Assembly (NCBI RefSeq): GCF_014904745.1
Contig: NZ_JACZCS010000004.1
Location: forward strand, 1-64,000
Reading direction: 5' to 3'
From: Oricola nitratireducens
GTDB lineage: Bacteria > Pseudomonadota > Alphaproteobacteria > Rhizobiales > Rhizobiaceae
DNA length: 64,000 bases
The notes beneath the pieces were generated by a model that was not told the DNA's origin, ran no database searches, and saw nothing but the letters and a program-made list of their open reading frames with translations. The stretch's first letter is position 1; every line of letters starts with the position of its first letter. Below are positions 1 to 64,000 of this stretch, in pieces. A program made the position numbers and the translations under genes.

Positions 1-1267
1 CGTCCAGAGCGGTCTCGTTGGTCGCGTCGTAGTAATATTTCGACGTGGCCGTGTTGGTCGATGCGCAGCTCTGCATCAGGGTCTTGGCCGTGGAGTTGGC
101 GGCGAAGGCGATCGAATAGATCTTGATGCCGCTGCCCTTCATCGAGTCGCATAGGCCGAGCGCGTAGTTCCTGGAGTTGGTGGCGGCGTCACCGCCCCCG
201 GATTCGAAGGTGTTGAATTCACCGTCGGTCATGATGATCGCGTATTTGCGCGCGCCGGGAGCGTTGTAATCCGCGGCTTCGGATCCCAGAGGCCATGCGC
301 TGTTCCACTTGGAAGACAGCATGTAGTAGGACCATGCGATCGCGATGTGACCCGCCGTGCTGCCGTTTGCCGAGAAACTGTTGATCCTGTTTTTCAGGGC
401 CGTCTCGTTGTCCGTCAGCGGCATGATCTCGGCGCTGGGGCACGTGTTCGTGGAGCGCGGGATCTTCGCCGTGGAATCGGCGAACGCGTCCGTGAACTTC
501 TGCGTTCCGGTGCGCTCGTACACGCAATCGGGATAGCTGGTTACCCACGAGCAGGTTGTCCGGCGGCGCCACCCCCACCCGGTTGTCGTGCATACATACT
601 CCTGGGCGGGCGTGGTCTGGATCTTGTCGATGACCGGCGCCACGTTGACCGAAGCCGAGTAGGGGACGAGACCGACGCGAATGCGGTCTTCGGAACCGGT
701 ATCCGTGAACAGCGTCTCGACCGCATTTTTGGCCGCAGTCTTGAGCGTGTCCAGCTTCGTGTCCGACGAGTAGTAGCTGATCTTGCTGCCCATCGAGCCG
801 GTGATGTCGAGCGCCATCACCACCTCGACTTCGGTGTTGGAGAACTTGGCCTTGGTGCTGGCGTCGATGCGGTGATTGTCGTAACCGACGATGCCGGTCA
901 TCGTCATGGGCATGATCGTGTGTGCGTCGACCTCGACCGTGCGGTTGGCCTTGTCGACGTCAATCGAGTCGATGACGACATTTTCCGGCGTCAGGTTGCG
1001 GCCATCGAGATTGGCATCCAGATATTTCCGGACGGCAGCCTCCGCGTCCTCGAGGGCGATGTCGCCCTGGGTCAGGCCCTGGGTCGTCGCGAGCGCCGCA
1101 GCATCCACCGCGAAGGTCAGCTTGTTGTGGTAGGAGAACATTCGCGCCACGTCGATGGCCATCGCCGACCCCATGAGAAGCGTCGTTCCCAGGACGGCAA
1201 ACATGATGGCAAAGTTTCCGCGTTCGTCGCGGGCGAAGTTTTTGAGACTGTTCAATACGATACGCAC
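1..1267 (-). CDS. TadG-like pilus assembly protein with von Willebrand factor A domain (C-terminus cut by window edge)
   Basis: The product resembles the TadG proteins of Flp/Tad pilus systems: a short cytoplasmic N-terminus, one hydrophobic segment (about residues 18-40, containing the conserved Gly-Asn-Phe-Ala-Ile start of TadE/TadG proteins) and then a periplasmic von Willebrand A domain. The metal-site motif DITGSMG lies near residue 155 and a TDGEF motif near residue 345. The frame runs off the left edge, so the C-terminus is missing. I start at the GTG at 1267 because AAAGGAG sits at a good distance; another in-frame GTG lies two codons upstream. No other tad genes are visible, so a separate role as an orphan TadG is possible. 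The family call is solid; the pilus role is inferred. Confidence 0.85.
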   Translation of the reverse strand, partial: MRIVLNSLKNFARDERGNFAIMFAVLGTTLLMGSAMAIDVARMFSYHNKLTFAVDAAALATTQGLTQGDIALEDAEAAVRKYLDANLDGRNLTPENVVIDSIDVDKANRTVEVDAHTIMPMTMTGIVGYDNHRIDASTKAKFSNTEVEVVMALDITGSMGSKISYYSSDTKLDTLKTAAKNAVETLFTDTGSEDRIRVGLVPYSASVNVAPVIDKIQTTPAQEYVCTTTGWGWRRRTTCSWVTSYPDCVYERTGTQKFTDAFADSTAKIPRSTNTCPSAEIMPLTDNETALKNRINSFSANGSTAGHIAIAWSYYMLSSKWNSAWPLGSEAADYNAPGARKYAIIMTDGEFNTFESGGGDAATNSRNYALGLCDSMKGSGIKIYSIAFAANSTAKTLMQSCASTNTATSKYYYDATNETALD

Positions 1268-1571
1268 GGCCACACACTCCTTTTGGCATGATCCTGCCGC
1301 TCACTGAGCAGACGCCATGCCATTCGCGAGCCGACGCTAGGCCGAAATCCTTTGCAGATGGCTAAATTGCGGGTATCCGGGCGGTTGGAATTCAAACATC
1401 GTCAACGTCGAGTTAACGCGGTCGATCGAATCCCGTCATGCCGATTCACGTCTGCGCAACACCCGCAAATCATGCCCGTTTTCGGGATTCGGAGTGTGTC
1501 GTTTTGAGACGTTTCTAATCGGGAAATTCCCGATTTGGCACAGCTTGGACAAGGTCGCCTGCCGGAATCGG
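1268..1571. other. Intergenic region with a 19-bp perfect palindrome
   Basis: This 304-bp stretch lies between the tadG-like gene and the SdhAF4-like gene, both on the minus strand. I see no convincing coding sequence. It contains AATCGGGAA-A-TTCCCGATT at 1517-1535, a perfect inverted repeat with 9-bp arms around one A. No T-run follows on the minus strand, so it is not a textbook terminator. An operator for the tadG-like gene is possible. Confidence 0.6.
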
Positions 1572-1823
1572 TCAGAAATCGACGGCGACGCCCTTGACTT
1601 CCCAGTCGCCATACCGGGCTGGATCCTTGCCGCCGCGCCCGCCGATCTCGCGCTGCCGGCCAGCTTCCTCGGCCCGCAGTCTTGCCCGTCTGTCCTCGGC
1701 TTCGCGCAGTGCGCGTTGCGCTGCCGGCGGAAGGTTCTCGAAGCGGCGCTGCGCGGGCGACGGGCCATCCGGCTCCTTGCTGCCTTCTTCCAGGCGTGCC
1801 GTTCTGGAGGTATCGTTAATCAT
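1572..1823 (-). CDS. Succinate dehydrogenase assembly factor 4-like protein (DUF1674)
   Basis: This 83-residue protein ends in the diagnostic DUF1674 signature: [18 protein letters not shown] at about residues 61-78, followed by the acidic-aromatic end. The mitochondrial member, SDHAF4/Sdh8, binds the FAD-loaded SdhA subunit before it joins SdhB and protects it from autoxidation. Bacterial homologues are presumed to do the same for succinate dehydrogenase. The N-terminal 55 residues are charged and probably disordered. It is divergent from htpX with a 118-bp spacer, an arrangement I recognise from other rhizobia. The family assignment is firm; the bacterial role is by homology. Confidence 0.85.
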
Positions 1824-1941
1824 CGTGCATTCCGGCTGCGGCGGGCGCTGGCCCGCAGTTGAAAACGCGCTCTCGCGAACACACTATTATAGTCCGGCGC
1901 AAGCCAAATCCACCCTGTCGCGGGAATCCGGAGTCGCATCG

Positions 1942-2922
1942 ATGAATCTCGTTAAAACGGCCATGCTGATCGCATTCATGACGGCTCTTTTCATGGGCGT
2001 CGGCTATCTGATCGGCGGAACCGGCGGCATGATGATCGCTTTCGTCATCGCGCTCGCGATGAATGCGTTCTCCTACTGGAATTCCGACAAGATGGTGCTG
2101 CGCATGCACAACGCCGTCGCGGTCGATCGCGCCAACGCGCCGGAATATTACGGCATCGTGGAATCGCTTGCGCAGCGCGCCGGTCTACCGATGCCGAAAG
2201 TCTATCTCATCAAGAACGACCAGCCGAACGCGTTTGCGACCGGCCGCAATCCCGACAACGCGGCCGTCGCCGCGACGACGGGCCTGTTGCAGCGGCTAAG
2301 CCACGAGGAAGTCGCCGGCGTGATCGCACATGAGCTGGCGCACATCCAGCACCGCGACACGCTGACGATGACGGTGACCGCGACGCTCGCCGGCGCGATA
2401 TCCATGCTCGGTAATTTCGCGTTTTTCTTCGGCGGTTCGCGCGACAACAACAATCCCTTCGGTTTTGTCGGCGTGCTGGTCGCGATGATCGTCGCGCCGC
2501 TCGCGGCGATGATCGTGCAGATGGCGATCAGCCGCACGCGCGAATATTCCGCCGACCGGCGCGGCGCCGAGATCTGCGGCAATCCCGAGTGGCTCGCCAG
2601 CGCGCTTGGCAAGATTGCCGAGGCCGCGGGGCGCACCGTCAATGTGGCGGCCGAACGCAATCCGGCCACCGCGCACATGTTCATCATCAATCCGTTGAAC
2701 GGACAAAGGGCCGACAACCTGTTTTCGACTCACCCGGACACGGGAAACCGCATTCGCGCGCTGATGGCTATGGCCGCCGAGATGGACAAGTCCGCCGCCT
2801 CGCCCGCACCGGCGCCAAGGGCCGCGCATTCGCCCCGCCCGTCGCGTTCCGGAACCTCGGGCATTCCGAACACCGGCGGCCGCGAATGGGGCCGCGGCGG
2901 CGACAAAGGGCCGTGGGGTTGA
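1942..2922 (+). CDS. htpX: Membrane-bound zinc protease HtpX (M48B)
   Basis: HtpX is an inner-membrane zinc endopeptidase that degrades misfolded membrane proteins alongside FtsH. The 326-residue product has two N-terminal membrane segments (about residues 7-50), the zinc motif HELAH at residues 130-134, and further hydrophobic segments around residues 150-200. The third zinc ligand is probably the glutamate in the REYSAD motif near residue 202. The C-terminal 50 residues are Pro/Ala/Gly-rich and likely disordered. I chose ATG 1942, which gives the usual HtpX N-terminus; the reading frame is open further upstream but encodes nothing family-like. Its stop overlaps the start of rsmB, so the two are probably co-translated. 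Confidence 0.95.
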
Positions 2923-4343
2923 GCGCGCCCGGCGCCAAGCGCAGAAACGGACCGCGCAGGAACAGACAGGGCAAGACGGGAAACCGGCCTTTGCCGGACG
3001 CGGCGGAGAAACCGGGGCTTGCGGCGCGCCAGGCGGCGCATCGCATTCTCGGCGCCATCCTGGACGCGAAATCCTCGATGGACGGTCTGACCGACGAGTT
3101 TCACGGCCATCCGCATTATCTGGCGCTGGAGCCGCGCGACCGGGCGCTTGTCCGCGCGATCCTTTTGACGAGCTTGCGCAACTACGGCGATCTCGACGGC
3201 GTCATTGCGCGGTTCACCGACAAGCCGCTGCCGGCCGGGGCGACGGGCTTGCGCAACATCCTGATCGCCGGGCTTGCCCAAATCCTCTTCCTCGACATTC
3301 CCGATCACAGCGCCGTCGACCTCGCGGTCGCCGCGGCGCAGTCCGATCCGCGGGCACGGCGCTTTGCGGGTCTGGTCAACGCGATCTTGCGCCGTGCGGC
3401 GCGCGAAAAGGACAGCCTTCTCGCCGGGTTCACGGAGACACCGGTACGGGCGCCGCGGTGGTTTGCGGAACGCCTCGATGCGATCTTCGGGCCGGAAACG
3501 GCCGCCGCGATCGATGCCTGCCACCGGATTGAGGCGCCGATCGACCTGACGCTGAAACGCAAGGAACAGGAAAAAGCCGCCGACTGGGCCGAACGGCTCG
3601 GCGCGATCGTGTTGCCGACGGGATCGCTGCGCCTCACCGGGCCATCGCGCGACATCGTCGATCTCGACGGCTTCGGCGCTGGATCGTGGTGGGTGCAGGA
3701 TGCCGCGGCCGCCATGCCGGCGCGGTTGTTCGGCGACCTCGCGGGAAAACGCGCGGCCGATCTCTGTGCGGCTCCCGGAGGCAAGACGGCTCAGCTTGCC
3801 GATGCCGGCGCGCATGTGACGGCGCTCGACCTGTCGGCAAATCGGCTGAAGCGGCTCGTCTCCAATCTCGAACGGCTCGGTCTCGACGGCGCCTGCAGAA
3901 CGATCGCGGCGGACTTGTTCGCCTTCGCACCGGACGCTCCCTTCGATGCGGTGCTGCTCGATGCGCCCTGCTCGTCGACGGGAACGGTGCGTCGTCACCC
4001 CGACGTACCGTTCACCAAATCGCCGGCCGATATCGAAAAACTCGCGGATCTGCAGGCGCGAATGCTGGAAAAGGCCGCGTCATTCGTTACGCCGGGCGGG
4101 CTGCTGGTGTTCTCGAACTGCTCGCTCGATCCGCTGGAGGGCGAGGAGGTGGCGCGGCGTTTTGCCGGAAGCCATCGCGATTTCGAAATCGTGCCGGTGC
4201 GCGGCGAGGAAGCGCCGGGTTTCGAGGCGGCAATCACTGCGGACGGATTCCTGCGGCTGACGCCCGCGCATCTCGATCTTGGCGATCCCGCGATCAGTGG
4301 TGTCGACGGGTTCTTCGCGGCGCGGTTCCGGCGTCTCCTTTAG
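2919..4343 (+). CDS. rsmB: 16S rRNA (cytosine-C5)-methyltransferase RsmB family
   Basis: This is an RsmB/Sun-type enzyme that methylates C5 of a cytosine in 16S rRNA using S-adenosylmethionine. The order is an N-terminal NusB-like RNA-binding domain (about residues 30-165) and then a Rossmann methyltransferase domain. Motif I is CAAPGGKT at residues 283-290. The product-release cysteine is C351 in DAPCSSTG and the catalytic cysteine is C401 in SNCS. The start is uncertain: TTG 2919 overlaps the htpX stop and has AAAGG about 9 bases upstream, while GTG 2913 is an alternative. The 474-residue length is close to the family norm. It probably forms an operon with htpX. Confidence 0.92.
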
Positions 4344-4422
4344 GCCCCGTTGACTTCCTTGCTTATAAGATACGTGCGAATCATTATCGTTTGATTCGCC
4401 GTAACGGCGGGATGGAGGGCGT

Positions 4423-6129
4423 TTGGGCCAACCCACACTGATGAGCGATCCGGGCTATTGGCTGTCCGGCGCCCGCATTTACTGGTCTCTGGTGCGCCAG
4501 CGTATCCAGAAGGGTCCGGTATTTGCCTGGCGGTTCATCGGGCCGGTGCCGGAACGCCTTGCCATGGTCCCGCCGGATCTGCGACCGAGCGATCCGCTTG
4601 TCGCCCGCGACATCTATGAAGGCCGGTTTTCGTTCTCGGGCCGGGTCGTCGAAACCGGCGGCGTGTCGCCCTTTTCCGTCCAGCCGCCTTCGGCGAACTG
4701 GGAGGAGACGCTGCATGGCTTTCGCTGGCTGCGTCACCTGAAGGGCGCGGAAAGCGATCTTGCCTCCGCCAATGCCCGCGCATTGGTCAACGACTGGATC
4801 CAGAGTCACGGCAGGAGCCTTTCCGGCACTCCGTGGCGGCTGAGCGTCACCGCGGCGCGGGTCATCGCCTGGATGCAGTATTCGCGGCTGCTGCTGCTCG
4901 AAAGCGATCACGCGTTTTACCGGCGCTTCATGGCATCGCTTGCCCGCCAGGTCCGCTATCTGCGCGGGCTGGCGCCGTCGATGGGCGACGATCTCGAGGC
5001 GCTGACCGTGCGCATCGCGCTGTGTTTCGCGTCGCAAGTGCTGCCGTCGTCTTCCCGTTTCGAGCGCAGTGCGGCGCGCAATCTCGAATATCAGCTGCGT
5101 GCGCAGATCCTGCCAGACGGCGGCCATGTGAGCCGCTGTCCGGACGCGCTTCCGGGCTTGCTCGCCGATCTGCTGCCGCTTGCGCAATGCTATGTTTCGG
5201 TGTCGAAAGCGGTGCCGCAGGAGATCGTGCGCGCCGTTGACCGAATGTTTCCGGCCTTGCGCTTCTTCCGGCATACCGACGGGCACATCGCGATGTTCCA
5301 TGGGGCGGGAAGCAACAATTTCGACCTCGCGGCGGCCGTGCTGCGGCATGACCAGAACGGGTCCCAGCCGCTCGGCCACATGCCGCATTCCGGTTACCAG
5401 CGGCTTTCCAAGGGTCATTCCGTCGTCATCGCCGACACCGGCGTACCGCCGTCGGGGCCGCACAGTTACAACGGCCATGCGAGTTGCCTGGCATTCGAGT
5501 TCTCGAACGGCCGCCAGCGGTTGATCGTCAACAGCGGCGTCGACCGGCTCGACCGGGAAAGTTATCGCGAACTGGCGCGGATGACGGCGGCGCATTCGAC
5601 GCTGGTCATCGACGACACCTCCTCGGCGCGCTTCGCCCGCTTCGGCAAGAAGTGGCCGGAGTGCCGCTTTCGCGTGGTGTCCGGTCCGTCGACGGTGCGG
5701 ATCGAGCGCAACGAGGATACGGCCGCCCCCGGGTTCGCCGCGCAGCATGACGGTTACCTGAAGCTGTTCGGGCTCTGGCACGAACGCGGCCTGACGCTGC
5801 GCGACGAGGGCAACCGGCTGGAAGGTTATGACCGGCTGATTGCCGGCGGGCACAGGAGCGCAAGCGCCGAACAGCATCAGTTCGACATCCGGTTCCATCT
5901 CCATCCGGCGATCCGCGCCGAGAAGGACGATCACCGCTCGGTGCGCCTCGCCACGGACCAGGGCGAATCGTGGCGGTTTACAGCCGATCGCGGCGACGTG
6001 ACGCTGGAGGATTCGATCCATTTCGCCGGCGTCGCCGGGCCGGTACGCACCAGAATGATCCTGATTTCGGGTATCTGGCCGCAGATCGACACTGTCGAAT
6101 GGACCCTGCGACGCTTCCACGCGTCCTAG
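4423..6129 (+). CDS. Heparinase II/III family protein
   Basis: This 568-residue protein has the two-part layout of the heparinase II/III family: an alpha-helical barrel in the N-terminal half and a beta-sandwich domain after about residue 310. The second part begins with the SGYQRLSKG block and includes the HASCLAFEFS stretch typical of these proteins. Family members are polyuronide lyases (heparin, alginate), but this rhizobial subgroup sits in a fixed housekeeping position between rsmB and purH, and its substrate is not known to me. I see no signal peptide, so it appears cytoplasmic, which is odd for a lyase. TTG 4423 follows a GGAGGG; ATG 4441 is an alternative start. Confidence 0.85.
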   Translation: MGQPTLMSDPGYWLSGARIYWSLVRQRIQKGPVFAWRFIGPVPERLAMVPPDLRPSDPLVARDIYEGRFSFSGRVVETGGVSPFSVQPPSANWEETLHGFRWLRHLKGAESDLASANARALVNDWIQSHGRSLSGTPWRLSVTAARVIAWMQYSRLLLLESDHAFYRRFMASLARQVRYLRGLAPSMGDDLEALTVRIALCFASQVLPSSSRFERSAARNLEYQLRAQILPDGGHVSRCPDALPGLLADLLPLAQCYVSVSKAVPQEIVRAVDRMFPALRFFRHTDGHIAMFHGAGSNNFDLAAAVLRHDQNGSQPLGHMPHSGYQRLSKGHSVVIADTGVPPSGPHSYNGHASCLAFEFSNGRQRLIVNSGVDRLDRESYRELARMTAAHSTLVIDDTSSARFARFGKKWPECRFRVVSGPSTVRIERNEDTAAPGFAAQHDGYLKLFGLWHERGLTLRDEGNRLEGYDRLIAGGHRSASAEQHQFDIRFHLHPAIRAEKDDHRSVRLATDQGESWRFTADRGDVTLEDSIHFAGVAGPVRTRMILISGIWPQIDTVEWTLRRFHAS

Positions 6130-6233
6130 AATTCCATCTTTCGTTGCAAAATCGGGATGCGCGATAGGCAACCGGCCGTCCGCGTGTTAGCAGCAGCCGC
6201 ACTTCCCCATTTTCCAGACTGCGAGATCGGCTG

Positions 6234-7850
6234 ATGGCTGTTGTTTCGAAAAAAATCCCCGCTCCCGACCGCGTCGGCATACGCCGTGCGCTGCTGTCCG
6301 TTTCCGACAAGGCCGGGCTGATAGAGCTTGCCCGCGACCTCGTCGAGCGCAATGTCGAACTGGTGTCGACCGGCGGCACGCGCAAGGCGATCGCGGATGC
6401 CGGCCTGCCGGTCATCGACGTCGCCGAGGTTACCGGATTTCCGGAAATCATGGATGGGCGGGTCAAGACGCTGCATCCAGCGGTCCATGGCGGCCTGCTT
6501 GCCGTGCGCGACGATCCGGAACATGTCGCTGCGATGGAGGAGAACGACATTGCGCCGTTCGATCTCGTCGTCATCAATCTCTATCCGTTCGAGCAGGTCG
6601 TCGCCGCGGATTCCGACTATCCGACGACGATCGAGAATATCGATATCGGCGGTCCGGCAATGGTGCGCGCCGCGGCCAAGAACCACGCCTATGTCACCAT
6701 CATCACCGATCCGGCCGACTACGGCGAAGTGACGGCCATGCTGGCCGAAAACGAGGGTTGTTCGACGCTGGAGAAGCGCAAGGCGTTCGCGGCCCGCGCC
6801 TTCCAGCGCACGGCAAGCTACGATGCGATGATCTCCGCCTACATGGCCGAGCAGTTGTCGCTGCCCCCGGTCAGCCGCAATCACGCGACCGGCGGCACGC
6901 TGTCGCTGGCGATGCGCTACGGCGAAAACCCGCATCAGGCGGCCGGGCTGTATCTCACCGGCGAGAAGCGGCCCGGCGTCGCAACGGCGACACTGCTGCA
7001 GGGCAAGGCGCTCTCCTACAACAATATCAACGACACCGACGCGGCCTACGAACTGGTCAGCGAGTTCGATCCGGCAAGGCCCGCCGTCGCCATTATCAAG
7101 CATGCCAATCCCTGTGGCGTGGCGACAGGCGAGACGCTGACCGACGCCTATCGCAAGGCGTTCGCCTGCGACCAGACCTCGGCTTTCGGCGGCATCGTCG
7201 CGCTCAACGGGACGCTCGACGCGGAAGCGGCGGAAGAGATCGTCAAGATCTTCACCGAGGTGATTATCGCGCCTTCCGTGACCGACGAGGCCGCGGCGAT
7301 CGTCGCGTCGAAGAAGAACTTGCGGCTGCTGACGGCGGGGTCGCTTGCCGATCCGCGCGCCAGGGGCATTTTCGTCAAGACGGTCGCGGGCGGCTTTCTG
7401 AAGCAGGAACGCGACAATGCCGTCGTCGACGATCTCGACCTGAAATGCGTCACCAGGCGCCAACCGACTGACGCGGAACTGGCCGACATGAAATTCGCCT
7501 TCCGGGTCGCCAAGCACGTCAAGTCGAACGCGATCGTCTATGCAAAGGACGGCGCGACGGTCGGCGTCGGAGCCGGGCAGATGAGCCGGGTCGATTCGGC
7601 GCGCATCGCGGCGCGCAAGGCCGAGGACGCGGCGCATCTTCTGGGCCTTGCCGAGCCGCTGACGAAGGGATGCGTGGTCGCTTCCGACGCCTTCTTCCCG
7701 TTCGCCGACGGGCTGCTGAGCGCTGTCGAGGCAGGCGCCAAGGCGGTTATCCAGCCAGGCGGCTCGATGCGCGACGATGAGGTAATCGCGGCCGCCGACG
7801 AACACGGCATCGCCATGGTCGTCACCGGCGTCCGGCACTTCCGGCACTAG
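6234..7850 (+). CDS. purH: Bifunctional AICAR formyltransferase/IMP cyclohydrolase
   Basis: PurH carries out the last two steps of de novo IMP synthesis: formylation of AICAR from 10-formyl-THF, then ring closure. The N-terminal MGS-like domain (residues 14-160) is the cyclohydrolase. The remainder is the formyltransferase with its signature RYGENPHQ (residues 228-235) and the catalytic pair K289-H290 in KHANPCG. The 538-residue length is standard. It follows the heparinase-like gene after a 104-bp spacer and ends 1 bp before the convergent MFS gene, so transcription from both sides must meet here; I saw no clear terminator. Confidence 0.98.
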
Positions 7851-7851
7851 T

Positions 7852-9225
7852 TCAAGTCCGCGAGCGCACCGGGATCAGCAACAGCATGCCGATGACAAAC
7901 AGCACGAGGATCGGCGTGATGCCGATTCGCTGGCTGTTGAAGGCAACGGTGACGATGCCGATCGACCAGGGCGCGATGAAGGCCGTGGCGCGGCCGGAGA
8001 GGGCGTAAAGGCCGAAGGCCTCGCCCATGCGCTCCGGTTCGGCCTGATCGACGAGCAGCGGGCGCGAGGAGGCCTGCAGCGCGCCGCCGGCCGCGCCGAT
8101 CAAGGCGCCCGCCAGATAGAACATGATATCGGGCGCACTCGAACCTTCCGGCACCGACATGAACAGCACCTGGGTGTCGCTGGTCGAGATGATCATCGCG
8201 CTGGCGATAATCAGGCCGATGATCATAGTCACCACGACGCGCTTCGTGCCGATGCGGGTATCGGCCCAGCCGGCGACGATGCAGCCGAGAATGCCGGTGA
8301 CGCTCGCCAGGATACCGAAAACGCCGAGCTGGATCGTCGACCAGCCGAGCACGCCGACGGCGTAGATACCGCCGAAGGTATAAAGCCCGTTCAGGGCGTC
8401 GCGGTAGATCATGCTCGACATCAGGAAGGCGAACAGGCTGCGCTCTTTCGAGATGTTGCGCAGCGTGTGCCACAGTTCGCGCAGGCCGCGGGTAATGGCA
8501 CCGGCAACCCGTTCGCGTCGCGCCGCGTCGGGCGTGTAGAAAAACAGCGGAATCACGAAGATCAGGTTCCAGACCGCGGTCAGCGGACCGGAGGCGCGGT
8601 CGCCTTCGAGCGTTGCCGGATCGAGGCCGAGGATCGGCGTCAGGCCGACAAGCGTCTTTCCCGATTCCGGGCTGGCGACCATCAGCACCAGCATCGCGAT
8701 CAGGCAAATCAGGCCACCGGCATAGCCGAGCGCCCAGGCATTGCCCGACAGGCCTCCGAGCTTCTCGCGGTCGACCAGGCCGGGCATCATCGCGTTGTTG
8801 AAGACGGCGGCGAATTCGACGCCGATCAGCGCCGCCGTGAAGGCGGCGAGACCGAAATACATCATTGCCGGGCTGGCGTCTGGCGGAACAAACCAGAGCA
8901 TGAAGACGGCGACGACCGAAATGACGGTGAACCCGAATATCCACGGCTTGCGCGGTCCGGTCGCATCCGAGATCGCGCCGAGGACGGGCGACAGCAAAGC
9001 GATGACGAAGCCGCCTATGCCGGCGGCAAAACCCCACAGCGCCTGGCCCTCGACGGGATTCGGCGCGACGTGGGCGGCGAAATAGGGCGCGAAGACGAAG
9101 GTGATGATCAGGGTATGGAACGGCTGCTGGGCCCAGTCGAAAAACATCCAGCCGAGGATGCCCTTTCTCGACACGGCCGGTTGCGAACCGGCGGCCGGCT
9201 TTCCATCAACGTCAAGGGCGGTCAT
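7852..9225 (-). CDS. MFS transporter of the UMF1 (Atg22-like) family
   Basis: This 457-residue, roughly 12-helix membrane protein belongs to the UMF1 branch of the major facilitator superfamily, which also holds the yeast vacuolar amino-acid exporter Atg22. The N-terminal WMFFDWAQQPFHTLI block and the SPVLGAISDATGPRKPW loop between helices 2 and 3 are typical. Substrates of bacterial members are mostly unknown; small solutes such as amino acids are a guess. It lies 19 bp downstream of the NAD-glutamate dehydrogenase gene on the same strand, so the two may be co-transcribed. That would fit an amino-acid-related role. Confidence 0.88.
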   Translation of the reverse strand: MTALDVDGKPAAGSQPAVSRKGILGWMFFDWAQQPFHTLIITFVFAPYFAAHVAPNPVEGQALWGFAAGIGGFVIALLSPVLGAISDATGPRKPWIFGFTVISVVAVFMLWFVPPDASPAMMYFGLAAFTAALIGVEFAAVFNNAMMPGLVDREKLGGLSGNAWALGYAGGLICLIAMLVLMVASPESGKTLVGLTPILGLDPATLEGDRASGPLTAVWNLIFVIPLFFYTPDAARRERVAGAITRGLRELWHTLRNISKERSLFAFLMSSMIYRDALNGLYTFGGIYAVGVLGWSTIQLGVFGILASVTGILGCIVAGWADTRIGTKRVVVTMIIGLIIASAMIISTSDTQVLFMSVPEGSSAPDIMFYLAGALIGAAGGALQASSRPLLVDQAEPERMGEAFGLYALSGRATAFIAPWSIGIVTVAFNSQRIGITPILVLFVIGMLLLIPVRSRT

Positions 9226-9244
9226 CGCCGGTGTGCTCCTGTCC

Positions 9245-12200
9245 TCAAGAAACGAGATCGGCCAAGAGGCCGGCTGCGACCGTCAGGCGCGAAACCGTCA
9301 GGCTGCCGGACTTTGTCAGGTCGGCGATGCGATCCTGCACCCGGGCGATGCGCAGCTGGTTGGTTTCCAGCCATTCGGCCGCGGCCTCCTCGGGCGACTT
9401 GTCCGGACCGGCTGCCGCGAAGGCGGCGGTCGTGATCGACTGGCGCGCCGAGTAGATGGTGTCGAGGGCGCGATTCTGTGCCAGCCCGTCGAAATAATCG
9501 TCGGTGGAGGTGTCGTAGGCGAGGCGTTCGAGGCGGCCGATGCGGAACATTTCGGTGACCGCGAAGAAGGCCTTGCCGGAATCGAGCACCGAACGCCCGG
9601 ATTCTTTCGACACGCTCGTGATGTCCGGCATCATGGCGAGGATAGGCATCAGCGCGATCTTCTTTGCGATCGTCTCGCTCAGTCCGTCGGCCTTGAACGT
9701 GTCACGGCGCTCCTTGACCCAATCGGCGAGATAGTCGGGCATGATGGCGAGCAGCTTCGGCTCCAGTTCGGCGGTGGCGGCGCGCAGCGCGGCAACGGAT
9801 TCGCCGAGCGGGGCATGGCTCTCGCCGTTCTTGATGAAATGGCCTGTCGCCTGGCGCAAAGAGTTGCCGATATCGTCGTAGATATCGAGCTGGCGCGTGC
9901 CCGCGATCTTGTTGTCGAGCGCGTCGACGGCGGCATAAAGCTGCTGGAAGCCGAAGCCGTCACGCACCGCGACATGGGCGCGCACGATGCCGCTGGGCAG
10001 CATGCCGGTCGCATCCTCGAAACGGCTGATCAGCGATGTTCCGCCGCGGTTGATCGCCTCGTTGGCGAGACGGGTCGCGATGATCTCGCGGCGCAGCCGG
10101 TGCGCGTTGATGCGGTCGGTGAACTCCTTGACCATGCGCGGCGGGAAGTAACCGAGCAGGTCGGCTTCCAGATGCGGATCGTCGGGCAGACGGCTTTTGA
10201 CGATATCATCGAAGAGGACGATCTTGGCATAGGCGAGGAGGACGCCGATTTCCGCCCGGGTTAGGCCGCGGCCGGCCTTCTGGCGCTCGGCGATGACTTC
10301 GCCATTGGGCAGGAATTCGACGTCGCGGTCGAGCGCGCCGCGGTCCTCGAGCGATTCCATCAGCCGCTCCTGCAGCGAGAGGATCGACAGGCCGCGGCGT
10401 TCGGCAAGCGAGATCGCGAGCGTCTGCAGGTAGTTGTTTTCCAGCACCAGCGCCGCCACCGTCTCGGTCATGTCGGCAAGCAGTTTGTTGCGCTGCTCGC
10501 GCGGCAGCGTGCCGTCGTCCATGGCCGGTTTCAGCGCGATCTTGATATTGACCTCGACGTCGGAGGAGTTGACGCCGGCCGAGTTGTCGATGGCGTCGGA
10601 ATTGCACTTGCCGCCATGCAGGCCGTATTCGATGCGGGCGCGCTGGGTCATGCCGAGATTGGCACCCTCGCCGACGACCTTGGCGCCGACTTCCTTCGCG
10701 GTGATGCGGATCGCGTCATTGGCCTTGTCGCCGGCATCGAGATTGGTCTCCGTCGAGGCGCGCACATAGGTGCCGATACCGCCGAACCACAAAAGCTCGG
10801 CCTGCGCCTTGAGGATCGCGGTCAGGATTTCGTTCGGGGCGGCCTTTGTCTTGCCGAGACCGATGGCGTCGGCGGCCTGTTTCGACAGGGTGATCGACTT
10901 CTGCGAGCGCGGGAAGATGCCGCCGCCCTTCGACAATGCCTTGGTATCGTAGTCCTGCCAGCTCGAGCGCCCGAGCGCGAAGACGCGCTTGCGCTCGGCG
11001 AAGCTCGTTGCCGGGTCCGGGTCCGGGTCGATGAAGATGTCGCGATGGTCGAAGGCGGCGATCAGCCTGATCTGCTTCGACAACAGCATGCCGTTGCCGA
11101 AGACGTCGCCCGACATGTCGCCGACGCCGACGACGGTGAAGGGCTCGGACTGGATGTCCTTGTCCATCTCGCGGAAGTGGCGCTTGACGGCCTCCCAGCC
11201 GCCGCGCGCGGTGATGCCCATCTTCTTGTGGTCGTAGCCGGCCGATCCGCCCGAGGCGAAGGCGTCGTCGAGCCAGAAGCCCATTTCCTGCGAGATCGCG
11301 TTGGCCGTATCGGAGAAGGTCGCGGTGCCCTTGTCGGCGGCGACGACGAAATAGGGATCGTCGCCATCGAGACGTACCGTCGCCTCGGGCGGGACGACCG
11401 TGTCGCCTTCCAGGTTGTCGGTGACCGACAGCAGAGTCGAGATGAAGGTAATGTAGGCGGCGCGTCCGGCCTCGAAGATCTCGTCGCGGCTGCCGCCGGC
11501 CGGCAGGCGTTTCGGATAAAAGCCGCCCTTGGCGCCGACCGGCACTATGACGGCGTTCTTGACCTGCTGTGCCTTGACGAGACCGAGCACCTCGGTGCGG
11601 TAGTCCTGGGCGCGGTCCGACCAGCGCAGCCCGCCGCGCGCGACGGGTCCGAAGCGCAGGTGGACGCCTTCGACATCGGGGCCGAAGACGAATATCTCGC
11701 GATAGGGCTTGGGATCCGGAAGGTCGGCGATGGCGCGCGAATCAAGCTTGAAAGCGAGCGAGGTGCGCGGCAGGCCGTCGGCGCCGGGGCGGAAATAGTT
11801 GGTGCGCAGCGTCGCGTCGATGACGGTCAGGATGGACCGCAGGATGCGGTCGTCGTCGATGGACGGCACCTCGGCCAGCTGGTCGGCGATCGCGGCGCGG
11901 ACATGCTTGGCCGTCACCTCGATGTCTTCCTTCGGATCGGCGTTGCGGGCCGGATCGAACAGGGTTTCGAACAGGTCGTAGAGCTGGCGCGCCAGAAGCG
12001 GATGACGGATCAGCGCGTCAGCCATGTAGGTCTGCCCGTAGGGAATGCCCGCCTGGCGCAGATAGCGGCCATAGGCGCGCAACACGGTGACCTGCCGGGA
12101 TGTCAGGCCGGCGGCGAGAACGAGGCCGTTATAGGCGTCATTGTCGCTTTCGGCCTTCCATACGGACATGAAGGCGTTTTCGAAAATCACGGCGTCGTCG

Positions 12201-14056
12201 TCCATCGGCACCGCTTTTCCGGACTGGCTCTGCAACTGCATTTCGTGCAGCCAGACGACGTTGCCGAGCGTCGATGCCACGTCGATGGCATAGGTCAGCT
12301 CGCTGATGACGCGAAAACCCATGTTCTCGAGCAGCGGCACGCGCTCGGACAGCGCGACAGGCGATCCGTAATGGTAGATGCGCAGGCCCGCTTCCTTGTG
12401 GGACTTGCCCAAGGGGCGGAAGAAATCGACGTCGATCGGGTTGGAGGACGACAGGCGGGCGATGCGCTGCAGGTCCTGGACCGCCTGGGCAGGCAGGACC
12501 GTATCGCGATAGGTCTCGGGAAAGCCGGCATCGCGCAGGGCGCGCGCGGCCGGACTGATGCCATCGGCCGCCAGTTCGTCGTAGAAATGGTCTTCCCATG
12601 TCTGGGCAATCGCCTCGATCCGGGCTTCCAGCTTCGCTTGCGCGGGCGTCGGCGTCTTGCCTTCGCGCCGACCGATGATGAAATGCACGCGGGCGAGCGC
12701 GCCTTCGGGAAAAGCGGGATAATAGGCCGAGATATGGCCGTCATAGGATTCGGCGAGGAAGCTGGCGATGTCCTCGCGCACCGAGGAATTGTAGCGGTCG
12801 CGCGGAACGAAGACGATGACGGAAACGAAGCGGTCGAAGGGATCGATGCGGCTGAGCACGCGGACGCGCGGCCGGTCGGCCAGCGCCACGATGGCAAGCG
12901 CGTTCTTGGTCAGTGCCGGTACGTCGATCTGAAAAAGCTCGTCGCGCGGATAGGATTCCAGCACGTTCATCAGCGCCTTGCCGGAATGGCTGCCCGGCTC
13001 GAATTCGGAGCGCTTCATGACCGCGTCGGCCTTGGAGCGCAAATAGGGAATGCGCGTGACCGAGCGGGTGTAGGCCGTCGAGGTGAAAAGGCCGACGATA
13101 CGCATTTCGCCGGACAACTTGCCCTTCGAGTCGTATTTCTTGATGCCGACATAGTCCATGTAGGACCGCCGGTGGACCTTCGACTTGATGTTCGCTTTGG
13201 CGACGATGAGGATGTCTTTCGAGTTCAGGAAAGCGCGGATATGCGGTGTGGTCGTGACCGGTTCGTCGCCGCGGCGCATCACCCGCACGGAGGAATCGGA
13301 GAGGATGCCGAGACCCGGCAAGTCGGCGCGCACGAGCTGCCCGCGCGCCTCGCCGCCCTTGTAGTCGTACTCGCGGATGCCGAGGAAGGTGAAGTTGTCG
13401 TCGCGCAGCCATTCCAGGAAGGCGAGTGCCTCGTTGACGTCCGCCGGCGTGACCGGCAGGACCTTGGTCTGCAGCTCGCGCATGATCGCGTCATGGCGGT
13501 CGAGCATCGCGGGCCAGTCGCGCACGGCATATTTCACCTGCTCGACGATGCCGGTGAGATTGGCCTCGAGGGTGCGGGCGGATTCGTCGGTCAGGTCCTC
13601 CAGCATCACGTGGATGACACTGGTGCGGATCGCCACGTCGTCGTCGGCGGTCGCCTTGGAGCGGTCGACCAGCTCGAATTCGGGTCCGTGGTGCTTTACC
13701 TCGAGGATCGGGTGCACGACGAGGCGCACGCGGTGCGACATGTCGTTGATTTCGCCCATCACCGAATCGAACAGGAAGGGCATGTTTTCGTTGACGACGG
13801 AGACGACGCAGCAATTGGGCGCGCAGGCCGGCGCGACGCGGACCACGGACGCGCCGCGGGCGTGGCTCGCCACCGCGTCGGCGGTCCTGAGCAGTGCCGC
13901 GGCGGCGCAGGACGGGTCGATATGGGAGAGGTCTTCCATATTGGCGTCGGACAAGAGCGAGTAGCCGAGCCCTTTAAGACGTTCGTCCGGGTGGTCGAGA
14001 TGCTCGATCACTGCGGAGATGTACCGCTTTACCGGTGCACTTGCGTTTTTCGGCAT
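9245..14056 (-). CDS. gdhZ: Large NAD-specific glutamate dehydrogenase (GDH-180 family)
   Basis: This is the very large (1603-residue) NAD-dependent glutamate dehydrogenase that deaminates glutamate to 2-oxoglutarate and feeds carbon into the TCA cycle. The long N-terminal regulatory part (about residues 1-700, with ACT-like segments) precedes the catalytic core. Core blocks visible are RFGPVARGGLRWSDRAQDYRTE-type glutamate binding near residue 800, VPVGAKGGFYPK near 845, and VGVGDMSGDVFGNGML near 980. The C-terminal helical region follows. A strong GGGAGGGG lies before ATG 14056. In Caulobacter the orthologue GdhZ also links metabolism to FtsZ; whether that holds here is unknown. Confidence 0.95.
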   Translation of the reverse strand: MPKNASAPVKRYISAVIEHLDHPDERLKGLGYSLLSDANMEDLSHIDPSCAAAALLRTADAVASHARGASVVRVAPACAPNCCVVSVVNENMPFLFDSVMGEINDMSHRVRLVVHPILEVKHHGPEFELVDRSKATADDDVAIRTSVIHVMLEDLTDESARTLEANLTGIVEQVKYAVRDWPAMLDRHDAIMRELQTKVLPVTPADVNEALAFLEWLRDDNFTFLGIREYDYKGGEARGQLVRADLPGLGILSDSSVRVMRRGDEPVTTTPHIRAFLNSKDILIVAKANIKSKVHRRSYMDYVGIKKYDSKGKLSGEMRIVGLFTSTAYTRSVTRIPYLRSKADAVMKRSEFEPGSHSGKALMNVLESYPRDELFQIDVPALTKNALAIVALADRPRVRVLSRIDPFDRFVSVIVFVPRDRYNSSVREDIASFLAESYDGHISAYYPAFPEGALARVHFIIGRREGKTPTPAQAKLEARIEAIAQTWEDHFYDELAADGISPAARALRDAGFPETYRDTVLPAQAVQDLQRIARLSSSNPIDVDFFRPLGKSHKEAGLRIYHYGSPVALSERVPLLENMGFRVISELTYAIDVASTLGNVVWLHEMQLQSQSGKAVPMDDDAVIFENAFMSVWKAESDNDAYNGLVLAAGLTSRQVTVLRAYGRYLRQAGIPYGQTYMADALIRHPLLARQLYDLFETLFDPARNADPKEDIEVTAKHVRAAIADQLAEVPSIDDDRILRSILTVIDATLRTNYFRPGADGLPRTSLAFKLDSRAIADLPDPKPYREIFVFGPDVEGVHLRFGPVARGGLRWSDRAQDYRTEVLGLVKAQQVKNAVIVPVGAKGGFYPKRLPAGGSRDEIFEAGRAAYITFISTLLSVTDNLEGDTVVPPEATVRLDGDDPYFVVAADKGTATFSDTANAISQEMGFWLDDAFASGGSAGYDHKKMGITARGGWEAVKRHFREMDKDIQSEPFTVVGVGDMSGDVFGNGMLLSKQIRLIAAFDHRDIFIDPDPDPATSFAERKRVFALGRSSWQDYDTKALSKGGGIFPRSQKSITLSKQAADAIGLGKTKAAPNEILTAILKAQAELLWFGGIGTYVRASTETNLDAGDKANDAIRITAKEVGAKVVGEGANLGMTQRARIEYGLHGGKCNSDAIDNSAGVNSSDVEVNIKIALKPAMDDGTLPREQRNKLLADMTETVAALVLENNYLQTLAISLAERRGLSILSLQERLMESLEDRGALDRDVEFLPNGEVIAERQKAGRGLTRAEIGVLLAYAKIVLFDDIVKSRLPDDPHLEADLLGYFPPRMVKEFTDRINAHRLRREIIATRLANEAINRGGTSLISRFEDATGMLPSGIVRAHVAVRDGFGFQQLYAAVDALDNKIAGTRQLDIYDDIGNSLRQATGHFIKNGESHAPLGESVAALRAATAELEPKLLAIMPDYLADWVKERRDTFKADGLSETIAKKIALMPILAMMPDITSVSKESGRSVLDSGKAFFAVTEMFRIGRLERLAYDTSTDDYFDGLAQNRALDTIYSARQSITTAAFAAAGPDKSPEEAAAEWLETNQLRIARVQDRIADLTKSGSLTVSRLTVAAGLLADLVS

Positions 14057-14242
14057 TGTCCCCTCCCGCCTGGATTATGGCTCTTTAGCGGCTATTTGCT
14101 GCGTTACCATAACAAAGCGATTGCGCCATGCAGCACAATTCTTTGGCAAATCGGAACCGCTCGGGTCGCGCTTGATTTGTTGCCGCGATGTGCGGCGCGC
14201 GATAGTGTCCGCGCGGCTTCGACAAATCGAAACGGTTCGAGC
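14057..14242. other. Divergent intergenic spacer
   Basis: This spacer separates the NAD-glutamate dehydrogenase gene (minus strand) from the small membrane protein gene (plus strand), so promoters for both should lie here. I could not assign confident -35/-10 pairs. Confidence 0.4.
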
Positions 14243-14500
14243 ATGGCTGACAAACACCCGGACGACCTGGCCCGCGAAAAGGAAGCGCAGCGCGTTCTCG
14301 AGCGCGCCGTCGCCGATTCCGAGGTCGTCGGACAATCGACGCTCGCGCGCACGGTCAACCGCGCCCGCTCCCACATGGCGGCCGACGAGGCCGATCCCGA
14401 CGATCCGGTGGAGGTCTGGGGCCGGCGCACCGGCCGGGCTCTCTCGGCCATCGCCTTTCTCATCCTTGCTATCTGGCTGATCGGTTACCTGCGGCGATGA
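14243..14500 (+). CDS. Small C-terminally anchored membrane protein of unknown function
   Basis: The 85-residue product starts with a charged, soluble, mostly helical segment (residues 1-62) and ends with one hydrophobic helix (about residues 64-82) and a short Arg-Arg tail. That layout is a tail-anchored inner-membrane protein with its bulk in the cytoplasm. I do not recognise a family. Its stop overlaps the start of pdxY (ATGA at 14497-14500), so the two are translationally coupled, which suggests a shared context but not a known function. Confidence 0.7.
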   Translation: MADKHPDDLAREKEAQRVLERAVADSEVVGQSTLARTVNRARSHMAADEADPDDPVEVWGRRTGRALSAIAFLILAIWLIGYLRR

Positions 14501-15384
14501 ACGAAGCAAATTCTTCCGTGCGGCCGGCGGTGGTCGTCATATCGAGCCATGTCGCGCGCGGGTCGGTCGGCAACCGCGCGGCCGTCTTCGCGCTCGAAGC
14601 GCTCGGGTTTCCGGTCTGGGCGGTGCCGACGGTGATGTTGCCGTGGCATCCGGGCCACGGGCCGGCGCCGCGCATCGTGCCCGGAGACGAGGAATTCGCT
14701 GCCTTCATGGCGGCACTTTCCACTTCGCCACATATCGGCGAGGTCGGCGCGGTGCTGACCGGCTATCTCGGGTCGGCCGAGCAGGCCGGGCCGGTCGCGG
14801 CGTTCATCGAGGCGGTGCGCGAGGCCAATCCGGAAGCGCTGCATGTCTGCGATCCGGTTGTCGGCGACCAGGGCGGTCTCTACGTGCCGGAGCCGGTGGC
14901 GGCCGAGATCAGGGACCGGCTGTTTTCGAGCGCCGACATCGTGACGCCCAACCGTTTCGAGTTTGGCTGGCTGACCGGGACGGAAGCGGATTCGAACGAG
15001 GAGATCCGGGCGGCGGCCGGCGATCTCGGTGCGAAACACGTGCTGGTGACGAGCGCCCATTCTTTGCTTGCCGGCGGCACCGGCAATCTTCTCGTCAGCA
15101 ACGGCCAGGCGGTTCTCGCCGAACACCGCCAGATCGCCAATCCGCCGAACGGGCCGGGCGACATGACCGCGGCGCTTTTCCTCGCGCGCCTGCTTGCCGG
15201 CGATGCGCCGAAAAAGGCGCTGCAGCTTGCCACCGCCTCGGTTTACGAGCTCGTCGCGCGCGCCTGCAAGCGGGGCGCCGACGAACTGATGCTGGAGACA
15301 GACCAGTCGAGCCTGTTGCGGCCGATGTCGATGGTGCAGATGCGCCAGCTCGGCCCGCTACCGTCGCCGCCGCGCCGCGCATAA
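14497..15384 (+). CDS. pdxY: Pyridoxal kinase
   Basis: PdxY phosphorylates pyridoxal (and related vitamers) to pyridoxal 5'-phosphate in the vitamin B6 salvage pathway. The 295-residue protein shows the ribokinase-like fold: the substrate loop VISSHVARGSVGNRA near residues 14-28, DPVVGDQGGLYV in the middle, TPNRFEFGWLTG near residues 149-160, and the catalytic anion-hole motif GPGDMTAA near residues 215-222. It is coupled by a 4-bp overlap to the upstream small membrane protein gene. Confidence 0.93.
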   Translation: MNEANSSVRPAVVVISSHVARGSVGNRAAVFALEALGFPVWAVPTVMLPWHPGHGPAPRIVPGDEEFAAFMAALSTSPHIGEVGAVLTGYLGSAEQAGPVAAFIEAVREANPEALHVCDPVVGDQGGLYVPEPVAAEIRDRLFSSADIVTPNRFEFGWLTGTEADSNEEIRAAAGDLGAKHVLVTSAHSLLAGGTGNLLVSNGQAVLAEHRQIANPPNGPGDMTAALFLARLLAGDAPKKALQLATASVYELVARACKRGADELMLETDQSSLLRPMSMVQMRQLGPLPSPPRRA

Positions 15385-15438
15385 GCGAGTCGCACAAAAC
15401 GGCTTGAACAGATGCCGTTACGGCGCTACCTCCCCGGC

Positions 15439-16158
15439 ATGGCTAAATTTCCGCAAAAACTGCTCGACGGTTATCAGGGCTTCCTGCACTCGACCTACCG
15501 CAAGCGCTCAGACCACTACCGCGACCTGGCGGCCAGCGGGCAGCAACCCGAGGCGCTGGTGATCGCCTGCTGCGATTCGCGGGCGGCGCCGGAAATCATC
15601 TTCGATTCCGGGCCGGGCGAGATCTTCGTCCTGCGCAATGTCGCCAATCTGGTGCCGCCCTACAATGCGGAGGGGCGTTACCGTTCCTCGGTGGCGTCGA
15701 TCGAGTTCGCGGTCGTCAGTCTCGGCGTGCGGCATATCGTGGTGATGGGGCACGGGCGTTGCGGCGGCGTGGCGGCAGCGCTCGACGAACGCCGGCAGAT
15801 GCTCGACGAGGGCGACGCCATCGGCCACTGGATCAGCCTGCTCGATCCGGCGATCGACCGGGTCGCGCATGGCGAAGGCCACGACGCCGTGCGGCACATG
15901 CATATCGACCACCCCGAGGACAAGCATATCCATCCCGGCCAGGATCCGCGCCATACGGCGGTGGAATGCATGTCGGTGCGCGAATCGATCGAGAACCTGC
16001 GCACCTTTCCCTATGTCCGCGACCGCGAGGCCGACGGGCGGCTGACGCTGCACGGCGCCTGGTTCGACATCTCCGAAGGCGTTCTATGGGTCTACGACCC
16101 GGACCGGAAGGTCTTCGAGCCGGCCATTGAAACGCTGGGACTCGCCGGTCAAAAGTGA
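15439..16158 (+). CDS. Beta-class carbonic anhydrase
   Basis: This enzyme interconverts CO2 and bicarbonate. The zinc ligands of the beta class are visible: C44 in CCDSR (with the Asp46-Arg48 dyad), H105 and C108 in GHGRCGG. The LGVRHIVVMGHGRCGG block is typical. I start at ATG 15439, which gives 239 residues and the usual N-terminus; an in-frame ATG at 15412 would add nine residues. It is the only inorganic-carbon gene here and is probably transcribed on its own or with pdxY (54-bp gap). Confidence 0.92.
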   Translation: MAKFPQKLLDGYQGFLHSTYRKRSDHYRDLAASGQQPEALVIACCDSRAAPEIIFDSGPGEIFVLRNVANLVPPYNAEGRYRSSVASIEFAVVSLGVRHIVVMGHGRCGGVAAALDERRQMLDEGDAIGHWISLLDPAIDRVAHGEGHDAVRHMHIDHPEDKHIHPGQDPRHTAVECMSVRESIENLRTFPYVRDREADGRLTLHGAWFDISEGVLWVYDPDRKVFEPAIETLGLAGQK

Positions 16159-16246
16159 GGCAATGGCGAGAGCGGCGATTGCCCGCGCCATGTCAACGTC
16201 CTAGGAAGCGGTCATCCGATGGCCAGCCAGGAAAGGGAATTCCGCC

Positions 16247-16648
16247 GTGTCGAACGTGCCTTTGCTGATCGTACCCTTCATTCTCTTCAATCTCGTCATC
16301 GCCGGGCTTGCCGGCGCGTCGGGCGGCGACCCGTTCGCCATGGACCTGCTGTCGCTGTCGATGATTTCCGGCGGGGTCTGGCGGATGAATCTCGGCGATG
16401 CGCTCATCGCCGTCGGTCTGGTATTCATGTTCTTCGAGATCCTGAAATCGACGCGGACGTCAAATGCGTCGGTGATCGACCACCTGCTGTCGACCTTCGT
16501 CTTTGTCGCCTTCCTGGTCGAATTCCTCGTCGTGCCGTCGGCGGCGACGTCGGTGTTCTTCCTTTTGATGGTGATGTCGGCGATCGACCTGATGGCCGGT
16601 TTCTCGGTCTCGATCCGTTCGGCCGGACGGGACGTGTCGTTCAACTAG
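16247..16648 (+). CDS. Conserved membrane protein of unknown function
   Basis: The 133-residue product is hydrophobic with about four membrane helices (roughly residues 5-25, 47-67, 82-100 and 101-120). A short cytoplasmic loop with an EILKSTRTSNASVIDH segment lies between helices 2 and 3. I have seen proteins of this type in rhizobia but know no function. The GTG start at 16247 is preceded by GGAAAGGG. It converges with the DUF2568-like gene on the other strand. Confidence 0.75.
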   Translation: MSNVPLLIVPFILFNLVIAGLAGASGGDPFAMDLLSLSMISGGVWRMNLGDALIAVGLVFMFFEILKSTRTSNASVIDHLLSTFVFVAFLVEFLVVPSAATSVFFLLMVMSAIDLMAGFSVSIRSAGRDVSFN

Positions 16649-16668
16649 GCTTTGTCTGGCGGCAATCG

Positions 16669-17010
16669 CTACAAGCGGTCGATGGCGGCCGCGATGGCAA
16701 GCTGGATGATCGCGAGAGCCGCGTAGGTTGCGGCCCAGATCGGGCCGGCGGCGGCGAGAAGCGAGAGGGATGCGGCGGCGAATATGCAGGCCTTGAAGCC
16801 AAGCAGGGCGGGGCCGCGAAGCCGCCGAGCGGATTTTGGCGCCGCGTAACGACCCCATAGCAGCACGACCCCGACCACGGCGACGACCGGGGCGATCCAG
16901 TGCAAGACGGGCTGGTCGATTGAGTGGTGCACACCATTCGCGATAGCGATCAGCGCGCCGATTTCCAGCAGAAGGGCCAGCATGTCGTTAACGGCCGCCA
17001 GTACGCGCAT
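16669..17010 (-). CDS. YrdB/DUF2568-like membrane protein
   Basis: This 113-residue, four-helix protein matches the general pattern of the YrdB (DUF2568) family: a first helix with LLLEIGALIAIANG, a second helix leading into LLWGRYAAPKSARRLRGP, and two C-terminal helices. The WGxxxAPKS...LRGP loop is the recognisable part. No function is established for the family. The next gene on the same strand, encoding the GlcG/HbpS-like protein, ends 6 bp upstream of its start, so they probably form a two-gene unit. Confidence 0.72.
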   Translation of the reverse strand: MRVLAAVNDMLALLLEIGALIAIANGVHHSIDQPVLHWIAPVVAVVGVVLLWGRYAAPKSARRLRGPALLGFKACIFAAASLSLLAAAGPIWAATYAALAIIQLAIAAAIDRL

Positions 17011-17016
17011 CGCGGG

Positions 17017-17445
17017 TCAGCCCGCGTCGGCCTCGAAACCGGCGGCCTCGATACCCGCGATGGCGCAGGCCTCGTCATTGTCGGAGGTGTCGCCCGTGAC
17101 ACCGACGGCGCCGACGATCGCGCCATTGTCCCTGACCAGCGCGCCGCCCGGAACGGCGACTATCTTGCCACCGGAGATCGCCGACAGGTTTTCGAGGAAA
17201 TGCGGCCGCGTTTCAGCCTGCGTATTGAGCCAGCGCGACCCGACGCCGAGCGCCAGGCAGCCATAGGCTTTACCGGCGGCGATCTCGTAGCGCAGGAATG
17301 ACGAATTGTCGGAACGCTGGAAGGCGATCAGGTGGCCGCCCGCGTCGAGGACGGCGACCGACAGGGGCTTCAGTCCCAAGTCCTGGCCCTTTGCCAGCGT
17401 GGCGGCGATGATTTCGTTGGCTTTGGCGAGCGAAAGATTTGACAT
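17017..17445 (-). CDS. GlcG/HbpS family protein
   Basis: This 142-residue protein has the GlcG/HbpS fold signature: SVAVLDAGGHLIAFQRSD near residues 28-45 and a GG(A/V)L-like block (VPGGALVRDNGAIVGAVGVTGD) near residues 100-121. Members include a haem-sensing extracellular protein in Streptomyces and accessory proteins of glycolate and propanediol pathways; none of those contexts is present here. No signal peptide is visible. It is divergent from gamma-glutamyltransferase across a 111-bp spacer. Confidence 0.82.
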   Translation of the reverse strand: MSNLSLAKANEIIAATLAKGQDLGLKPLSVAVLDAGGHLIAFQRSDNSSFLRYEIAAGKAYGCLALGVGSRWLNTQAETRPHFLENLSAISGGKIVAVPGGALVRDNGAIVGAVGVTGDTSDNDEACAIAGIEAAGFEADAG

Positions 17446-17556
17446 GGCCCCGGTTCTCTTGTGTTTACCGCTGTTCCCATCACAGCCTGTGCCGGCTTCG
17501 TAACACGCGCAGGCCGTTCGTAAATGTTCAAACTGTTTTTCCCGGGAGGTAAACCC

Positions 17557-19146
17557 TTGGCGCGCAATTTCCAGCTTCCCGGCCGTTCGCCGGTCATTGC
17601 CGAGAACGGCCTTGTCGCCACGTCGCATCCGCTGGCCTCGGTTTCGGCGCTGGAGGTGCTGAAGGCGGGCGGCAATGCCGCCGATGCGGCCGTTGCGGCG
17701 GCGGCGACGCTCGCGGTGGTCGAACCGCAGATGACCGGGATCGGCGGCGACTGTTTCGCCATTGTCTGCACGCCCGACGGCACGGTTACCGGAATCGATG
17801 GTGCCGGCCGCGCGGCGGCCGGCGCCCATGCCGAGTGGTATGCGGAAAACGGCTTCACGGAAATCCCCGAGCATTCCGCGCACGCCGTCACCGTTCCGGG
17901 CGCCGTCAGGGGCTGGGAGACCTTGCTCGCCGTGCACGGGACGCTCGGTTTCGACCGGCTTCTGCGCGACGCGATTCGTTATGCCGAGGAAGGCTACGCC
18001 GTCGCGCCGCGTGTTGCCTTTGACTGGGCCAAGCATGTCGAAACGCTTGCCAAGGACGAGGGCGCGCGCCATCACTTGCTGATCGACGGAAAGGCGCCGC
18101 GGATCGGGCAACGTCACCGCCAGCCGGCGCTTGCCGATACGCTGCGGATGATCGCCAAGAATGGCGCCGATGCCTTCTATACCGGCGCCATCGCCGCCGA
18201 GATCGCCGCGACGTTGCAGGCGAAGGGCGGATTCCTGACCGAGGAGGATATCGCCGCCTGCAAGACGTCCCTCGTCAATCCGTTAGAAATTACTTACCAA
18301 AATCACGAATTGCGCGAATTGCCGCCGAGCGGCCAGGGCATGGTGGCAATGATCATGCTCAACCTGCTCGACCTGATGGAGGCGCGCCGCCACCCGGATC
18401 TCAGCGCCGAGCGCTATCACTGCGAAATCGAGGCGGCGCGTCTCGCCTATAGCGTCCGCGATGCCTGGCTCAGTGATCCCGACGTGATGCCGGTTGCCGC
18501 GGAAAAGCTGATCTCGCGCGATTTCGCCGAAACGCTCGCGGTGCAGTTCGACCCGGCTAAACGTAATCAATTGCTTACATTGCCGGGTTTGCCGAATTCG
18601 GACACGGTATATCTGTCGATCGTCGACCGCGACCGCATGGCGGTGTCCTTCATCAATTCCCTCTACGGGGATTTCGGTGCGCAGATTGTCACGCCGGAAA
18701 GCGGCATCACGTTGCAAAACCGCGGCAACTGCTTCAGCGCCGACCCAAACCACCCCAACGCCATCGGTCCGCGCAAGCGTCCGCTGCACACGATTATCCC
18801 GGCGATGGTGACGAAGGACGGGCTTCCCGCGATTTCCTTCGGCGTCATGGGCGGTTCCTATCAGCCGATGGGGCATGCCCATGTGCTCGGCAACATGCTC
18901 GACTACGGCATGGACCCGCAGGCCGCGATCGATCATCCGCGGGTCTTCTGGGATGACGAGGGCGTCATCCGCGCCGAAGACGGTCTGCCCGGCGATGTCG
19001 CCGAAAAGCTGCGGGCGATGGGCCACCCGGTCGCGCCGGCAACCGGTCCGCGCGGCGGCGGCCAGGCGGTTGTGATCGACAGGGAGACGGGTTTCCTGAT
19101 CGGCGGATCGGACCCGCGCAAGGACGGCTGCGCGCTTGGATGGTAA
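17557..19146 (+). CDS. ggt: Gamma-glutamyltransferase family protein
   Basis: This is a Ntn-hydrolase that hydrolyses or transfers gamma-glutamyl groups; related acylases also belong to the family. The precursor would self-cleave before Thr350 (in NSDTVYLSIV) to give the small subunit. MTGIGGDCFA and the GGSYQPMGHAHV block are typical. I start at TTG 17557 because GGGAGGT sits 7 bases upstream and the N-terminus (ARNFQLPGRSPV) matches the family; the frame is also open from ATG 17524. I see no signal peptide. Two short stretches have strikingly AT-rich codons, including TTA Leu and AAT/CAA runs, where palindromic repeats at 18282 and 18563 fall; a third palindrome covers the stop codon. Confidence 0.9.
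   Translation: MARNFQLPGRSPVIAENGLVATSHPLASVSALEVLKAGGNAADAAVAAAATLAVVEPQMTGIGGDCFAIVCTPDGTVTGIDGAGRAAAGAHAEWYAENGFTEIPEHSAHAVTVPGAVRGWETLLAVHGTLGFDRLLRDAIRYAEEGYAVAPRVAFDWAKHVETLAKDEGARHHLLIDGKAPRIGQRHRQPALADTLRMIAKNGADAFYTGAIAAEIAATLQAKGGFLTEEDIAACKTSLVNPLEITYQNHELRELPPSGQGMVAMIMLNLLDLMEARRHPDLSAERYHCEIEAARLAYSVRDAWLSDPDVMPVAAEKLISRDFAETLAVQFDPAKRNQLLTLPGLPNSDTVYLSIVDRDRMAVSFINSLYGDFGAQIVTPESGITLQNRGNCFSADPNHPNAIGPRKRPLHTIIPAMVTKDGLPAISFGVMGGSYQPMGHAHVLGNMLDYGMDPQAAIDHPRVFWDDEGVIRAEDGLPGDVAEKLRAMGHPVAPATGPRGGGQAVVIDRETGFLIGGSDPRKDGCALGW
18282..18297. repeat. GTAAGTAATTACTTAC-type palindrome, copy A (degenerate)
   Basis: The sequence GTTAGAAATTACTTAC matches copy C at 14 of 16 positions. 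It lies inside the gamma-glutamyltransferase coding sequence, in a 40-bp stretch that is about 35% GC in an otherwise GC-rich gene. Confidence 0.6.
18563..18578. repeat. GTAAGTAATTACTTAC-type palindrome, copy B (degenerate)
   Basis: The sequence GTAATCAATTGCTTAC keeps the outer GTAA/TTAC arms and the AATT core and is itself nearly palindromic. It lies inside the gamma-glutamyltransferase gene, 281 bp after copy A. Confidence 0.55.
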
Positions 19147-19159
19147 GTAATTACTTACC
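19142..19159. repeat. 18-bp perfect palindrome over the ggt stop codon, copy C
   Basis: GGTAAGTAATTACTTACC is a perfect 18-bp palindrome and contains the TAA stop of gamma-glutamyltransferase. No T-run follows on either strand, so it is more like a protein-binding site than a terminator. It is 580 bp after copy B and lies between convergent genes (ggt and phaR). Confidence 0.7.
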
Positions 19160-19200
19160 CGACCGTGCGTGTTCCATTTCGAACGGATGGACGAGCGGTT

Positions 19201-19797
19201 TCACTTGTCCATCGAGTCAAGCTTGCGCTGCATCGCGGCGATCTGTTCGCGCATGGACTTGAGTTCGCTTGGCGACGATTTTTCGGATTTTGCTTCCGGC
19301 TCGTCCTGCGTCTCGCCTGATGCGGCGGGGAAGGGCGAGAACATCTGCATCGCGTTATGGAACATCTCCATATTGCGCCGTGTCTGTTCCTCGATCAGTT
19401 GCTGGCCGGAAGCCATGATGTCGATCGGGGTCTTGCCGACCATCGACGCCATTTGCTCGCGGATGCGCTCCTGTTCCTTGGTGAAGATCGTCATGGAATG
19501 TTCGAGATAGCTCGGCAGCACCATCTGCATCTGGTCGCCGTAAAAGGATATGAGCTGGCGCAGGACCGAAATGGGAAGCATCGCCTGGCCGGTCTTGCCT
19601 TCCTGCTCGAAGATGATCTGGGTCAGGACGGCATGGGTGAGATCCTCGCCGCTTTTCGCGTCATGGACGACGAAATCCTCCCCGTCCTTGACCATTTTGG
19701 CGAGGTCCTCCAGCGTCACATAGGTACTCGTGCCCGTATTGTAGAGGCGCCGGTTCGCATATTTCTTGATAACGGTCGGCTCGTCGTTGCCTGCCAT
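19201..19797 (-). CDS. phaR: Polyhydroxyalkanoate synthesis repressor PhaR
   Basis: PhaR senses free PHB granule surface and represses phasin and its own genes; in rhizobia (AniA) it also redirects carbon flow. The N-terminal DNA-binding domain (residues 8-68) holds the signature IKKYANRRLYNTGTSTYVTL. A PHB-accumulation domain follows at about residues 75-130, with LISFYGDQMQ. The acidic, Ser/Pro-rich C-terminus ends in a short helix. The 198-residue length is normal. The gene is divergent from phaA-phaB, the classic layout for PHB synthesis control. Confidence 0.95.
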   Translation of the reverse strand: MAGNDEPTVIKKYANRRLYNTGTSTYVTLEDLAKMVKDGEDFVVHDAKSGEDLTHAVLTQIIFEQEGKTGQAMLPISVLRQLISFYGDQMQMVLPSYLEHSMTIFTKEQERIREQMASMVGKTPIDIMASGQQLIEEQTRRNMEMFHNAMQMFSPFPAASGETQDEPEAKSEKSSPSELKSMREQIAAMQRKLDSMDK

Positions 19798-20036
19798 GTC
19801 GCGCTCTCCCGTTCGGCCTGTTGTCGGCCCGATATTTATTTGTTGCAGGAAATACTAGTGACAAATTTGGTTCATATCAAAGCGTTTTGTTGCACTGCAG
19901 CCAAGGGTGTAGGCCGAATTGCCGACTGGCCTTGCGCAGTGCGATGCTTTTAAGGCAGGCATTGAGTGTCGCTGGCCAAGCGCTACAATCAATTACCGGA
20001 TCGGTTTTTGCCGTCCCCTAACGAGGAGTACCCATT
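19798..20036. promoter_or_regulatory. Divergent phaR/phaA control region
   Basis: A sigma70-like promoter for phaA can be read as TTGAGT (19962-19967), a 16-bp spacer and TACAAT (19984-19989). An ACGAGGAG ribosome site follows at about 20021. A TGC-rich near-palindrome, TTGTTGCACTGCAGCC at 19887-19902, resembles known PhaR operators, and a second TTGTTGCAGG occurs at about 19840-19849 near the phaR side. The operator assignment is an inference from the neighbourhood and motif type. Confidence 0.5.
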
Positions 20037-21209
20037 ATGACATCTGTGGTTATCGCAAGCGCCGCCCGCACGCCGGTCGGATCGTTCAATGGTGCATTTG
20101 CGAATGTATTGGCCCATGAACTGGGCGCCGCCGCCATTCGCGGTGCGCTGGAACGCGCCGGGGTCGACGGGAGCGAAGTCGACGAAGTCATCATGGGTCA
20201 GATCCTGACCGCCGGCGAAGGCCAGAACCCGGCCCGCCAGGCGTCGATGGGGGCGGGCTGCCCGCAGGAGACCACGGCCTGGAACCTGAACCAGCTTTGC
20301 GGATCGGGCCTGCGCACCGTCGCCATCGGCATGCAGCAGATCATGACCGGCGACGCGAAAATCATCGTCGCGGGCGGGCAGGAATCGATGTCGATGGCGC
20401 CGCATTGCGCGCATCTGCGTGGTGGCGTGAAGATGGGTGACATGAAGATGATCGACACCATGCTGAAGGATGGTCTGATGGACGCCTTCCACGGTTATCA
20501 CATGGGCAACACGGCGGAGAACGTGGCGCGCCAGTGGCAGCTGACCCGCCATGACCAGGATGCTTTCGCGGTGGCATCGCAGAACAAGGCGGAAGCGGCC
20601 CAGAAGGCCGGCAAGTTCAAGGACGAAATCGTCGCCTACACGGTCAAGGGCCGCAAGGGCGACACGGTGGTCGAGGACGACGAGTACATCAAATACGGCG
20701 TCACGCTCGAAGGCGTCGGCAAGCTGCGTCCGGCCTTCGACAAGGAAGGCACCGTGACGGCGGCCAACGCGTCCGGCATCAATGACGGCGCGGCGGCGAC
20801 CGTGCTGATGAGCGAAGAGGAAGCGGCCAAACGCGGCATCACGCCGTTGGCGCGTATCGTTTCCTGGGCGACGGCGGGCGTCGATCCGGCGATCATGGGG
20901 ACGGGCCCGATCCCGGCTTCGCGCAAGGCTCTGGAGAAGGCCGGCTGGTCGGTCGACGATCTCGATCTGGTCGAGGCGAACGAGGCGTTCGCAGCGCAGG
21001 CCTGCGCGGTCAACAAGGATCTCGGCTGGAACCCGGACATCGTTAATGTCAATGGCGGCGCGATCGCGATCGGTCACCCGATCGGCGCATCGGGCGGGCG
21101 CATCCTCAACACGCTGCTGTTCGAGATGAAGCGGCGCAACGCCAAAAAGGGCCTCGCCACGCTGTGCATCGGCGGCGGCATGGGCGTCGCCATGTGCGTC
21201 GAACGCTAA
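20037..21209 (+). CDS. phaA: Acetyl-CoA acetyltransferase (beta-ketothiolase)
   Basis: PhaA condenses two acetyl-CoA molecules to acetoacetyl-CoA, the first step of PHB synthesis. The 390-residue protein carries the nucleophile C88 in NQLCGSG, the catalytic histidine in [12 protein letters not shown] near residue 348, and the proton-shuttling cysteine in CIGGGMG near residue 378. The gene begins an operon with phaB, 101 bp downstream, and is divergent from phaR. Confidence 0.97.
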
Positions 21210-21310
21210 AGACCGAACGGAATGGCGGGTCAGGAAACGGCCCGCCGCTCCGGCAACGATATTCCTGACAACGAGATTTCAGAGAAGTGTAACGAGGAGG
21301 AGGAACAAGC

Positions 21311-22036
21311 ATGGGACGTGTCGCACTCGTAACCGGTGGAACGCGCGGCATCGGCGCCGCCATTTCGATCGCGCTGAAGGATGCCGGCTATACGGTCGCC
21401 GCCAATTATGCAGGCAATGACGAAGCCGCCGCCAAGTTCAAGAGCGAGACCGGCATTGCCGTCTACAAGTGGTCGGTCGCCGATTACGATGCCTGCGTGG
21501 CGGGAGTCGCCCAGGTCGAAGCCGATCTCGGCCCGGTGGAGGTTCTGGTCAACAATGCCGGCATCACCCGCGACGCCATGTTCCACAAAATGACCAAGGA
21601 AAACTGGGACGCGGTCATCAATACCAACCTGTCCGGCGTGTTCAACATGACGCATCCGGTCTGGTCCGGCATGCGCGATCGAAAATTCGGTCGCGTCATC
21701 AATATTTCCTCGATCAACGGCCAGAAAGGCCAGGCCGGCCAGGTCAACTATTCGGCCTCCAAGGCGGGCGATATCGGGTTCACCCGGGCGCTCGCACAGG
21801 AAGGCGCGCGCGCCGGGATCACGGTCAACGCCATCTGCCCGGGCTATATCGGAACCGAGATGGTGCGGGCGATCGACGAGGAGGTTCTGAAATCGCGCAT
21901 CCTGCCGCAGATCCCCGTCGGCCGCCTCGGTGAGCCGGAGGAAATCGCGCGCTGCGTCGTTTTCCTTGCCGCCGACGATGCCGGTTTCATCACCGGCTCG
22001 ACGATCTCGGCGAATGGCGGCCAGTTCTTCTCCTGA
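21311..22036 (+). CDS. phaB: Acetoacetyl-CoA reductase
   Basis: PhaB reduces acetoacetyl-CoA to (R)-3-hydroxybutyryl-CoA with NADPH, the second step of PHB synthesis. It is a short-chain dehydrogenase with the cofactor motif GGTRGIG (residues 9-15), NNAG (81-84) and the catalytic Ser134, Tyr147 and Lys151. A strong GAGGAGGAA lies before the ATG. A short inverted repeat (GGCGGG 21224-21229 with CCCGCC 21241-21246) lies between phaA and phaB. The synthase gene phaC is not in this window. Confidence 0.97.
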   Translation: MGRVALVTGGTRGIGAAISIALKDAGYTVAANYAGNDEAAAKFKSETGIAVYKWSVADYDACVAGVAQVEADLGPVEVLVNNAGITRDAMFHKMTKENWDAVINTNLSGVFNMTHPVWSGMRDRKFGRVINISSINGQKGQAGQVNYSASKAGDIGFTRALAQEGARAGITVNAICPGYIGTEMVRAIDEEVLKSRILPQIPVGRLGEPEEIARCVVFLAADDAGFITGSTISANGGQFFS

Positions 22037-22130
22037 TACCGGTCGGAAAATCGCGGGCGCGATGGATATTTCGCGCTCGCCGTTGACATGCATCATGTGA
22101 CCGCCGGACGGCAAGGCGCATCGTGGCGGC

Positions 22131-23699
22131 ATGAAAACGGTCGATCACGATGCGATTATCATCGGTGGCGGATTGGGCGGGCTCGCAGCCGCGGCCGTTC
22201 TTGCCGCTGCCGGCAGGGACGTTTGCTTGATCAAGCGCCACGATGACGTTGGAGGTTGCGCCTCGGTCTACGATGTCGACGGCCTGACGATCGAAGCGGC
22301 ATTGCATGAAACTGCGGATCCGCGCGACCCGCTTGATCCCAAGCACCACCTGCTGACGCGTCTCGGTTTGCTCGACAAGCTGGAATGGATACCTGTCGGA
22401 CCGCTCTATGCCGTTCGCGGCGGGCCGCTAGGAGACACGCCATTTGAACTCTGTCACGGGTTCGATCAGGCAAGGCAGGCATTGTCGGAGCGTTTTGGCG
22501 ATAGCGGCGTCAATCGCGTGCTTGATCGCATGGAGGCAATCGGAACGGCGCTGCGCGGCATGTCGGAAGCGCGGGAGCGTCCATCGGTCGCCCATCTGGC
22601 GCGCGCGCTGTTCAAGGCGGGACCACTGGTCTCCGAGTGGAAACATTCCGTCTCGGAGGTTTTCGATTCGGAACTCGGCGGCAACGAAGCGGTCAAATGC
22701 GCGCTTGCGGCAAATCTGCCCTACTACGGCAATGATCCGGCGAAGCTTTGGTGGATCTACTACGCCGTCGCGCAATATAGCTATATCAGTTCCGGCGGTT
22801 GCTACCTGAAGGGCGGATCGGCGTCGCTCACTGGTGCGCTGAAGGAATTCATCATCGGCCACGGCGGTGCAGTCCTCACCGGCCGCGAAGCGATACGAAT
22901 GCAGCCGCCGGACGGAGAGGATCCCGGCGAAGTTGAATATCGAGACGTGAAGACCGGTTCGGTATCCGCTGTGCGGGCGTCGGCAATAGTCGCCAATTGC
23001 GCTCCGCACGCTTTGAACGACATGCTTCCGGAGCCGGCGCGCCCGCGCTTCTTTGCGCGTTACGAAGGCAAGGAAGTGTCGAACTCGGTATTCGGCCTTC
23101 ATTTCGGCGTGCGTGCCGATGCGGCAGGAATATTGCCGCGCCACTATTCTACGATGGTCCTGCCGGAGTGGATGAAAAGCTTATCGGACTATGCGGCTGC
23201 CGGTGATCTGCTTTGTGATGATCCCCGCGGCAAGTTGCCGCCTTTCGCGCTGGTCAACTATAACGCGATCGATGCCGGGATAGGCGACGGAAATACCATC
23301 TTGCTGACGGTTACCGGGCTCGACAGCACGCGCAACTGGTCGGGCATGACGGCCAGCGCGGAACGAGCGCGGCGCGATGCCTGGACGGCAGCGATCGAGG
23401 CCGAGATCGAACGTCACTGGCCCGGATTTTCGGCGGCGGTTACGCACCGCTTCTTTGTCTCCGCGACATCGATGCAGCGTTATCTTGGCACGCCGGACGG
23501 CGCGATATACGGGTTTGCGGCGCTGCCTCCCGACAGGCCGATGTGGTCCGGCATCGGACGATCGCCGAAAACCGCGCTGGACGGGGTTTTTCTGGCGTCG
23601 AGCTTTGCCGGCGCGGCCGGATACTCAGGTTCGATGGGAACCGGTGCGATGGCGGGTGACATGGTCAATGCCTGGCTGCATCGTCGCAGATCCGGGTAA
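22131..23699 (+). CDS. FAD-dependent oxidoreductase of the phytoene desaturase/CrtISO/retinol saturase superfamily
   Basis: The N-terminus has a classic dinucleotide-binding site, GGGLGGLAAA (residues 12-21), with the downstream DVGGCAS block. The C-terminus has the FAD-contacting GAAGYSGSMGTGAMAGDMV motif near residues 495-513. That combination and the 522-residue length fit the CrtI/CrtISO/retinol saturase group, which acts on long polyene or lipid substrates. No crtB, crtY or other carotenoid gene is nearby, so I do not claim carotenoid synthesis. It follows phaB after about 95 bp but need not be in that operon. Confidence 0.8.
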   Translation: MKTVDHDAIIIGGGLGGLAAAAVLAAAGRDVCLIKRHDDVGGCASVYDVDGLTIEAALHETADPRDPLDPKHHLLTRLGLLDKLEWIPVGPLYAVRGGPLGDTPFELCHGFDQARQALSERFGDSGVNRVLDRMEAIGTALRGMSEARERPSVAHLARALFKAGPLVSEWKHSVSEVFDSELGGNEAVKCALAANLPYYGNDPAKLWWIYYAVAQYSYISSGGCYLKGGSASLTGALKEFIIGHGGAVLTGREAIRMQPPDGEDPGEVEYRDVKTGSVSAVRASAIVANCAPHALNDMLPEPARPRFFARYEGKEVSNSVFGLHFGVRADAAGILPRHYSTMVLPEWMKSLSDYAAAGDLLCDDPRGKLPPFALVNYNAIDAGIGDGNTILLTVTGLDSTRNWSGMTASAERARRDAWTAAIEAEIERHWPGFSAAVTHRFFVSATSMQRYLGTPDGAIYGFAALPPDRPMWSGIGRSPKTALDGVFLASSFAGAAGYSGSMGTGAMAGDMVNAWLHRRRSG

Positions 23700-23735
23700 A
23701 GCCGGCGCTGTATTTTCAACTACAGGTTCCGTTGC

Positions 23736-23765
23736 TTGCGGCGGTCTCCCGCATCACCCTATAAT
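23736..23765 (+). promoter_or_regulatory. Sigma70-like promoter for the small secreted protein gene
   Basis: TTGCGG (23736-23741), an 18-bp spacer and a perfect TATAAT (23760-23765) precede the gene starting at 23785. Transcription would begin near 23772, giving a very short leader. Confidence 0.5.
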
Positions 23766-23784
23766 TGTGCTATTCGAAACAAAC

Positions 23785-24111
23785 ATGACCAGACGAATTC
23801 TCTTCGCGTTCTTCGCGGCATTTCTTTTTTCGTTTCCGGCCCGTGCCGATGCCATCGACGGCGACTGGTGTTCCGGCGACGGGCGGATGATGTCGATCGA
23901 CGGACCCTCGATCCGCACTCCGTCGGGCGCGCAGATTACCGGAGAGTATGCGCGTCACGCCTTCCGCTATGTCGGGCCGATCGGCGATCCGGAGGAGGCG
24001 CATGACGTGCGCATGCAACTGTGGAGCGAGGACGATCTGCGGGTGGACCGGATTATAGACGGCACCGAGCAACCGCAGGAAGATTGGCACCGCTGCAAGC
24101 CGATCGCGTAG
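23785..24111 (+). CDS. Small secreted protein of unknown function
   Basis: The 108-residue product begins with a clear Sec signal peptide (about residues 1-21, ending in FPARADA). The mature part starts IDGDWCSGDGRMMSIDG and contains one more cysteine near the end (WHRCKP), so a disulphide between C29 and C104 is likely in the periplasm. I recognise the type as a conserved rhizobial periplasmic protein but know no function. The ABC-F gene ends 3 bp away on the other strand. Confidence 0.78.
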   Translation: MTRRILFAFFAAFLFSFPARADAIDGDWCSGDGRMMSIDGPSIRTPSGAQITGEYARHAFRYVGPIGDPEEAHDVRMQLWSEDDLRVDRIIDGTEQPQEDWHRCKPIA

Positions 24112-24114
24112 CGC

Positions 24115-25947
24115 TCAGGCGCCCTCGATCTCCTCGCGCAGCATTTCCAGTTCCAGCCATTCCTCTTCCAGCGCCGCGTGGCGCGTGCGCTTGGTCCCGA
24201 GATCGGCGGCAACCTTGTTGAAGCCGCCGGGATCCTTGGCAAACAGCGCCGGGTCGGCGAGCCTTGCCTCCAGGGCTTCGATGTCCTTTGCGAGCGTTTC
24301 GATCTCGCCGGGCAGGGTCTCCAGCGCATATTTCTGCTTGTAGGAGAGTTTCGACTTGCCGGCCTGCGGCCTTTCCGGCGTGGGCGAGGGCGCAGACGGT
24401 TTTGCCGCCGGTTTCGGTTTCGCGCTTGCCGGCGTGCCGGCGGCGCCCTTCTGGGCGAGCATGTCGGAATAGCCGCCGGCATAAGCGATCCAGCGCCCTT
24501 CGTCCGGCTTCGTCTCGTCGGGGGCGATGACCGCGTTGACGGTCCGGTCGAGGAAGTCGCGGTCATGGCTGACAAGCAGCACCGTGCCGGGGAAGCCGGC
24601 GATCAGTTCCTGCAGCAGGTCGAGCGTCTCCATGTCGAGATCGTTTGTCGGCTCGTCGAGGACGAGCAGGTTGGCGGGTCGCGCCAGCGTGCGGGCGAGC
24701 AACAGGCGCGCCTTTTCGCCGCCGGAAAGTTCTCGCACCGGCGTGCGCGCCTGTTCCGGCTTGAACAGGAAGTCCTTCATGTAGGATACGACGTGCTTCT
24801 GTTCGCCATTGACGATGAGCGAAGAGCCGCGCCCGTCGGTCAGGAAGTGTTCCAGCGTCTCTTCCGGGCGCAAGGCGTCGCGGCGCTGGTCGAGGACGGC
24901 CATCTCGAGATTGGCGCCGTGGCGCACGCTGCCCGCATCGGGCGCGAGTTCTCCGGTCAGTAGCTTCACAAGTGTTGTCTTGCCGGCGCCGTTCGGACCG
25001 ACGAGGCCAATCCGGTCGCCGCGATGGACACGTAGCGAGAAGTCGCGCACCAGTGTCTTGGCGCCGTAGCTCTTGGAAATACCCTTGGCCTCGATGACCA
25101 GCTTGCCGCTTTCGCGGGCATCGGCGGCGGCGAGCCTGGCGGTGCCATCCGGCTTCTGGTGCTCGCCAAAGGCCTTGCGCAGTTCGGCGAGTTCTCCGAG
25201 GCGGCGCATATTGCGCTTGCGCCGGCCGCTGACGCCGTAGGTGACCCAATGTTCCTCGCGCACGATCTTGCGACCGAGCTTGTGGTGTTCGCGTTCTTCC
25301 TCCTCGAGCACCTTGTCGCGCCAGTCCTCGAATTCGGCGAAGCCCGCATTATTCTCGCGCAGCGTTCCACGATCGAGCCAGAGGGTGCTGCGCGATAGTT
25401 TTTCGAGGAAGCGCCGGTCATGCGAGATCAGCACGATCGCCGAGCGCGAGCGGGACAATTCGCCTTCCAGCCATTCGATCGCCGGCAGGTCGAGGTGGTT
25501 TGTGGGCTCGTCGAGAAACAGGATGTCGGGTTCGGGCGCGAGCGTGCGGGCCAGTGCCGCGCGGCGCGTCTCGCCGCCGGACAGGCCTTGCGGCGCGCGG
25601 TCCGGGTCGAGGCCGAGTTCGCCGAGCAGGTAGTCGGCGCGGAACGGATCGTCGAGGGGGCCGAGTTCGGCGCGCGCATAGGCGCCGATGCTGGCAAAAC
25701 CTTCGAGGTCGGGCGATTGCGGCAAATAGCGAATCGTTGCGTTGCGCTCGGTGATTACCTCGCCGCTGGTCGAGTCGGCGAGACCGGCGGCGATCCTCAG
25801 CAGGGTGGATTTGCCCGAACCGTTGCGCCCGACAAGCGCGATGCGGTCGCCGGCATGGACGGAAAAGGAGACGTCTTCGAAAAGCGGCCTTCCGCCGAAT
25901 GTCAGCGTCAGGCTTTCGGCGCGCAGCAGGGGTGGAGAGATGGCCAT
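24115..25947 (-). CDS. ABC-F family ATPase, Uup-like
   Basis: ABC-F proteins are soluble twin-ATPase factors that act on the ribosome and sometimes in DNA metabolism. Domain 1 has Walker A GRNGSGKST (residues 40-48) and signature LSGGETRRA. Domain 2 has Walker A GPNGAGKTT near residue 319 and signature LSGGEKARL. There is no membrane domain. A charged linker separates the two, and the C-terminus (about residues 510-610) is a Lys/Pro-rich hinge followed by a coiled coil, which points to the Uup subgroup. The 610-residue length fits. Confidence 0.92.
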   Translation of the reverse strand: MAISPPLLRAESLTLTFGGRPLFEDVSFSVHAGDRIALVGRNGSGKSTLLRIAAGLADSTSGEVITERNATIRYLPQSPDLEGFASIGAYARAELGPLDDPFRADYLLGELGLDPDRAPQGLSGGETRRAALARTLAPEPDILFLDEPTNHLDLPAIEWLEGELSRSRSAIVLISHDRRFLEKLSRSTLWLDRGTLRENNAGFAEFEDWRDKVLEEEEREHHKLGRKIVREEHWVTYGVSGRRKRNMRRLGELAELRKAFGEHQKPDGTARLAAADARESGKLVIEAKGISKSYGAKTLVRDFSLRVHRGDRIGLVGPNGAGKTTLVKLLTGELAPDAGSVRHGANLEMAVLDQRRDALRPEETLEHFLTDGRGSSLIVNGEQKHVVSYMKDFLFKPEQARTPVRELSGGEKARLLLARTLARPANLLVLDEPTNDLDMETLDLLQELIAGFPGTVLLVSHDRDFLDRTVNAVIAPDETKPDEGRWIAYAGGYSDMLAQKGAAGTPASAKPKPAAKPSAPSPTPERPQAGKSKLSYKQKYALETLPGEIETLAKDIEALEARLADPALFAKDPGGFNKVAADLGTKRTRHAALEEEWLELEMLREEIEGA

Positions 25948-26010
25948 CGTCTAACGGGATCGGTTTGGAGGTGAAACGCTCCAGCGCCTTCTCGGATGGC
26001 GGCAACCGAA

Positions 26011-26048
26011 AAGCAAGAGCCGCGAACCGCCTTGCGGCGATCCGCGGC
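26011..26048 (-). terminator. Probable terminator downstream of the glycine-zipper lipoprotein gene
   Basis: A two-part hairpin (GCCGCG 26019-26024 with CGCGGC 26043-26048, and CCGC 26027-26030 with GCGG 26034-26037) is followed on the minus strand by TCTTGCTTTT. It lies 23 bp past the gene's stop codon. Confidence 0.6.
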
Positions 26049-26071
26049 CCCCTAATTCACTCAAGCGCCGA

Positions 26072-26329
26072 TTATGGGCAGCGAGCGTAGAAAATGGTGC
26101 CGTCCGAACGGCGATAACGGCAACGGCCGTCCGCCGCCTTGCCCAGAAGGTAGCCGCCGACACCGCCGACGAACGCGCCGATCGCGACGCCGCCAAGGTC
26201 TCCGGACACCGCGCCGCCAACGGCGCCGCCGATGAGAGCACCGGCCGTACCGGTCTGTTCCGCCGTCGTGCAACCGCCGGCGAGCGCGCCGACAAGTGCA
26301 AGTGCAGCAATGGATTTTGCAATTTTCAT
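26072..26329 (-). CDS. Glycine-zipper outer-membrane lipoprotein
   Basis: This 85-residue protein has a lipoprotein signal with lipobox LAGGC (cleavage before C20), followed by a Gly/Ala-rich zipper (about residues 28-66, with repeated GxxxG spacing) of the type found in Rick_17kDa/SlyB-like surface antigens. A short tail with two cysteines (RCRYRRSDGTIFYARCP) ends the protein. Such proteins sit in the outer membrane and affect envelope integrity; the exact role here is unknown. It has a good GGAG ribosome site and a CRP-type palindrome about 60 bp upstream. Confidence 0.85.
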   Translation of the reverse strand: MKIAKSIAALALVGALAGGCTTAEQTGTAGALIGGAVGGAVSGDLGGVAIGAFVGGVGGYLLGKAADGRCRYRRSDGTIFYARCP

Positions 26330-26383
26330 GGGGTGATCTCCTTTTCTCCCGACATCACATTACCCAGCCGAAAACATCAACAT

Positions 26384-26399
26384 TGTGACATATGTCACA
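26384..26399. promoter_or_regulatory. CRP-type palindrome upstream of the glycine-zipper lipoprotein gene
   Basis: TGTGACATATGTCACA is a perfect 16-bp palindrome and fits the TGTGA-N6-TCACA consensus of CRP exactly. Its centre is about 62 bp before the lipoprotein start codon and it overlaps the stop codon of the thiamine pyrophosphokinase gene. Which CRP/FNR-family protein binds it, if any, is not known. Confidence 0.55.
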
Positions 26400-27066
26400 C
26401 CGGATCCGATAAACATTCAAGCTGACAAATTGCGACACCGCAACCATCCGATAGCAGAATTTCCAGCCCATCTCCAGCGACATTGGACAAGGTCCATGTC
26501 GAACCGAAGGGGACCTCGACATGGTCGAGCGGCCATTTCGCGTTTCTTACGGTCAGGCCCCTCATTTCGGTAAAACTCACAACGGAGAAAATGGTTCCTG
26601 CCCGCCAGTCCGGCCTGAAAGCCTTGCCCGGCAGGAGTGGCACCGCCTCCTCGCAGCCGCTGGAAAGCAGGACGGAGACGTCCGGCCGGTTGCGGGCGAG
26701 ATCGGCCGCAGCCGCAAGATTGAAGAAGGCGTGGTCGCTGCGTTCGCCGCCGAGTGCGCCGGCGAGAACGATTTCGCGCGCGCCTGAATCGAGCGCGTGA
26801 CGAATCGCGATCTGGCCGTCCGAAATCGCCTTTTCGGTCGTGTAATCCTTGCGCGGCACATGGCCGAATCGTTCGGCGAGCGGGCCGTCGGCGGAATCGA
26901 AATCGCCGAGCCATAACTCCGGATCGAGACCCAGCCTATCGGCATGGCGAATGCCGCCGTCGGCAGCCAGGACCCGGCAGCCGGCAAGCTGGCTGCGCAG
27001 CCGCGCGGTCGGTGAAAGCGCGCCGTCGAGCAAGATCGCGAAACGTTGGGTGGGTGAAGCGGACAT
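26395..27066 (-). CDS. thiN: Thiamine pyrophosphokinase
   Basis: This enzyme transfers pyrophosphate from ATP to thiamine, giving the active cofactor TPP. Family blocks seen are LAADGGIRHADRLG near residues 33-46, WLGDFDSAD near 52-60, KDYTTEKAISDGQIAI near 73-88 (with the conserved D-x-T-D-like region) and GALGGERSDHAFFN near 102-115. The 223-residue length is standard. It is divergent from the riboswitch-controlled thiamine importer thiBPQ, so the two units complete thiamine uptake and activation. The stop codon overlaps a CRP-type palindrome. Confidence 0.9.
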   Translation of the reverse strand: MSASPTQRFAILLDGALSPTARLRSQLAGCRVLAADGGIRHADRLGLDPELWLGDFDSADGPLAERFGHVPRKDYTTEKAISDGQIAIRHALDSGAREIVLAGALGGERSDHAFFNLAAAADLARNRPDVSVLLSSGCEEAVPLLPGKAFRPDWRAGTIFSVVSFTEMRGLTVRNAKWPLDHVEVPFGSTWTLSNVAGDGLEILLSDGCGVAICQLECLSDPV

Positions 27067-27152
27067 CGCCCAGCACTATCGAAGCTTTTTCGAACCGCCA
27101 AGCGGCAATACGCGTTTGCTCTTGAAGACGGGCCTTCGTCCCTCTACAACGG

Positions 27153-27246
27153 AGGCGCTCTAACGGGGTGCCGCATATGCGGCTGAGAGGCATCAGCCAA
27201 CCCGTCGAACCTGATCCGGTTTGCACCGGCGGAGGGATTAGACGCT
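27153..27246 (+). promoter_or_regulatory. TPP riboswitch aptamer (THI box)
   Basis: The conserved parts of the TPP aptamer are all visible in order: GGGGTGCC, the CTGAGA core near 27183, an ACCC arm, the GAACCTGATC core near 27207-27216, and GGCGGAGGGA near 27228-27237. The closing stem pairs the gcgctcta and tagacgc flanks. It lies just upstream of thiB, as expected for a thiamine importer. Confidence 0.95.
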
Positions 27247-27263
27247 TTTTTCCGCACCAGCGG

Positions 27264-27304
27264 TTACGCGCCTCGATCCCAACTCGAACCAAGGAGGTGC
27301 GTAA
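27264..27304 (+). promoter_or_regulatory. Predicted expression platform: thiB ribosome-site sequestering hairpin
   Basis: TTACGCGCCTC (27264-27274) can pair along 11 positions (one G-U) with GAGGTGCGTAA (27294-27304), which contains the thiB Shine-Dalgarno sequence and the A of the start codon. This implies translational control by TPP. An upstream CGCACC (27253-27258) could also pair with the same ribosome site. Confidence 0.6.
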
Positions 27305-28305
27305 TGCGCAGGACTTCGCTTATTCTTTTTACCGCTCTCGCGTGTGCCGGCTTTTCGCAGGCCGCCGCCGCTGAAGGCACTCTGACAGTCTATACCTATG
27401 AGAGCTTTACGGCCGACTGGGGGCCGGGTCCGCAGGTCGAGAAGGCTTTCGAGGCGCAATGCGACTGCGACCTGAAATTCGTTTCCGTCGCCGACGGGGT
27501 CGCGCTTCTCAACCGGCTGCGGCTCGAGGGCGGCAACACCGATGCCGACATCGTACTCGGTCTCGACACCAACCTGACGGCGGAAGCCAAAAAAACCGGC
27601 TTTTTCGCGCCGCACGGGATCTCGACCGACAAGGTGACCGTGCCGGGCGGCTGGTCGGACGACACGTTCGTTCCGTTCGACTACGGCTATTTCGCCGTCG
27701 TCTACGATACGAAGGCGATCGTCAATCCGCCGAAAAGCATGCATGATTTTCTCAAGGGCAGGGAAGGCAAGATCGTCATCGAGGATCCGCGCACCTCGAC
27801 GCCGGGCCTCGGCCTGATGCTGTGGATCAGGAAGATCTACGGCGATCTCTCGCCGGAGGCCTATGAGGAACTGAAGCAGCGCGTGCTGACGGTGACGCCG
27901 GGCTGGTCGGAGGCCTATGGCCTGTTCACCTCCGGCGAGGCGCACATGGTTCTCTCCTACACGACATCGCCGGCCTATCACATGATCGCCGAAGACAGCG
28001 ACCGCTACCAGGCGGCCTCCTTCTCGGAAGGCCACTACATGCAGATCGAGGTCGCCGGGCAGACCAGGAAAGGCGCGCAAAATCCGCTTGCGGCGCAATT
28101 TCTTGCTTTCATGACGAGTCCCGCTTTCCAGGACATCATCCCGGAGACCAACTGGATGCTTCCGGCGGCGCCGACGTCAAAGCCGCTCGATCCGGCCTTC
28201 GGCAAGCTCGTGCAGCCGACAAAGGCGCTGATCTACACGCCCGAGGAGGTCGCCGAGCACCGCGAGGACTGGGTCAAGCAGTGGCTCTCGGTGATGAGCA
28301 AATAG
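27304..28305 (+). CDS. thiB: Thiamine ABC transporter, periplasmic binding protein
   Basis: ThiB captures thiamine and its phosphates in the periplasm and delivers them to ThiPQ. The 333-residue precursor has a signal peptide (about residues 1-23, ending AAAA-E) and then the [18 protein letters not shown] opening typical of the family, with the [11 protein letters not shown] and SYTTSPAYH blocks further on. A strong AAGGAGGTG precedes the ATG and is predicted to be masked by the TPP riboswitch hairpin. It heads the thiBPQ operon. Confidence 0.95.
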
Positions 28306-28312
28306 GCAGGCC

Positions 28313-29959
28313 GTGAGGGTGGCGACGCGCAGTCTGACAGGCGCCGGCACGGCGGCCTGGATATCGGTCCTGGCGCTCGTGCTGCTTGCGGCGGGCGCCT
28401 TCCTGCCGCTCGCGATCATGGCGTTGCCGGGCGGCGGCGGCGCGGTTGCCGGCGCGCTTGGCGATCCGGTCGTCTGGCGCAGCCTGCGCTTCACGCTGGT
28501 CCAGGCGGCGCTTTCGACCGGTCTGTCGCTGCTTTTTGCCGTTCCTGTCGCCGCCGCGCTCTACGAAATGCGCCGTTTTCCGGGCCGCGGTCTCGTCCTG
28601 CGGCTGTTCGCGCTGCCGCTGGCGCTACCGCAGATCGTCGCCGTCCTCGCAATCGTCGGCCTTTACGGCGAACGTGGCGCGGTCAGCCGGATGGTGGAAA
28701 GCGCCGGCCTCGGCTTTCCCTCCATCTACGGGCTGACCGGCATCCTGATCGCGCATGTCTTTTTCAACATGCCGCTCGCCGTGCGTATCGTGCTCGGCGG
28801 GCTTGCCTCGATGCCGGGCGAATACGACCGGCTGTCATATCAGCTCGGCATGGGGTTCAGAGCGCGGTTCCGGCATGTCGTCTGGCCGTTCATGCGGCCG
28901 GCGCTGGCGTCGGCGGCATCGCTGATTTTCATGCTGTGCGTGACCTCCTTCACCGTCGTGCTGACGCTCGGCGGCGGGCCGCGCGCGACGACGCTCGAGG
29001 TGGCGATCTACCAGGCGCTGACCTTCGATTTCGACATTGCGCGCGCGGTGCTGCTCGCCGGCGTCCAGATCGCGGTCACGGCGCTCGCCTTCGGCCTGCT
29101 GGCGCGGGCCGGCGGCGAAGTCTCGGCCGGACTGACCGTCGGGGCGCTGAGGCCGTTCCTCGTCCGGCGGCATGTTCCGGGGCAGGCCGTTTCGGCGATA
29201 ACGATCCTCGTCGGCACGCTTTTCGTCCTGCTTCCCTTCGCCGTCATCATCTGGCGCGGATTGTCGGCCGATCTGATGGGGCTTTTCGGGCAGGCCGGGT
29301 TTCAGCGGGCGCTTGCGACCAGCCTCATCCTCGGCACGCTGGCGGCATGCCTCGCGGTCAGCCTGTCGCTGGCGCTTGCCTCGGGCATGGCGCGGGCGGC
29401 AGCGGGACGGCGCTTCCGGGGCGAACGAACGCGCGCCGAACGGGCGATCGGCCAGTCGTCGAGCCTGATCCTCGTCGTTCCGCCGGTGGTGATCGCGGCG
29501 GGCTGGTTCGTCGTGATCCGCCAGTTCTCCAGCGCCTATGCGGCGGCCCCGGTCATGGTCGTGACGATCAACGCGGCAATGGCGGTGCCGTTCGCGATCC
29601 GGCTGATCCTGCCGGCGGTGACGGGCGCGGCGGAACGCTACGACCGGCTGTGCCTGCAACTCGGCCTACGCGGGTTTTCGCGGCTGCGGCTGGTGACCTG
29701 GCCGCTGGTGCGGCGCGCGACCCTGCTCGCCTTCGCCTTTTCGCTGGCGCTTTCGCTCGGCGATCTCGGCGTCATCGCGATCTTCGGGTCGCAGGACGTG
29801 CAGACGCTGCCCTATCTGATCCTGCAGCGCATGGGCAGTTATCGCACGCAGGACGCGGCAGGGCTTGCCCTGATCCTCTGCGCGATGACAATGGCGCTGA
29901 TGATGATCGCCGATCGTGCCGGCAAGGAAGACAGCGCAAGAGAGCGCAGCGAAACGTGA
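28313..29959 (+). CDS. thiP: Thiamine ABC transporter, permease
   Basis: ThiP is a fused double permease: two Binding-protein-dependent transport domains, each with about six helices and an EAA-type loop that contacts ThiQ (for example the EYDRLSYQLGMGFRARFRHVVWP segment near residue 175 and ERYDRLCLQLGLRGFSRLRLVTWP near residue 450). The 548-residue length is normal for ThiP. The GTG start at 28313 is 7 bp after thiB, and the stop overlaps the GTG of thiQ by 4 bp, so the three genes are one operon. Confidence 0.94.
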   Translation: MRVATRSLTGAGTAAWISVLALVLLAAGAFLPLAIMALPGGGGAVAGALGDPVVWRSLRFTLVQAALSTGLSLLFAVPVAAALYEMRRFPGRGLVLRLFALPLALPQIVAVLAIVGLYGERGAVSRMVESAGLGFPSIYGLTGILIAHVFFNMPLAVRIVLGGLASMPGEYDRLSYQLGMGFRARFRHVVWPFMRPALASAASLIFMLCVTSFTVVLTLGGGPRATTLEVAIYQALTFDFDIARAVLLAGVQIAVTALAFGLLARAGGEVSAGLTVGALRPFLVRRHVPGQAVSAITILVGTLFVLLPFAVIIWRGLSADLMGLFGQAGFQRALATSLILGTLAACLAVSLSLALASGMARAAAGRRFRGERTRAERAIGQSSSLILVVPPVVIAAGWFVVIRQFSSAYAAAPVMVVTINAAMAVPFAIRLILPAVTGAAERYDRLCLQLGLRGFSRLRLVTWPLVRRATLLAFAFSLALSLGDLGVIAIFGSQDVQTLPYLILQRMGSYRTQDAAGLALILCAMTMALMMIADRAGKEDSARERSET

Positions 29960-30693
29960 GTATTCAGGCTGTCACCATACGTTGCGACGATGTGCGCTTC
30001 CGCTATGCGCCGGAGCGGACGGAAATGCGCTTCGACTGCGATTTTGCCGCGGGCGCGATCACGGCGCTTGTCGGGCCGAGCGGGTCCGGCAAGTCGACGT
30101 TGCTCAACCTGCTCGCGGGATTCGAGGTGCCGCAATCGGGCGCGATCCGCTTCGACGGCGAGGACATGGCGCGCGTGCCCGTCTCGGAACGGCCGGTCTC
30201 GATGGTGTTCCAGGAAAACAATCTGTTCGCGCATCTGAGCGTCTTCGAAAATGTCGCGCTCGGCCTGTCGCCGTCGCTGCGGCTCGACCCGACCGACCGC
30301 GACGCGGCGGAGGAGGCGCTTGCCTCGGTCGGGCTTGGCGGCTACGGAGCGCGGCTGCCAGGGCAATTGTCGGGCGGGGAGCGCCAGCGCGTCGCGCTCG
30401 CCCGCGTGATCGTGCGGCGCAAGCCGGTGCTGTTGCTCGACGAGGCTTTCGCCTCGCTCGGGCCGGCGCTGCGCCTGGAGATGCTGGACCTCGTCGCCAG
30501 GATTCACTCCGAACGCGGCATGACGACGCTCATGGTCACGCATTTTCCCGAGGATGCGCGGCGCATCGCGCCGCAGACCGTCTTTCTTGCCGCGGGAACG
30601 GTGGTCGCCGGCGGGCCGACGGAGACGCTTCTCGATCCCGGGACCGCGCCGCAGGCGATCCGGGACTATCTCGGCTCGGCCGAATCGACATGA
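29956..30693 (+). CDS. thiQ: Thiamine ABC transporter, ATP-binding protein
   Basis: ThiQ powers the importer. Visible parts are Walker A GPSGSGKST (residues 40-48), the Q-loop in VFQENNLFAHL, the signature LSGGERQRVALAR, Walker B LLLDEAFASLGP and the switch histidine in VTHFPEDA. The residues after the catalytic glutamate read A-F-A-S-L-G rather than the common P-F-S-A-L-D; catalytic residues are kept, so I regard it as functional. The GTG start overlaps the thiP stop (GTGA). Confidence 0.94.
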   Translation: MSIQAVTIRCDDVRFRYAPERTEMRFDCDFAAGAITALVGPSGSGKSTLLNLLAGFEVPQSGAIRFDGEDMARVPVSERPVSMVFQENNLFAHLSVFENVALGLSPSLRLDPTDRDAAEEALASVGLGGYGARLPGQLSGGERQRVALARVIVRRKPVLLLDEAFASLGPALRLEMLDLVARIHSERGMTTLMVTHFPEDARRIAPQTVFLAAGTVVAGGPTETLLDPGTAPQAIRDYLGSAEST

Positions 30694-30889
30694 CCGTGGT
30701 TTCGCCAAAATTGGCTGTCATGCGGTCACGCGTGAAATCGACGTCGCGGACCTTCACCTGGACACGGGCTTTTAAAACACTTGTGACTTGCATCGGTGTG
30801 CCTGTAAGCCGAAATACGGGTTCCAGGGGCAATCCCGACCGATTCGAGTGCCGGACAAGTATTTCCGCATGATGTACAGGATGTTCTCA

Positions 30890-32389
30890 ATGGCAACGGC
30901 GGTATTCGGCCGCCGGGATTCGCGTTTGCGCCGCGGACGGCTTGTGCCCGCGGTGCTGGCGCTGCCATTGTTGCTTGGGTCATGCCAGAATCTCGCCGAT
31001 CTAACCGGCGATTCCTCGATCAAACCGTCCGACAGCCCGATCATCGCGCAGAATGTGCGCTCCTCCAGGCTGGCCCGCGTCGGCGAGGCGCAACATCCGA
31101 AGATCCTCGCGACCTATGGCGGCGAATATTCCGATCCCAAGCTCGAACGCATGGTGGCCGGCATCGTCGGCAAGCTGGTCACCGTCTCCGACAATCCGAG
31201 CCAAGTCTACCAGATCACGATCCTGAATTCTCCCAACGTCAACGCATTCGCGCTGCCGGGCGGTTTTCTCTACCTCACGCGCGGCCTGCTGGCACTCGCC
31301 AATGACAAGGCGGAACTCGCGGCAGTGATTGCGCACGAGATGGGGCATGTGACCGCCAATCACGGCATTCTGCGCCAGCAGAAGGAGGCGGAGGTCGAAC
31401 TTGCCGGGCGCATCGTCTCGGATGTGCTCTCCGACAAGGATGCCGGCCGGCGGGCGCTGGTGCGCGGCAAGCTGCGGCTGGCCCAGTTCTCGCGCAACCA
31501 GGAACTGCAGGCCGACGCCATCGGCATCAAGTCGATAGCCGAGGCGGGCTTCGATCCCTATGCCGCGGCGGCCTTCCAGGAAACCATGGCGGCCTATACC
31601 GAGTTCCGCAACGCGTCTGGCGAAAACGACACCAGCCTCGATTTCCTCGCGACCCACCCGTCGACGCCGCAGCGTATCGAACTGGCCATCGGCCAGGCGC
31701 GCAAATACGGGCCGCCGGGCCACGGCGAGCGCGACCATGATGGCTATCTCGCCGGCATAGACGGCATGCTGTTCGGCGACTCCGCCGAAGAGGGTTATGT
31801 TCGAGGCCAGACATATTCGCATGCGGCACTCGGCATCACTTTCACGTTTCCCGAGGGCTTCGAGATCGACAACCGCGCCGAAGCGGTTCTCGGGGCGCGC
31901 GCCTCCGACAATGCGGCGATCCGCTTCGATGGCGTCGACGTCCCGCCGGGACAATCGCTTGCCACCTATATCGGCAGCGGCTGGGTGGAGGGTCTCGACG
32001 CGAACAGCGTCCGGATGATGCAGGTCAACGGAATGCCGGCGGCCTCGGCCCGGGCGACCGCGGATATGTGGGATTTCGATATTACCGTGGTCAGGGCCGG
32101 CAAGTCGGTCTACCGCATTCTCACGGCGATGCCGCGCGGCTCGGGCCAACTGGATGCGCTGGCCGCTTCGGTCACCAACAGTTTCCGGCGGCTCACGGCG
32201 GCCGAAAAGAGCGCGCTGAAGCCGCTGTCGGTGCATATTCTCAAGGCGCAGCCGGGCGATAGCGCCCGCACGCTTGCCGCGCGCATGCGCGGAGTCTCGC
32301 GCGAAGAGGAGCTGTTCAGGGTGCTCAACGGCCTGAAGCCCGGCGAGGCGGTCACCCCGGGGCGCAGCTACAAGACCGTCACCGACTGA
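30890..32389 (+). CDS. M48-family zinc metalloprotease, lipoprotein, BepA-like
   Basis: The product is a periplasm-facing M48 peptidase of the BepA/YfgC type, involved in outer-membrane protein quality control. It begins with a signal ending in LLLGSC (lipidated C32 counting from ATG 30890) and has the zinc site HEMGH at residues 149-153, with the third ligand in the QELQADAIG block. A C-terminal region after about residue 300 ends in a LysM-like segment (LSVHILKAQPGDS...). The start is uncertain; ATG 30881 and others upstream are in frame. It converges on rpoH2 with a 3-bp gap. Confidence 0.88.
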   Translation: MATAVFGRRDSRLRRGRLVPAVLALPLLLGSCQNLADLTGDSSIKPSDSPIIAQNVRSSRLARVGEAQHPKILATYGGEYSDPKLERMVAGIVGKLVTVSDNPSQVYQITILNSPNVNAFALPGGFLYLTRGLLALANDKAELAAVIAHEMGHVTANHGILRQQKEAEVELAGRIVSDVLSDKDAGRRALVRGKLRLAQFSRNQELQADAIGIKSIAEAGFDPYAAAAFQETMAAYTEFRNASGENDTSLDFLATHPSTPQRIELAIGQARKYGPPGHGERDHDGYLAGIDGMLFGDSAEEGYVRGQTYSHAALGITFTFPEGFEIDNRAEAVLGARASDNAAIRFDGVDVPPGQSLATYIGSGWVEGLDANSVRMMQVNGMPAASARATADMWDFDITVVRAGKSVYRILTAMPRGSGQLDALAASVTNSFRRLTAAEKSALKPLSVHILKAQPGDSARTLAARMRGVSREEELFRVLNGLKPGEAVTPGRSYKTVTD

Positions 32390-32392
32390 GGA

Positions 32393-33265
32393 TCAGGCGT
32401 AACGCTGCTGGTCTGCCATGTCCGGATTGCCGCGCACCAGCGCGCCGCGCAGCTTTTCGAGCGCCCGGTTCTCGATCTGGCGGACCCGCTCCTTGGATAT
32501 CCCGAGTTCGTTGCCGAGGGATTCGAGGGTCGCACCGTCCTCGGACAGGCGGCGCTGGGTGATGATCAGCCGTTCGCGGTCGTTGAGGACGTCGAGTGCG
32601 CCGTACAGCCAGTCGTGGCGGCGGCGGTCGTCGATCAGGCCCTCGACCACCTCGTCCTGCAGCGGACGGTCGTCGACGAGGAAATCCATGCGCGCGGCAC
32701 TGCCGCTTTCCTCGTCGGAGACGGGTGCGCTGAGTGAGGTGTCCGGGCCTGACAGGCGCGAATCCATCAGCGCGACGTCCTTCTCGGAAACGCCCAGCGC
32801 ATCGGAAATCTGGCGATACATGGCCGGCGCGGAGGTGGCGGCGCCGGATTGCGACAGGCGGGCGCGCAGTCGGCGCAAATTGAAGAACAGGGCCTTCTGG
32901 GCGGACGAGGTACCGCCGCGTACGATCGACCAGTTGCGCAGGATGTAGTCCTGCATCGAGGCGCGGATCCACCAGGTCGCATAGGTCGAGAAGCGCACTT
33001 CGCGCTCAGGCTCGAAACGGGCGGCCGCCTCGAGCAGGCCGACATGGCCTTCCTGGATCAGGTCGTTGATCGGGAGACCGAAATTGCGGAACTTCGAGGC
33101 CATCGAGATGACAAGGCGCATATGCGCGGTCGTGATCTTGTGCAGGGCGTCCTGATCCTGCTTTTCCTTCCAAAGGACGGCAAGATCGTGCTCCTCCTCG
33201 CGCTCCAGGTAAGGCGCGGCCATTGCGGCCTTGACCATCGTTCTGCGTGCAAGTTCGGAACTCAT
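32393..33265 (-). CDS. rpoH2: RNA polymerase sigma-32 factor RpoH (RpoH2-type)
   Basis: This 290-residue group-3 sigma factor has region 2 (GLPINDLIQEGHVGLLEAAARFEPEREVRFSTYATWWIRASMQ around residues 63-105), the -10-binding part of RpoH, and region 4 with a helix-turn-helix (ATLESLGNELGISKERVRQIENRALEKLR near residues 250-278). The length and the carD/fdxA neighbourhood suggest RpoH2, the paralogue that in rhizobia acts in general and oxidative stress rather than the main heat-shock RpoH1. The paralogue assignment is an inference. Confidence 0.88.
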   Translation of the reverse strand: MSSELARRTMVKAAMAAPYLEREEEHDLAVLWKEKQDQDALHKITTAHMRLVISMASKFRNFGLPINDLIQEGHVGLLEAAARFEPEREVRFSTYATWWIRASMQDYILRNWSIVRGGTSSAQKALFFNLRRLRARLSQSGAATSAPAMYRQISDALGVSEKDVALMDSRLSGPDTSLSAPVSDEESGSAARMDFLVDDRPLQDEVVEGLIDDRRRHDWLYGALDVLNDRERLIITQRRLSEDGATLESLGNELGISKERVRQIENRALEKLRGALVRGNPDMADQQRYA

Positions 33266-33399
33266 GCCGTTCTCCCGATTGTTGCCTCCTGAATGTTAAT
33301 CCAAAATACGCCTTTTTGTTGCGTGCGGATTACAGACCGGGTGGAATTTTTCTTCGCGCGGAAACGGCCGGTTGGCGCAAGTCCTTCCAGTGCAACAAA

Positions 33400-33424
33400 A
33401 AACCCGGCCGCAAGGGCCGGGTTT
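33400..33424 (-). terminator. Rho-independent terminator of carD
   Basis: A perfect 10-bp stem (AAACCCGGCC 33400-33409 with GGCCGGGTTT 33415-33424) closes a 5-nt loop. On the minus strand it is followed by more T residues (TTTTTTG in all). It lies about 28 bp after the carD stop codon and separates carD from rpoH2. Confidence 0.9.
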
Positions 33425-33452
33425 CACGATTTTGTGAGCGGATCGGAAACGA

Positions 33453-34034
33453 TCAGGCAGCTTCTTCCTGCGCGTCCGTTTCGGCCTCGTCGTTCTCGGC
33501 CTTGGCGCCGCGTTTCGGACCCTTGTTGAGATTGCTCTCGATCAGGCGAACGGCTTCCGTGTCGGAGATCTTGTTCACGGCCGCGATCTCGCGGGCCATG
33601 CGGTCGAGGGCCGCTTCATAGAGCTGGCGTTCCGAATAGGACTGTTCCGGCTGGTTTTCCGCGCGATAGAGGTCACGCACGACCTCGGCGATGGAAATCA
33701 GGTCACCGGAGTTGATCTTGGCATCGTATTCCTGAGCACGGCGCGACCACATGGTGCGCTTGATGCGTGCGCGGCCCTGAAGGATCTTCAGCGCGCGTTC
33801 AACGAAACCCGGCTCGGACAGCTTGCGCATGCCGATGGAGATGGCTTTCGCCACCGGAACCTTCAGGCGCATCTTGTCCTTCTGGAACTCGACCACGAAC
33901 AGTTCGAGCTTGTGGCCCGCAACTTCCTGTTCCTCGATCGTCGCAATCTGGCCAACACCATGGGCCGGATACACGATGAACTCGTTGGTCTTGAATCCCT
34001 GCCGTTGAGACGTTTTCTTAGAGGCAGCCGCCAT
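33453..34034 (-). CDS. carD: CarD family transcriptional regulator
   Basis: CarD/CdnL proteins bind the RNA polymerase beta subunit and stabilise open complexes, notably at rRNA promoters. The N-terminal RNA-polymerase-interacting domain is visible (FKTNEFIVYPAHGVGQIATIEEQEVAGHKLELFVVEF, residues 14-50), followed by the helical DNA-binding part with a tryptophan in RTMWSRRAQEYDAKI. The C-terminus is acidic. I start at ATG 34034, which has a GGGAG at good spacing, giving 193 residues. Its leader contains large inverted repeats. Confidence 0.93.
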   Translation of the reverse strand: MAAASKKTSQRQGFKTNEFIVYPAHGVGQIATIEEQEVAGHKLELFVVEFQKDKMRLKVPVAKAISIGMRKLSEPGFVERALKILQGRARIKRTMWSRRAQEYDAKINSGDLISIAEVVRDLYRAENQPEQSYSERQLYEAALDRMAREIAAVNKISDTEAVRLIESNLNKGPKRGAKAENDEAETDAQEEAA

Positions 34035-34229
34035 ACTTTGCTTACTCCCTGTCTGGGTGCCCGCCGGCCGATTCCGGATCGGGGACCAGAGCCTGTTGTC
34101 CGCCATTCCACACACACGCGATCAACGCTCCCGGGAGCCGGAATGAGGTCAAGAAGACCTGCCCGTTTAACTACCGGTTACGTTGCGTTCCTTCATAGAG
34201 GGAGCGTCAAACAGCTCAAAAGCGTGACG

Positions 34230-34258
34230 TGTGATGACATTTTTATATGTCTATCACA
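34230..34258 (-). repeat. Inverted repeat in the carD leader region
   Basis: TGTGAT-GACAT is matched by ATGTC-T-ATCACA, giving 11 paired bases with a single bulge around a 6-nt A/T loop. It could be an RNA hairpin or a DNA-binding site near the carD promoter. The half-sites look like CRP half-sites but the spacing is wrong for CRP. Confidence 0.55.
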
Positions 34259-34289
34259 AAAAACGGCGTTTTTCAATGCGTTGCACAAA

Positions 34290-34349
34290 ATACAGGCCTC
34301 CGTGGCGTCCGCGACGCCAAGCCTGCTGAAAGTAATATGGGGCCTGTAT
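34290..34349 (-). repeat. 60-bp nested inverted repeat between fdxA and carD
   Basis: A perfect 9-bp outer stem (ATACAGGCC 34290-34298 with GGCCTGTAT 34341-34349) encloses a perfect 7-bp inner hairpin (TGGCGTC 34303-34309 with GACGCCA 34313-34319). On the minus strand the outer stem is followed by TTTTG, so it may be the fdxA terminator. The two-stem layout could also be a structured leader or a small RNA. Confidence 0.6.
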
Positions 34350-34389
34350 CCGGGAATTCAAGCGGAAGTGGGGCGAGGCGGTCTGCCGG

Positions 34390-34734
34390 CTAGTCGCCCT
34401 GGCCGGGTTCGGGCGAGAAGAATTTCTCGTATTTTCCTTCCACACCGTCCATTTCCTTGGCATCGGACGGCGGATCACGCTTGATCGTGATGTTCGGCCA
34501 CTTGTCGGCATATTCCGTGTTGATCTGCAGGAAATGCTCCAGCCCCGGTTCGGTGTCGGGGCGGATGGCGTCGGCCGGGCATTCCGGCTCGCAGACGCCG
34601 CAATCGATGCACTCGTCGGGATGGATGACAAGCATGTTTTCGCCTTCGTAGAAGCAGTCCACGGGGCAGACTTCCACGCAATCCATGTATTTGCAGCGAA
34701 TGCAGTTATCGGTGACGATATAGGTCACGGGCAT
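34390..34734 (-). CDS. fdxA: Seven-iron ferredoxin FdxA
   Basis: FdxA is a small electron carrier with one [3Fe-4S] and one [4Fe-4S] cluster. The 114-residue protein shows cysteines at 11, 14, 19, 23 and 27 in the first cluster region and the 42-45-48-52 CxxCxxCxxxCP motif in the second. The long C-terminal tail after residue 60 ([18 protein letters not shown]) is typical of FdxA. I start at ATG 34734, which gives the usual [13 protein letters not shown]-terminus. Confidence 0.96.
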
Positions 34735-34880
34735 GCTCCAGCGTAAGCGATGACCGGCCGGCTGGCGGCCGCGAGGTCCGGTGCGGATGGGTAACGGCTT
34801 TGCCGGACGCGTGCAAGTGGGCAAAAACGCGCGCGAGGGAAAGGATTTGGCGTCAATCGCGCCATGATTGGAATTCCTGC

Positions 34881-36212
34881 CTAATTGCCGCCGATCGCCT
34901 GGCGGAAAGCCTCGAAAGAGGCCTTGGGTGTGCGCTTCTGGGTCTCATAATCGACATGAACCATGCCGAAGCGCTTGCCGTAGCCGAACGACCATTCGTA
35001 ATTGTCGAGCAATGACCAGCCGAAATAGCCCCTGACCGGCGCGCCGTCGGCGATGGCGCGGCGAACGGCGGCCAGATGCGTGTCGAAATAGGCGATCCGC
35101 TCGGCATCGTCGACTCGGCCGCCTTCGACGCGGTCGTCCCATGCCATGCCGTTCTCGGTGACGATGATCGGCGTGTCACTGGTGTAGTCGCGGTGAAGCC
35201 GCGTCAGGAAGCCGTGCAGGCCGTCCGGGTAGATCTCCCAGCCCATGTCGGTTTTGGGCAGCGGGCCGCGCACGGATTTGAGCGACGGCCAGGCGCTCGC
35301 CGGATCATGGGCGACGTTGGTGCGGGTGTAGTAATTGACACCAAGCCAGTCGATCGGGGCGCCAATCGCCTGCAGATCGTCCTGGTAGCCCTGCGGCATA
35401 TGGTCACCAAACGCCTCCAGGATCTCCTGCGGATACGACTTTCGCGTCAGCGCCTCGATGAACCAGCGATTGTAGAAGCCGTCATAGCGTTTCGCCGCGG
35501 CGACGTCTTCCGGCCGGTCGCTGGCCGGATTGGCGTGCTCGAAATTGAGGACGATGCCGAGGTTGGAATGACCCGCCGCGCGCATCGCCTCGAGCGCGCG
35601 GGCATGGGCCAGCAGGACGTGATGCATCGACCGCGCCGCGGCGCGGATGTCGCGCAGGCCGGGCGCGTGGATGCCCCAGAAATGGCTGAGCCAGGAAACG
35701 CACCACGGCTCGTTAATCGTCGCGGTCGCCGCCATGCGGTCGCCGATCCGCCGCATGACGATGCCGGCATAGTCGGCGAACCAGGAGGCAACGTCGCGGT
35801 TGCGCCAGCCGCCGAGGTCGGACAGCGCGGCGGGCAGGTCCCAATGATAGAGCGTCAGATAGGGCTTCAGGCCGCGTTCGAGGATCGCGTCGGCGAGCCG
35901 GTCGTAGAAATCGAGGCCCTCGGCATTGACGGATTTGCCGTCCGGCATAACCCGCGCCCAGGAGGTCGAGAAGCGGTAGGCGTCGAAACCGCCGGCGCGG
36001 ATCAGGTCGAGATCCTCGGCGTAACGGTGATAGTGGTCGCAGGCGATCGCGCCGGTTTCGGCGTTGACGACGTTTCCGGGCGTCGCGGCGAAGGTATCCC
36101 AGTGCGACGGGCCGGCGTCGCCGAAGGAGGATCCCTCGATCTGGTAGGCGGCGGTCGCCGCGCCGAACAGGAAGCCGTCGGGGAAATCCGTACGCCGGAA
36201 GGAAAAGCTCAT
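34881..36212 (-). CDS. GH1 family beta-glucosidase
   Basis: This 443-residue enzyme of glycoside hydrolase family 1 would hydrolyse beta-glucosides or related sugars (cellobiose, aryl-glucosides) in the cytoplasm, as no signal peptide is seen. The acid/base glutamate is E168 in TINEPW and the nucleophile is E353 in IVTENGMAW. The N-terminal [19 protein letters not shown] block is the family signature. It sits alone between fdxA and the S4 protein gene without a transporter, which is unusual for a GH1 gene. Confidence 0.94.
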
Positions 36213-36277
36213 CTGACCCGCCTCATGAAGCTGACTTTAACGTTGCAGTCGCCTTATCGCGGCCGAGGCGGCATGCG

Positions 36278-36664
36278 TCAATCGTCCTCGCCGGTCAATT
36301 TGTCGAGGGCGCGGCGTTCCTTCTTGGTGGGGCGGCCCGCGCCGGGCTCACGCTTGCCGGCCATCCGGTCGAGCGCGTTGTCGGCCTTCGGCAGTGGCGG
36401 CGGCGAGATGTCTTCGTAGAGCATGCGTGCTTCCGTCGCCGGTCCGCGGCGCGTGCCGCAGTCGACCACGCGATAGACGATGACCCGGCGCTCGAGCGTC
36501 ACGGTCAGGACGTCGCCCGGTTTGATCTCCTGGCTTGCCTGGGAAATCTTGTTGCCGTTGACGCGGACATGCCCGCCCTGGGCGAGTTTTGCGGCGAGCG
36601 TTCGAGATTTCGCCACGCGGGCGAAGAACAGCCACTTGTCGATGCGCTGCCTGTCAGCGCTCAT
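36278..36664 (-). CDS. S4-domain RNA-binding protein, Hsp15-like
   Basis: The 128-residue protein opens with an S4 RNA-binding fold (RIDKWLFFARVAKSRTLAAKLAQGGHVRVNGNKISQASQEIKPGDVLTV region, residues 6-55). That layout matches Hsp15/HslR, which binds 50S subunits carrying a stalled nascent chain. The C-terminus is basic (GKREPGAGRPTKKERRALDKL). It lies 12 bp downstream of the SUV3-like helicase gene on the same strand, so an RNA-related operon is likely. Confidence 0.88.
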   Translation of the reverse strand: MSADRQRIDKWLFFARVAKSRTLAAKLAQGGHVRVNGNKISQASQEIKPGDVLTVTLERRVIVYRVVDCGTRRGPATEARMLYEDISPPPLPKADNALDRMAGKREPGAGRPTKKERRALDKLTGEDD

Positions 36665-36676
36665 CCTGCCCCGGCA

Positions 36677-39772
<3,096 letters not shown>

Positions 39773-39929
39773 GATGTTCGAGTCCGGGGGATTCCGGCGC
39801 GGTATCGCCCGCGAAGGGGACCTTCATGGCTTTAACACGCCGATTCAGCAATTACAGGGTGCAAATTACGCGAAATTACGGGCTCTCCACCACTCCAGGG
39901 TTGTACAACTTAACAACCAGAACGAGTCT

Positions 39930-39952
39930 GGAACGAATCGGAGACGAATCGG
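39930..39952. repeat. Duplicated 23-bp block, copy 1
   Basis: This block begins GGAACGAATCGG and contains two GAATC sites. It matches copy 2 (40203-40225) at 21 of 23 positions. Upstream flanks are also alike (TTAAC...CAGAAC...), so the repeated unit may be about 44 bp. Confidence 0.75.
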
Positions 39953-40202
39953 AGACTCTCATAGGTTGCAGCTTTGTTCCCTACCAGATGTTGCGATTGG
40001 CATGGTCACTGCTACCAGTTCCTGAATCGCACAATTGCTATTGTGGAACAAAAGAACGGATTCCGTTAACCGGTTGGGTTCGGGCTGCTCGCCGGAATTG
40101 CCTCTCATGGTAACAGTTTGAATTCTCTCGATTATCTTCATGCTCTGTTAACCATGTCTGTTAGCGCTTCGGCAAGATTTCGTTAACGAACAGAACCGAG
40201 GC

Positions 40203-40225
40203 GGAACGAATCGGCGACGAATCAG
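40203..40225. repeat. Duplicated 23-bp block, copy 2
   Basis: The second copy of the block lies 273 bp after copy 1 in the same orientation and also begins GGAACGAATCGG. The variable positions are single bases in the spacer and near the end. Confidence 0.75.
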
Positions 40226-40339
40226 CTTTTCGACCTGTTTCCTGATTTGTTCTCACCACATGTAGCGCCTGCCGGGACGATTCAAGCACAACTTTAGCGA
40301 TTCATTGCGTAGGGGAATGTGCCGCAGGCACCGTCCACG

Positions 40340-41053
40340 TTAACCTTTGCCGCCGGATCCGGCGATGGCGGCGTCGATCAGCCGTAGCGCATCGGGGCTC
40401 GCCCACTCGGCCGGGCCGTTCATGTTGGCGATGACGCAATTTTGCGAATCGACCAGCACGGTGACCGGCAATCCGAAGGCGAGGCCTTCCTTTTTCATCG
40501 TGTTGAAGGCGCCGATTGTCGGGTCGTGAAAGAAGGAGAGGTTTTTTACGCCGATCTCGTTGAAGAACTTGCGCGGCTTTTCGTCCGATCCGCCGTCGAC
40601 GGATATCGCCACCACCTGGAAGTCGTCGCCGCCCTTTTCCGCCTGCAGCTTGTCGAGTGCTGGCATTTCCTCGCGGCAGGGCGCGCACCAGGATGCCCAG
40701 AGATTGACGAGGCGTGTCTTGCCGCCGGTATCGGCCAGTGTGAGCGGCTTGCCGTCGCCGTCATTGAAGGCAAGCGCGGAGAGGTTGTTTGCCTGGGTGC
40801 GGTTGGCCATGCCGGCGATCTCGCCGGTCAGCAACGGCTTCAGCTTTTCGCCCTCGGCGATGGCGGCCTTGCATTGTCCGCCCGAGGTGTCGCCGGCCAG
40901 CGAGCCGCCATTGCCAGAAAGCATGCCCGTGGCGTATACCCCGGCGGCGCCGGCGACGGCGCCGAGGCCAATCGCGATGGCCGCGATTTTTCCGATGGAC
41001 GGGCGGCTCCGCGCCGTCCTGGCGCTATTCGTTTCCGGGGTTTGTTCTTTCAT
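40340..41053 (-). CDS. tlpA: TlpA-like thiol:disulphide oxidoreductase
   Basis: TlpA is a membrane-anchored periplasmic thioredoxin-like reductant, in rhizobia needed for cytochrome aa3 oxidase assembly (copper-site reduction). The 237-residue protein has an N-terminal anchor (about residues 22-44) and a thioredoxin fold with the active site W122-C-A-P-C126. The family's extra cysteine near residue 61 and the late Asn-Cys pair (QNCVIAN) are also present. I use ATG 41053; an in-frame TTG at 41083 would add ten residues. Its ATG overlaps that of argH on the other strand. Confidence 0.9.
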
Positions 41054-42464
41054 GTCCGACGATACCAAGACCAAGGGCTCCAATCAGATGTGGGGCGGGC
41101 GGTTCGCGTCCGGCCCGGCGGCGGTCATGGAGGAAATCAACGCCTCCATCGATTACGATCGCAAACTTTTCGCGCAGGATATCGACGGCTCGATCGCCCA
41201 CGCCACGATGCTTGCCGACTGTCACATAATTTCGCAGGACGACCGGGACAAGATCGTTCACGGATTGAACACGATCCGGTCAGAGATCGAAAAGGGCGAC
41301 TTCGTCTTTTCGCGCAAGCTGGAAGACATCCACATGAATATCGAGGCGCGGCTCTCCGACCTGATCGGTCCGGCGGCCGGACGGCTGCACACGGCGCGCT
41401 CGCGCAACGACCAGGTCGCGCTCGATTTCCGCATGTGGGTGCGTGCGGAGGCGGAAAAGACCGCCGCAGCCCTCAAGGGCCTGATCGAGGCCTTTCTGGC
41501 GCGCGCCGAGGAGCATGCCGGTTCTGTCATGCCGGGCTTTACTCACTTGCAGACGGCGCAGCCGGTCACTTTCGGGCATCACTGCATGGCCTATGTCGAG
41601 ATGTTCGGCCGCGACCTTTCGCGCATGCGCGACTGCCTTGCCCGCATGAACGAATGCCCGCTCGGCGCGGCGGCGCTGGCCGGAACCGGCTTTGCCATCG
41701 ACCGGCACCAGACCGCGAAGGCGCTCGGTTTCGCCGAGCCGACGCGCAACTCGATCGACACGGTTTCCGACCGCGATTTCGCGCTGGAATTCATGGCCGC
41801 TGCCTCGATCTGCGCCACGCATCTGTCGCGGCTGGCCGAGGAGATCGTCATCTGGTCGACGCCGCAATTCGGCTTCGTCACGCTGTCGGACGCGTTTTCG
41901 ACCGGCTCGTCGATCATGCCGCAGAAGAAGAACCCGGACGCCGCCGAGCTGGTGCGCGCCAAGACCGGCCGTATCAACGGCAACCTGGTCGCGCTTCTGA
42001 CCGTGATGAAGGGCCTGCCGCTCGCCTATTCGAAGGACATGCAGGAAGACAAGGAAGCCGTCTTCGACGCTGCCGAATCGCTGGAACTGGCGATCGCCGC
42101 GATGACCGGCATGGTTTCCGACATGACCGTCAACACCAGGGCGATGAGGAAGGCGGCAGGATCCGGCTATTCAACGGCGACCGACCTTGCCGATTGGCTG
42201 GTGCGCGAACTGGGCATTCCGTTCCGCGAAGCGCATCACGTCACCGGCCGCGCCGTCGCGATGGCGGAGGCCCAGGGCAAGGGGCTGGAAAAACTGTCGC
42301 TCGACGACCTGCGCTCGATCCACGAGGGCATCACCGATGCGGTCTATTCCGTGCTGACAGTCGAGAAATCGGCGGCGAGCCGGAAAAGCTATGGCGGCAC
42401 CGCGCCGCAGGAGGTGCGCCGCCAGATCCGTGCCTGGAAAAAGAAGCTCGCCAAACTCGCCTGA
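41052..42464 (+). CDS. argH: Argininosuccinate lyase
   Basis: ArgH splits argininosuccinate into arginine and fumarate, the last step of arginine synthesis. The 470-residue product opens with the diagnostic NQMWGGRF and carries the flexible catalytic loop [12 protein letters not shown], with the catalytic serine around residues 286-287. HTAR(S)RNDQ near residue 115 is also present. The ATG shares a CATG with the divergent tlpA start codon, so there is no intergenic DNA between the two genes as annotated. Confidence 0.97.
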
Positions 42465-42556
42465 ACGGCACGCGGGCAGGGGTGTTCATTTGCGCGCTGC
42501 CGCGCTAGGAAATTTCCGGCCCGCGTGGCGGGTCGAAGCGGAACAGGTTGACGACG

Positions 42557-42733
42557 ATGGGTGTTACCGGGATCAAGCGCATTCTTCTCCTTGCGGCGCT
42601 CGCGACGAGCCTCGCCGCCTGCGGCCGTGCCGGCGATCCGGAACTGCCCCCGGCTGCCGCGGCCGCCCAGAAGGCCAAACAGCCGGGTGCGCCGGCTGAA
42701 GACAAGCCCTTCATCCTCGATCCGCTGATCTGA
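42557..42733 (+). CDS. lptM: LptM-like small lipoprotein
   Basis: This 58-residue product has a short signal with lipobox LAACG, followed by GRAGDPELPP, the conserved start of LptM/YifL. LptM stabilises LptD at the outer membrane in enterobacteria; the rhizobial homologue is assumed similar. The C-terminus is Ala/Pro/Lys-rich and ends FILDPLI. It lies between argH and lysA, the usual place in this order. Confidence 0.8.
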   Translation: MGVTGIKRILLLAALATSLAACGRAGDPELPPAAAAAQKAKQPGAPAEDKPFILDPLI

Positions 42734-42758
42734 CGATTTCCTGACGCGAGCCAAGCCG

Positions 42759-44024
42759 GTGAACCATTTCGACTATCGTGACGGCGTTCTCTACGCCGAG
42801 GACGTGCCGCTGGCGGATATCGCCGCATCGGTCGGCACGCCGTTCTATTGCTATTCCACCGCGACGCTGGAGCGGCACTACCGCGTCTTCGCCGAGGCCT
42901 TCGCCGATATCGATGCGCTCGTTTGTTACGCGATGAAGGCGAATTCCAACCAGGCGGTGCTGACGACGCTGGCGAAGCTCGGGTCCGGCGCCGATGTCGT
43001 TTCGGAAGGCGAATTGCGGCGCGCGCTTGCTGCCGGCATCCCGCCGGAAAAGATCCTGTTCTCCGGCGTCGGCAAGACCGCGCAGGAAATGGATTTCGCG
43101 CTCGCAGCGGATATCCACTGCTTCAACGTCGAATCCGAGCCGGAACTGGAACTGCTTTCGGCGCGCGCCGCCGCTGCCGGCAGGACCGCGCCAGTGTCGC
43201 TGCGCATCAATCCGGACGTCGATGCCAAGACGCATCACAAGATCTCGACCGGCAAGAAGGGCGACAAGTTCGGCATTTCTTGGCTCCGGGCGCGCGATGT
43301 CTATCGCCGCGCCGCCGAGCTGCCGGGCCTGCGCGTCTCCGGCATCGATATGCATATCGGCAGCCAGATCACCGAACTGCAGCCCTTCGATGACGCGTTC
43401 AGGCTGCTGACCGAACTGGTCGAGCAGTTGCGCGCCGACGGCCACGCCATCGATCACGTCGATCTCGGCGGCGGTCTCGGCATTCCCTACAAAAACGACA
43501 ATGCGCCGCCGCCGCTGCCGGCCGCCTATGGCGAGATCGTCAAGAAGCATATCCGGCCGCTCGGCGTCACGGCCGTGTTCGAGCCCGGCCGCATGATCGC
43601 CGGAAACGCCGGCATCCTCGTCACCTCGGTGATCTATGTGAAGCAAGCGGACGAGAAAAATTTCGTCATCGTCGACGCGGCGATGAACGACCTGATCCGA
43701 CCGACGCTCTATGACGCCTGGCACGAGGTCTTTCCCGTGAAGGATGCGGGTCCCGACAGCGCGCGGATGCGCGCGGATATCGTCGGTCCGGTCTGCGAAT
43801 CGGGCGATTTTCTCGCCAAGGACCGCGACATGGCGCGCGTCGAGGCGGGCGACATGCTCGTGTTCGGCTCGGCCGGCGCCTATGGCGCGGTTCAGGCGGG
43901 CACCTACAATTCGCGGCTGCTGGTGCCGGAGGTGATCGTTCGGGGCGACCGGTTCCATGTCGCCCGGCGGCGGCCGACCTATGAGGATCTGATCGGGCTC
44001 GACAGCGTGCCCGACTGGTTCTGA
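42759..44024 (+). CDS. lysA: Diaminopimelate decarboxylase
   Basis: LysA decarboxylates meso-diaminopimelate to lysine using PLP. The 421-residue protein has the PLP lysine K60 in YAMKANSN, the glycine-rich GGGLGIPY loop near residue 238, and the CESGDFLAKDR block near residue 345, which includes the active-site cysteine. GTG 42759 is 25 bp after the lptM stop. It is likely co-transcribed with argH and lptM. Confidence 0.97.
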   Translation: MNHFDYRDGVLYAEDVPLADIAASVGTPFYCYSTATLERHYRVFAEAFADIDALVCYAMKANSNQAVLTTLAKLGSGADVVSEGELRRALAAGIPPEKILFSGVGKTAQEMDFALAADIHCFNVESEPELELLSARAAAAGRTAPVSLRINPDVDAKTHHKISTGKKGDKFGISWLRARDVYRRAAELPGLRVSGIDMHIGSQITELQPFDDAFRLLTELVEQLRADGHAIDHVDLGGGLGIPYKNDNAPPPLPAAYGEIVKKHIRPLGVTAVFEPGRMIAGNAGILVTSVIYVKQADEKNFVIVDAAMNDLIRPTLYDAWHEVFPVKDAGPDSARMRADIVGPVCESGDFLAKDRDMARVEAGDMLVFGSAGAYGAVQAGTYNSRLLVPEVIVRGDRFHVARRRPTYEDLIGLDSVPDWF

Positions 44025-44131
44025 GCGGGATTATCCCCAACGGCTGACATATCCGTGAACGGTATCCGGCGATTTTCGCCTCGTCTTTGCCACGAAGAAT
44101 GCTACCTTCTGGGCATGTAGAGATGAGGCGC

Positions 44132-46693
44132 ATGGCAGTCGAGACCGAGCATTCCGCCCCGCATACGCTTTCGCGCAGGCTCCGGCTTGCCCGGACGGCG
44201 ACCTATGCCGCCATCGTGGCCGAGCGGCTGCTGCCGCGGCTGTTGCCGCTGGCAGGGGTTGTCGCTCTTTTCATGATCCTGTCCTGGTTCGGCGTCTTCC
44301 GCGCAGTCGGCGACGTGGCGCGTATCGCGATCGCCGCCGGGCTCGGCCTTGCCGCGCTGGCGAGCCTGTGGCCGCTGAGAAGCATGCGGCTGCCGTCGCC
44401 CTACGAGATCGACCGGCGGCTCGAAAACGAAAACGCGCTTCCGCACGCGCCGATCACGGCGCAGGACGACACGCTTTCCGCCGGCGCCGGCGACAGGTTC
44501 GCCGCTGCGCTCTGGCGCGAGCACCAGCGCCGCATGGCCAGCCGGATCGACGGGCTGCACGGCGCCGGCGCCAAGACGGACATTCCCGCGCGTGATCCCT
44601 ATGCGCTGCGTGCCGCCGTCGCCCTGCTGGCCGTCGTCGCGTTCGCCTGGTCCTTCGGCAGCACAGGCGGCCGCCTCGGCGACGCGTTCCGCAGCCACAG
44701 CGCCACGGAGGCGTTGCCGCCGCGCATCGATGCCTGGATCACGCCGCCTTCCTATACCGGTATCGCGCCGATCTTCCTGACCTCGGACCAGAATGCGCAA
44801 AAGACGGACTTCACGGTGCCGGAGGGCAGTATCGCTGTCGTGCGCATTGCAGGGGGAAGCGGGCTCGAAACCGTCACCTGGCCGGCGCCCGAAACGCCGC
44901 TTAGCACAAGCGCCGGCGAGGGCCAGCCGCAGGCGGCCCTGTCGCGGCGGTTCGAGGTCACGCTCGACAGTTCCGGCGAATTGGCGGTTTCCGGCGACGG
45001 CGACACACTGCGCGACTGGTCGTTCACGGTCTTGCCCGACAACGCGCCGACGATCACGTTCGCCAAGGACCCGACCCGGGCCGCCAACGGCACGATGACG
45101 GTCGAATACTATGCGCTCGACGATTACCGCGTCGCCAAGGCGCGGGGCATCGTGGCGCTTGCCGACAAGCAGCACGAGGGCGCACATCCGCTCTACGAAG
45201 CGCCGGAGGTGCCGCTGTCGCTGCCGCGCCGGTCGTCCGAGGACGGCGCCGCCAAGACGATGCGCGATCTCGGCGAGCATCCCTGGGCGGGTGCGCGGGT
45301 GAAGATGACGCTGGAGGCCGAGGACGACCGCGGCCAGACCGGGCGCAGCGAAACGAAGACCTTCGTTCTGCCGGGCCGGCCCTTCGCCAATCCGCTTGCG
45401 CGCGCGATCATCGAGCAGCGGCGCAACCTGGCGCTCGACGCCAATGCGGCGCCCGACATCGTCGACGTTCTCGACACGCTGATGCTCTACCCGGAAGAGA
45501 CGATCAAGAACGCCAGCTACTTTCTCGGCCTGATCACGGCGCGTGCCCGGCTTCGGGAAGCAGAGGGCAATGACGACGCGTTGCGCGGCGTCGTCGACTA
45601 TATGTGGGAGCTGGCGCGCACGATCGAGGACGGCAACCTGTCGGATGCGGAAAAGCGGCTGCAGGCGGCCCAGCAGGCGCTGAAGGACGCGCTCGAAAAC
45701 GGCGCGTCGGACGAGGAAATCGAGCAATTGATGTCCGAGCTGCGCGACGCGATGCAGGAATATATGCGCGAACTCGCCCGCCAGATGGAGAACAATCCCG
45801 ATCTCGCCCGGCAGATGCCGTCGGAAAACATGCAGCAGATGAACATGCAGGATCTGCAGGACATGCTCGACAAGATCGAGGAACTCGCCAAGAACGGCGC
45901 GCGCAATCAGGCGCAGGATCTCCTGTCGCAGCTACAGGACATGATGAACAATCTGCAGATGGGCCAGCACCGGATGCAGCAGGGCGACCAGCAGAGCCAG
46001 GCCCAGCAGCAGATGAACGAGCTCGGCGAAATCCTGCGCCGCCAGCAGGAACTGATGAACGAAACCTATCGGCAGAACCGCCGCGGCGAGGGCCAGGACG
46101 GTCAGCAAGGCCAGCAGCAGGGTCCGGGTCAGCAGGGCGAGCAAGGCCAGATGGGCCAGCAGGGTCCCGGTCAGAACGGCCAGCAATTCGGTCAAAACGG
46201 CAGTGGCCAGGGCCTGCAGGGGCTCGCGCCCGGCCAGCAGGGGCTGCGCGACCGGCTCGACCAGTTCATGGACGGCTTGCGCGGCATGGGCATCAATCCG
46301 GGCAACGAATTCGGCGACGCCGGGCGCTCGATGGGAGAGGCCGGACAGGCGCTCGAACAGGGCGAGGGCGATCAGGCCTTCTCCAGCCAGGGCGAGGCGA
46401 TGGATGCGCTGAGGCGCGGCGCCGACAACATGATGCAGCAGATGCAGCAGGCGATGGACGGCGGCAACGGGGCGACCCAGCCCGGCGGCAACCGCAACGG
46501 CCTCGACCGCGATCCGCTCGGGCGGCCGCAGCGTTCGGCCGGGCCGGATTTCGGCGAATCGGTGAAGGTCCCCGACGAAATCGACATCCGCCGCGCCCGC
46601 GAGATCCTCGAGGCGATCCGCAAACGTCTCGGCAACGCGCTGTCGCCGCAGCTCGAGAAGGACTATCTCGAGCGGCTGCTGGAACTGAACTGA
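44132..46693 (+). CDS. Large membrane protein of the DUF4175 (TIGR02302) family
   Basis: The 853-residue protein has about three membrane helices in the first 190 residues (near 28-48, 53-75 and 170-190), a long periplasmic central region, and then a highly Gln/Asn/Met/Gly-rich stretch (about residues 550-790). The last 55 residues form a compact conserved end with DEIDIRRAREILEAIRKRLG. No function is established. I chose ATG 44132 after a GAGG; ATG 44123 and an earlier in-frame ATG are alternatives. It follows lysA after 107 bp. Confidence 0.82.
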   Translation: MAVETEHSAPHTLSRRLRLARTATYAAIVAERLLPRLLPLAGVVALFMILSWFGVFRAVGDVARIAIAAGLGLAALASLWPLRSMRLPSPYEIDRRLENENALPHAPITAQDDTLSAGAGDRFAAALWREHQRRMASRIDGLHGAGAKTDIPARDPYALRAAVALLAVVAFAWSFGSTGGRLGDAFRSHSATEALPPRIDAWITPPSYTGIAPIFLTSDQNAQKTDFTVPEGSIAVVRIAGGSGLETVTWPAPETPLSTSAGEGQPQAALSRRFEVTLDSSGELAVSGDGDTLRDWSFTVLPDNAPTITFAKDPTRAANGTMTVEYYALDDYRVAKARGIVALADKQHEGAHPLYEAPEVPLSLPRRSSEDGAAKTMRDLGEHPWAGARVKMTLEAEDDRGQTGRSETKTFVLPGRPFANPLARAIIEQRRNLALDANAAPDIVDVLDTLMLYPEETIKNASYFLGLITARARLREAEGNDDALRGVVDYMWELARTIEDGNLSDAEKRLQAAQQALKDALENGASDEEIEQLMSELRDAMQEYMRELARQMENNPDLARQMPSENMQQMNMQDLQDMLDKIEELAKNGARNQAQDLLSQLQDMMNNLQMGQHRMQQGDQQSQAQQQMNELGEILRRQQELMNETYRQNRRGEGQDGQQGQQQGPGQQGEQGQMGQQGPGQNGQQFGQNGSGQGLQGLAPGQQGLRDRLDQFMDGLRGMGINPGNEFGDAGRSMGEAGQALEQGEGDQAFSSQGEAMDALRRGADNMMQQMQQAMDGGNGATQPGGNRNGLDRDPLGRPQRSAGPDFGESVKVPDEIDIRRAREILEAIRKRLGNALSPQLEKDYLERLLELN

Positions 46694-46696
46694 GGC

Positions 46697-47062
46697 TTAG
46701 GCCGCCAGCGCCTTCGAGACGGCCTGGCGGATTTCGGCCAGCGTGAACGGCTTCTGCACCACGTCGACGATGATCTTTTCGACATCGCGGGCGCGTTCGC
46801 GCTGCTCGGCATAGCCGGTCATCAGCAGGATCTTCTGATCGGGGAAATTCTTGGCGATCTCGCGCGCCATGGCGATGCCGTCCATCGCCGGCATGCGGAT
46901 ATCGGAGAGGACGAGGTCGTAGCCGCCATTGCTCGCGATGACTTTTTCCAGCCCGGTGTCGCCGTCGTCGGCCTGCTCGACGGCATGGCCGTCGATCTGC
47001 AGGGCGCGCGCGGTGAAGGCGCGGACGGAATCATCGTCCTCGACGATCAGGATCGATGCCAT
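46697..47062 (-). CDS. Single-domain response regulator, CpdR-like
   Basis: This 121-residue protein is only a receiver domain: acidic pocket E8-D9-D10, phosphoacceptor D54 in VLSDIRMP, a Thr in LMTGYAE and the conserved Lys in QKPF near residue 103. No output domain is present. In rhizobia such stand-alone receivers include CpdR, which directs ClpXP proteolysis of cell-cycle regulators; this one could be CpdR2 but I cannot confirm the paralogue. Its ATG overlaps the stop of hpt, so they are translationally coupled. Confidence 0.85.
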   Translation of the reverse strand: MASILIVEDDDSVRAFTARALQIDGHAVEQADDGDTGLEKVIASNGGYDLVLSDIRMPAMDGIAMAREIAKNFPDQKILLMTGYAEQRERARDVEKIIVDVVQKPFTLAEIRQAVSKALAA

Positions 47063-47610
47063 CACGCGTCTCCGGCAACGATGCCGACGAAGGGAAGTTC
47101 GCGGAACGCGTGGCCGACATCCATGCCGTAGCCGACGACGAAATGGTCCGGGCATTCGAAGCCGACGAAATCGGGCTGCAACGGCGTATCGGCCTGGCGG
47201 CGCATCGACTTGTCGAGCAGGACGGCGACGCCGACGCTCCTGGCGCCGCGTTCGAGCATCAGATCGCGGGCAAATGTCAGCGTGCGGCCGGATTCGAGAA
47301 TGTCGTCGACGAGCAGGATATCGCGGTCGCTGACATCGCTGTCGACATCGCGCAGGATCTTCACCTCGCCGGCTTCCGTGCCGGCGCCGTAGGTCGACAG
47401 CATGATGAATTCCACGTCCGGCTCCATGCCGGCGTCGTGCATGGCGCGCACCAGGTCGGCGGAAAAGATGAAGGAGCCTTTCAGGACCGAGATCACGAGC
47501 AGGTCGCGATAGTCGCGCGCGGCGATTTCCTTGGCGAGTTCGAGATTGCGCGCTGCAATGGTGGAGGCGGAATAGAGAACCTCTATCCGCTTGCCCCGTA
47601 CGACCGGCAT
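47062..47610 (-). CDS. hpt: Hypoxanthine phosphoribosyltransferase
   Basis: Hpt salvages hypoxanthine (and guanine) to IMP/GMP using PRPP. The 182-residue protein has the PRPP-binding motif DILLVDDILESGRT (residues 97-110) and the flexible loop region around STYGAGTEAGEVK near residues 72-84. Its stop overlaps the start of the receiver protein gene. With purH in the same window, it completes de novo and salvage routes to IMP. Confidence 0.95.
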   Translation of the reverse strand: MPVVRGKRIEVLYSASTIAARNLELAKEIAARDYRDLLVISVLKGSFIFSADLVRAMHDAGMEPDVEFIMLSTYGAGTEAGEVKILRDVDSDVSDRDILLVDDILESGRTLTFARDLMLERGARSVGVAVLLDKSMRRQADTPLQPDFVGFECPDHFVVGYGMDVGHAFRELPFVGIVAGDA

Positions 47611-47614
47611 GATG

Positions 47615-48178
47615 TCACACTCCGCTGTTGTCGAATGTCAGGCGGGGAGCCTGCGCGTATCCCGGTTTCTTGGGCATTCTCACGGTAAAGGCAAGGGTTT
47701 TGCCGGGTTGCAGCGTTTCGCCGCGCGGGACCCGGTAGACGAGGTTTTTCGTGCTGCTGTCGGACGAAAAGGTTAAAAGCACGTCGGGAATGCGTTTTTC
47801 GCTGGCCGTGCCGTTGCGGATCGTCGCCGAGACGGTGACGACGTCGGCCCTCTGGCGCATGCCGGTCTCTTGCGGCGCGGGCGCGACCTCCAGCGCGAGG
47901 CGGCCAAGGGCGGGTGCGGCTTCGGCGGTCCTGAACAGCACGTATCCGCCGGAGACGTAGAAGGCGGCGAAGGCGGCGAGTGTCACGGCGACGAGATAGA
48001 GCGCGTGGGCGCGCATGCCCGGACGGACGCTCTTGCGGGCGGCCGATTTCAGGATGCCGATCTGGTCGTCACGGGTCGGGGCAGGGGCGGGCGCCGGGTC
48101 GCGCGCAAGCCGTGTCGGATGCACTTCCCCGTCGCGGCGGACCGTCTCGAATTCCGCATCAATAATGTCCTGCGCCAC
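47615..48178 (-). CDS. Membrane-anchored protein of unknown function
   Basis: The 187-residue product has a charged cytoplasmic N-terminus (residues 1-56), one membrane helix (about 57-80) and a periplasmic beta-rich domain with an immunoglobulin-like pattern (ADVVTVSATIRNGTASEKRIPDVLLTF). That layout is like the C-terminal part of DUF3426 proteins. The last gene before hpt on this strand, it lies 4 bp upstream of it and may be in the same operon. Confidence 0.72.
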   Translation of the reverse strand: MAQDIIDAEFETVRRDGEVHPTRLARDPAPAPAPTRDDQIGILKSAARKSVRPGMRAHALYLVAVTLAAFAAFYVSGGYVLFRTAEAAPALGRLALEVAPAPQETGMRQRADVVTVSATIRNGTASEKRIPDVLLTFSSDSSTKNLVYRVPRGETLQPGKTLAFTVRMPKKPGYAQAPRLTFDNSGV

Positions 48179-48339
48179 GATTGCGCTCCTTTAAACGCGG
48201 AACCGCCATGATTCGGGTCTACGCGGGTTTGGTTAATCGAAGGTTTTTACGGGGGCCGTCGGCGCGCATGCCGGTTCAATTCGGTGGCCAAGTGCTCTAA
48301 TCCTTCGAATATGCACTATTCGCGATTCGGACGGGGCGC

Positions 48340-48999
48340 TTGATCAAATTCGAGAATGTCGGGCTGCGTTACGGGATGGGGCCGGAAGTCCTGCGCGACG
48401 TCTCGTTCCATATCCCCAAGCAGTCGTTCCAGTTCCTGACCGGTCCGTCCGGCGCGGGCAAGACGACATTGCTGCGCCTGTTGTTCATGTCGCTGAGGCC
48501 GACGCGCGGCCTGATCACCGTCTTCGGCAAGGACATGGCGACCATCGAACCCACCGAACTGCCGTTGCTGCGCCGGCGCATCGGCGTCGTCTTCCAGGAT
48601 TTCCGCCTGCTCGACCACATGACGATCTACGAGAATGTCGGTCTGCCGCTCAGGGTGCGCGGCAAGGAGGAATCGTCCTACCAGCACGACGTCCTCGAAC
48701 TGCTCAAATGGGTCGGGCTCGGCGAGCGGGTGCATGCGCTGCCGCCTGTGCTGTCGGGCGGCGAGAAGCAGCGCGTGGCGATTGCGCGGGCGCTGATCGA
48801 CCAGCCGGAGATCCTGCTCGCCGACGAGCCAACGGGCAATGTCGACACGCCGATGGCCCGCCGGCTGCTGCGCCTCTTCCTCGAACTGAACCGCCTCGGC
48901 ACCGCCGTGGTGATCGCCACGCACGACCTCAGCCTGATGGACCAGGTCGAGGCACGGCGGATGATTCTCAGTCAGGGGCAGCTCGAAATCTATGAGTGA
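48340..48999 (+). CDS. ftsE: Cell division ATP-binding protein FtsE
   Basis: FtsE is the ATPase of the FtsEX complex, which activates peptidoglycan hydrolases at the division site. The 219-residue protein has Walker A GPSGAGKTT (residues 35-43), the signature LSGGEKQRVAIARAL and Walker B LLADEPTGN. The TTG start at 48340 gives the normal N-terminus MIKFENV. Its end overlaps ftsX by 8 bp. Confidence 0.95.
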   Translation: MIKFENVGLRYGMGPEVLRDVSFHIPKQSFQFLTGPSGAGKTTLLRLLFMSLRPTRGLITVFGKDMATIEPTELPLLRRRIGVVFQDFRLLDHMTIYENVGLPLRVRGKEESSYQHDVLELLKWVGLGERVHALPPVLSGGEKQRVAIARALIDQPEILLADEPTGNVDTPMARRLLRLFLELNRLGTAVVIATHDLSLMDQVEARRMILSQGQLEIYE

Positions 49000-50029
49000 G
49001 ACCGGACCCATTGCCGCGAAAAAACAGCCCGGCCCGGCAAGGGACGATCCGGCGAAGGGCGGTCCTGTGCCGCCGGCGACGGCGCAGCGCCTGCCGGGGC
49101 TGCGTACGCTTGCGCCGATCGTACCGAAATCCGGCGTTGCCAGCCAAGCGCTTATCCTCGTCATCGCGATCATGTCGTTTCTCGCCTGCGTGACGGTCGG
49201 CGCGGTTTCGCTCGTCAACAAGAGCGCATCCACATGGCAAAGCCAGATCGCGCGCGAGGCGACCGTCCAGATCCGCCCCTCGGACGATCTCGACATGGAT
49301 GCCGCGCTGGAAAAGGCGCGCGTGCTCGCCTCGGAGTTTCCCGGCGTGCGCGGCGCGCGGGTCATCAGCCGCGAGGAAACGGTCAAGCTTCTGGAACCGT
49401 GGCTGGGCTCCGGGCTCGGACTCGACGAATTGCCGGTGCCGCGCCTCGTCGTCGTGACGATCGACGAGGACAATCCGCCGGACTTCGCGGCGTTGAGGAC
49501 GGTGATCCACGACGCCATTCCGAACGCTTCGCTCGACGATCACCGCACCTGGGTCGACCGACTGGTCGGCATGGCGCGCACGATGACGGTAATCGGGCTT
49601 TGCGTGCTGGCGCTCGTCCTGTCGGCGCTGGTTCTGACAGTGATCTTCGCGACGCGCGGCGCGATGGCGGGCAATCACGAGATCATCGAGGTGCTGCATT
49701 TCGTCGGCGCGGAGGCCGGCTTCATTGCGCGGCAGTTTCAGACGCGGTTTCTGTTTTCGGGCATCTGGGGCGGTGTCGCCGGCGGCGGGGCCGCGACGGT
49801 CGTCTTCGTCATCGTCAGCTGGTGGTCGGCGCGCAACATCATCACGCCGGAAGGCGAGCAGGCCTCGGCGTTTTTCGGCGATTTCTCGATCGGTTACGGC
49901 GCCTATGCCGGCGTTATCGCGGTGATCGTGATGGTGGGCGCGTTGACCGCGATGACGACCCGCGTGACGGTGTTGCGGGCGTTGCACGACATCGATGACA
50001 GGCGCGCGGACCCGGGCCGGCTTGACTGA
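48992..50029 (+). CDS. ftsX: Cell division membrane protein FtsX
   Basis: FtsX is the permease-like partner of FtsE and relays ATP hydrolysis to periplasmic hydrolase regulators. The 345-residue protein has a long Pro/Ala-rich cytoplasmic N-terminus, a first membrane helix (about residues 48-72), a periplasmic loop (to about 190) and three more helices in the C-terminal half. ftsE overlaps it by 8 bp, so they are one operon. Confidence 0.93.
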   Translation: MSETGPIAAKKQPGPARDDPAKGGPVPPATAQRLPGLRTLAPIVPKSGVASQALILVIAIMSFLACVTVGAVSLVNKSASTWQSQIAREATVQIRPSDDLDMDAALEKARVLASEFPGVRGARVISREETVKLLEPWLGSGLGLDELPVPRLVVVTIDEDNPPDFAALRTVIHDAIPNASLDDHRTWVDRLVGMARTMTVIGLCVLALVLSALVLTVIFATRGAMAGNHEIIEVLHFVGAEAGFIARQFQTRFLFSGIWGGVAGGGAATVVFVIVSWWSARNIITPEGEQASAFFGDFSIGYGAYAGVIAVIVMVGALTAMTTRVTVLRALHDIDDRRADPGRLD

Positions 50030-50124
50030 ATCGTCGCGTTCAAATCGATTTTGTACCGAAACGCTGGTCGATACTCTGGATTTTCGCCTATGCCACGCCG
50101 CAATTGGAGGTTAACCATTGCGTC

Positions 50125-50853
50125 ATGTACGAAGCGCTTGACACCGAGGGGCGTGGTGGCACGGCAGTTCAAGGCGAAACTCCGATGACGGAACCGGGAG
50201 GGCGCGCGCGCCGTTTCGGGCTGATGGCGCGCCTTTTGGCGTCGGCGGCCGCGATCGCGCTCGTGTTCTTTGCCGGCGGTTTCCTGCTGTTCCTCGTCAA
50301 TGTCGCTCATTACCGGTCGGCGCCGGCCGACCAGCGCGCGGACGCCATCGTCGTGCTGACCGGCGGGCATGCCCGCGTCGACGAGGCGGTCAGGCTTCTG
50401 AACGACGACATGGGCGCGCGACTGTTGATCAGCGGCGTGCATCCTTCCGCTTCGCGCAAGGTGCTGCTGAAGACCTTTGCGGTGGACGAGGCGCAGTTCG
50501 CCTGTTGCGTCGACATCGATCACGATGCCCTCGACACGATCGGCAATGCGGCGGAAACGGCGCAATGGGCCGCCGATCATGGCTTTCATTCGCTGATCGT
50601 CGTCACCAATGATTACCACATGCCGCGCAGCCTGCTCGAATTGCGGCATGCGATGAAGGGCGTGACGCTGATCCCGCACGCGGTTTTCGGCGACGAGAAC
50701 GAAGCGGTCGGCAGCGAGGAATGGGTCCGCCGCTACCGCGTGTTGTTCGGCGAATATCTGAAATACAGCGCGGCGCGCGTGCGAACCGTGCTGGCGCCGG
50801 TATCCGGTTCGCGGGCGGCGGTGGAAAAGGCAGCGCTTTCGACCCCGAACTGA
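50125..50853 (+). CDS. YdcF/DUF218 family membrane protein
   Basis: The 242-residue protein has a membrane segment (about residues 35-60) and a DUF218 domain: DAIVVLTGGHARVDEAVRLL near residues 75-95, LISGVHP near 103, and the conserved end VVTNDYHMPRS near 165. Family members such as SanA and ElyC act on the envelope; no enzymatic function is fixed. I use ATG 50125; GGAGG lies 14 bases upstream and an in-frame TTG precedes it. Downstream of ftsEX by about 95 bp. Confidence 0.82.
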   Translation: MYEALDTEGRGGTAVQGETPMTEPGGRARRFGLMARLLASAAAIALVFFAGGFLLFLVNVAHYRSAPADQRADAIVVLTGGHARVDEAVRLLNDDMGARLLISGVHPSASRKVLLKTFAVDEAQFACCVDIDHDALDTIGNAAETAQWAADHGFHSLIVVTNDYHMPRSLLELRHAMKGVTLIPHAVFGDENEAVGSEEWVRRYRVLFGEYLKYSAARVRTVLAPVSGSRAAVEKAALSTPN

Positions 50854-50954
50854 CGGTTTTCACGCGATCGAAGCCTTTGCCTTATTGGCGCGCGGCGTGT
50901 ATCGCCTTTCGGCAGCGGCCTCAGGGCAAATTCTCTCAATTACCGGGTGCGGCG

Positions 50955-51758
50955 TTGCTGGCGGTTCGATCTCTCCTGTTCAATTTCATGTTCTACGCGG
51001 TCACGCTCATTTACATGATCGCGTTCACGCCATTCTTCTTCCTGGCGCCGCGCAAGCGCGCCTGGTTCGTGCCGAAGTTCTGGGCGAAGACGCATCTGTG
51101 GCTGATGAAGGTAATCGTCGGCACCGACCACGTCGTGCGGGGCAAGGAAAACCTGCCCGAGGGCAGCTACATCATCGCGCCAAAGCACCAGTCGGCCTGG
51201 GACACCTTCGCCTTCCTGCCGTGGTGGCCGGACCCGGTCTACATCCTCAAGCGGCAATTGATGTGGATCCCGTTGTTCGGCTGGTACATCAAGAAGATGG
51301 ACATGATCCCGATTGACCGGGGCAATCGCACCCAGGCGATCGCGTCGGTCAATCGCGGGGCGCGCCGCGCCGTCGGGCAGGGGCGGCAGATCGTGATCTA
51401 TCCGGAGGGCACGCGCCGTCCGCCCGGCGCCGAGCCCAACTACAAGATGGGCATCGTCAATCTCTACGAGGAACTCGATATCCCGGTCGTGCCGATCGCG
51501 CACAATGCGGGGCTCTACTGGCGGCGGCGGTCGTTCCTGCGCTATCCGGGGCGGATCGAGGTGGAAATCCTCAAGCCGATCCAGCCGGGGCTCAGCCGCG
51601 AGGAATTCCGCCGCGAACTGGTCGGGCGCATCGAGGGTGAATGCGATCGCCAATTGCTGGCACTTGCCGACAATCCGGCATCACCGCCGTTTCCGGAAAC
51701 GGCGAAAAAGCGGCTCGCGCAATTGCGGGAAAAAGCCGTCAGCCCTTCCGCTTCCTGA
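50955..51758 (+). CDS. plsC: Lysophospholipid acyltransferase (PlsC-like)
   Basis: PlsC transfers a second acyl chain onto lysophosphatidic acid. The product has an N-terminal membrane helix and the family motifs HQSAWD (the H-x4-D catalytic motif), the YPEGTR motif and a PIAHNAG block near the end. The start is unclear; I chose the TTG at 50955, giving 267 residues, because no ATG gives a complete N-terminus. An ATG far upstream overlaps the YdcF gene and is unlikely. It overlaps the convergent chaC by 20 bp. Confidence 0.82.
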   Translation: MLAVRSLLFNFMFYAVTLIYMIAFTPFFFLAPRKRAWFVPKFWAKTHLWLMKVIVGTDHVVRGKENLPEGSYIIAPKHQSAWDTFAFLPWWPDPVYILKRQLMWIPLFGWYIKKMDMIPIDRGNRTQAIASVNRGARRAVGQGRQIVIYPEGTRRPPGAEPNYKMGIVNLYEELDIPVVPIAHNAGLYWRRRSFLRYPGRIEVEILKPIQPGLSREEFRRELVGRIEGECDRQLLALADNPASPPFPETAKKRLAQLREKAVSPSAS

Positions 51759-52266
51759 TCCCGGCGACGACATGTTCGAGCCAGTGGTCGCGGATGCCGA
51801 GCGTGCGGATATGGTCGGCGGTGTTGATGACATAGTCCTCGTTCGGCCCCATGCCGCCAACAGCGCCGCAGACGCGTTCCACCGCGTCGTCTACGCTCAA
51901 CCTGCCGGCATACTGGCCGTGATCGCGGTCGGCGACATAGGCGAGCGCCCTGGCCCTGCCGTTGCCCTCCAGCGTGACGGAGCCGGAATGTTCCAGATAG
52001 ACATTGGTGACGAGTTCGCGCTCGCGCAGATAGGCGAGCACCGGCTCGCGGTTTTCGTCCGCCACGCGGAAGGCGACGCCGACGCAGGAACCGCCGCGGT
52101 CGAGCCCCATGACGAGGCCGGGCCGTTCAGGCGTGCCACGGTGTTCCAGCGAGATGATGCAGAGGCTGCGGTGATAGCCGTGCAGACGCGCGCGGCGCTT
52201 TTCGACATAGTCGAAACCGGGCTTCCACATCAGGGATGCGTAGCCGAAAACCCAGAAATCATCCAT
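51739..52266 (-). CDS. chaC: ChaC-like gamma-glutamylcyclotransferase
   Basis: ChaC proteins degrade glutathione to 5-oxoproline and Cys-Gly. The 175-residue protein has the glycine-rich opening FGYASLMWKPGF (residues 6-17) and the block RGGSCVGVAFRV. The catalytic glutamate is probably in the LRERELVTNVY region. I use ATG 52266; GTG 52284 is six codons upstream. With gamma-glutamyltransferase and GloB it forms a set of glutathione-linked genes in the window. Confidence 0.88.
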   Translation of the reverse strand: MDDFWVFGYASLMWKPGFDYVEKRRARLHGYHRSLCIISLEHRGTPERPGLVMGLDRGGSCVGVAFRVADENREPVLAYLRERELVTNVYLEHSGSVTLEGNGRARALAYVADRDHGQYAGRLSVDDAVERVCGAVGGMGPNEDYVINTADHIRTLGIRDHWLEHVVAGIRKRKG

Positions 52267-52308
52267 TGAGCAAACTGTTTCCACATTCGGGGGCGAAGGG
52301 CATCTAGC

Positions 52309-53310
52309 ATGTCAAACAACAAATCAAAACCGCCCTACAATGCCGGCCGGCGTATTCGCCTCCTGGCGCTCGGGATCGTCGTCGCCGGGATCGGCTATTC
52401 CTACGGATGGTACTGGCTTGCCGGTCGGGTCGGTTCCGAGGCCGACCGGATGGTCGCCGAGGAGCAGGCGCGCGGCACGACCGTAGACTGCGCCGACCGA
52501 GAGGTGCGCGGCTATCCGTTCCGGCTCGAGGTCTTCTGCACGTCATTCGACGTCGCGCGGCCGGCGGACGGTCTGACGGTCAAGGCCGGCGGATTTCGCA
52601 CCGCCGCGCAGGTCTACGAGCCGCGCAACATCATCGCCGAACTCGACAGCCCGGTCACGGTGACCAGCGACATTGCGGGGGCGATGAAATTCGACTGGAC
52701 GCTCGCGCAGGCCAGCGCCGTCCTCGACGACCCGGTGCCGCAGCACGCGTCGGCGGTGGTCGACGACCTGACGGTCGCGGTTGCCGGGATCGAGCGGGCG
52801 CTTGCCGCCGCGCATGCCGAGACGCATCTGCGCAGGGTCGATGACAATGTCGATCTGGCGTGGCGGTACGAGGGCCTCGTGATCGACGCAAGGCTTGCCG
52901 GCGGGCGGCATCTTCCGGCGCTGTCCGGCGACGCCAACCTGACGATCACAAACGGCGTGGCGCTGGCGGCGGAAGGCGTGCCGTCGCTGCGCGGCGTTTC
53001 GGGCGAAATCCACCGGATGGCGCTGTTGCTGACGCCGGAGCGCGGCCTGCTCGTCAGCGGACCGTTCGAAATCGGCATGGACGGGCGGGTAAACGCGACA
53101 CTCGACGTGTTTCTTGTCGATCCGGCCGGTTTCGCGCAGGAGATGAAGCCGGTCTTCCCGGAATATTCCACCCAGTTCGATGCGTTCGCCGCGATGCCGC
53201 CGAAGGCCGGGCCGGACGGGACGCCCGAACTGAAGCTTCCCGTCAGGATCACGGACGGCAAGGCGGTCATCGGCTTCCTCCCGGTGGGCACGATCCCGCC
53301 GATCGACTGA
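52309..53310 (+). CDS. DUF2125 membrane-anchored protein
   Basis: The 333-residue protein has an N-terminal membrane anchor (about residues 16-37) followed by a large periplasmic domain with REVRGYPFRLEVFCTSFDVARP near residues 65-85, the recognisable core of DUF2125. The function is unknown; the beta-rich pattern recalls AsmA-like lipid-handling proteins, but I have no direct evidence. It lies divergent from chaC and convergent with tyrC (3-bp gap), a placement I recognise from related genomes. Confidence 0.82.
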   Translation: MSNNKSKPPYNAGRRIRLLALGIVVAGIGYSYGWYWLAGRVGSEADRMVAEEQARGTTVDCADREVRGYPFRLEVFCTSFDVARPADGLTVKAGGFRTAAQVYEPRNIIAELDSPVTVTSDIAGAMKFDWTLAQASAVLDDPVPQHASAVVDDLTVAVAGIERALAAAHAETHLRRVDDNVDLAWRYEGLVIDARLAGGRHLPALSGDANLTITNGVALAAEGVPSLRGVSGEIHRMALLLTPERGLLVSGPFEIGMDGRVNATLDVFLVDPAGFAQEMKPVFPEYSTQFDAFAAMPPKAGPDGTPELKLPVRITDGKAVIGFLPVGTIPPID

Positions 53311-53313
53311 CGT

Positions 53314-54255
53314 CTATTCCCCCGGGGTCTGGATTTCCGGGTGACGGCCGAAGTCCGGCGCGTCGACTTCCTGGCCCGCCTCGATGATCGATCGGCGCAC
53401 CGCGCGGGTGCGGGTGAAGAGGTCAAACAGCGCGTCGCCGTCGCCCCAGCGGATCGATCGCTGCAGCGCGGCGAGATCTTCCGAAAAGCGGCCGAGCATC
53501 TCCAGGATCGCGTCGCGGTTGGAGAGGCAGACGTCGCGCCACATCGTGGGGTCGGATGCGGCGAGGCGGGTGAAGTCACGGAAACCGGAGGCGGAATACT
53601 TGATCACCTCGGATTTCGACACCGCTTCCAGGTCGTCCGCCGTGCCGACGATGTTGTAGGCAATGATGTGCGGCAGGTGCGAGACGATGGCGAGCACGCG
53701 GTCGTGATGCTCGGGGTCCATCGTGTCGACCTTCGAGCCGCAGGCCGTCCAGAACGCCGTCAGCTTCTCGACCGCTTCCGGATCGGCGTCGGGCAGCGGC
53801 GTCAGGATCGCCCAGCGGCCTTCGAACAGGCTGGCGAAACCGGCGTCGGGGCCGGAATGCTCTGTGCCGGCGATCGGGTGTCCGGGGATGAAGTGCACGC
53901 CCTCGGGCACATGCGGCGCGACGTCGCGCACCACCGAGCCCTTGGTCGAACCGGCATCGGTCAGGATCGCGCCCGGTTTCACATGCGGGCCGATCTGTTT
54001 GGCGACAGCGCTGTAAGCACCGACCGGGATCGACAGGATCACGAGATCCGCATCCTCGACGGCCTTGGCGGCATCGGCTTCGTAACGGTCGCCGAGGCCG
54101 AGTTCCTCGGCGCGTTGCAGCGTTTGCGGGCTGCGCGTCGAGACAACGATTTCGCCGGCGAGATTTTCGCGGCGGATGACATGGGCGAGCGACGAGCCGA
54201 TCAGGCCGATGCCGATCAGCGCGACGCGCTCAAAGAGGGGCTTTTCCTGGGGCAT
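53314..54255 (-). CDS. tyrC: Prephenate/arogenate dehydrogenase family protein
   Basis: This NAD-dependent enzyme performs the oxidative decarboxylation step of tyrosine synthesis on prephenate or arogenate. The 313-residue protein has the dinucleotide motif GIGLIGSS (residues 15-22), the TDAGSTKG loop near residue 100 and HPIAGTEHSGPDA near residue 130. It lies 3 bp after hisC on the same strand, a conserved pairing. Confidence 0.93.
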   Translation of the reverse strand: MPQEKPLFERVALIGIGLIGSSLAHVIRRENLAGEIVVSTRSPQTLQRAEELGLGDRYEADAAKAVEDADLVILSIPVGAYSAVAKQIGPHVKPGAILTDAGSTKGSVVRDVAPHVPEGVHFIPGHPIAGTEHSGPDAGFASLFEGRWAILTPLPDADPEAVEKLTAFWTACGSKVDTMDPEHHDRVLAIVSHLPHIIAYNIVGTADDLEAVSKSEVIKYSASGFRDFTRLAASDPTMWRDVCLSNRDAILEMLGRFSEDLAALQRSIRWGDGDALFDLFTRTRAVRRSIIEAGQEVDAPDFGRHPEIQTPGE

Positions 54256-54258
54256 GGC

Positions 54259-55374
54259 TCAGGCGCGGCCCATGAAGTCTTTGAGCGCCTCGATGACACC
54301 CTCGTTGGCTTCCGCCGAACCGACCGTCATGCGCAAGGCATTGGGCAGGCCGTAGGCGCCGACGGCGCGCAGCACGTAGCCGCGCTCGGTCAGAAAGGCA
54401 TCTGCGGCCGCGGCCGACTTTTCCGGATTGCCGTCCGGAAAGTGGATCAGGATGAAGTTGCCGACGCTCGGCGTCACGGTCAGGCCGATATCGGTCAGCG
54501 CGCCGGTCAGCACGGGCAGCCAGGTGTCGTTGAAATGTGCCGCCTCGTCGACATGGGCGCGGTCGCGGATCGCCGCCGCGCCTGCCGCGATCGCCGCCGA
54601 ATTGAGGTTGAACGGTCCGCGCACGCGGTTGAGTGCGTCGATGATGTGGGCTGGACCGTACATCCAGCCGATGCGCAGCGCGGCGAGGCCGTGGATCTTG
54701 GAGAAGGTCCGCGTCATGACGACGTTCTCGTTGTCGGACACCAGTTCGACGCCGGCGGAATAATCGTTGCGGCGGACATATTCGGCATAGGCCGCGTCGA
54801 GGACCAGCAGCACGTGCTTCGGCAGCCCGGCCTGCAGGCGCTTGACCTCGGCATCCGAGATATAGGTGCCGGTCGGATTGTTCGGATTGGCGAGGAAGAC
54901 GATCTTCGTGCGCTCGGTGACGCGGTCGAGGATGGCGTCGACATCGGAACGCAGGTCGGTCTCGGGCGCGACGACAGGCGTCGCGCCGTTGGCGAGGATC
55001 TGGATCTTGTAGACGAGGAAGCCGTGCTCGGTGAAGATCGCCTCGTCGCCGGGCTTGAGATAGACATGCGCCAGGAGGCCGAGCAACTCGTCGGAGCCGT
55101 TGCCGCAGATCAGATTGTCCGGGTTGAGGCCGTGCGTCTCGGCGATCGCCTTGCGCAATTCGGTGGCCGAGCCGTCAGGGTAGAATTCCAGCGTTTCCGC
55201 CCCGGCCCTGTAGGCCTCGATTGCCGCCGGGCTCGGCCCGAACGGAGTTTCGTTGGAGGACAGCTTGTGTAGCTTGACGCCCGGCTTGACCTTGCTCTTG
55301 CCCGGCACATAGGCCGCAATTTCCATCACGCCGGGATTGGGAACGGGACGGGACGGGTTTTCGCGCGCGGACAT
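54259..55374 (-). CDS. hisC: Histidinol-phosphate aminotransferase (HisC2 type)
   Basis: This PLP enzyme interconverts histidinol phosphate and imidazole acetol phosphate; related aminotransferases also act in tyrosine and phenylalanine synthesis. The 371-residue protein has the [13 protein letters not shown]-terminal block, NPNNPTGT (residues 163-170), DAAYAEYV and the PLP lysine K226 in FSKIHGLA. The pairing with tyrC (3 bp apart) suggests that this copy serves aromatic amino-acid synthesis as well as or instead of histidine. Confidence 0.9.
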
Positions 55375-55470
55375 CGCCTTGGACTTTCCTTTTCGGCCTT
55401 TTCGGGCCTGGTTGCAGACGGCAGGGCAATAGCGCCGACCACGGCAAATGTCGAGAAGGGCGTTGTCCCG

Positions 55471-56214
55471 TCAGGACGCGTCGGCGTCGCGCGCGGCGCC
55501 CTGCGGCGCCAGCACCGGCACGAAGACGCGGCGCGACTGCCGCTCGGCGACCGGCAGGCCCTGGAACAGCCGCTTTTGCGCCTCGATGATGATGACGCCG
55601 GAAAAGATCGGCCAGAAGCGCAGGCCGATGCGTTCGGTTCTGAAGGCGACGCGCAGCAGCGTCGGGGATTTGACCGGCGGAAAGGCCAGCGCCTCGGTCA
55701 TCGGGCCCGGCGTGAAATTGGCTTCGCGCAGCAATTTGAAGATCTGGCCCTTGGAAAACGGCCGCCCGGTGCCGAAGGGTGTGTGCTCGAAGCGCGCCCA
55801 CAGGCCGCGGCGGTTGGGCACGACAAGGACGATCTTGCCGTTCGGGGCGAGCACGCGCCAGGCTTCCATCAGTGTCTCGCGCGGATTCTCGGCATGTTCG
55901 AGCGCATGCACCATCAGGATGCGGTCGATGGCGGAATCGGGCAGCGGCAGTTCCTCGTCGAAAACCAGCGCGGAGCGCGACGGGCCGTTTGGCGGCCATT
56001 TCACCGCGCCCTGGGCGGCGAGCATGAAGGAGAGCGTGCGCTCGGTGTCCGGCTCGAAGCGGTCGAGCCAGGGCCGCGCATAGCCGAGGCCGAGCAGCCG
56101 CTCGTTGGGCAATGGCTGCCAGATTCGTGTCAGGCCCATGCCGATCGAGCGGGTCGCGATCTGGCCGAGCAGGCTGTGATAGAAACCGCGTATTTCGACG
56201 ATATCCATATGCAT
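55471..56214 (-). CDS. SAM-dependent methyltransferase family protein
   Basis: The 247-residue protein shows the class I fold: a post-I acidic block, the motif DRILMVHALEHAENPRETLMEAWRVLAPNGKIVLVVPNRRG (residues 110-150), and the FSKGQ...LLREANF region. The usual glycine-rich motif I is not obvious: LLGLGYARPWLDRF takes its place, an atypical version. The substrate is unknown. I use ATG 56214, with ATG 56208 as an alternative. It is divergent from gloB. Confidence 0.85.
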   Translation of the reverse strand: MHMDIVEIRGFYHSLLGQIATRSIGMGLTRIWQPLPNERLLGLGYARPWLDRFEPDTERTLSFMLAAQGAVKWPPNGPSRSALVFDEELPLPDSAIDRILMVHALEHAENPRETLMEAWRVLAPNGKIVLVVPNRRGLWARFEHTPFGTGRPFSKGQIFKLLREANFTPGPMTEALAFPPVKSPTLLRVAFRTERIGLRFWPIFSGVIIIEAQKRLFQGLPVAERQSRRVFVPVLAPQGAARDADAS

Positions 56215-56325
56215 CTGACGGTGGCGTTCCCCGGTTGCGTCGTGCTCCCTCAGGTGCAACAAATCGCATCGCGGCGGCAAGGGCAATGGCGGCCGCGCGA
56301 TCCCGGGTGCGAAGGAGTGTGTGAC

Positions 56326-57090
56326 GTGCTGCAAATCGAACAGTTCATCTGCCTGTCGGACAATTTCGGTGTCCTGATCCACGATCCGGCGAGCGCGCGC
56401 ACCGCGACGATCGACGCATCCGACGCCGATTGCATTGCCAGGATGGCGGAGGCGAAGGGCTGGGCGATCACCGACGTGATGGTGACGCATCATCACGCCG
56501 ATCACACGCAGGGAATCCCGGCGCTGAAGGCGAAATATGGCTGCCATGTCACCGGACCGAAGGGCGAGGCCGACAAGATTCCCGGCATTGACGAGGCGGT
56601 CGGCGAGGGCGACGTGTTCTCCTTCGGTGCCTATGATTTCGAAATCATCGAGACGCCGGGCCACACCGCTGGGCACATCGTCTATTTTTCGCCGAAGGCG
56701 GGCGTGCTGTTTGCCGGCGATACGCTGTTTTCGCTCGGCTGCGGGAGACTGTTCGAACGCGGCGCGGCAGAGATGTGGGGCGGGCTGAGAAAGCTCAAGA
56801 CCCTGCCGCCGGAGACGATGCTCTATTGCGGCCACGAATACACGCTGGCCAATGCGCGTTTTGCGTTGTCCGTCGATCCCGACAACGAGGCGCTGATCGC
56901 GCGCGCGGCGGAGGTCGAGCGGCTGCGCGAAAACGGCGAGCCGACGCTGCCGGTCACGCTTGCGGCGGAATTTTCGACCAATCCGTTCCTGCGCGCCGAC
57001 GATCCGGCGATCCGCGCCCATCTCGGTATGGAAGACGCCAGCGACGAGGCTGTCTTTGGCGAGATCCGCAAGCGCAAGGACAATTTCTGA
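56326..57090 (+). CDS. gloB: Hydroxyacylglutathione hydrolase (glyoxalase II)
   Basis: GloB hydrolyses S-lactoylglutathione, completing methylglyoxal detoxification. The 254-residue protein has the binuclear metal site THHHADHTQG, further ligands in GHTAGH and GDTLFSLGCGR, and the C-terminal HEYT...NPFLR block of the glyoxalase II family. GTG 56326 is preceded by GAAGGAG at 8-base spacing. It overlaps the cupin gene by one base (TGATG). Confidence 0.94.
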   Translation: MLQIEQFICLSDNFGVLIHDPASARTATIDASDADCIARMAEAKGWAITDVMVTHHHADHTQGIPALKAKYGCHVTGPKGEADKIPGIDEAVGEGDVFSFGAYDFEIIETPGHTAGHIVYFSPKAGVLFAGDTLFSLGCGRLFERGAAEMWGGLRKLKTLPPETMLYCGHEYTLANARFALSVDPDNEALIARAAEVERLRENGEPTLPVTLAAEFSTNPFLRADDPAIRAHLGMEDASDEAVFGEIRKRKDNF

Positions 57091-57545
57091 TGCACAACCT
57101 CGCCGCCGAGCGGATCAAGAAGGAACTCGGCCTGAAGCCGCATCCGGAGGGCGGCTGGTATGCGGAAACCTTTCGCGATGCCGGCGGGCAGGCGAATGCG
57201 CGCGGCCACTCGACGGCGATCTATTTCCTGCTCGAGGCCGGCGACGTGTCGCACTGGCACCGGGTCACCGACGCGGCCGAGGTCTGGCACTTCTATGCCG
57301 GTTCGCCGCTGGTCCTGACGATGTCGTCGAACGGCCACGACGCCGAGGCGCACCGGCTGGGCGCCAATCTCGCCGCCGGGGAACGGCCGCAGATCGTCGT
57401 GCCGGCCAACTGGTGGCAGACGGCGACGTCGCTCGGCGCGTGGACGCTGGTCGGCTGCACGGTGGCGCCGGGTTTCGATTTCGCCAGTTTCGAACTCGCC
57501 CCGCCGGACTGGAAACCGGTGCCGCGCCAGCCGAAGGGCGCCTAG
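57090..57545 (+). CDS. Cupin domain protein (DUF985)
   Basis: This 151-residue cupin-like protein opens with HPEGGWYAETFRD (residues 18-30), the DUF985 signature, and contains the SHWHRVTDAAEVWHFYAG block (residues 54-71), with the histidine-rich metal-site pattern, and WTLVGCTVAPGFDF near the end. No function is firmly assigned to the family. The start overlaps gloB and the stop overlaps the convergent MarR-GNAT gene by 4 bp (CTAG). Confidence 0.85.
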   Translation: MHNLAAERIKKELGLKPHPEGGWYAETFRDAGGQANARGHSTAIYFLLEAGDVSHWHRVTDAAEVWHFYAGSPLVLTMSSNGHDAEAHRLGANLAAGERPQIVVPANWWQTATSLGAWTLVGCTVAPGFDFASFELAPPDWKPVPRQPKGA

Positions 57546-58486
57546 AGCTCGCGCGCCCAGTACTGGCCGACGAGATCCTTGCCGTAGGAGTGGTGCGGTT
57601 CCTCGCTGACCAGTTCGAAACCGGTCGCCTCGTAGATCCGTCGCGCGGCGACGAGGATATCGTTGGTCCACAACACCATTTTCTTGTAGCCGCGCGCCCG
57701 GGCGAAACGCGCCGCTTCCTCGACGAGGCGGCGGCCGAGCCCGTGGCCGCGCGCCGACGGTTCGACATAGAGCATGCGCAGTTTCGCGGTGTCGTCGTCC
57801 TCGCGCACGACGAAGACCGAACCGGCGATTTCGCCGTCGCGCTCGGCGATCCAGCAGCGCTCGCGCCCCGGATCATAGGTCTCGACGAACTTGCCGACGA
57901 TCTCGCCGAGCAGACCCTCGAAGGTCCAGTCCCAGCCATATTCCTTGCCGTAGAGAAATCCCTGGCGGTGGACGACCCAGCCGAGATCGCCGGGTTCCGG
58001 TTCGCGCAGAATGATCATGGATTCCGACGGCGAATTGCCGAGCAGCCACTCGATGCGCGCCATCGCGCCGACGAGTTCCGCCTGTTCGCGGTCCGACAGC
58101 GGCGAAAGCAGGCTGGCGACCTCGCGCGTCGACGCGGCCTCGAGCGAGCGGAATAGTTCGCGGCCCCTGTCCGTCAACGCGATCAGCAAGCGCTTGGCGT
58201 TTTGCGGCGCGGGGCGGCGTTCGAGGATGCCGTCTTTTTCCAGCCCCGCGATGAGCCGGCTCAGATAGCCGGCATCCATGCCGAGCGCGCGGCCGATATC
58301 GGTCGCGGAAAGCGGGGCGCGGGCGCGGCCGAGTTCGTAGATGACGCGTGCCTGCGGCAGGGAATAATCGGAATCGAGCAGATGTTCGTTCAGCGCGCCG
58401 ACGAGGCGGGTATGAAACCGGTTGAAGCCGCGCACCGCGTCGATGCGTTCGGACGGCACCGGGAATTGGGGCGGCTTCCGTTGCAT
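57542..58486 (-). CDS. MarR-GNAT fusion: transcription regulator and acetyltransferase in one chain
   Basis: The 314-residue protein has an N-terminal MarR winged-helix domain (about residues 20-150; ALSATDIGRALGMDAGYLSRLIAGLEKDGILERR is the DNA-binding part) and a C-terminal GNAT acetyltransferase domain (about residues 160-310) with the acetyl-CoA motif EPSARGHGLGRRLVEEAARFARARG. Such fusions would bind DNA and acetylate a small molecule or protein; the target is unknown. ATG 58486 is used; in-frame TTG 58504 is an alternative. A strong inverted repeat at 58498-58524 directly precedes the start, suggesting self-regulation. Confidence 0.88.
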   Translation of the reverse strand: MQRKPPQFPVPSERIDAVRGFNRFHTRLVGALNEHLLDSDYSLPQARVIYELGRARAPLSATDIGRALGMDAGYLSRLIAGLEKDGILERRPAPQNAKRLLIALTDRGRELFRSLEAASTREVASLLSPLSDREQAELVGAMARIEWLLGNSPSESMIILREPEPGDLGWVVHRQGFLYGKEYGWDWTFEGLLGEIVGKFVETYDPGRERCWIAERDGEIAGSVFVVREDDDTAKLRMLYVEPSARGHGLGRRLVEEAARFARARGYKKMVLWTNDILVAARRIYEATGFELVSEEPHHSYGKDLVGQYWAREL

Positions 58487-58497
58487 GCCGCAATCAA

Positions 58498-58524
58498 TCA
58501 ACACGGTGTTGACTTTGTCAACAC
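58498..58524 (-). promoter_or_regulatory. Three-half-site palindromic operator before the MarR-GNAT gene
   Basis: TCAACAC (58498-58504), GTGTTGA (58506-58512) and TCAACAC (58518-58524) give two overlapping palindromes, including GTGTTGAC-TTT-GTCAACAC. On the minus strand a TTGACA could serve as the -35 element, with ATTGAT 17 bases on as a -10. A site covering the -35 just before a MarR-family gene is typical of autoregulation. Confidence 0.7.
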
Positions 58525-58546
58525 GGGAATGTGCGGAACACGGATA

Positions 58547-59218
58547 TCAGGCGGCGAGCACGCCGAACAGGATCAGCAGTTGAGCCGCGAAATAGGTGAT
58601 CCAGACCGCCGGTCCGGTGAAGGCGCGGCCGGGGGCGTCGGGTTTCATCATGAAGCGCTCGGTGGCGAGGATCGTGTCGGACGCCATGAAGCTCAACGCG
58701 CCGGCGGTGATCAGCCCGCCGCCATTGGTCACGGCGGAACTGGCCATGGCGACGACCGCCATGATGTAGATCATCACCGGCCAGCGCAGGTTGCCCGCCG
58801 CCTGCCACAGCATCGCCGCCATCGCCAGCGCGACGAAGATCACCACCGCGATGATCGCCGTTCTGAGCCAGACCGGCAGCGTCGCCGCGGTCTCCGGCAG
58901 CATCGAAAACAGGACGATATAGGCGATGTGGCCGAGAAGGAAGGCGACGAGTCCGGCCAAAAAGAAACGCTCGCTGCGGTCCTCGACGGCGAGAAAGAAA
59001 TCGCCCGCCGCGCAAAGCGCAAGGCCGAGCGTCAGCAGCCACGGCGCGTTCTGGATGACGGAGAGAACCGCCAGCAGCACGACGGAGAGCGTCTTGGCGG
59101 CGACCTTCAGCCATGACGCCCGTCGCGACCCGTACAGGAGATAGATGATCGCGAGCAGGACCGCGAAGAGCAGCGTCCCGTTTTCGGTTCCCGACAGTCC
59201 CCCTTCAAACGGCAACAT
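58547..59218 (-). CDS. YhhN family membrane protein (lysoplasmalogenase-like)
   Basis: The 223-residue protein has about eight membrane helices and the YhhN/TMEM86 signature LALCAAGDFFLAVED with nearby GHIAYIVLF and LSFMASDTILA. The mammalian member TMEM86B hydrolyses the vinyl-ether bond of lysoplasmalogens; activity of bacterial members is less certain. The next gene upstream (EamA) overlaps it by 14 bp, so they are co-transcribed. Confidence 0.85.
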   Translation of the reverse strand: MLPFEGGLSGTENGTLLFAVLLAIIYLLYGSRRASWLKVAAKTLSVVLLAVLSVIQNAPWLLTLGLALCAAGDFFLAVEDRSERFFLAGLVAFLLGHIAYIVLFSMLPETAATLPVWLRTAIIAVVIFVALAMAAMLWQAAGNLRWPVMIYIMAVVAMASSAVTNGGGLITAGALSFMASDTILATERFMMKPDAPGRAFTGPAVWITYFAAQLLILFGVLAA

Positions 59219-60134
59219 GGCGCTTCCTCCTCGTTAAAAAAAGATCCTTGGCCGCGATCGCCGCGCCGCCGGTGATCAGCAGGCATGCGATCGCGATCGC
59301 CCATGTCGGCGCAGCCTGGCCGGCGGCGATCAGGATGACGGTCGAGATCAGCGGCGCGGCATAGCTCGAGGCGCCGAGCACCTGGATGTCGCCATGCTTG
59401 ACGCCGTAGTCCCAGACATAGAAGGCCGCGCCGACGGGCAGGATGCCGAGACCCGCGACGGCGAGCCACTCGACGATTCCCTGCGGCCAGACGGTCGTCT
59501 CCAATGCCAGATGGGCGAAAAGCGACAGGACGGCTGTCGCCAGGCAATAGACCGCGACGATCTCGGTCGGCACCGCCGAAAAGCGGCGTGACAGCAGCGA
59601 ATAGCCCGACCATGTGAAGGCGGCGGCAATCGCCACCGCGTAGCCATAGGCGTATTCGGCCTTGAGCGCGAAGCCCTCGCCGCCGGTGACGATCAGCGCG
59701 GTGCCGGCGAAGCCGCAGGCGACGCCGACGAGATGGTGCCAGCCAAGCCGTTCGCCCGGCATCAGCGCGCTTCCCGTCACGATCAGCATTGGCCAGAGAT
59801 AGCAGATCAGGCTCGCCTCCACCGCCGGCGCGTGGCGCAGCGCCGTGAAATAGAGGAAATGATAGCCGAAAAGCCCGCCGATGCCGAGCAGATAGGCCTG
59901 CCAGGGGATCCGCCCCTGCGGACGCTCGCGCTTGCGCCGCCCGGCCGTCGCGGCAAAGCCGATGGCCGCGCCGATCGCGAAGCACATGGCGGACAACTGG
60001 AACGGCGGCACGTTGCCGGAGGCTGCGGTGAACAGAGCGAGCAAGGCCCACATCAGCACCGCGCCGAAACCGATCAGGGTGGCGACGAAGCGTTTGCGGT
60101 CGGGTGCGGCGGGACTTGCGGACACGCTGGACAT
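59205..60134 (-). CDS. EamA/DMT family transporter
   Basis: This ten-helix exporter-type protein (309 residues) has two EamA repeats, with FGYHFLYFTALRHAPAVEASLICYLWPMLIV in the first and GAAFYVWDYGVKHGDIQVLGASSYAAPLIS in the second. The pattern recalls the aromatic amino-acid exporter YddG, but the substrate is not proven. ATG 60134 is preferred; ATG 60152 would add six residues. Confidence 0.88.
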   Translation of the reverse strand: MSSVSASPAAPDRKRFVATLIGFGAVLMWALLALFTAASGNVPPFQLSAMCFAIGAAIGFAATAGRRKRERPQGRIPWQAYLLGIGGLFGYHFLYFTALRHAPAVEASLICYLWPMLIVTGSALMPGERLGWHHLVGVACGFAGTALIVTGGEGFALKAEYAYGYAVAIAAAFTWSGYSLLSRRFSAVPTEIVAVYCLATAVLSLFAHLALETTVWPQGIVEWLAVAGLGILPVGAAFYVWDYGVKHGDIQVLGASSYAAPLISTVILIAAGQAAPTWAIAIACLLITGGAAIAAKDLFLTRRKRHVAV

Positions 60135-60185
60135 GCCGATCCGTTGCCGCATGCGAGGGTTTTGTCAAGCAGCCGGGCGGCGGGG

Positions 60186-60983
60186 CTACTCGGCAACCGT
60201 CTCGAACCGCGTCGCGTAGATCGTGAACAGGCCGATCTGGGTGGTGATCTTCGCCTTGACCGGCGCGAAGAGCGACGTGCCCTCGATCGGGGCGAAGGCG
60301 ATGTCGATGACGCCCTTGTCGCGCATCCATGTCACTTCCTTCTTGCCTTCCGGATAGCCGGAAACCGGCACGAACCTTGCGCGGCAGGTGATCGCGTCGC
60401 CCTTGTAGCCCTTGGCGGAAAACGGCACGACGCGCAGAAAGGACAGCTTCATGTCGGCGCGCATGGCGCCGTCGAATACGCGGATCGTGCGGTTGCAGAC
60501 GTCGCGCCAGGAGGTCGCGGGCACCAGCATCGCGCTGATCGGATCGAGCGTGTCCTTCAGATGCGACGCGGCAACCTCGATCCAGCCGCTGCGTTTCTTG
60601 ACTTCGGGCGCATTGACGGTGCGGGTTACCGCGCCGCCGGAAAATCCGATCTCGGTATGCTGCTTGTCGCTGCCGCTGACATAGTCGAGCCGGAAGGCAC
60701 GCGCCTCGACCCGGCCGGGACCGATCCGGCCGGTCGCGGTCAGGTTGCCGCTCGTCGGCTGGAACAGGGCGACCAGCCCGCGGGCGCGCAATGTGCCGCT
60801 CAATTTGTAGGATTGCGGCGTGATCGTGGTCTCGAAACTGGTGACGCCGATGGGGATGCCGAGCGCGGCGACCGAATATTCGGACCTGTAGGAACGGATT
60901 TCGGCCCCGGCGCTCGCAATGCCCGGGGCGCCGAGGAGGATCGTCAGCGCGGCAATCCGCCTGGCGGCAACCATCTTGCGCAT
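60186..60983 (-). CDS. DUF3108 secreted protein
   Basis: The 265-residue precursor has a signal peptide (about residues 1-29) and then the DUF3108 core: YRSEYSVAALGIPIGVTSFET and later blocks such as VTWMRDKGVIDIAFAPIEGTSLFAPVKAKI. The function is unknown; it is thought to be a periplasmic beta-structured protein. I chose ATG 60983, with GGAG seven bases upstream. It is divergent from rpmB, a common position in this group. Confidence 0.83.
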   Translation of the reverse strand: MRKMVAARRIAALTILLGAPGIASAGAEIRSYRSEYSVAALGIPIGVTSFETTITPQSYKLSGTLRARGLVALFQPTSGNLTATGRIGPGRVEARAFRLDYVSGSDKQHTEIGFSGGAVTRTVNAPEVKKRSGWIEVAASHLKDTLDPISAMLVPATSWRDVCNRTIRVFDGAMRADMKLSFLRVVPFSAKGYKGDAITCRARFVPVSGYPEGKKEVTWMRDKGVIDIAFAPIEGTSLFAPVKAKITTQIGLFTIYATRFETVAE

Positions 60984-61085
60984 GGTTTTACTCCAATAAT
61001 GCGTCCCAGCGACCTCGCAATCGCGCCGAATCTCGTCAATTCTATGATAGGGCTCTGCGAACGGCCTCAAAATCGGTCGAGACGG

Positions 61086-61114
61086 TTGACGAAAATGCCG
61101 GTTGTCACTATAGG
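61086..61114 (+). promoter_or_regulatory. Sigma70-like promoter of rpmB
   Basis: TTGACG (61086-61091), a 17-bp spacer and TATAGG (61109-61114) are a good match to the housekeeping consensus. Transcription would start near 61121, giving a leader of about 105 nt before rpmB. Confidence 0.65.
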
Positions 61115-61226
61115 ACCCTGACTTTTCCGCAGAAGCCGCAGTTGTCCGGTGACGACGCCCTTGCTGGCGCGACATGAGACTGTGTTGGGTTTGCGGAGCC
61201 AGAAACCGAATTCGAAGGTGATCATC

Positions 61227-61520
61227 ATGTCACGCGCATGCGAACTGACCGGCAAGGCAGTCCAGTCCGGTAACAATGTGAGCCACGCCAACAACAAGAC
61301 CCGGCGCCGGTTCCTTCCCAATCTCTGCCAGGTCACGCTGATGTCGGAGGCGCTCGGCCAGAGCTACCGTTTCCGCGTTTCGGCTGCGGCGCTGCGCACC
61401 GTGGAACACCGCGGCGGTCTCGACGCGTTTCTGGCCAAGGCGAAAGAGGCCGAGCTGTCGCAGCGCGCCCGCCTGCTGAAGCGCCAGATCGCCAAGAAGT
61501 CCGTCGAAGTCGCTGCCTGA
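61227..61520 (+). CDS. rpmB: 50S ribosomal protein bL28
   Basis: This is the alphaproteobacterial long form of bL28 (97 residues): [32 protein letters not shown] is the signature N-terminus, followed by a C-terminal basic helix ([15 protein letters not shown]). GAAGGTG precedes ATG 61227 with suitable spacing. A strong terminator follows at 61548. Confidence 0.98.
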
Positions 61521-61547
61521 TTTCAGGTATCCGACGGCAATCTGACC

Positions 61548-61573
61548 ACAGGCCGGGCGACCGGCCTGTTTTC
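61548..61573 (+). terminator. Rho-independent terminator after rpmB
   Basis: A perfect 9-bp stem (ACAGGCCGG 61548-61556 with CCGGCCTGT 61561-61569) closes a GCGA tetraloop and is followed by TTT. It lies 27 bp after the rpmB stop and isolates the downstream transporter gene, unless read-through occurs. Confidence 0.85.
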
Positions 61574-61582
61574 GTTCCTCAA

Positions 61583-61612
61583 CTGGTGGCATCACCCAGG
61601 ATAAAAAAATGC
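61583..61612 (+). promoter_or_regulatory. Possible preQ1-class pseudoknot overlapping the yhhQ start codon
   Basis: CTGG (61583-61586) pairs with CCAG (61596-61599), and GCAT in the loop (61589-61592) can pair with ATGC (61609-61612), which is the start codon plus one base. The CACCC segment and the ATAAAAAA tail resemble the preQ1-I class. The ribosome site AGGA is at 61598-61601. The loop is shorter than in known examples and only four stem pairs are contiguous, so this is a candidate only. Confidence 0.35.
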
Positions 61613-62289
61613 TCAAGCTCTCTGCCGTATTGCCTTTCGTCCTCGCCATGGCGACCGTCGTCGTGGCGTCCAACGTGCTCGTCCAGTTTCCCGTCGAGGG
61701 ACAAGTCGGCCCGCTCGCGCTCGCCGATATCCTGACTTGGGGCGCGTTCACCTATCCCTTCGCCTTTCTCGTCACGGATCTCGCCAACCGGCGTTTCGGT
61801 CCGGGCTTCGCCCGCGCTGTCGTCGTGACGGGCTTCATCGTCGCGGTGATCTGCTCGATGACGGTGCCGAACCTGCTCTATTCGCAGGGGCTGATCGGCT
61901 TCGAGACGGAGCAGGGACGTCTTGCGCGAATCGCCGCGGCTTCCGGCTCGGCCTTTCTTGTCGCCCAGCTTCTCGACGTGACGGTGTTCAACCGCCTGCG
62001 CCGGCAGAGCTGGTGGCGCGCGCCGGTGATCTCGTCGGTCGCCGGTTCGGTGATCGACACGGCGATCTTCTTCTCCATCGCATTTGCCGCCGTTTTCGCC
62101 TTTGCCGGTCCGGGCGACGGGTTCGCCTCGGAAGCCGCGCCCTTGTTCGGTTCGCTCGGCGTCGAGGTCCCGCGCTGGGTGTCCTGGGCGGTCGGCGACC
62201 TCTCGGTCAAGCTGCTGATTGCCGTGGTCGCGCTGATCCCCTACCGGCTGGTGATGGCGCGTTTCGGCCGGGGCTATGCTCCGGCCTGA
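61609..62289 (+). CDS. yhhQ: Queuosine precursor transporter
   Basis: YhhQ proteins import preQ0 and preQ1 for the queuosine modification of tRNA. The 226-residue protein has six membrane helices and the family signature ITW-type GAFTYPFAFLVTDLANRRFGPGFAR (residues 45-70), with VAQLLDVTVFN and AGSVIDTAIFF further on. The A-rich leader has a candidate preQ1-responsive structure. The gene end overlaps the convergent VOC gene by 16 bp. Confidence 0.9.
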   Translation: MLKLSAVLPFVLAMATVVVASNVLVQFPVEGQVGPLALADILTWGAFTYPFAFLVTDLANRRFGPGFARAVVVTGFIVAVICSMTVPNLLYSQGLIGFETEQGRLARIAAASGSAFLVAQLLDVTVFNRLRRQSWWRAPVISSVAGSVIDTAIFFSIAFAAVFAFAGPGDGFASEAAPLFGSLGVEVPRWVSWAVGDLSVKLLIAVVALIPYRLVMARFGRGYAPA

Positions 62290-62669
62290 CCGGTTTCCGC
62301 CGCGAAAGGATTGTCCTCGACCGGTTCGAGGATGGCGAAGACGTTGTTTTCCGTGTCCCTGAAGGTCACCAGATAGCCCACGCCGGGAATGAGAACCTTC
62401 GGCACGACGATGGTTCCGCCCTCTTTCTCGATGCGCGCGGCATAGTCGTCGGCGGACGGGACCTCGATCGTCGGTGTCGCGGACTGCCAGGCTTCGCCGC
62501 GTTTGGCGATGCCCGCGCCGACCGCAGCCGGGTCGTCGGACGTGCTCACCAGCCAGTAGGGGATCGGCCCCTCGAGCTTGCGGATGTTCCAGCCGAACAC
62601 GTTGCCGTAGAACCGGCTGGCGCGCTCGGGGTCGTCGGCGGCGATATCGATATGCACGAATTTCGGCAT
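62274..62669 (-). CDS. VOC family (glyoxalase-fold) protein
   Basis: This 131-residue protein has the VOC fold: FVHIDIAADDPERASRFYGNVFGW (residues 4-27) and the second half with VPKVLIPGVGYLVTFRDTENNVFAILEPVED. Members include glyoxalases and dioxygenases; substrate and metal use are not clear here. ATG 62669 is preceded by a good AAGGAGAAGG. Confidence 0.88.
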   Translation of the reverse strand: MPKFVHIDIAADDPERASRFYGNVFGWNIRKLEGPIPYWLVSTSDDPAAVGAGIAKRGEAWQSATPTIEVPSADDYAARIEKEGGTIVVPKVLIPGVGYLVTFRDTENNVFAILEPVEDNPFAAETGQAGA

Positions 62670-62858
62670 GCCCTTCTCCTTCGCTCGTATTTCTTCATGA
62701 AACCGCGCATGCGCGGCCGCCGCGATGACGGCCGTCAATGCCATGGTCCCGCGCAATGGACACGCTTCGGCCCGGACAGTACTATCCGGCCATCCAGCGC
62801 AATTCCGCGGGCGACCCCGCGGAACGGTATGGGTACTGGCCGTTAAACGGGGCAATCA

Positions 62859-63143
62859 ATGACATTGATGGACGAAATCAACGCGCTGCGAAAAGACCTC
62901 GACGAGGTGCGGCGCAAGCAGTCGAAAGCGGAACCAGGGGAACGGGCCGCGGATGCCGAAGCCGTGCCGCAAGCGGATGCCGGCATCGAACAGCCGGAAG
63001 GTCTCGATGCCCTGTTGGGCGCGGTCAACGCCGCGGTCGAGGACTTCAGCGAGGAGATCGAGAAGTATCCCCGCATCGCCGCCATGACCTCGCTCGCCGT
63101 GGGGCTGGCGCTTGGTTACGCCATCGGCCGACAGGTTCGCTAG
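62859..63143 (+). CDS. Small DUF883/YqjD-like membrane protein
   Basis: The 94-residue protein has a charged coiled-coil-like N-terminus, an acidic disordered middle and a C-terminal helix ending YAIGRQVR, with the conserved YPRIAAMTSLAVGLALGYAIGR pattern of ElaB/YqjD-type proteins. Those proteins are membrane-bound ribosome-associated factors in stationary phase; the role here is inferred only. An ATG three codons downstream is also possible. Confidence 0.75.
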   Translation: MTLMDEINALRKDLDEVRRKQSKAEPGERAADAEAVPQADAGIEQPEGLDALLGAVNAAVEDFSEEIEKYPRIAAMTSLAVGLALGYAIGRQVR

Positions 63144-63185
63144 TCAGGCTTCAACGTCCCATTCGCCGATACGAGGATTTCAACC

Positions 63186-63632
63186 ATGTCCACCGTGACT
63201 TCCGCCAAACTCTATGTCCGGATGGCGCTGCTGCGCCGCCGGGTGCTGCTTCGCCAGGCCATCAGCCGGGCGCTGGCCGGAGCGCTGGCCGTGGCCGCGC
63301 TGATCGTCGCGGCGGGGCTTGCGACCTACGCGCTCTATCTGGCGATCGTCCCGTCGCTCGGCCAACTCGGCGCGGTGCTGGTTCTGGCGGGCATCTATCT
63401 CGTCGTCGCAATCATCCTGCTCGCCTATACGCTGCACGAGCCGCATTCGCCGGAACTGGAGGCACTGGCCGAGATGGAGGCCGCGGCGCTGGAAACCGCC
63501 ACGGCCGAATCGCGCGACATCCTGCACGCATTTTCCGGGCACGGCATCTCCGGGCTTGGCAGCACCGTATCCGTCGGCCTCGCGATCCTCGGTGTGCTGC
63601 GCAAGCTCATGGGCGCAAAGAAGGAAGACTAG
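63186..63632 (+). CDS. Holin-superfamily-like membrane protein
   Basis: The 148-residue product has two strong membrane helices (about residues 26-55 and 60-85), then a charged segment and a third hydrophobic segment near the end. The pattern is like the phage_holin_6-type/DUF1469 proteins found widely in chromosomes and not linked to phages. It follows the DUF883-like gene after 42 bp and overlaps the convergent permease gene by 4 bp. Confidence 0.68.
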   Translation: MSTVTSAKLYVRMALLRRRVLLRQAISRALAGALAVAALIVAAGLATYALYLAIVPSLGQLGAVLVLAGIYLVVAIILLAYTLHEPHSPELEALAEMEAAALETATAESRDILHAFSGHGISGLGSTVSVGLAILGVLRKLMGAKKED

Positions 63633-64000
63633 CGGATCGGCGGCGCGCGGTCGTCGGGCGCGGCCGGCGCCACCGTATCGTCCACCGCCCGGCCCGGCTG
63701 CCACATCTCGACCATCGCGATCGTCACGGTGACGAGGATCGGGCCGAGGAAGAAGCCTGCCATGCCGAACAGATACAGCCCTCCGAGCATCGATATGAAT
63801 GTCGGCACGGTGTGTAGCTTGAGCTGGTTGCCCATCAGGATCGGGCGCACGACATTGTCGATGCTGCCGACCACGACGCTCCCCCACAAGGCAAGGATAA
63901 CGGCTTTCGCCACGTTCCCGCTCAGGATCAACAGCGCCACCGCCGGAAGCCAGACGACAAACGCGCCCAGGAAGGGCATGATCGACAGGATTCCCATGAT
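63629..64000 (-). CDS. AI-2E family transporter (partial, N-terminal part beyond window)
   Basis: The visible 124 residues are the C-terminal part of a DUF20/AI-2E permease: IMPFLGAFVVWLPAVALLILSGN, WGSVVVGSIDNVVRPILMG and TVPTFISMLGGLYLFGMAGFFLGPILVT are the family signatures. The frame is open to the window edge, so the start lies outside. Family members include AI-2 exporters and many proteins of unknown substrate. Confidence 0.88.
   Translation of the reverse strand: MMGILSIMPFLGAFVVWLPAVALLILSGNVAKAVILALWGSVVVGSIDNVVRPILMGNQLKLHTVPTFISMLGGLYLFGMAGFFLGPILVTVTIAMVEMWQPGRAVDDTVAPAAPDDRAPPIR

Follow-up and report, generated by a model that had tools for sequence, protein, structure and literature searches.

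A dense GANTC cluster upstream of a Suv3-like helicase gene consists of two copies of a conserved, 11-bp-phased module

Two module copies in one GANTC-rich spacer

What makes a single spacer so rich in GANTC, the CcrM methylation site, and what may such a cluster be for? In Alphaproteobacteria CcrM methylation times gene expression, but regulation of a gene cannot be read from the presence of a lone GANTC (PMC8725594). A preliminary description of the window, as we call the whole 64-kb stretch of DNA analysed here, had counted by eye 14 GANTC sites within about 540 bp of non-coding DNA and had suggested a methylation-sensitive control element, a replication or segregation site, or a small RNA locus. 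An exact count gave the same number: of the 118 sites in the window, 14 are located in 39762-40303 (542 bp), at positions 39762, 39780, 39790, 39842, 39924, 39935, 39946, 39954, 40024, 40059, 40208, 40219, 40279 and 40299. The region is also less GC-rich, as had been described (50.6% versus 64.6% in the window), and it contains three of the window's seven GTTAAC hexamers, which had been noticed as well. That the cluster is free of genes is true for 39773-40339; at its edge, however, the site at 39762 touches the start of a helicase gene, the ORF of which begins at 39772 or, if an inner ATG is the start, near 39761.

As background we used the window together with 20 pieces of 20 kb from the same genome, about a tenth of its 4.93 Mb. 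These 464 kb contain 808 GANTC (1.74 per kb, the cluster included), in agreement with the densities of 0.90-1.83 per kb, about twofold higher in intergenic DNA, given for 157 Ensifer genomes (PMC8725594). Beyond the cluster, the maximum per 542 bp in this sample is seven; non-overlapping 542-bp tiles (n = 835) have a mean of 0.92 sites and a maximum of six, and 5000 dinucleotide shuffles of the cluster region produced 3.05 ± 1.64 sites, with a maximum of 10 and none reaching 14. The earlier estimate of about two sites by chance falls between the tile mean and the shuffle mean, and no second cluster of this kind was seen in the window and 400 kb of the genome.

The dense cluster is real, and its source is two copies of one conserved module. 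This two-module make-up was absent from the preliminary description, as were its conservation and its position upstream of one gene. The features of the locus are as follows.

36677-39772, minus strand: Suv3-like DEXQ-box helicase gene (PF22527, E 6.5e-26; PF00271, E 1.6e-11)
39773-39907, no strand: stretch between module and helicase gene, with 52 of 135 columns invariant among congeners
39908-40028, plus strand: proximal module (copy 1), with TTAAC at 39910, GAAC at 39920 and 39931, GANTC at 39924, 39935, 39946 and 39954, TTTGTTC at 39973, CCAGATGTTG at 39984 and a terminal GAATC at 40024
40029-40180, no strand: inter-module spacer, with GTTAAC at 40065 and 40147 (GTTAACCATG), the rest poorly conserved
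40181-40305, plus strand: distal module (copy 2), with TTAAC at 40183, GAAC at 40193 and 40204, GANTC at 40208, 40219, 40279 and 40299, TTTGTTC at 40246 and CCACATGTAG at 40256
40340-41053, minus strand: TlpA/redoxin-like gene (PF08534, PF00578), the 3' end of which borders the spacer

The copies form a direct repeat, in the same direction and 273 bp apart, and agree by 78% over 41 nt. Copy 1 matches the module profile with an E-value of 4.4e-22, being itself among the sequences from which the profile was built, and copy 2 with 1.4e-13.

Module architecture, conservation and position

The module is a conserved, directional DNA element without RNA structure, built of GAAC and GANTC phased at 11 bp and often repeated. 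Over about 85 to 110 bp it consists of TTAAC, 11-bp-phased units (GAAC-N7-GAACGAATCGG-CGACGAATCG-TGACTC), GATTC, TTTGTTCAC and C.A.AT.T.G; the units recur at about one helical turn and, by inspection, out of register with codons. In the proximal consensus from 146 loci (first GAAC = 0), ttaac is found at -10 and GGAACgagtctgGAACGAAtCggcgaCGAATCgcTGACTC from -1 to 38, followed by gaTTC at 44, TTTGTTCaC at 53, C.A.aT.T.G at 64 and acca.atgctgaatc at about 93-108. The GANTC slots 4, 15, 26, 34, 44 and 104 are filled in 83, 106, 145, 113, 99 and 98, respectively, of the 146 proximal-type modules. In 114 further copies slot 15 is filled in 81 and slot 26 in 109, with slots 4, 34, 44 and 104 filled in 0, 12, 4 and 4; four of the six GANTC slots are mostly lost in these further (distal) copies, as is the first GAAC. 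In the window, copy 1 fills slots 4, 15, 26, 34 and 104, and copy 2 fills slots 15 and 26 and has two GANTC further on. The middle base is nearly fixed at each slot, so that a specific sequence is conserved, beyond methylatability alone; the most conserved block is CGAATC.

The module PWM was trained on 78 matches to GAAC-N7-GAAC-N11-GAATC in the helicase loci; conservation at slots 0, 11 and 26 is therefore partly by construction, since the training pattern demanded them. The spacer BLAST, the congener comparison and the congener counts of invariant columns are free of this bias. At the 146 module-bearing loci 997 GANTC are located inside modules versus 215 in shuffles (30.8 per kb, 4.6-fold); among the three earlier options, a conserved control element with an array of CcrM sites therefore has the best support. 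Between modules the excess is 1.5-fold (90 versus 59), and between the proximal module and the gene GANTC is depleted to 0.6 times the shuffle level (47 versus 77.2, over 20.0 kb in all).

Both copies, and with them the module core, are kept in all six congeneric genomes, upstream of the helicase gene and on the opposite strand; of the two outcomes named earlier as refuting, frequent clusters and sites without conservation, neither occurred in the samples analysed. Among these six, invariant columns make up 67 of 84 in the proximal core (39910-39993) and 54 of 84 in the distal core (40183-40266), 24 of 152 between the copies and one of the last 34 bp of the spacer. A motif-free BLAST with the spacer matched 21 of 61 genomes, the genome under study included; every locus fetched also encodes the helicase, and among these loci, with flanks of ~1.5 kb, the TlpA-like gene was found only in congeners. 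In the genome under study the module occurs at one locus only.

Of 121 genomes searched, 116 had a match to the helicase protein, and we compared the upstream regions of its gene in the six congeners and 80 other relatives, with 30 further ones left unfetched. In 63 of the 80 the module scores at least 30 bits there; a profile search recovered it in two of the 17 below (G022, G033), and the other 15 keep the helicase and have no module there by PWM or profile. Taking the 86 helicase regions together with 77 loci from a scan of the GTDB species collection (163 loci), we counted none, one, two, three, four and five copies at 17, 50, 82, 11, 2 and 1 loci, respectively. In that scan a 60-base pattern matched at least 119 stretches, with record titles that we take to be Hyphomicrobiales taxa, save three labelled only by class or phylum. 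At 77 of 80 loci fetched, those with a helicase start, all 79 strict matches are upstream of the helicase gene, on the opposite strand and 68-792 bp away; the remaining three loci carry it close to one end (about 155 bp or less), on the expected helicase side. The exact core pattern occurred in four of 190 class-wide genomes: our own, a further two from its order, and G124, the single case among the 187 genomes from other orders, a draw that under-counts because the exact pattern is strict. In the three genomes other than our own the module is again upstream of the helicase gene and on the opposite strand.

The module mostly stands 110-210 bp upstream of the helicase gene. In many relatives CTATAT-like boxes were seen by eye between the two, which from the -10 consensus we take to be the helicase promoter; in the window this promoter probably sits in 39773-39907. 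Neighbouring copies less than 320 bp apart (111 pairs) are most often spaced by 273 and 283 bp, with minor modes near 203, 223, 243, 253 and 262. The 10-bp periodicity of these spacings is suggestive: R is 0.595 at 10.0 bp over the 111 phylogenetically non-independent pairs and 0.19 with each distinct spacing counted once.

Judged by eye, the ORFs of 33453-39772 encode in a row the helicase, an S4-domain-like protein and glycosidase-like, ferredoxin-like and CarD-like proteins. The order helicase, S4, fdxA, CarD recurs in a Rhizobium plasmid record, where the module again precedes it. Rhizobium sp. NLR16a has the module (NZ_CP072868.1:294430-294518) and its helicase neighbourhood on what is labelled plasmid p3 (489 kb), close to rpmF.

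Candidate binding proteins and related systems

The GcrA motif is a GANTC in YGAKTCG-type context (PMC7987155). Such a context is present at slot 14 in 184 of 260 copies and at slot 25 in 254 of 260, the latter figure being partly by construction because GAATC at 26-30 was required in PWM training. Every one of the 32 genomes tested encodes GcrA, whether or not it has the module, so that GcrA does not discriminate. The GcrA/CcrM promoters of Caulobacter and Brevundimonas (PMC7987155) are similar to our locus in having GANTC in this context upstream of a gene and GcrA in the genome. They differ in that here up to six phased slots form a module of >80 bp, repeated at ~270 bp and located upstream of the likely promoter; roles of GcrA and of methylation at the module are putative. 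MucR-shielded hypomethylated sites (PMC5172544) are likewise GANTC in upstream DNA where a protein may block CcrM; MucR binding and hypomethylation at the module would be hypothetical. Several GANTC in promoter and intergenic DNA are present as well at repABC/ori2 of Agrobacterium tumefaciens, there tied to chromosome replication; unlike ori2, with three motifs in each of three repABC parts (PMC11514494), our locus has one iteron-like module and no replication gene recognised beside it.

The alphaproteobacterial LexA box is GTTC-N7-GTTC, and comM is reported as LexA-regulated in Caulobacter (PMC3323433). The GAAC half-site and the spacing of the module are identical to those of this box; the flanks, CGAATC, TTTGTTCAC and C.A.AT.T.G are foreign to it, and the first half is weak in distal copies. 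For CtrA, no TTAA-N7-TTAA was found in the region and no 11-bp-spaced pair among its five TTAA; TTAAC half sites recur, and the 86 spacers (60.2 kb) hold six full CtrA sites. ChvI was considered as a GAAC reader with an expected GTnnC-N6-GTnnC and was rejected, as the published Sinorhizobium meliloti motif is N-GCC-N8-GCC (PMC9731502).

No published description of the module was found in the literature searched. Searches with module sequence strings matched a single, unrelated paper on DNA computing. The word helicase is absent from the main text of the methylation papers searched, e.g. PMC7987155, PMC11514494, PMC5172544 and PMC8725594.

Proposed control of the helicase gene and the alternatives

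The reading that we prefer, and hold with belief and doubt in equal measure, is that the spacer is a multiprotein upstream control module of the Suv3-like helicase gene, built round CcrM sites. The module copies would regulate this gene and perhaps also its S4-domain neighbour. CcrM would methylate the GANTC units, leaving the array hemimethylated once the replication fork has passed; GcrA with sigma-70 RNA polymerase may bind the module, sharing the same helix face with a GAAC-reading protein (LexA or a protein with similar sites), and tandem copies may cooperate through looping. The output would be helicase transcription coupled to replication or to DNA damage. Two genomes that keep the module with no helicase match (G085 and G010) and the 15 of 80 relatives without the module run counter to a pure promoter role. 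In favour of the reading are the conserved core, the constant place of the module relative to the helicase gene, the YGAKTCG-type contexts together with GcrA, the LexA-like spacing of the GAAC pairs and the lack of RNA structure. It is weakened by the sub-cutoff LexA match of G085, by GcrA being equally common in module-free genomes, by the loss of the first GAAC and of four GANTC slots in most distal copies, and by the nearly fixed middle base of each slot. For the Suv3-like helicase, on the function of which the literature searched gave no account, the module would open a way into its regulation. With as many as six phased GANTC, repeated copies and a link to one gene, it could serve as a test bed for how full and hemi-methylation are read and for the protein that reads them. 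Of the earlier proposals the control element stands in part, and neither the origin or parS site nor the small RNA has found support.

It is possible, with doubt outweighing belief, that the module is an autonomous nucleoprotein site, its phased GANTC sensing hemimethylation for replication timing, segregation or chromosome organisation, with the helicase gene as usual neighbour and not client. SeqA-bound GATC clusters and datA of Escherichia coli follow a similar logic, in which methylation sites in helical phase are placed towards the origin. The module differs from them in methylase and motif, in the lack of a DnaA box in the window's spacer and in its link to one gene at nearly all loci seen. 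Autonomy is suggested by genomes with no helicase match (5 of 121); of the four profiled, G085 and G010 have the module and G011 and G073 do not. In G085 it scores 68.6 bits and precedes a pmbA-like gene by 117 bp, again on the opposite strand; G085 is the sole genome of its genus in the collection. G010 has two copies of 22.7 and 17.6 bits, below the 30-bit cut, with profile E-values of 2.6e-11 and 2.0e-10; they are separated by 10.8 kb, have opposite orientations, and neither of them faces a gene start. These are new loci: among 11 genes from the two genomes' sites, suhB alone matched anything in 166 helicase loci (2-8 kb), at one locus with 28.5% identity. Since both genomes are reduced and in many contigs, independence from the helicase is suggestive only.

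The single locus in our own genome and the copy spacings in steps of about 10 bp are also consistent with an autonomous site. So is the position of hemE, a marker of oriC from Caulobacter and Sinorhizobium: 51-809 kb separate it from the helicase locus in 11 of the 12 module-bearing genomes compared, and 2.3 Mb in the remaining one. For G062, in which two genes match hemE, these distances are 505 and 809 kb. The comparison also covered G031 and G027, both without the module, and shared synteny could account for the proximity. Against autonomy are the fixed orientation and distance to one gene, the absence of the module from 15 of 80 relatives and two of four helicase-less genomes, and the near disappearance of the 10-bp periodicity with each spacing counted once. 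The origin or parS site proposed earlier is not borne out. The window's spacer has no DnaA box within one mismatch, and GC skew stays positive throughout the window (16 bins of 4 kb), with no switch; parS-like sites (we take TGTTTCACGTGAAACA to be the parS motif) are missing, within three mismatches, from all 86 spacers of 700 bp. Over these 86 spacers DnaA boxes number five exact versus none in one shuffle, and 20 versus six with one mismatch.

An SOS operator, in which LexA boxes repress the helicase gene and GANTC is incidental, appears unlikely. GAAC-N7-GAAC, with LexA spacing, is present in both window copies and at slot 0 in 167 of 260 copies, GTTC-N7-GTTC is present at slot 45 in 19 of 260, and LexA-type boxes of the same spacing precede comM in 25 of 30 relatives, taken from the 58 that have comM. 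Still, the flanks score -1.3 at slot 0 (n = 167) and -8.2 at slot 45, i.e. between the comM boxes (9.3; 25, leave-one-out) and chance sites (-16.6; 11, from the own-genome sample). Distal copies have a degenerate first GAAC, CGAATC as the best conserved block is outside the LexA box, and the box mostly precedes the gene by 110-210 bp. Of 32 genomes tested, 30 have a LexA DNA-binding domain that passes the cut-off; the two others are G011, without the module and with no LexA match, and G085, which keeps the module with no clear LexA (20.8 bits, below the cut-off). A small RNA gene or structured 5' leader is very improbable. Deep conservation, tandem copies, CNANAT blocks, which in our view resemble a -10 element, and two sigma-70-like sites on the minus strand between the copies (40122-40160; 0.4 expected) speak for it. 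Against it, the consensus fold of the plus strand, from the best-scoring copy of each of 64 loci, reaches -0.83 kcal/mol with five pairs and no two-sided changes, no Rfam family matches up to E 5, the DNA between copies is poorly conserved, and terminators are at chance level (one found, 0.7 expected). About equally improbable is a repeat, or an element of mobile or phage origin, that has no function in the cell, which would explain the module at other loci in G010 and G085 and the 11-bp GAAC arrays in phage contigs. Against it, the module has one locus in our own genome, its position and core are conserved across the order, and a search of 50,697 phage records with a 141-base copy from one relative gave no match. 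Among 72,556 plasmid records that copy matched a single one.

The core pattern matched 49 viral contigs (a count without a control pattern), only six of them at 28 bits or more on the module PWM; many of the 49 matches are simple arrays or chance-like, and tblastn of the window's helicase, TlpA, ArgH and LysA against these contigs found nothing. Phages do carry 11-bp GAAC arrays (GAACAAACCGG, GAACAAAACGT, GAACGAATCAG), with the three-unit pattern in 32 contigs versus eight for a reversed control; we regard them as a lead only. In these 32 contigs, some of which are near-duplicates, five parS-like sites with up to two mismatches are located within 300 bp of arrays (20 kb) and none in the other 258 kb. 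Sf6-type small terminases account for three of 10 array-neighbouring proteins tested. One could speculate, at a level that we consider doubtful, that the module is a relocatable order-wide site in which helically phased CcrM sites form a hemimethylation-sensing platform, a counterpart in logic of SeqA/datA, read by a GAAC-binding protein that phages would also recruit via such arrays, some of them beside parS-like sites.

Several minor observations can be added. The viral contigs with a parS-like site beside the array, at zero or one mismatch, are L362, L366, L368, L375 and L380, and in L366, L368 and L375 a small-terminase gene adjoins the array. In the phage arrays at L370:5500-5780, L387:560-830 and L377:2600-2820, GGTTTGTTC / GAACAAACCGG units are inverted around a short spacer, which in L370 and L387 holds a TATATATATATA run, an origin-like layout. 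Weak profile matches in G028 and G070 were rejected as displaced modules, since they consist of the first half only, ~90 bp upstream of comM-like genes. CGATTCG units like those of the module lengthen the LexA-type box of these comM-like promoters (L135:2990 and L136:2761), an extension missing from most of the comM boxes inspected in other relatives. In G010, L132:9562-13682 carries regularly repeated units, CRISPR-like as judged from repeating ORF translations, and after them a 577-aa ORF that contains an RNxxxH (HEPN-like) motif, matches no Pfam family and adjoins an Abi_2 gene.
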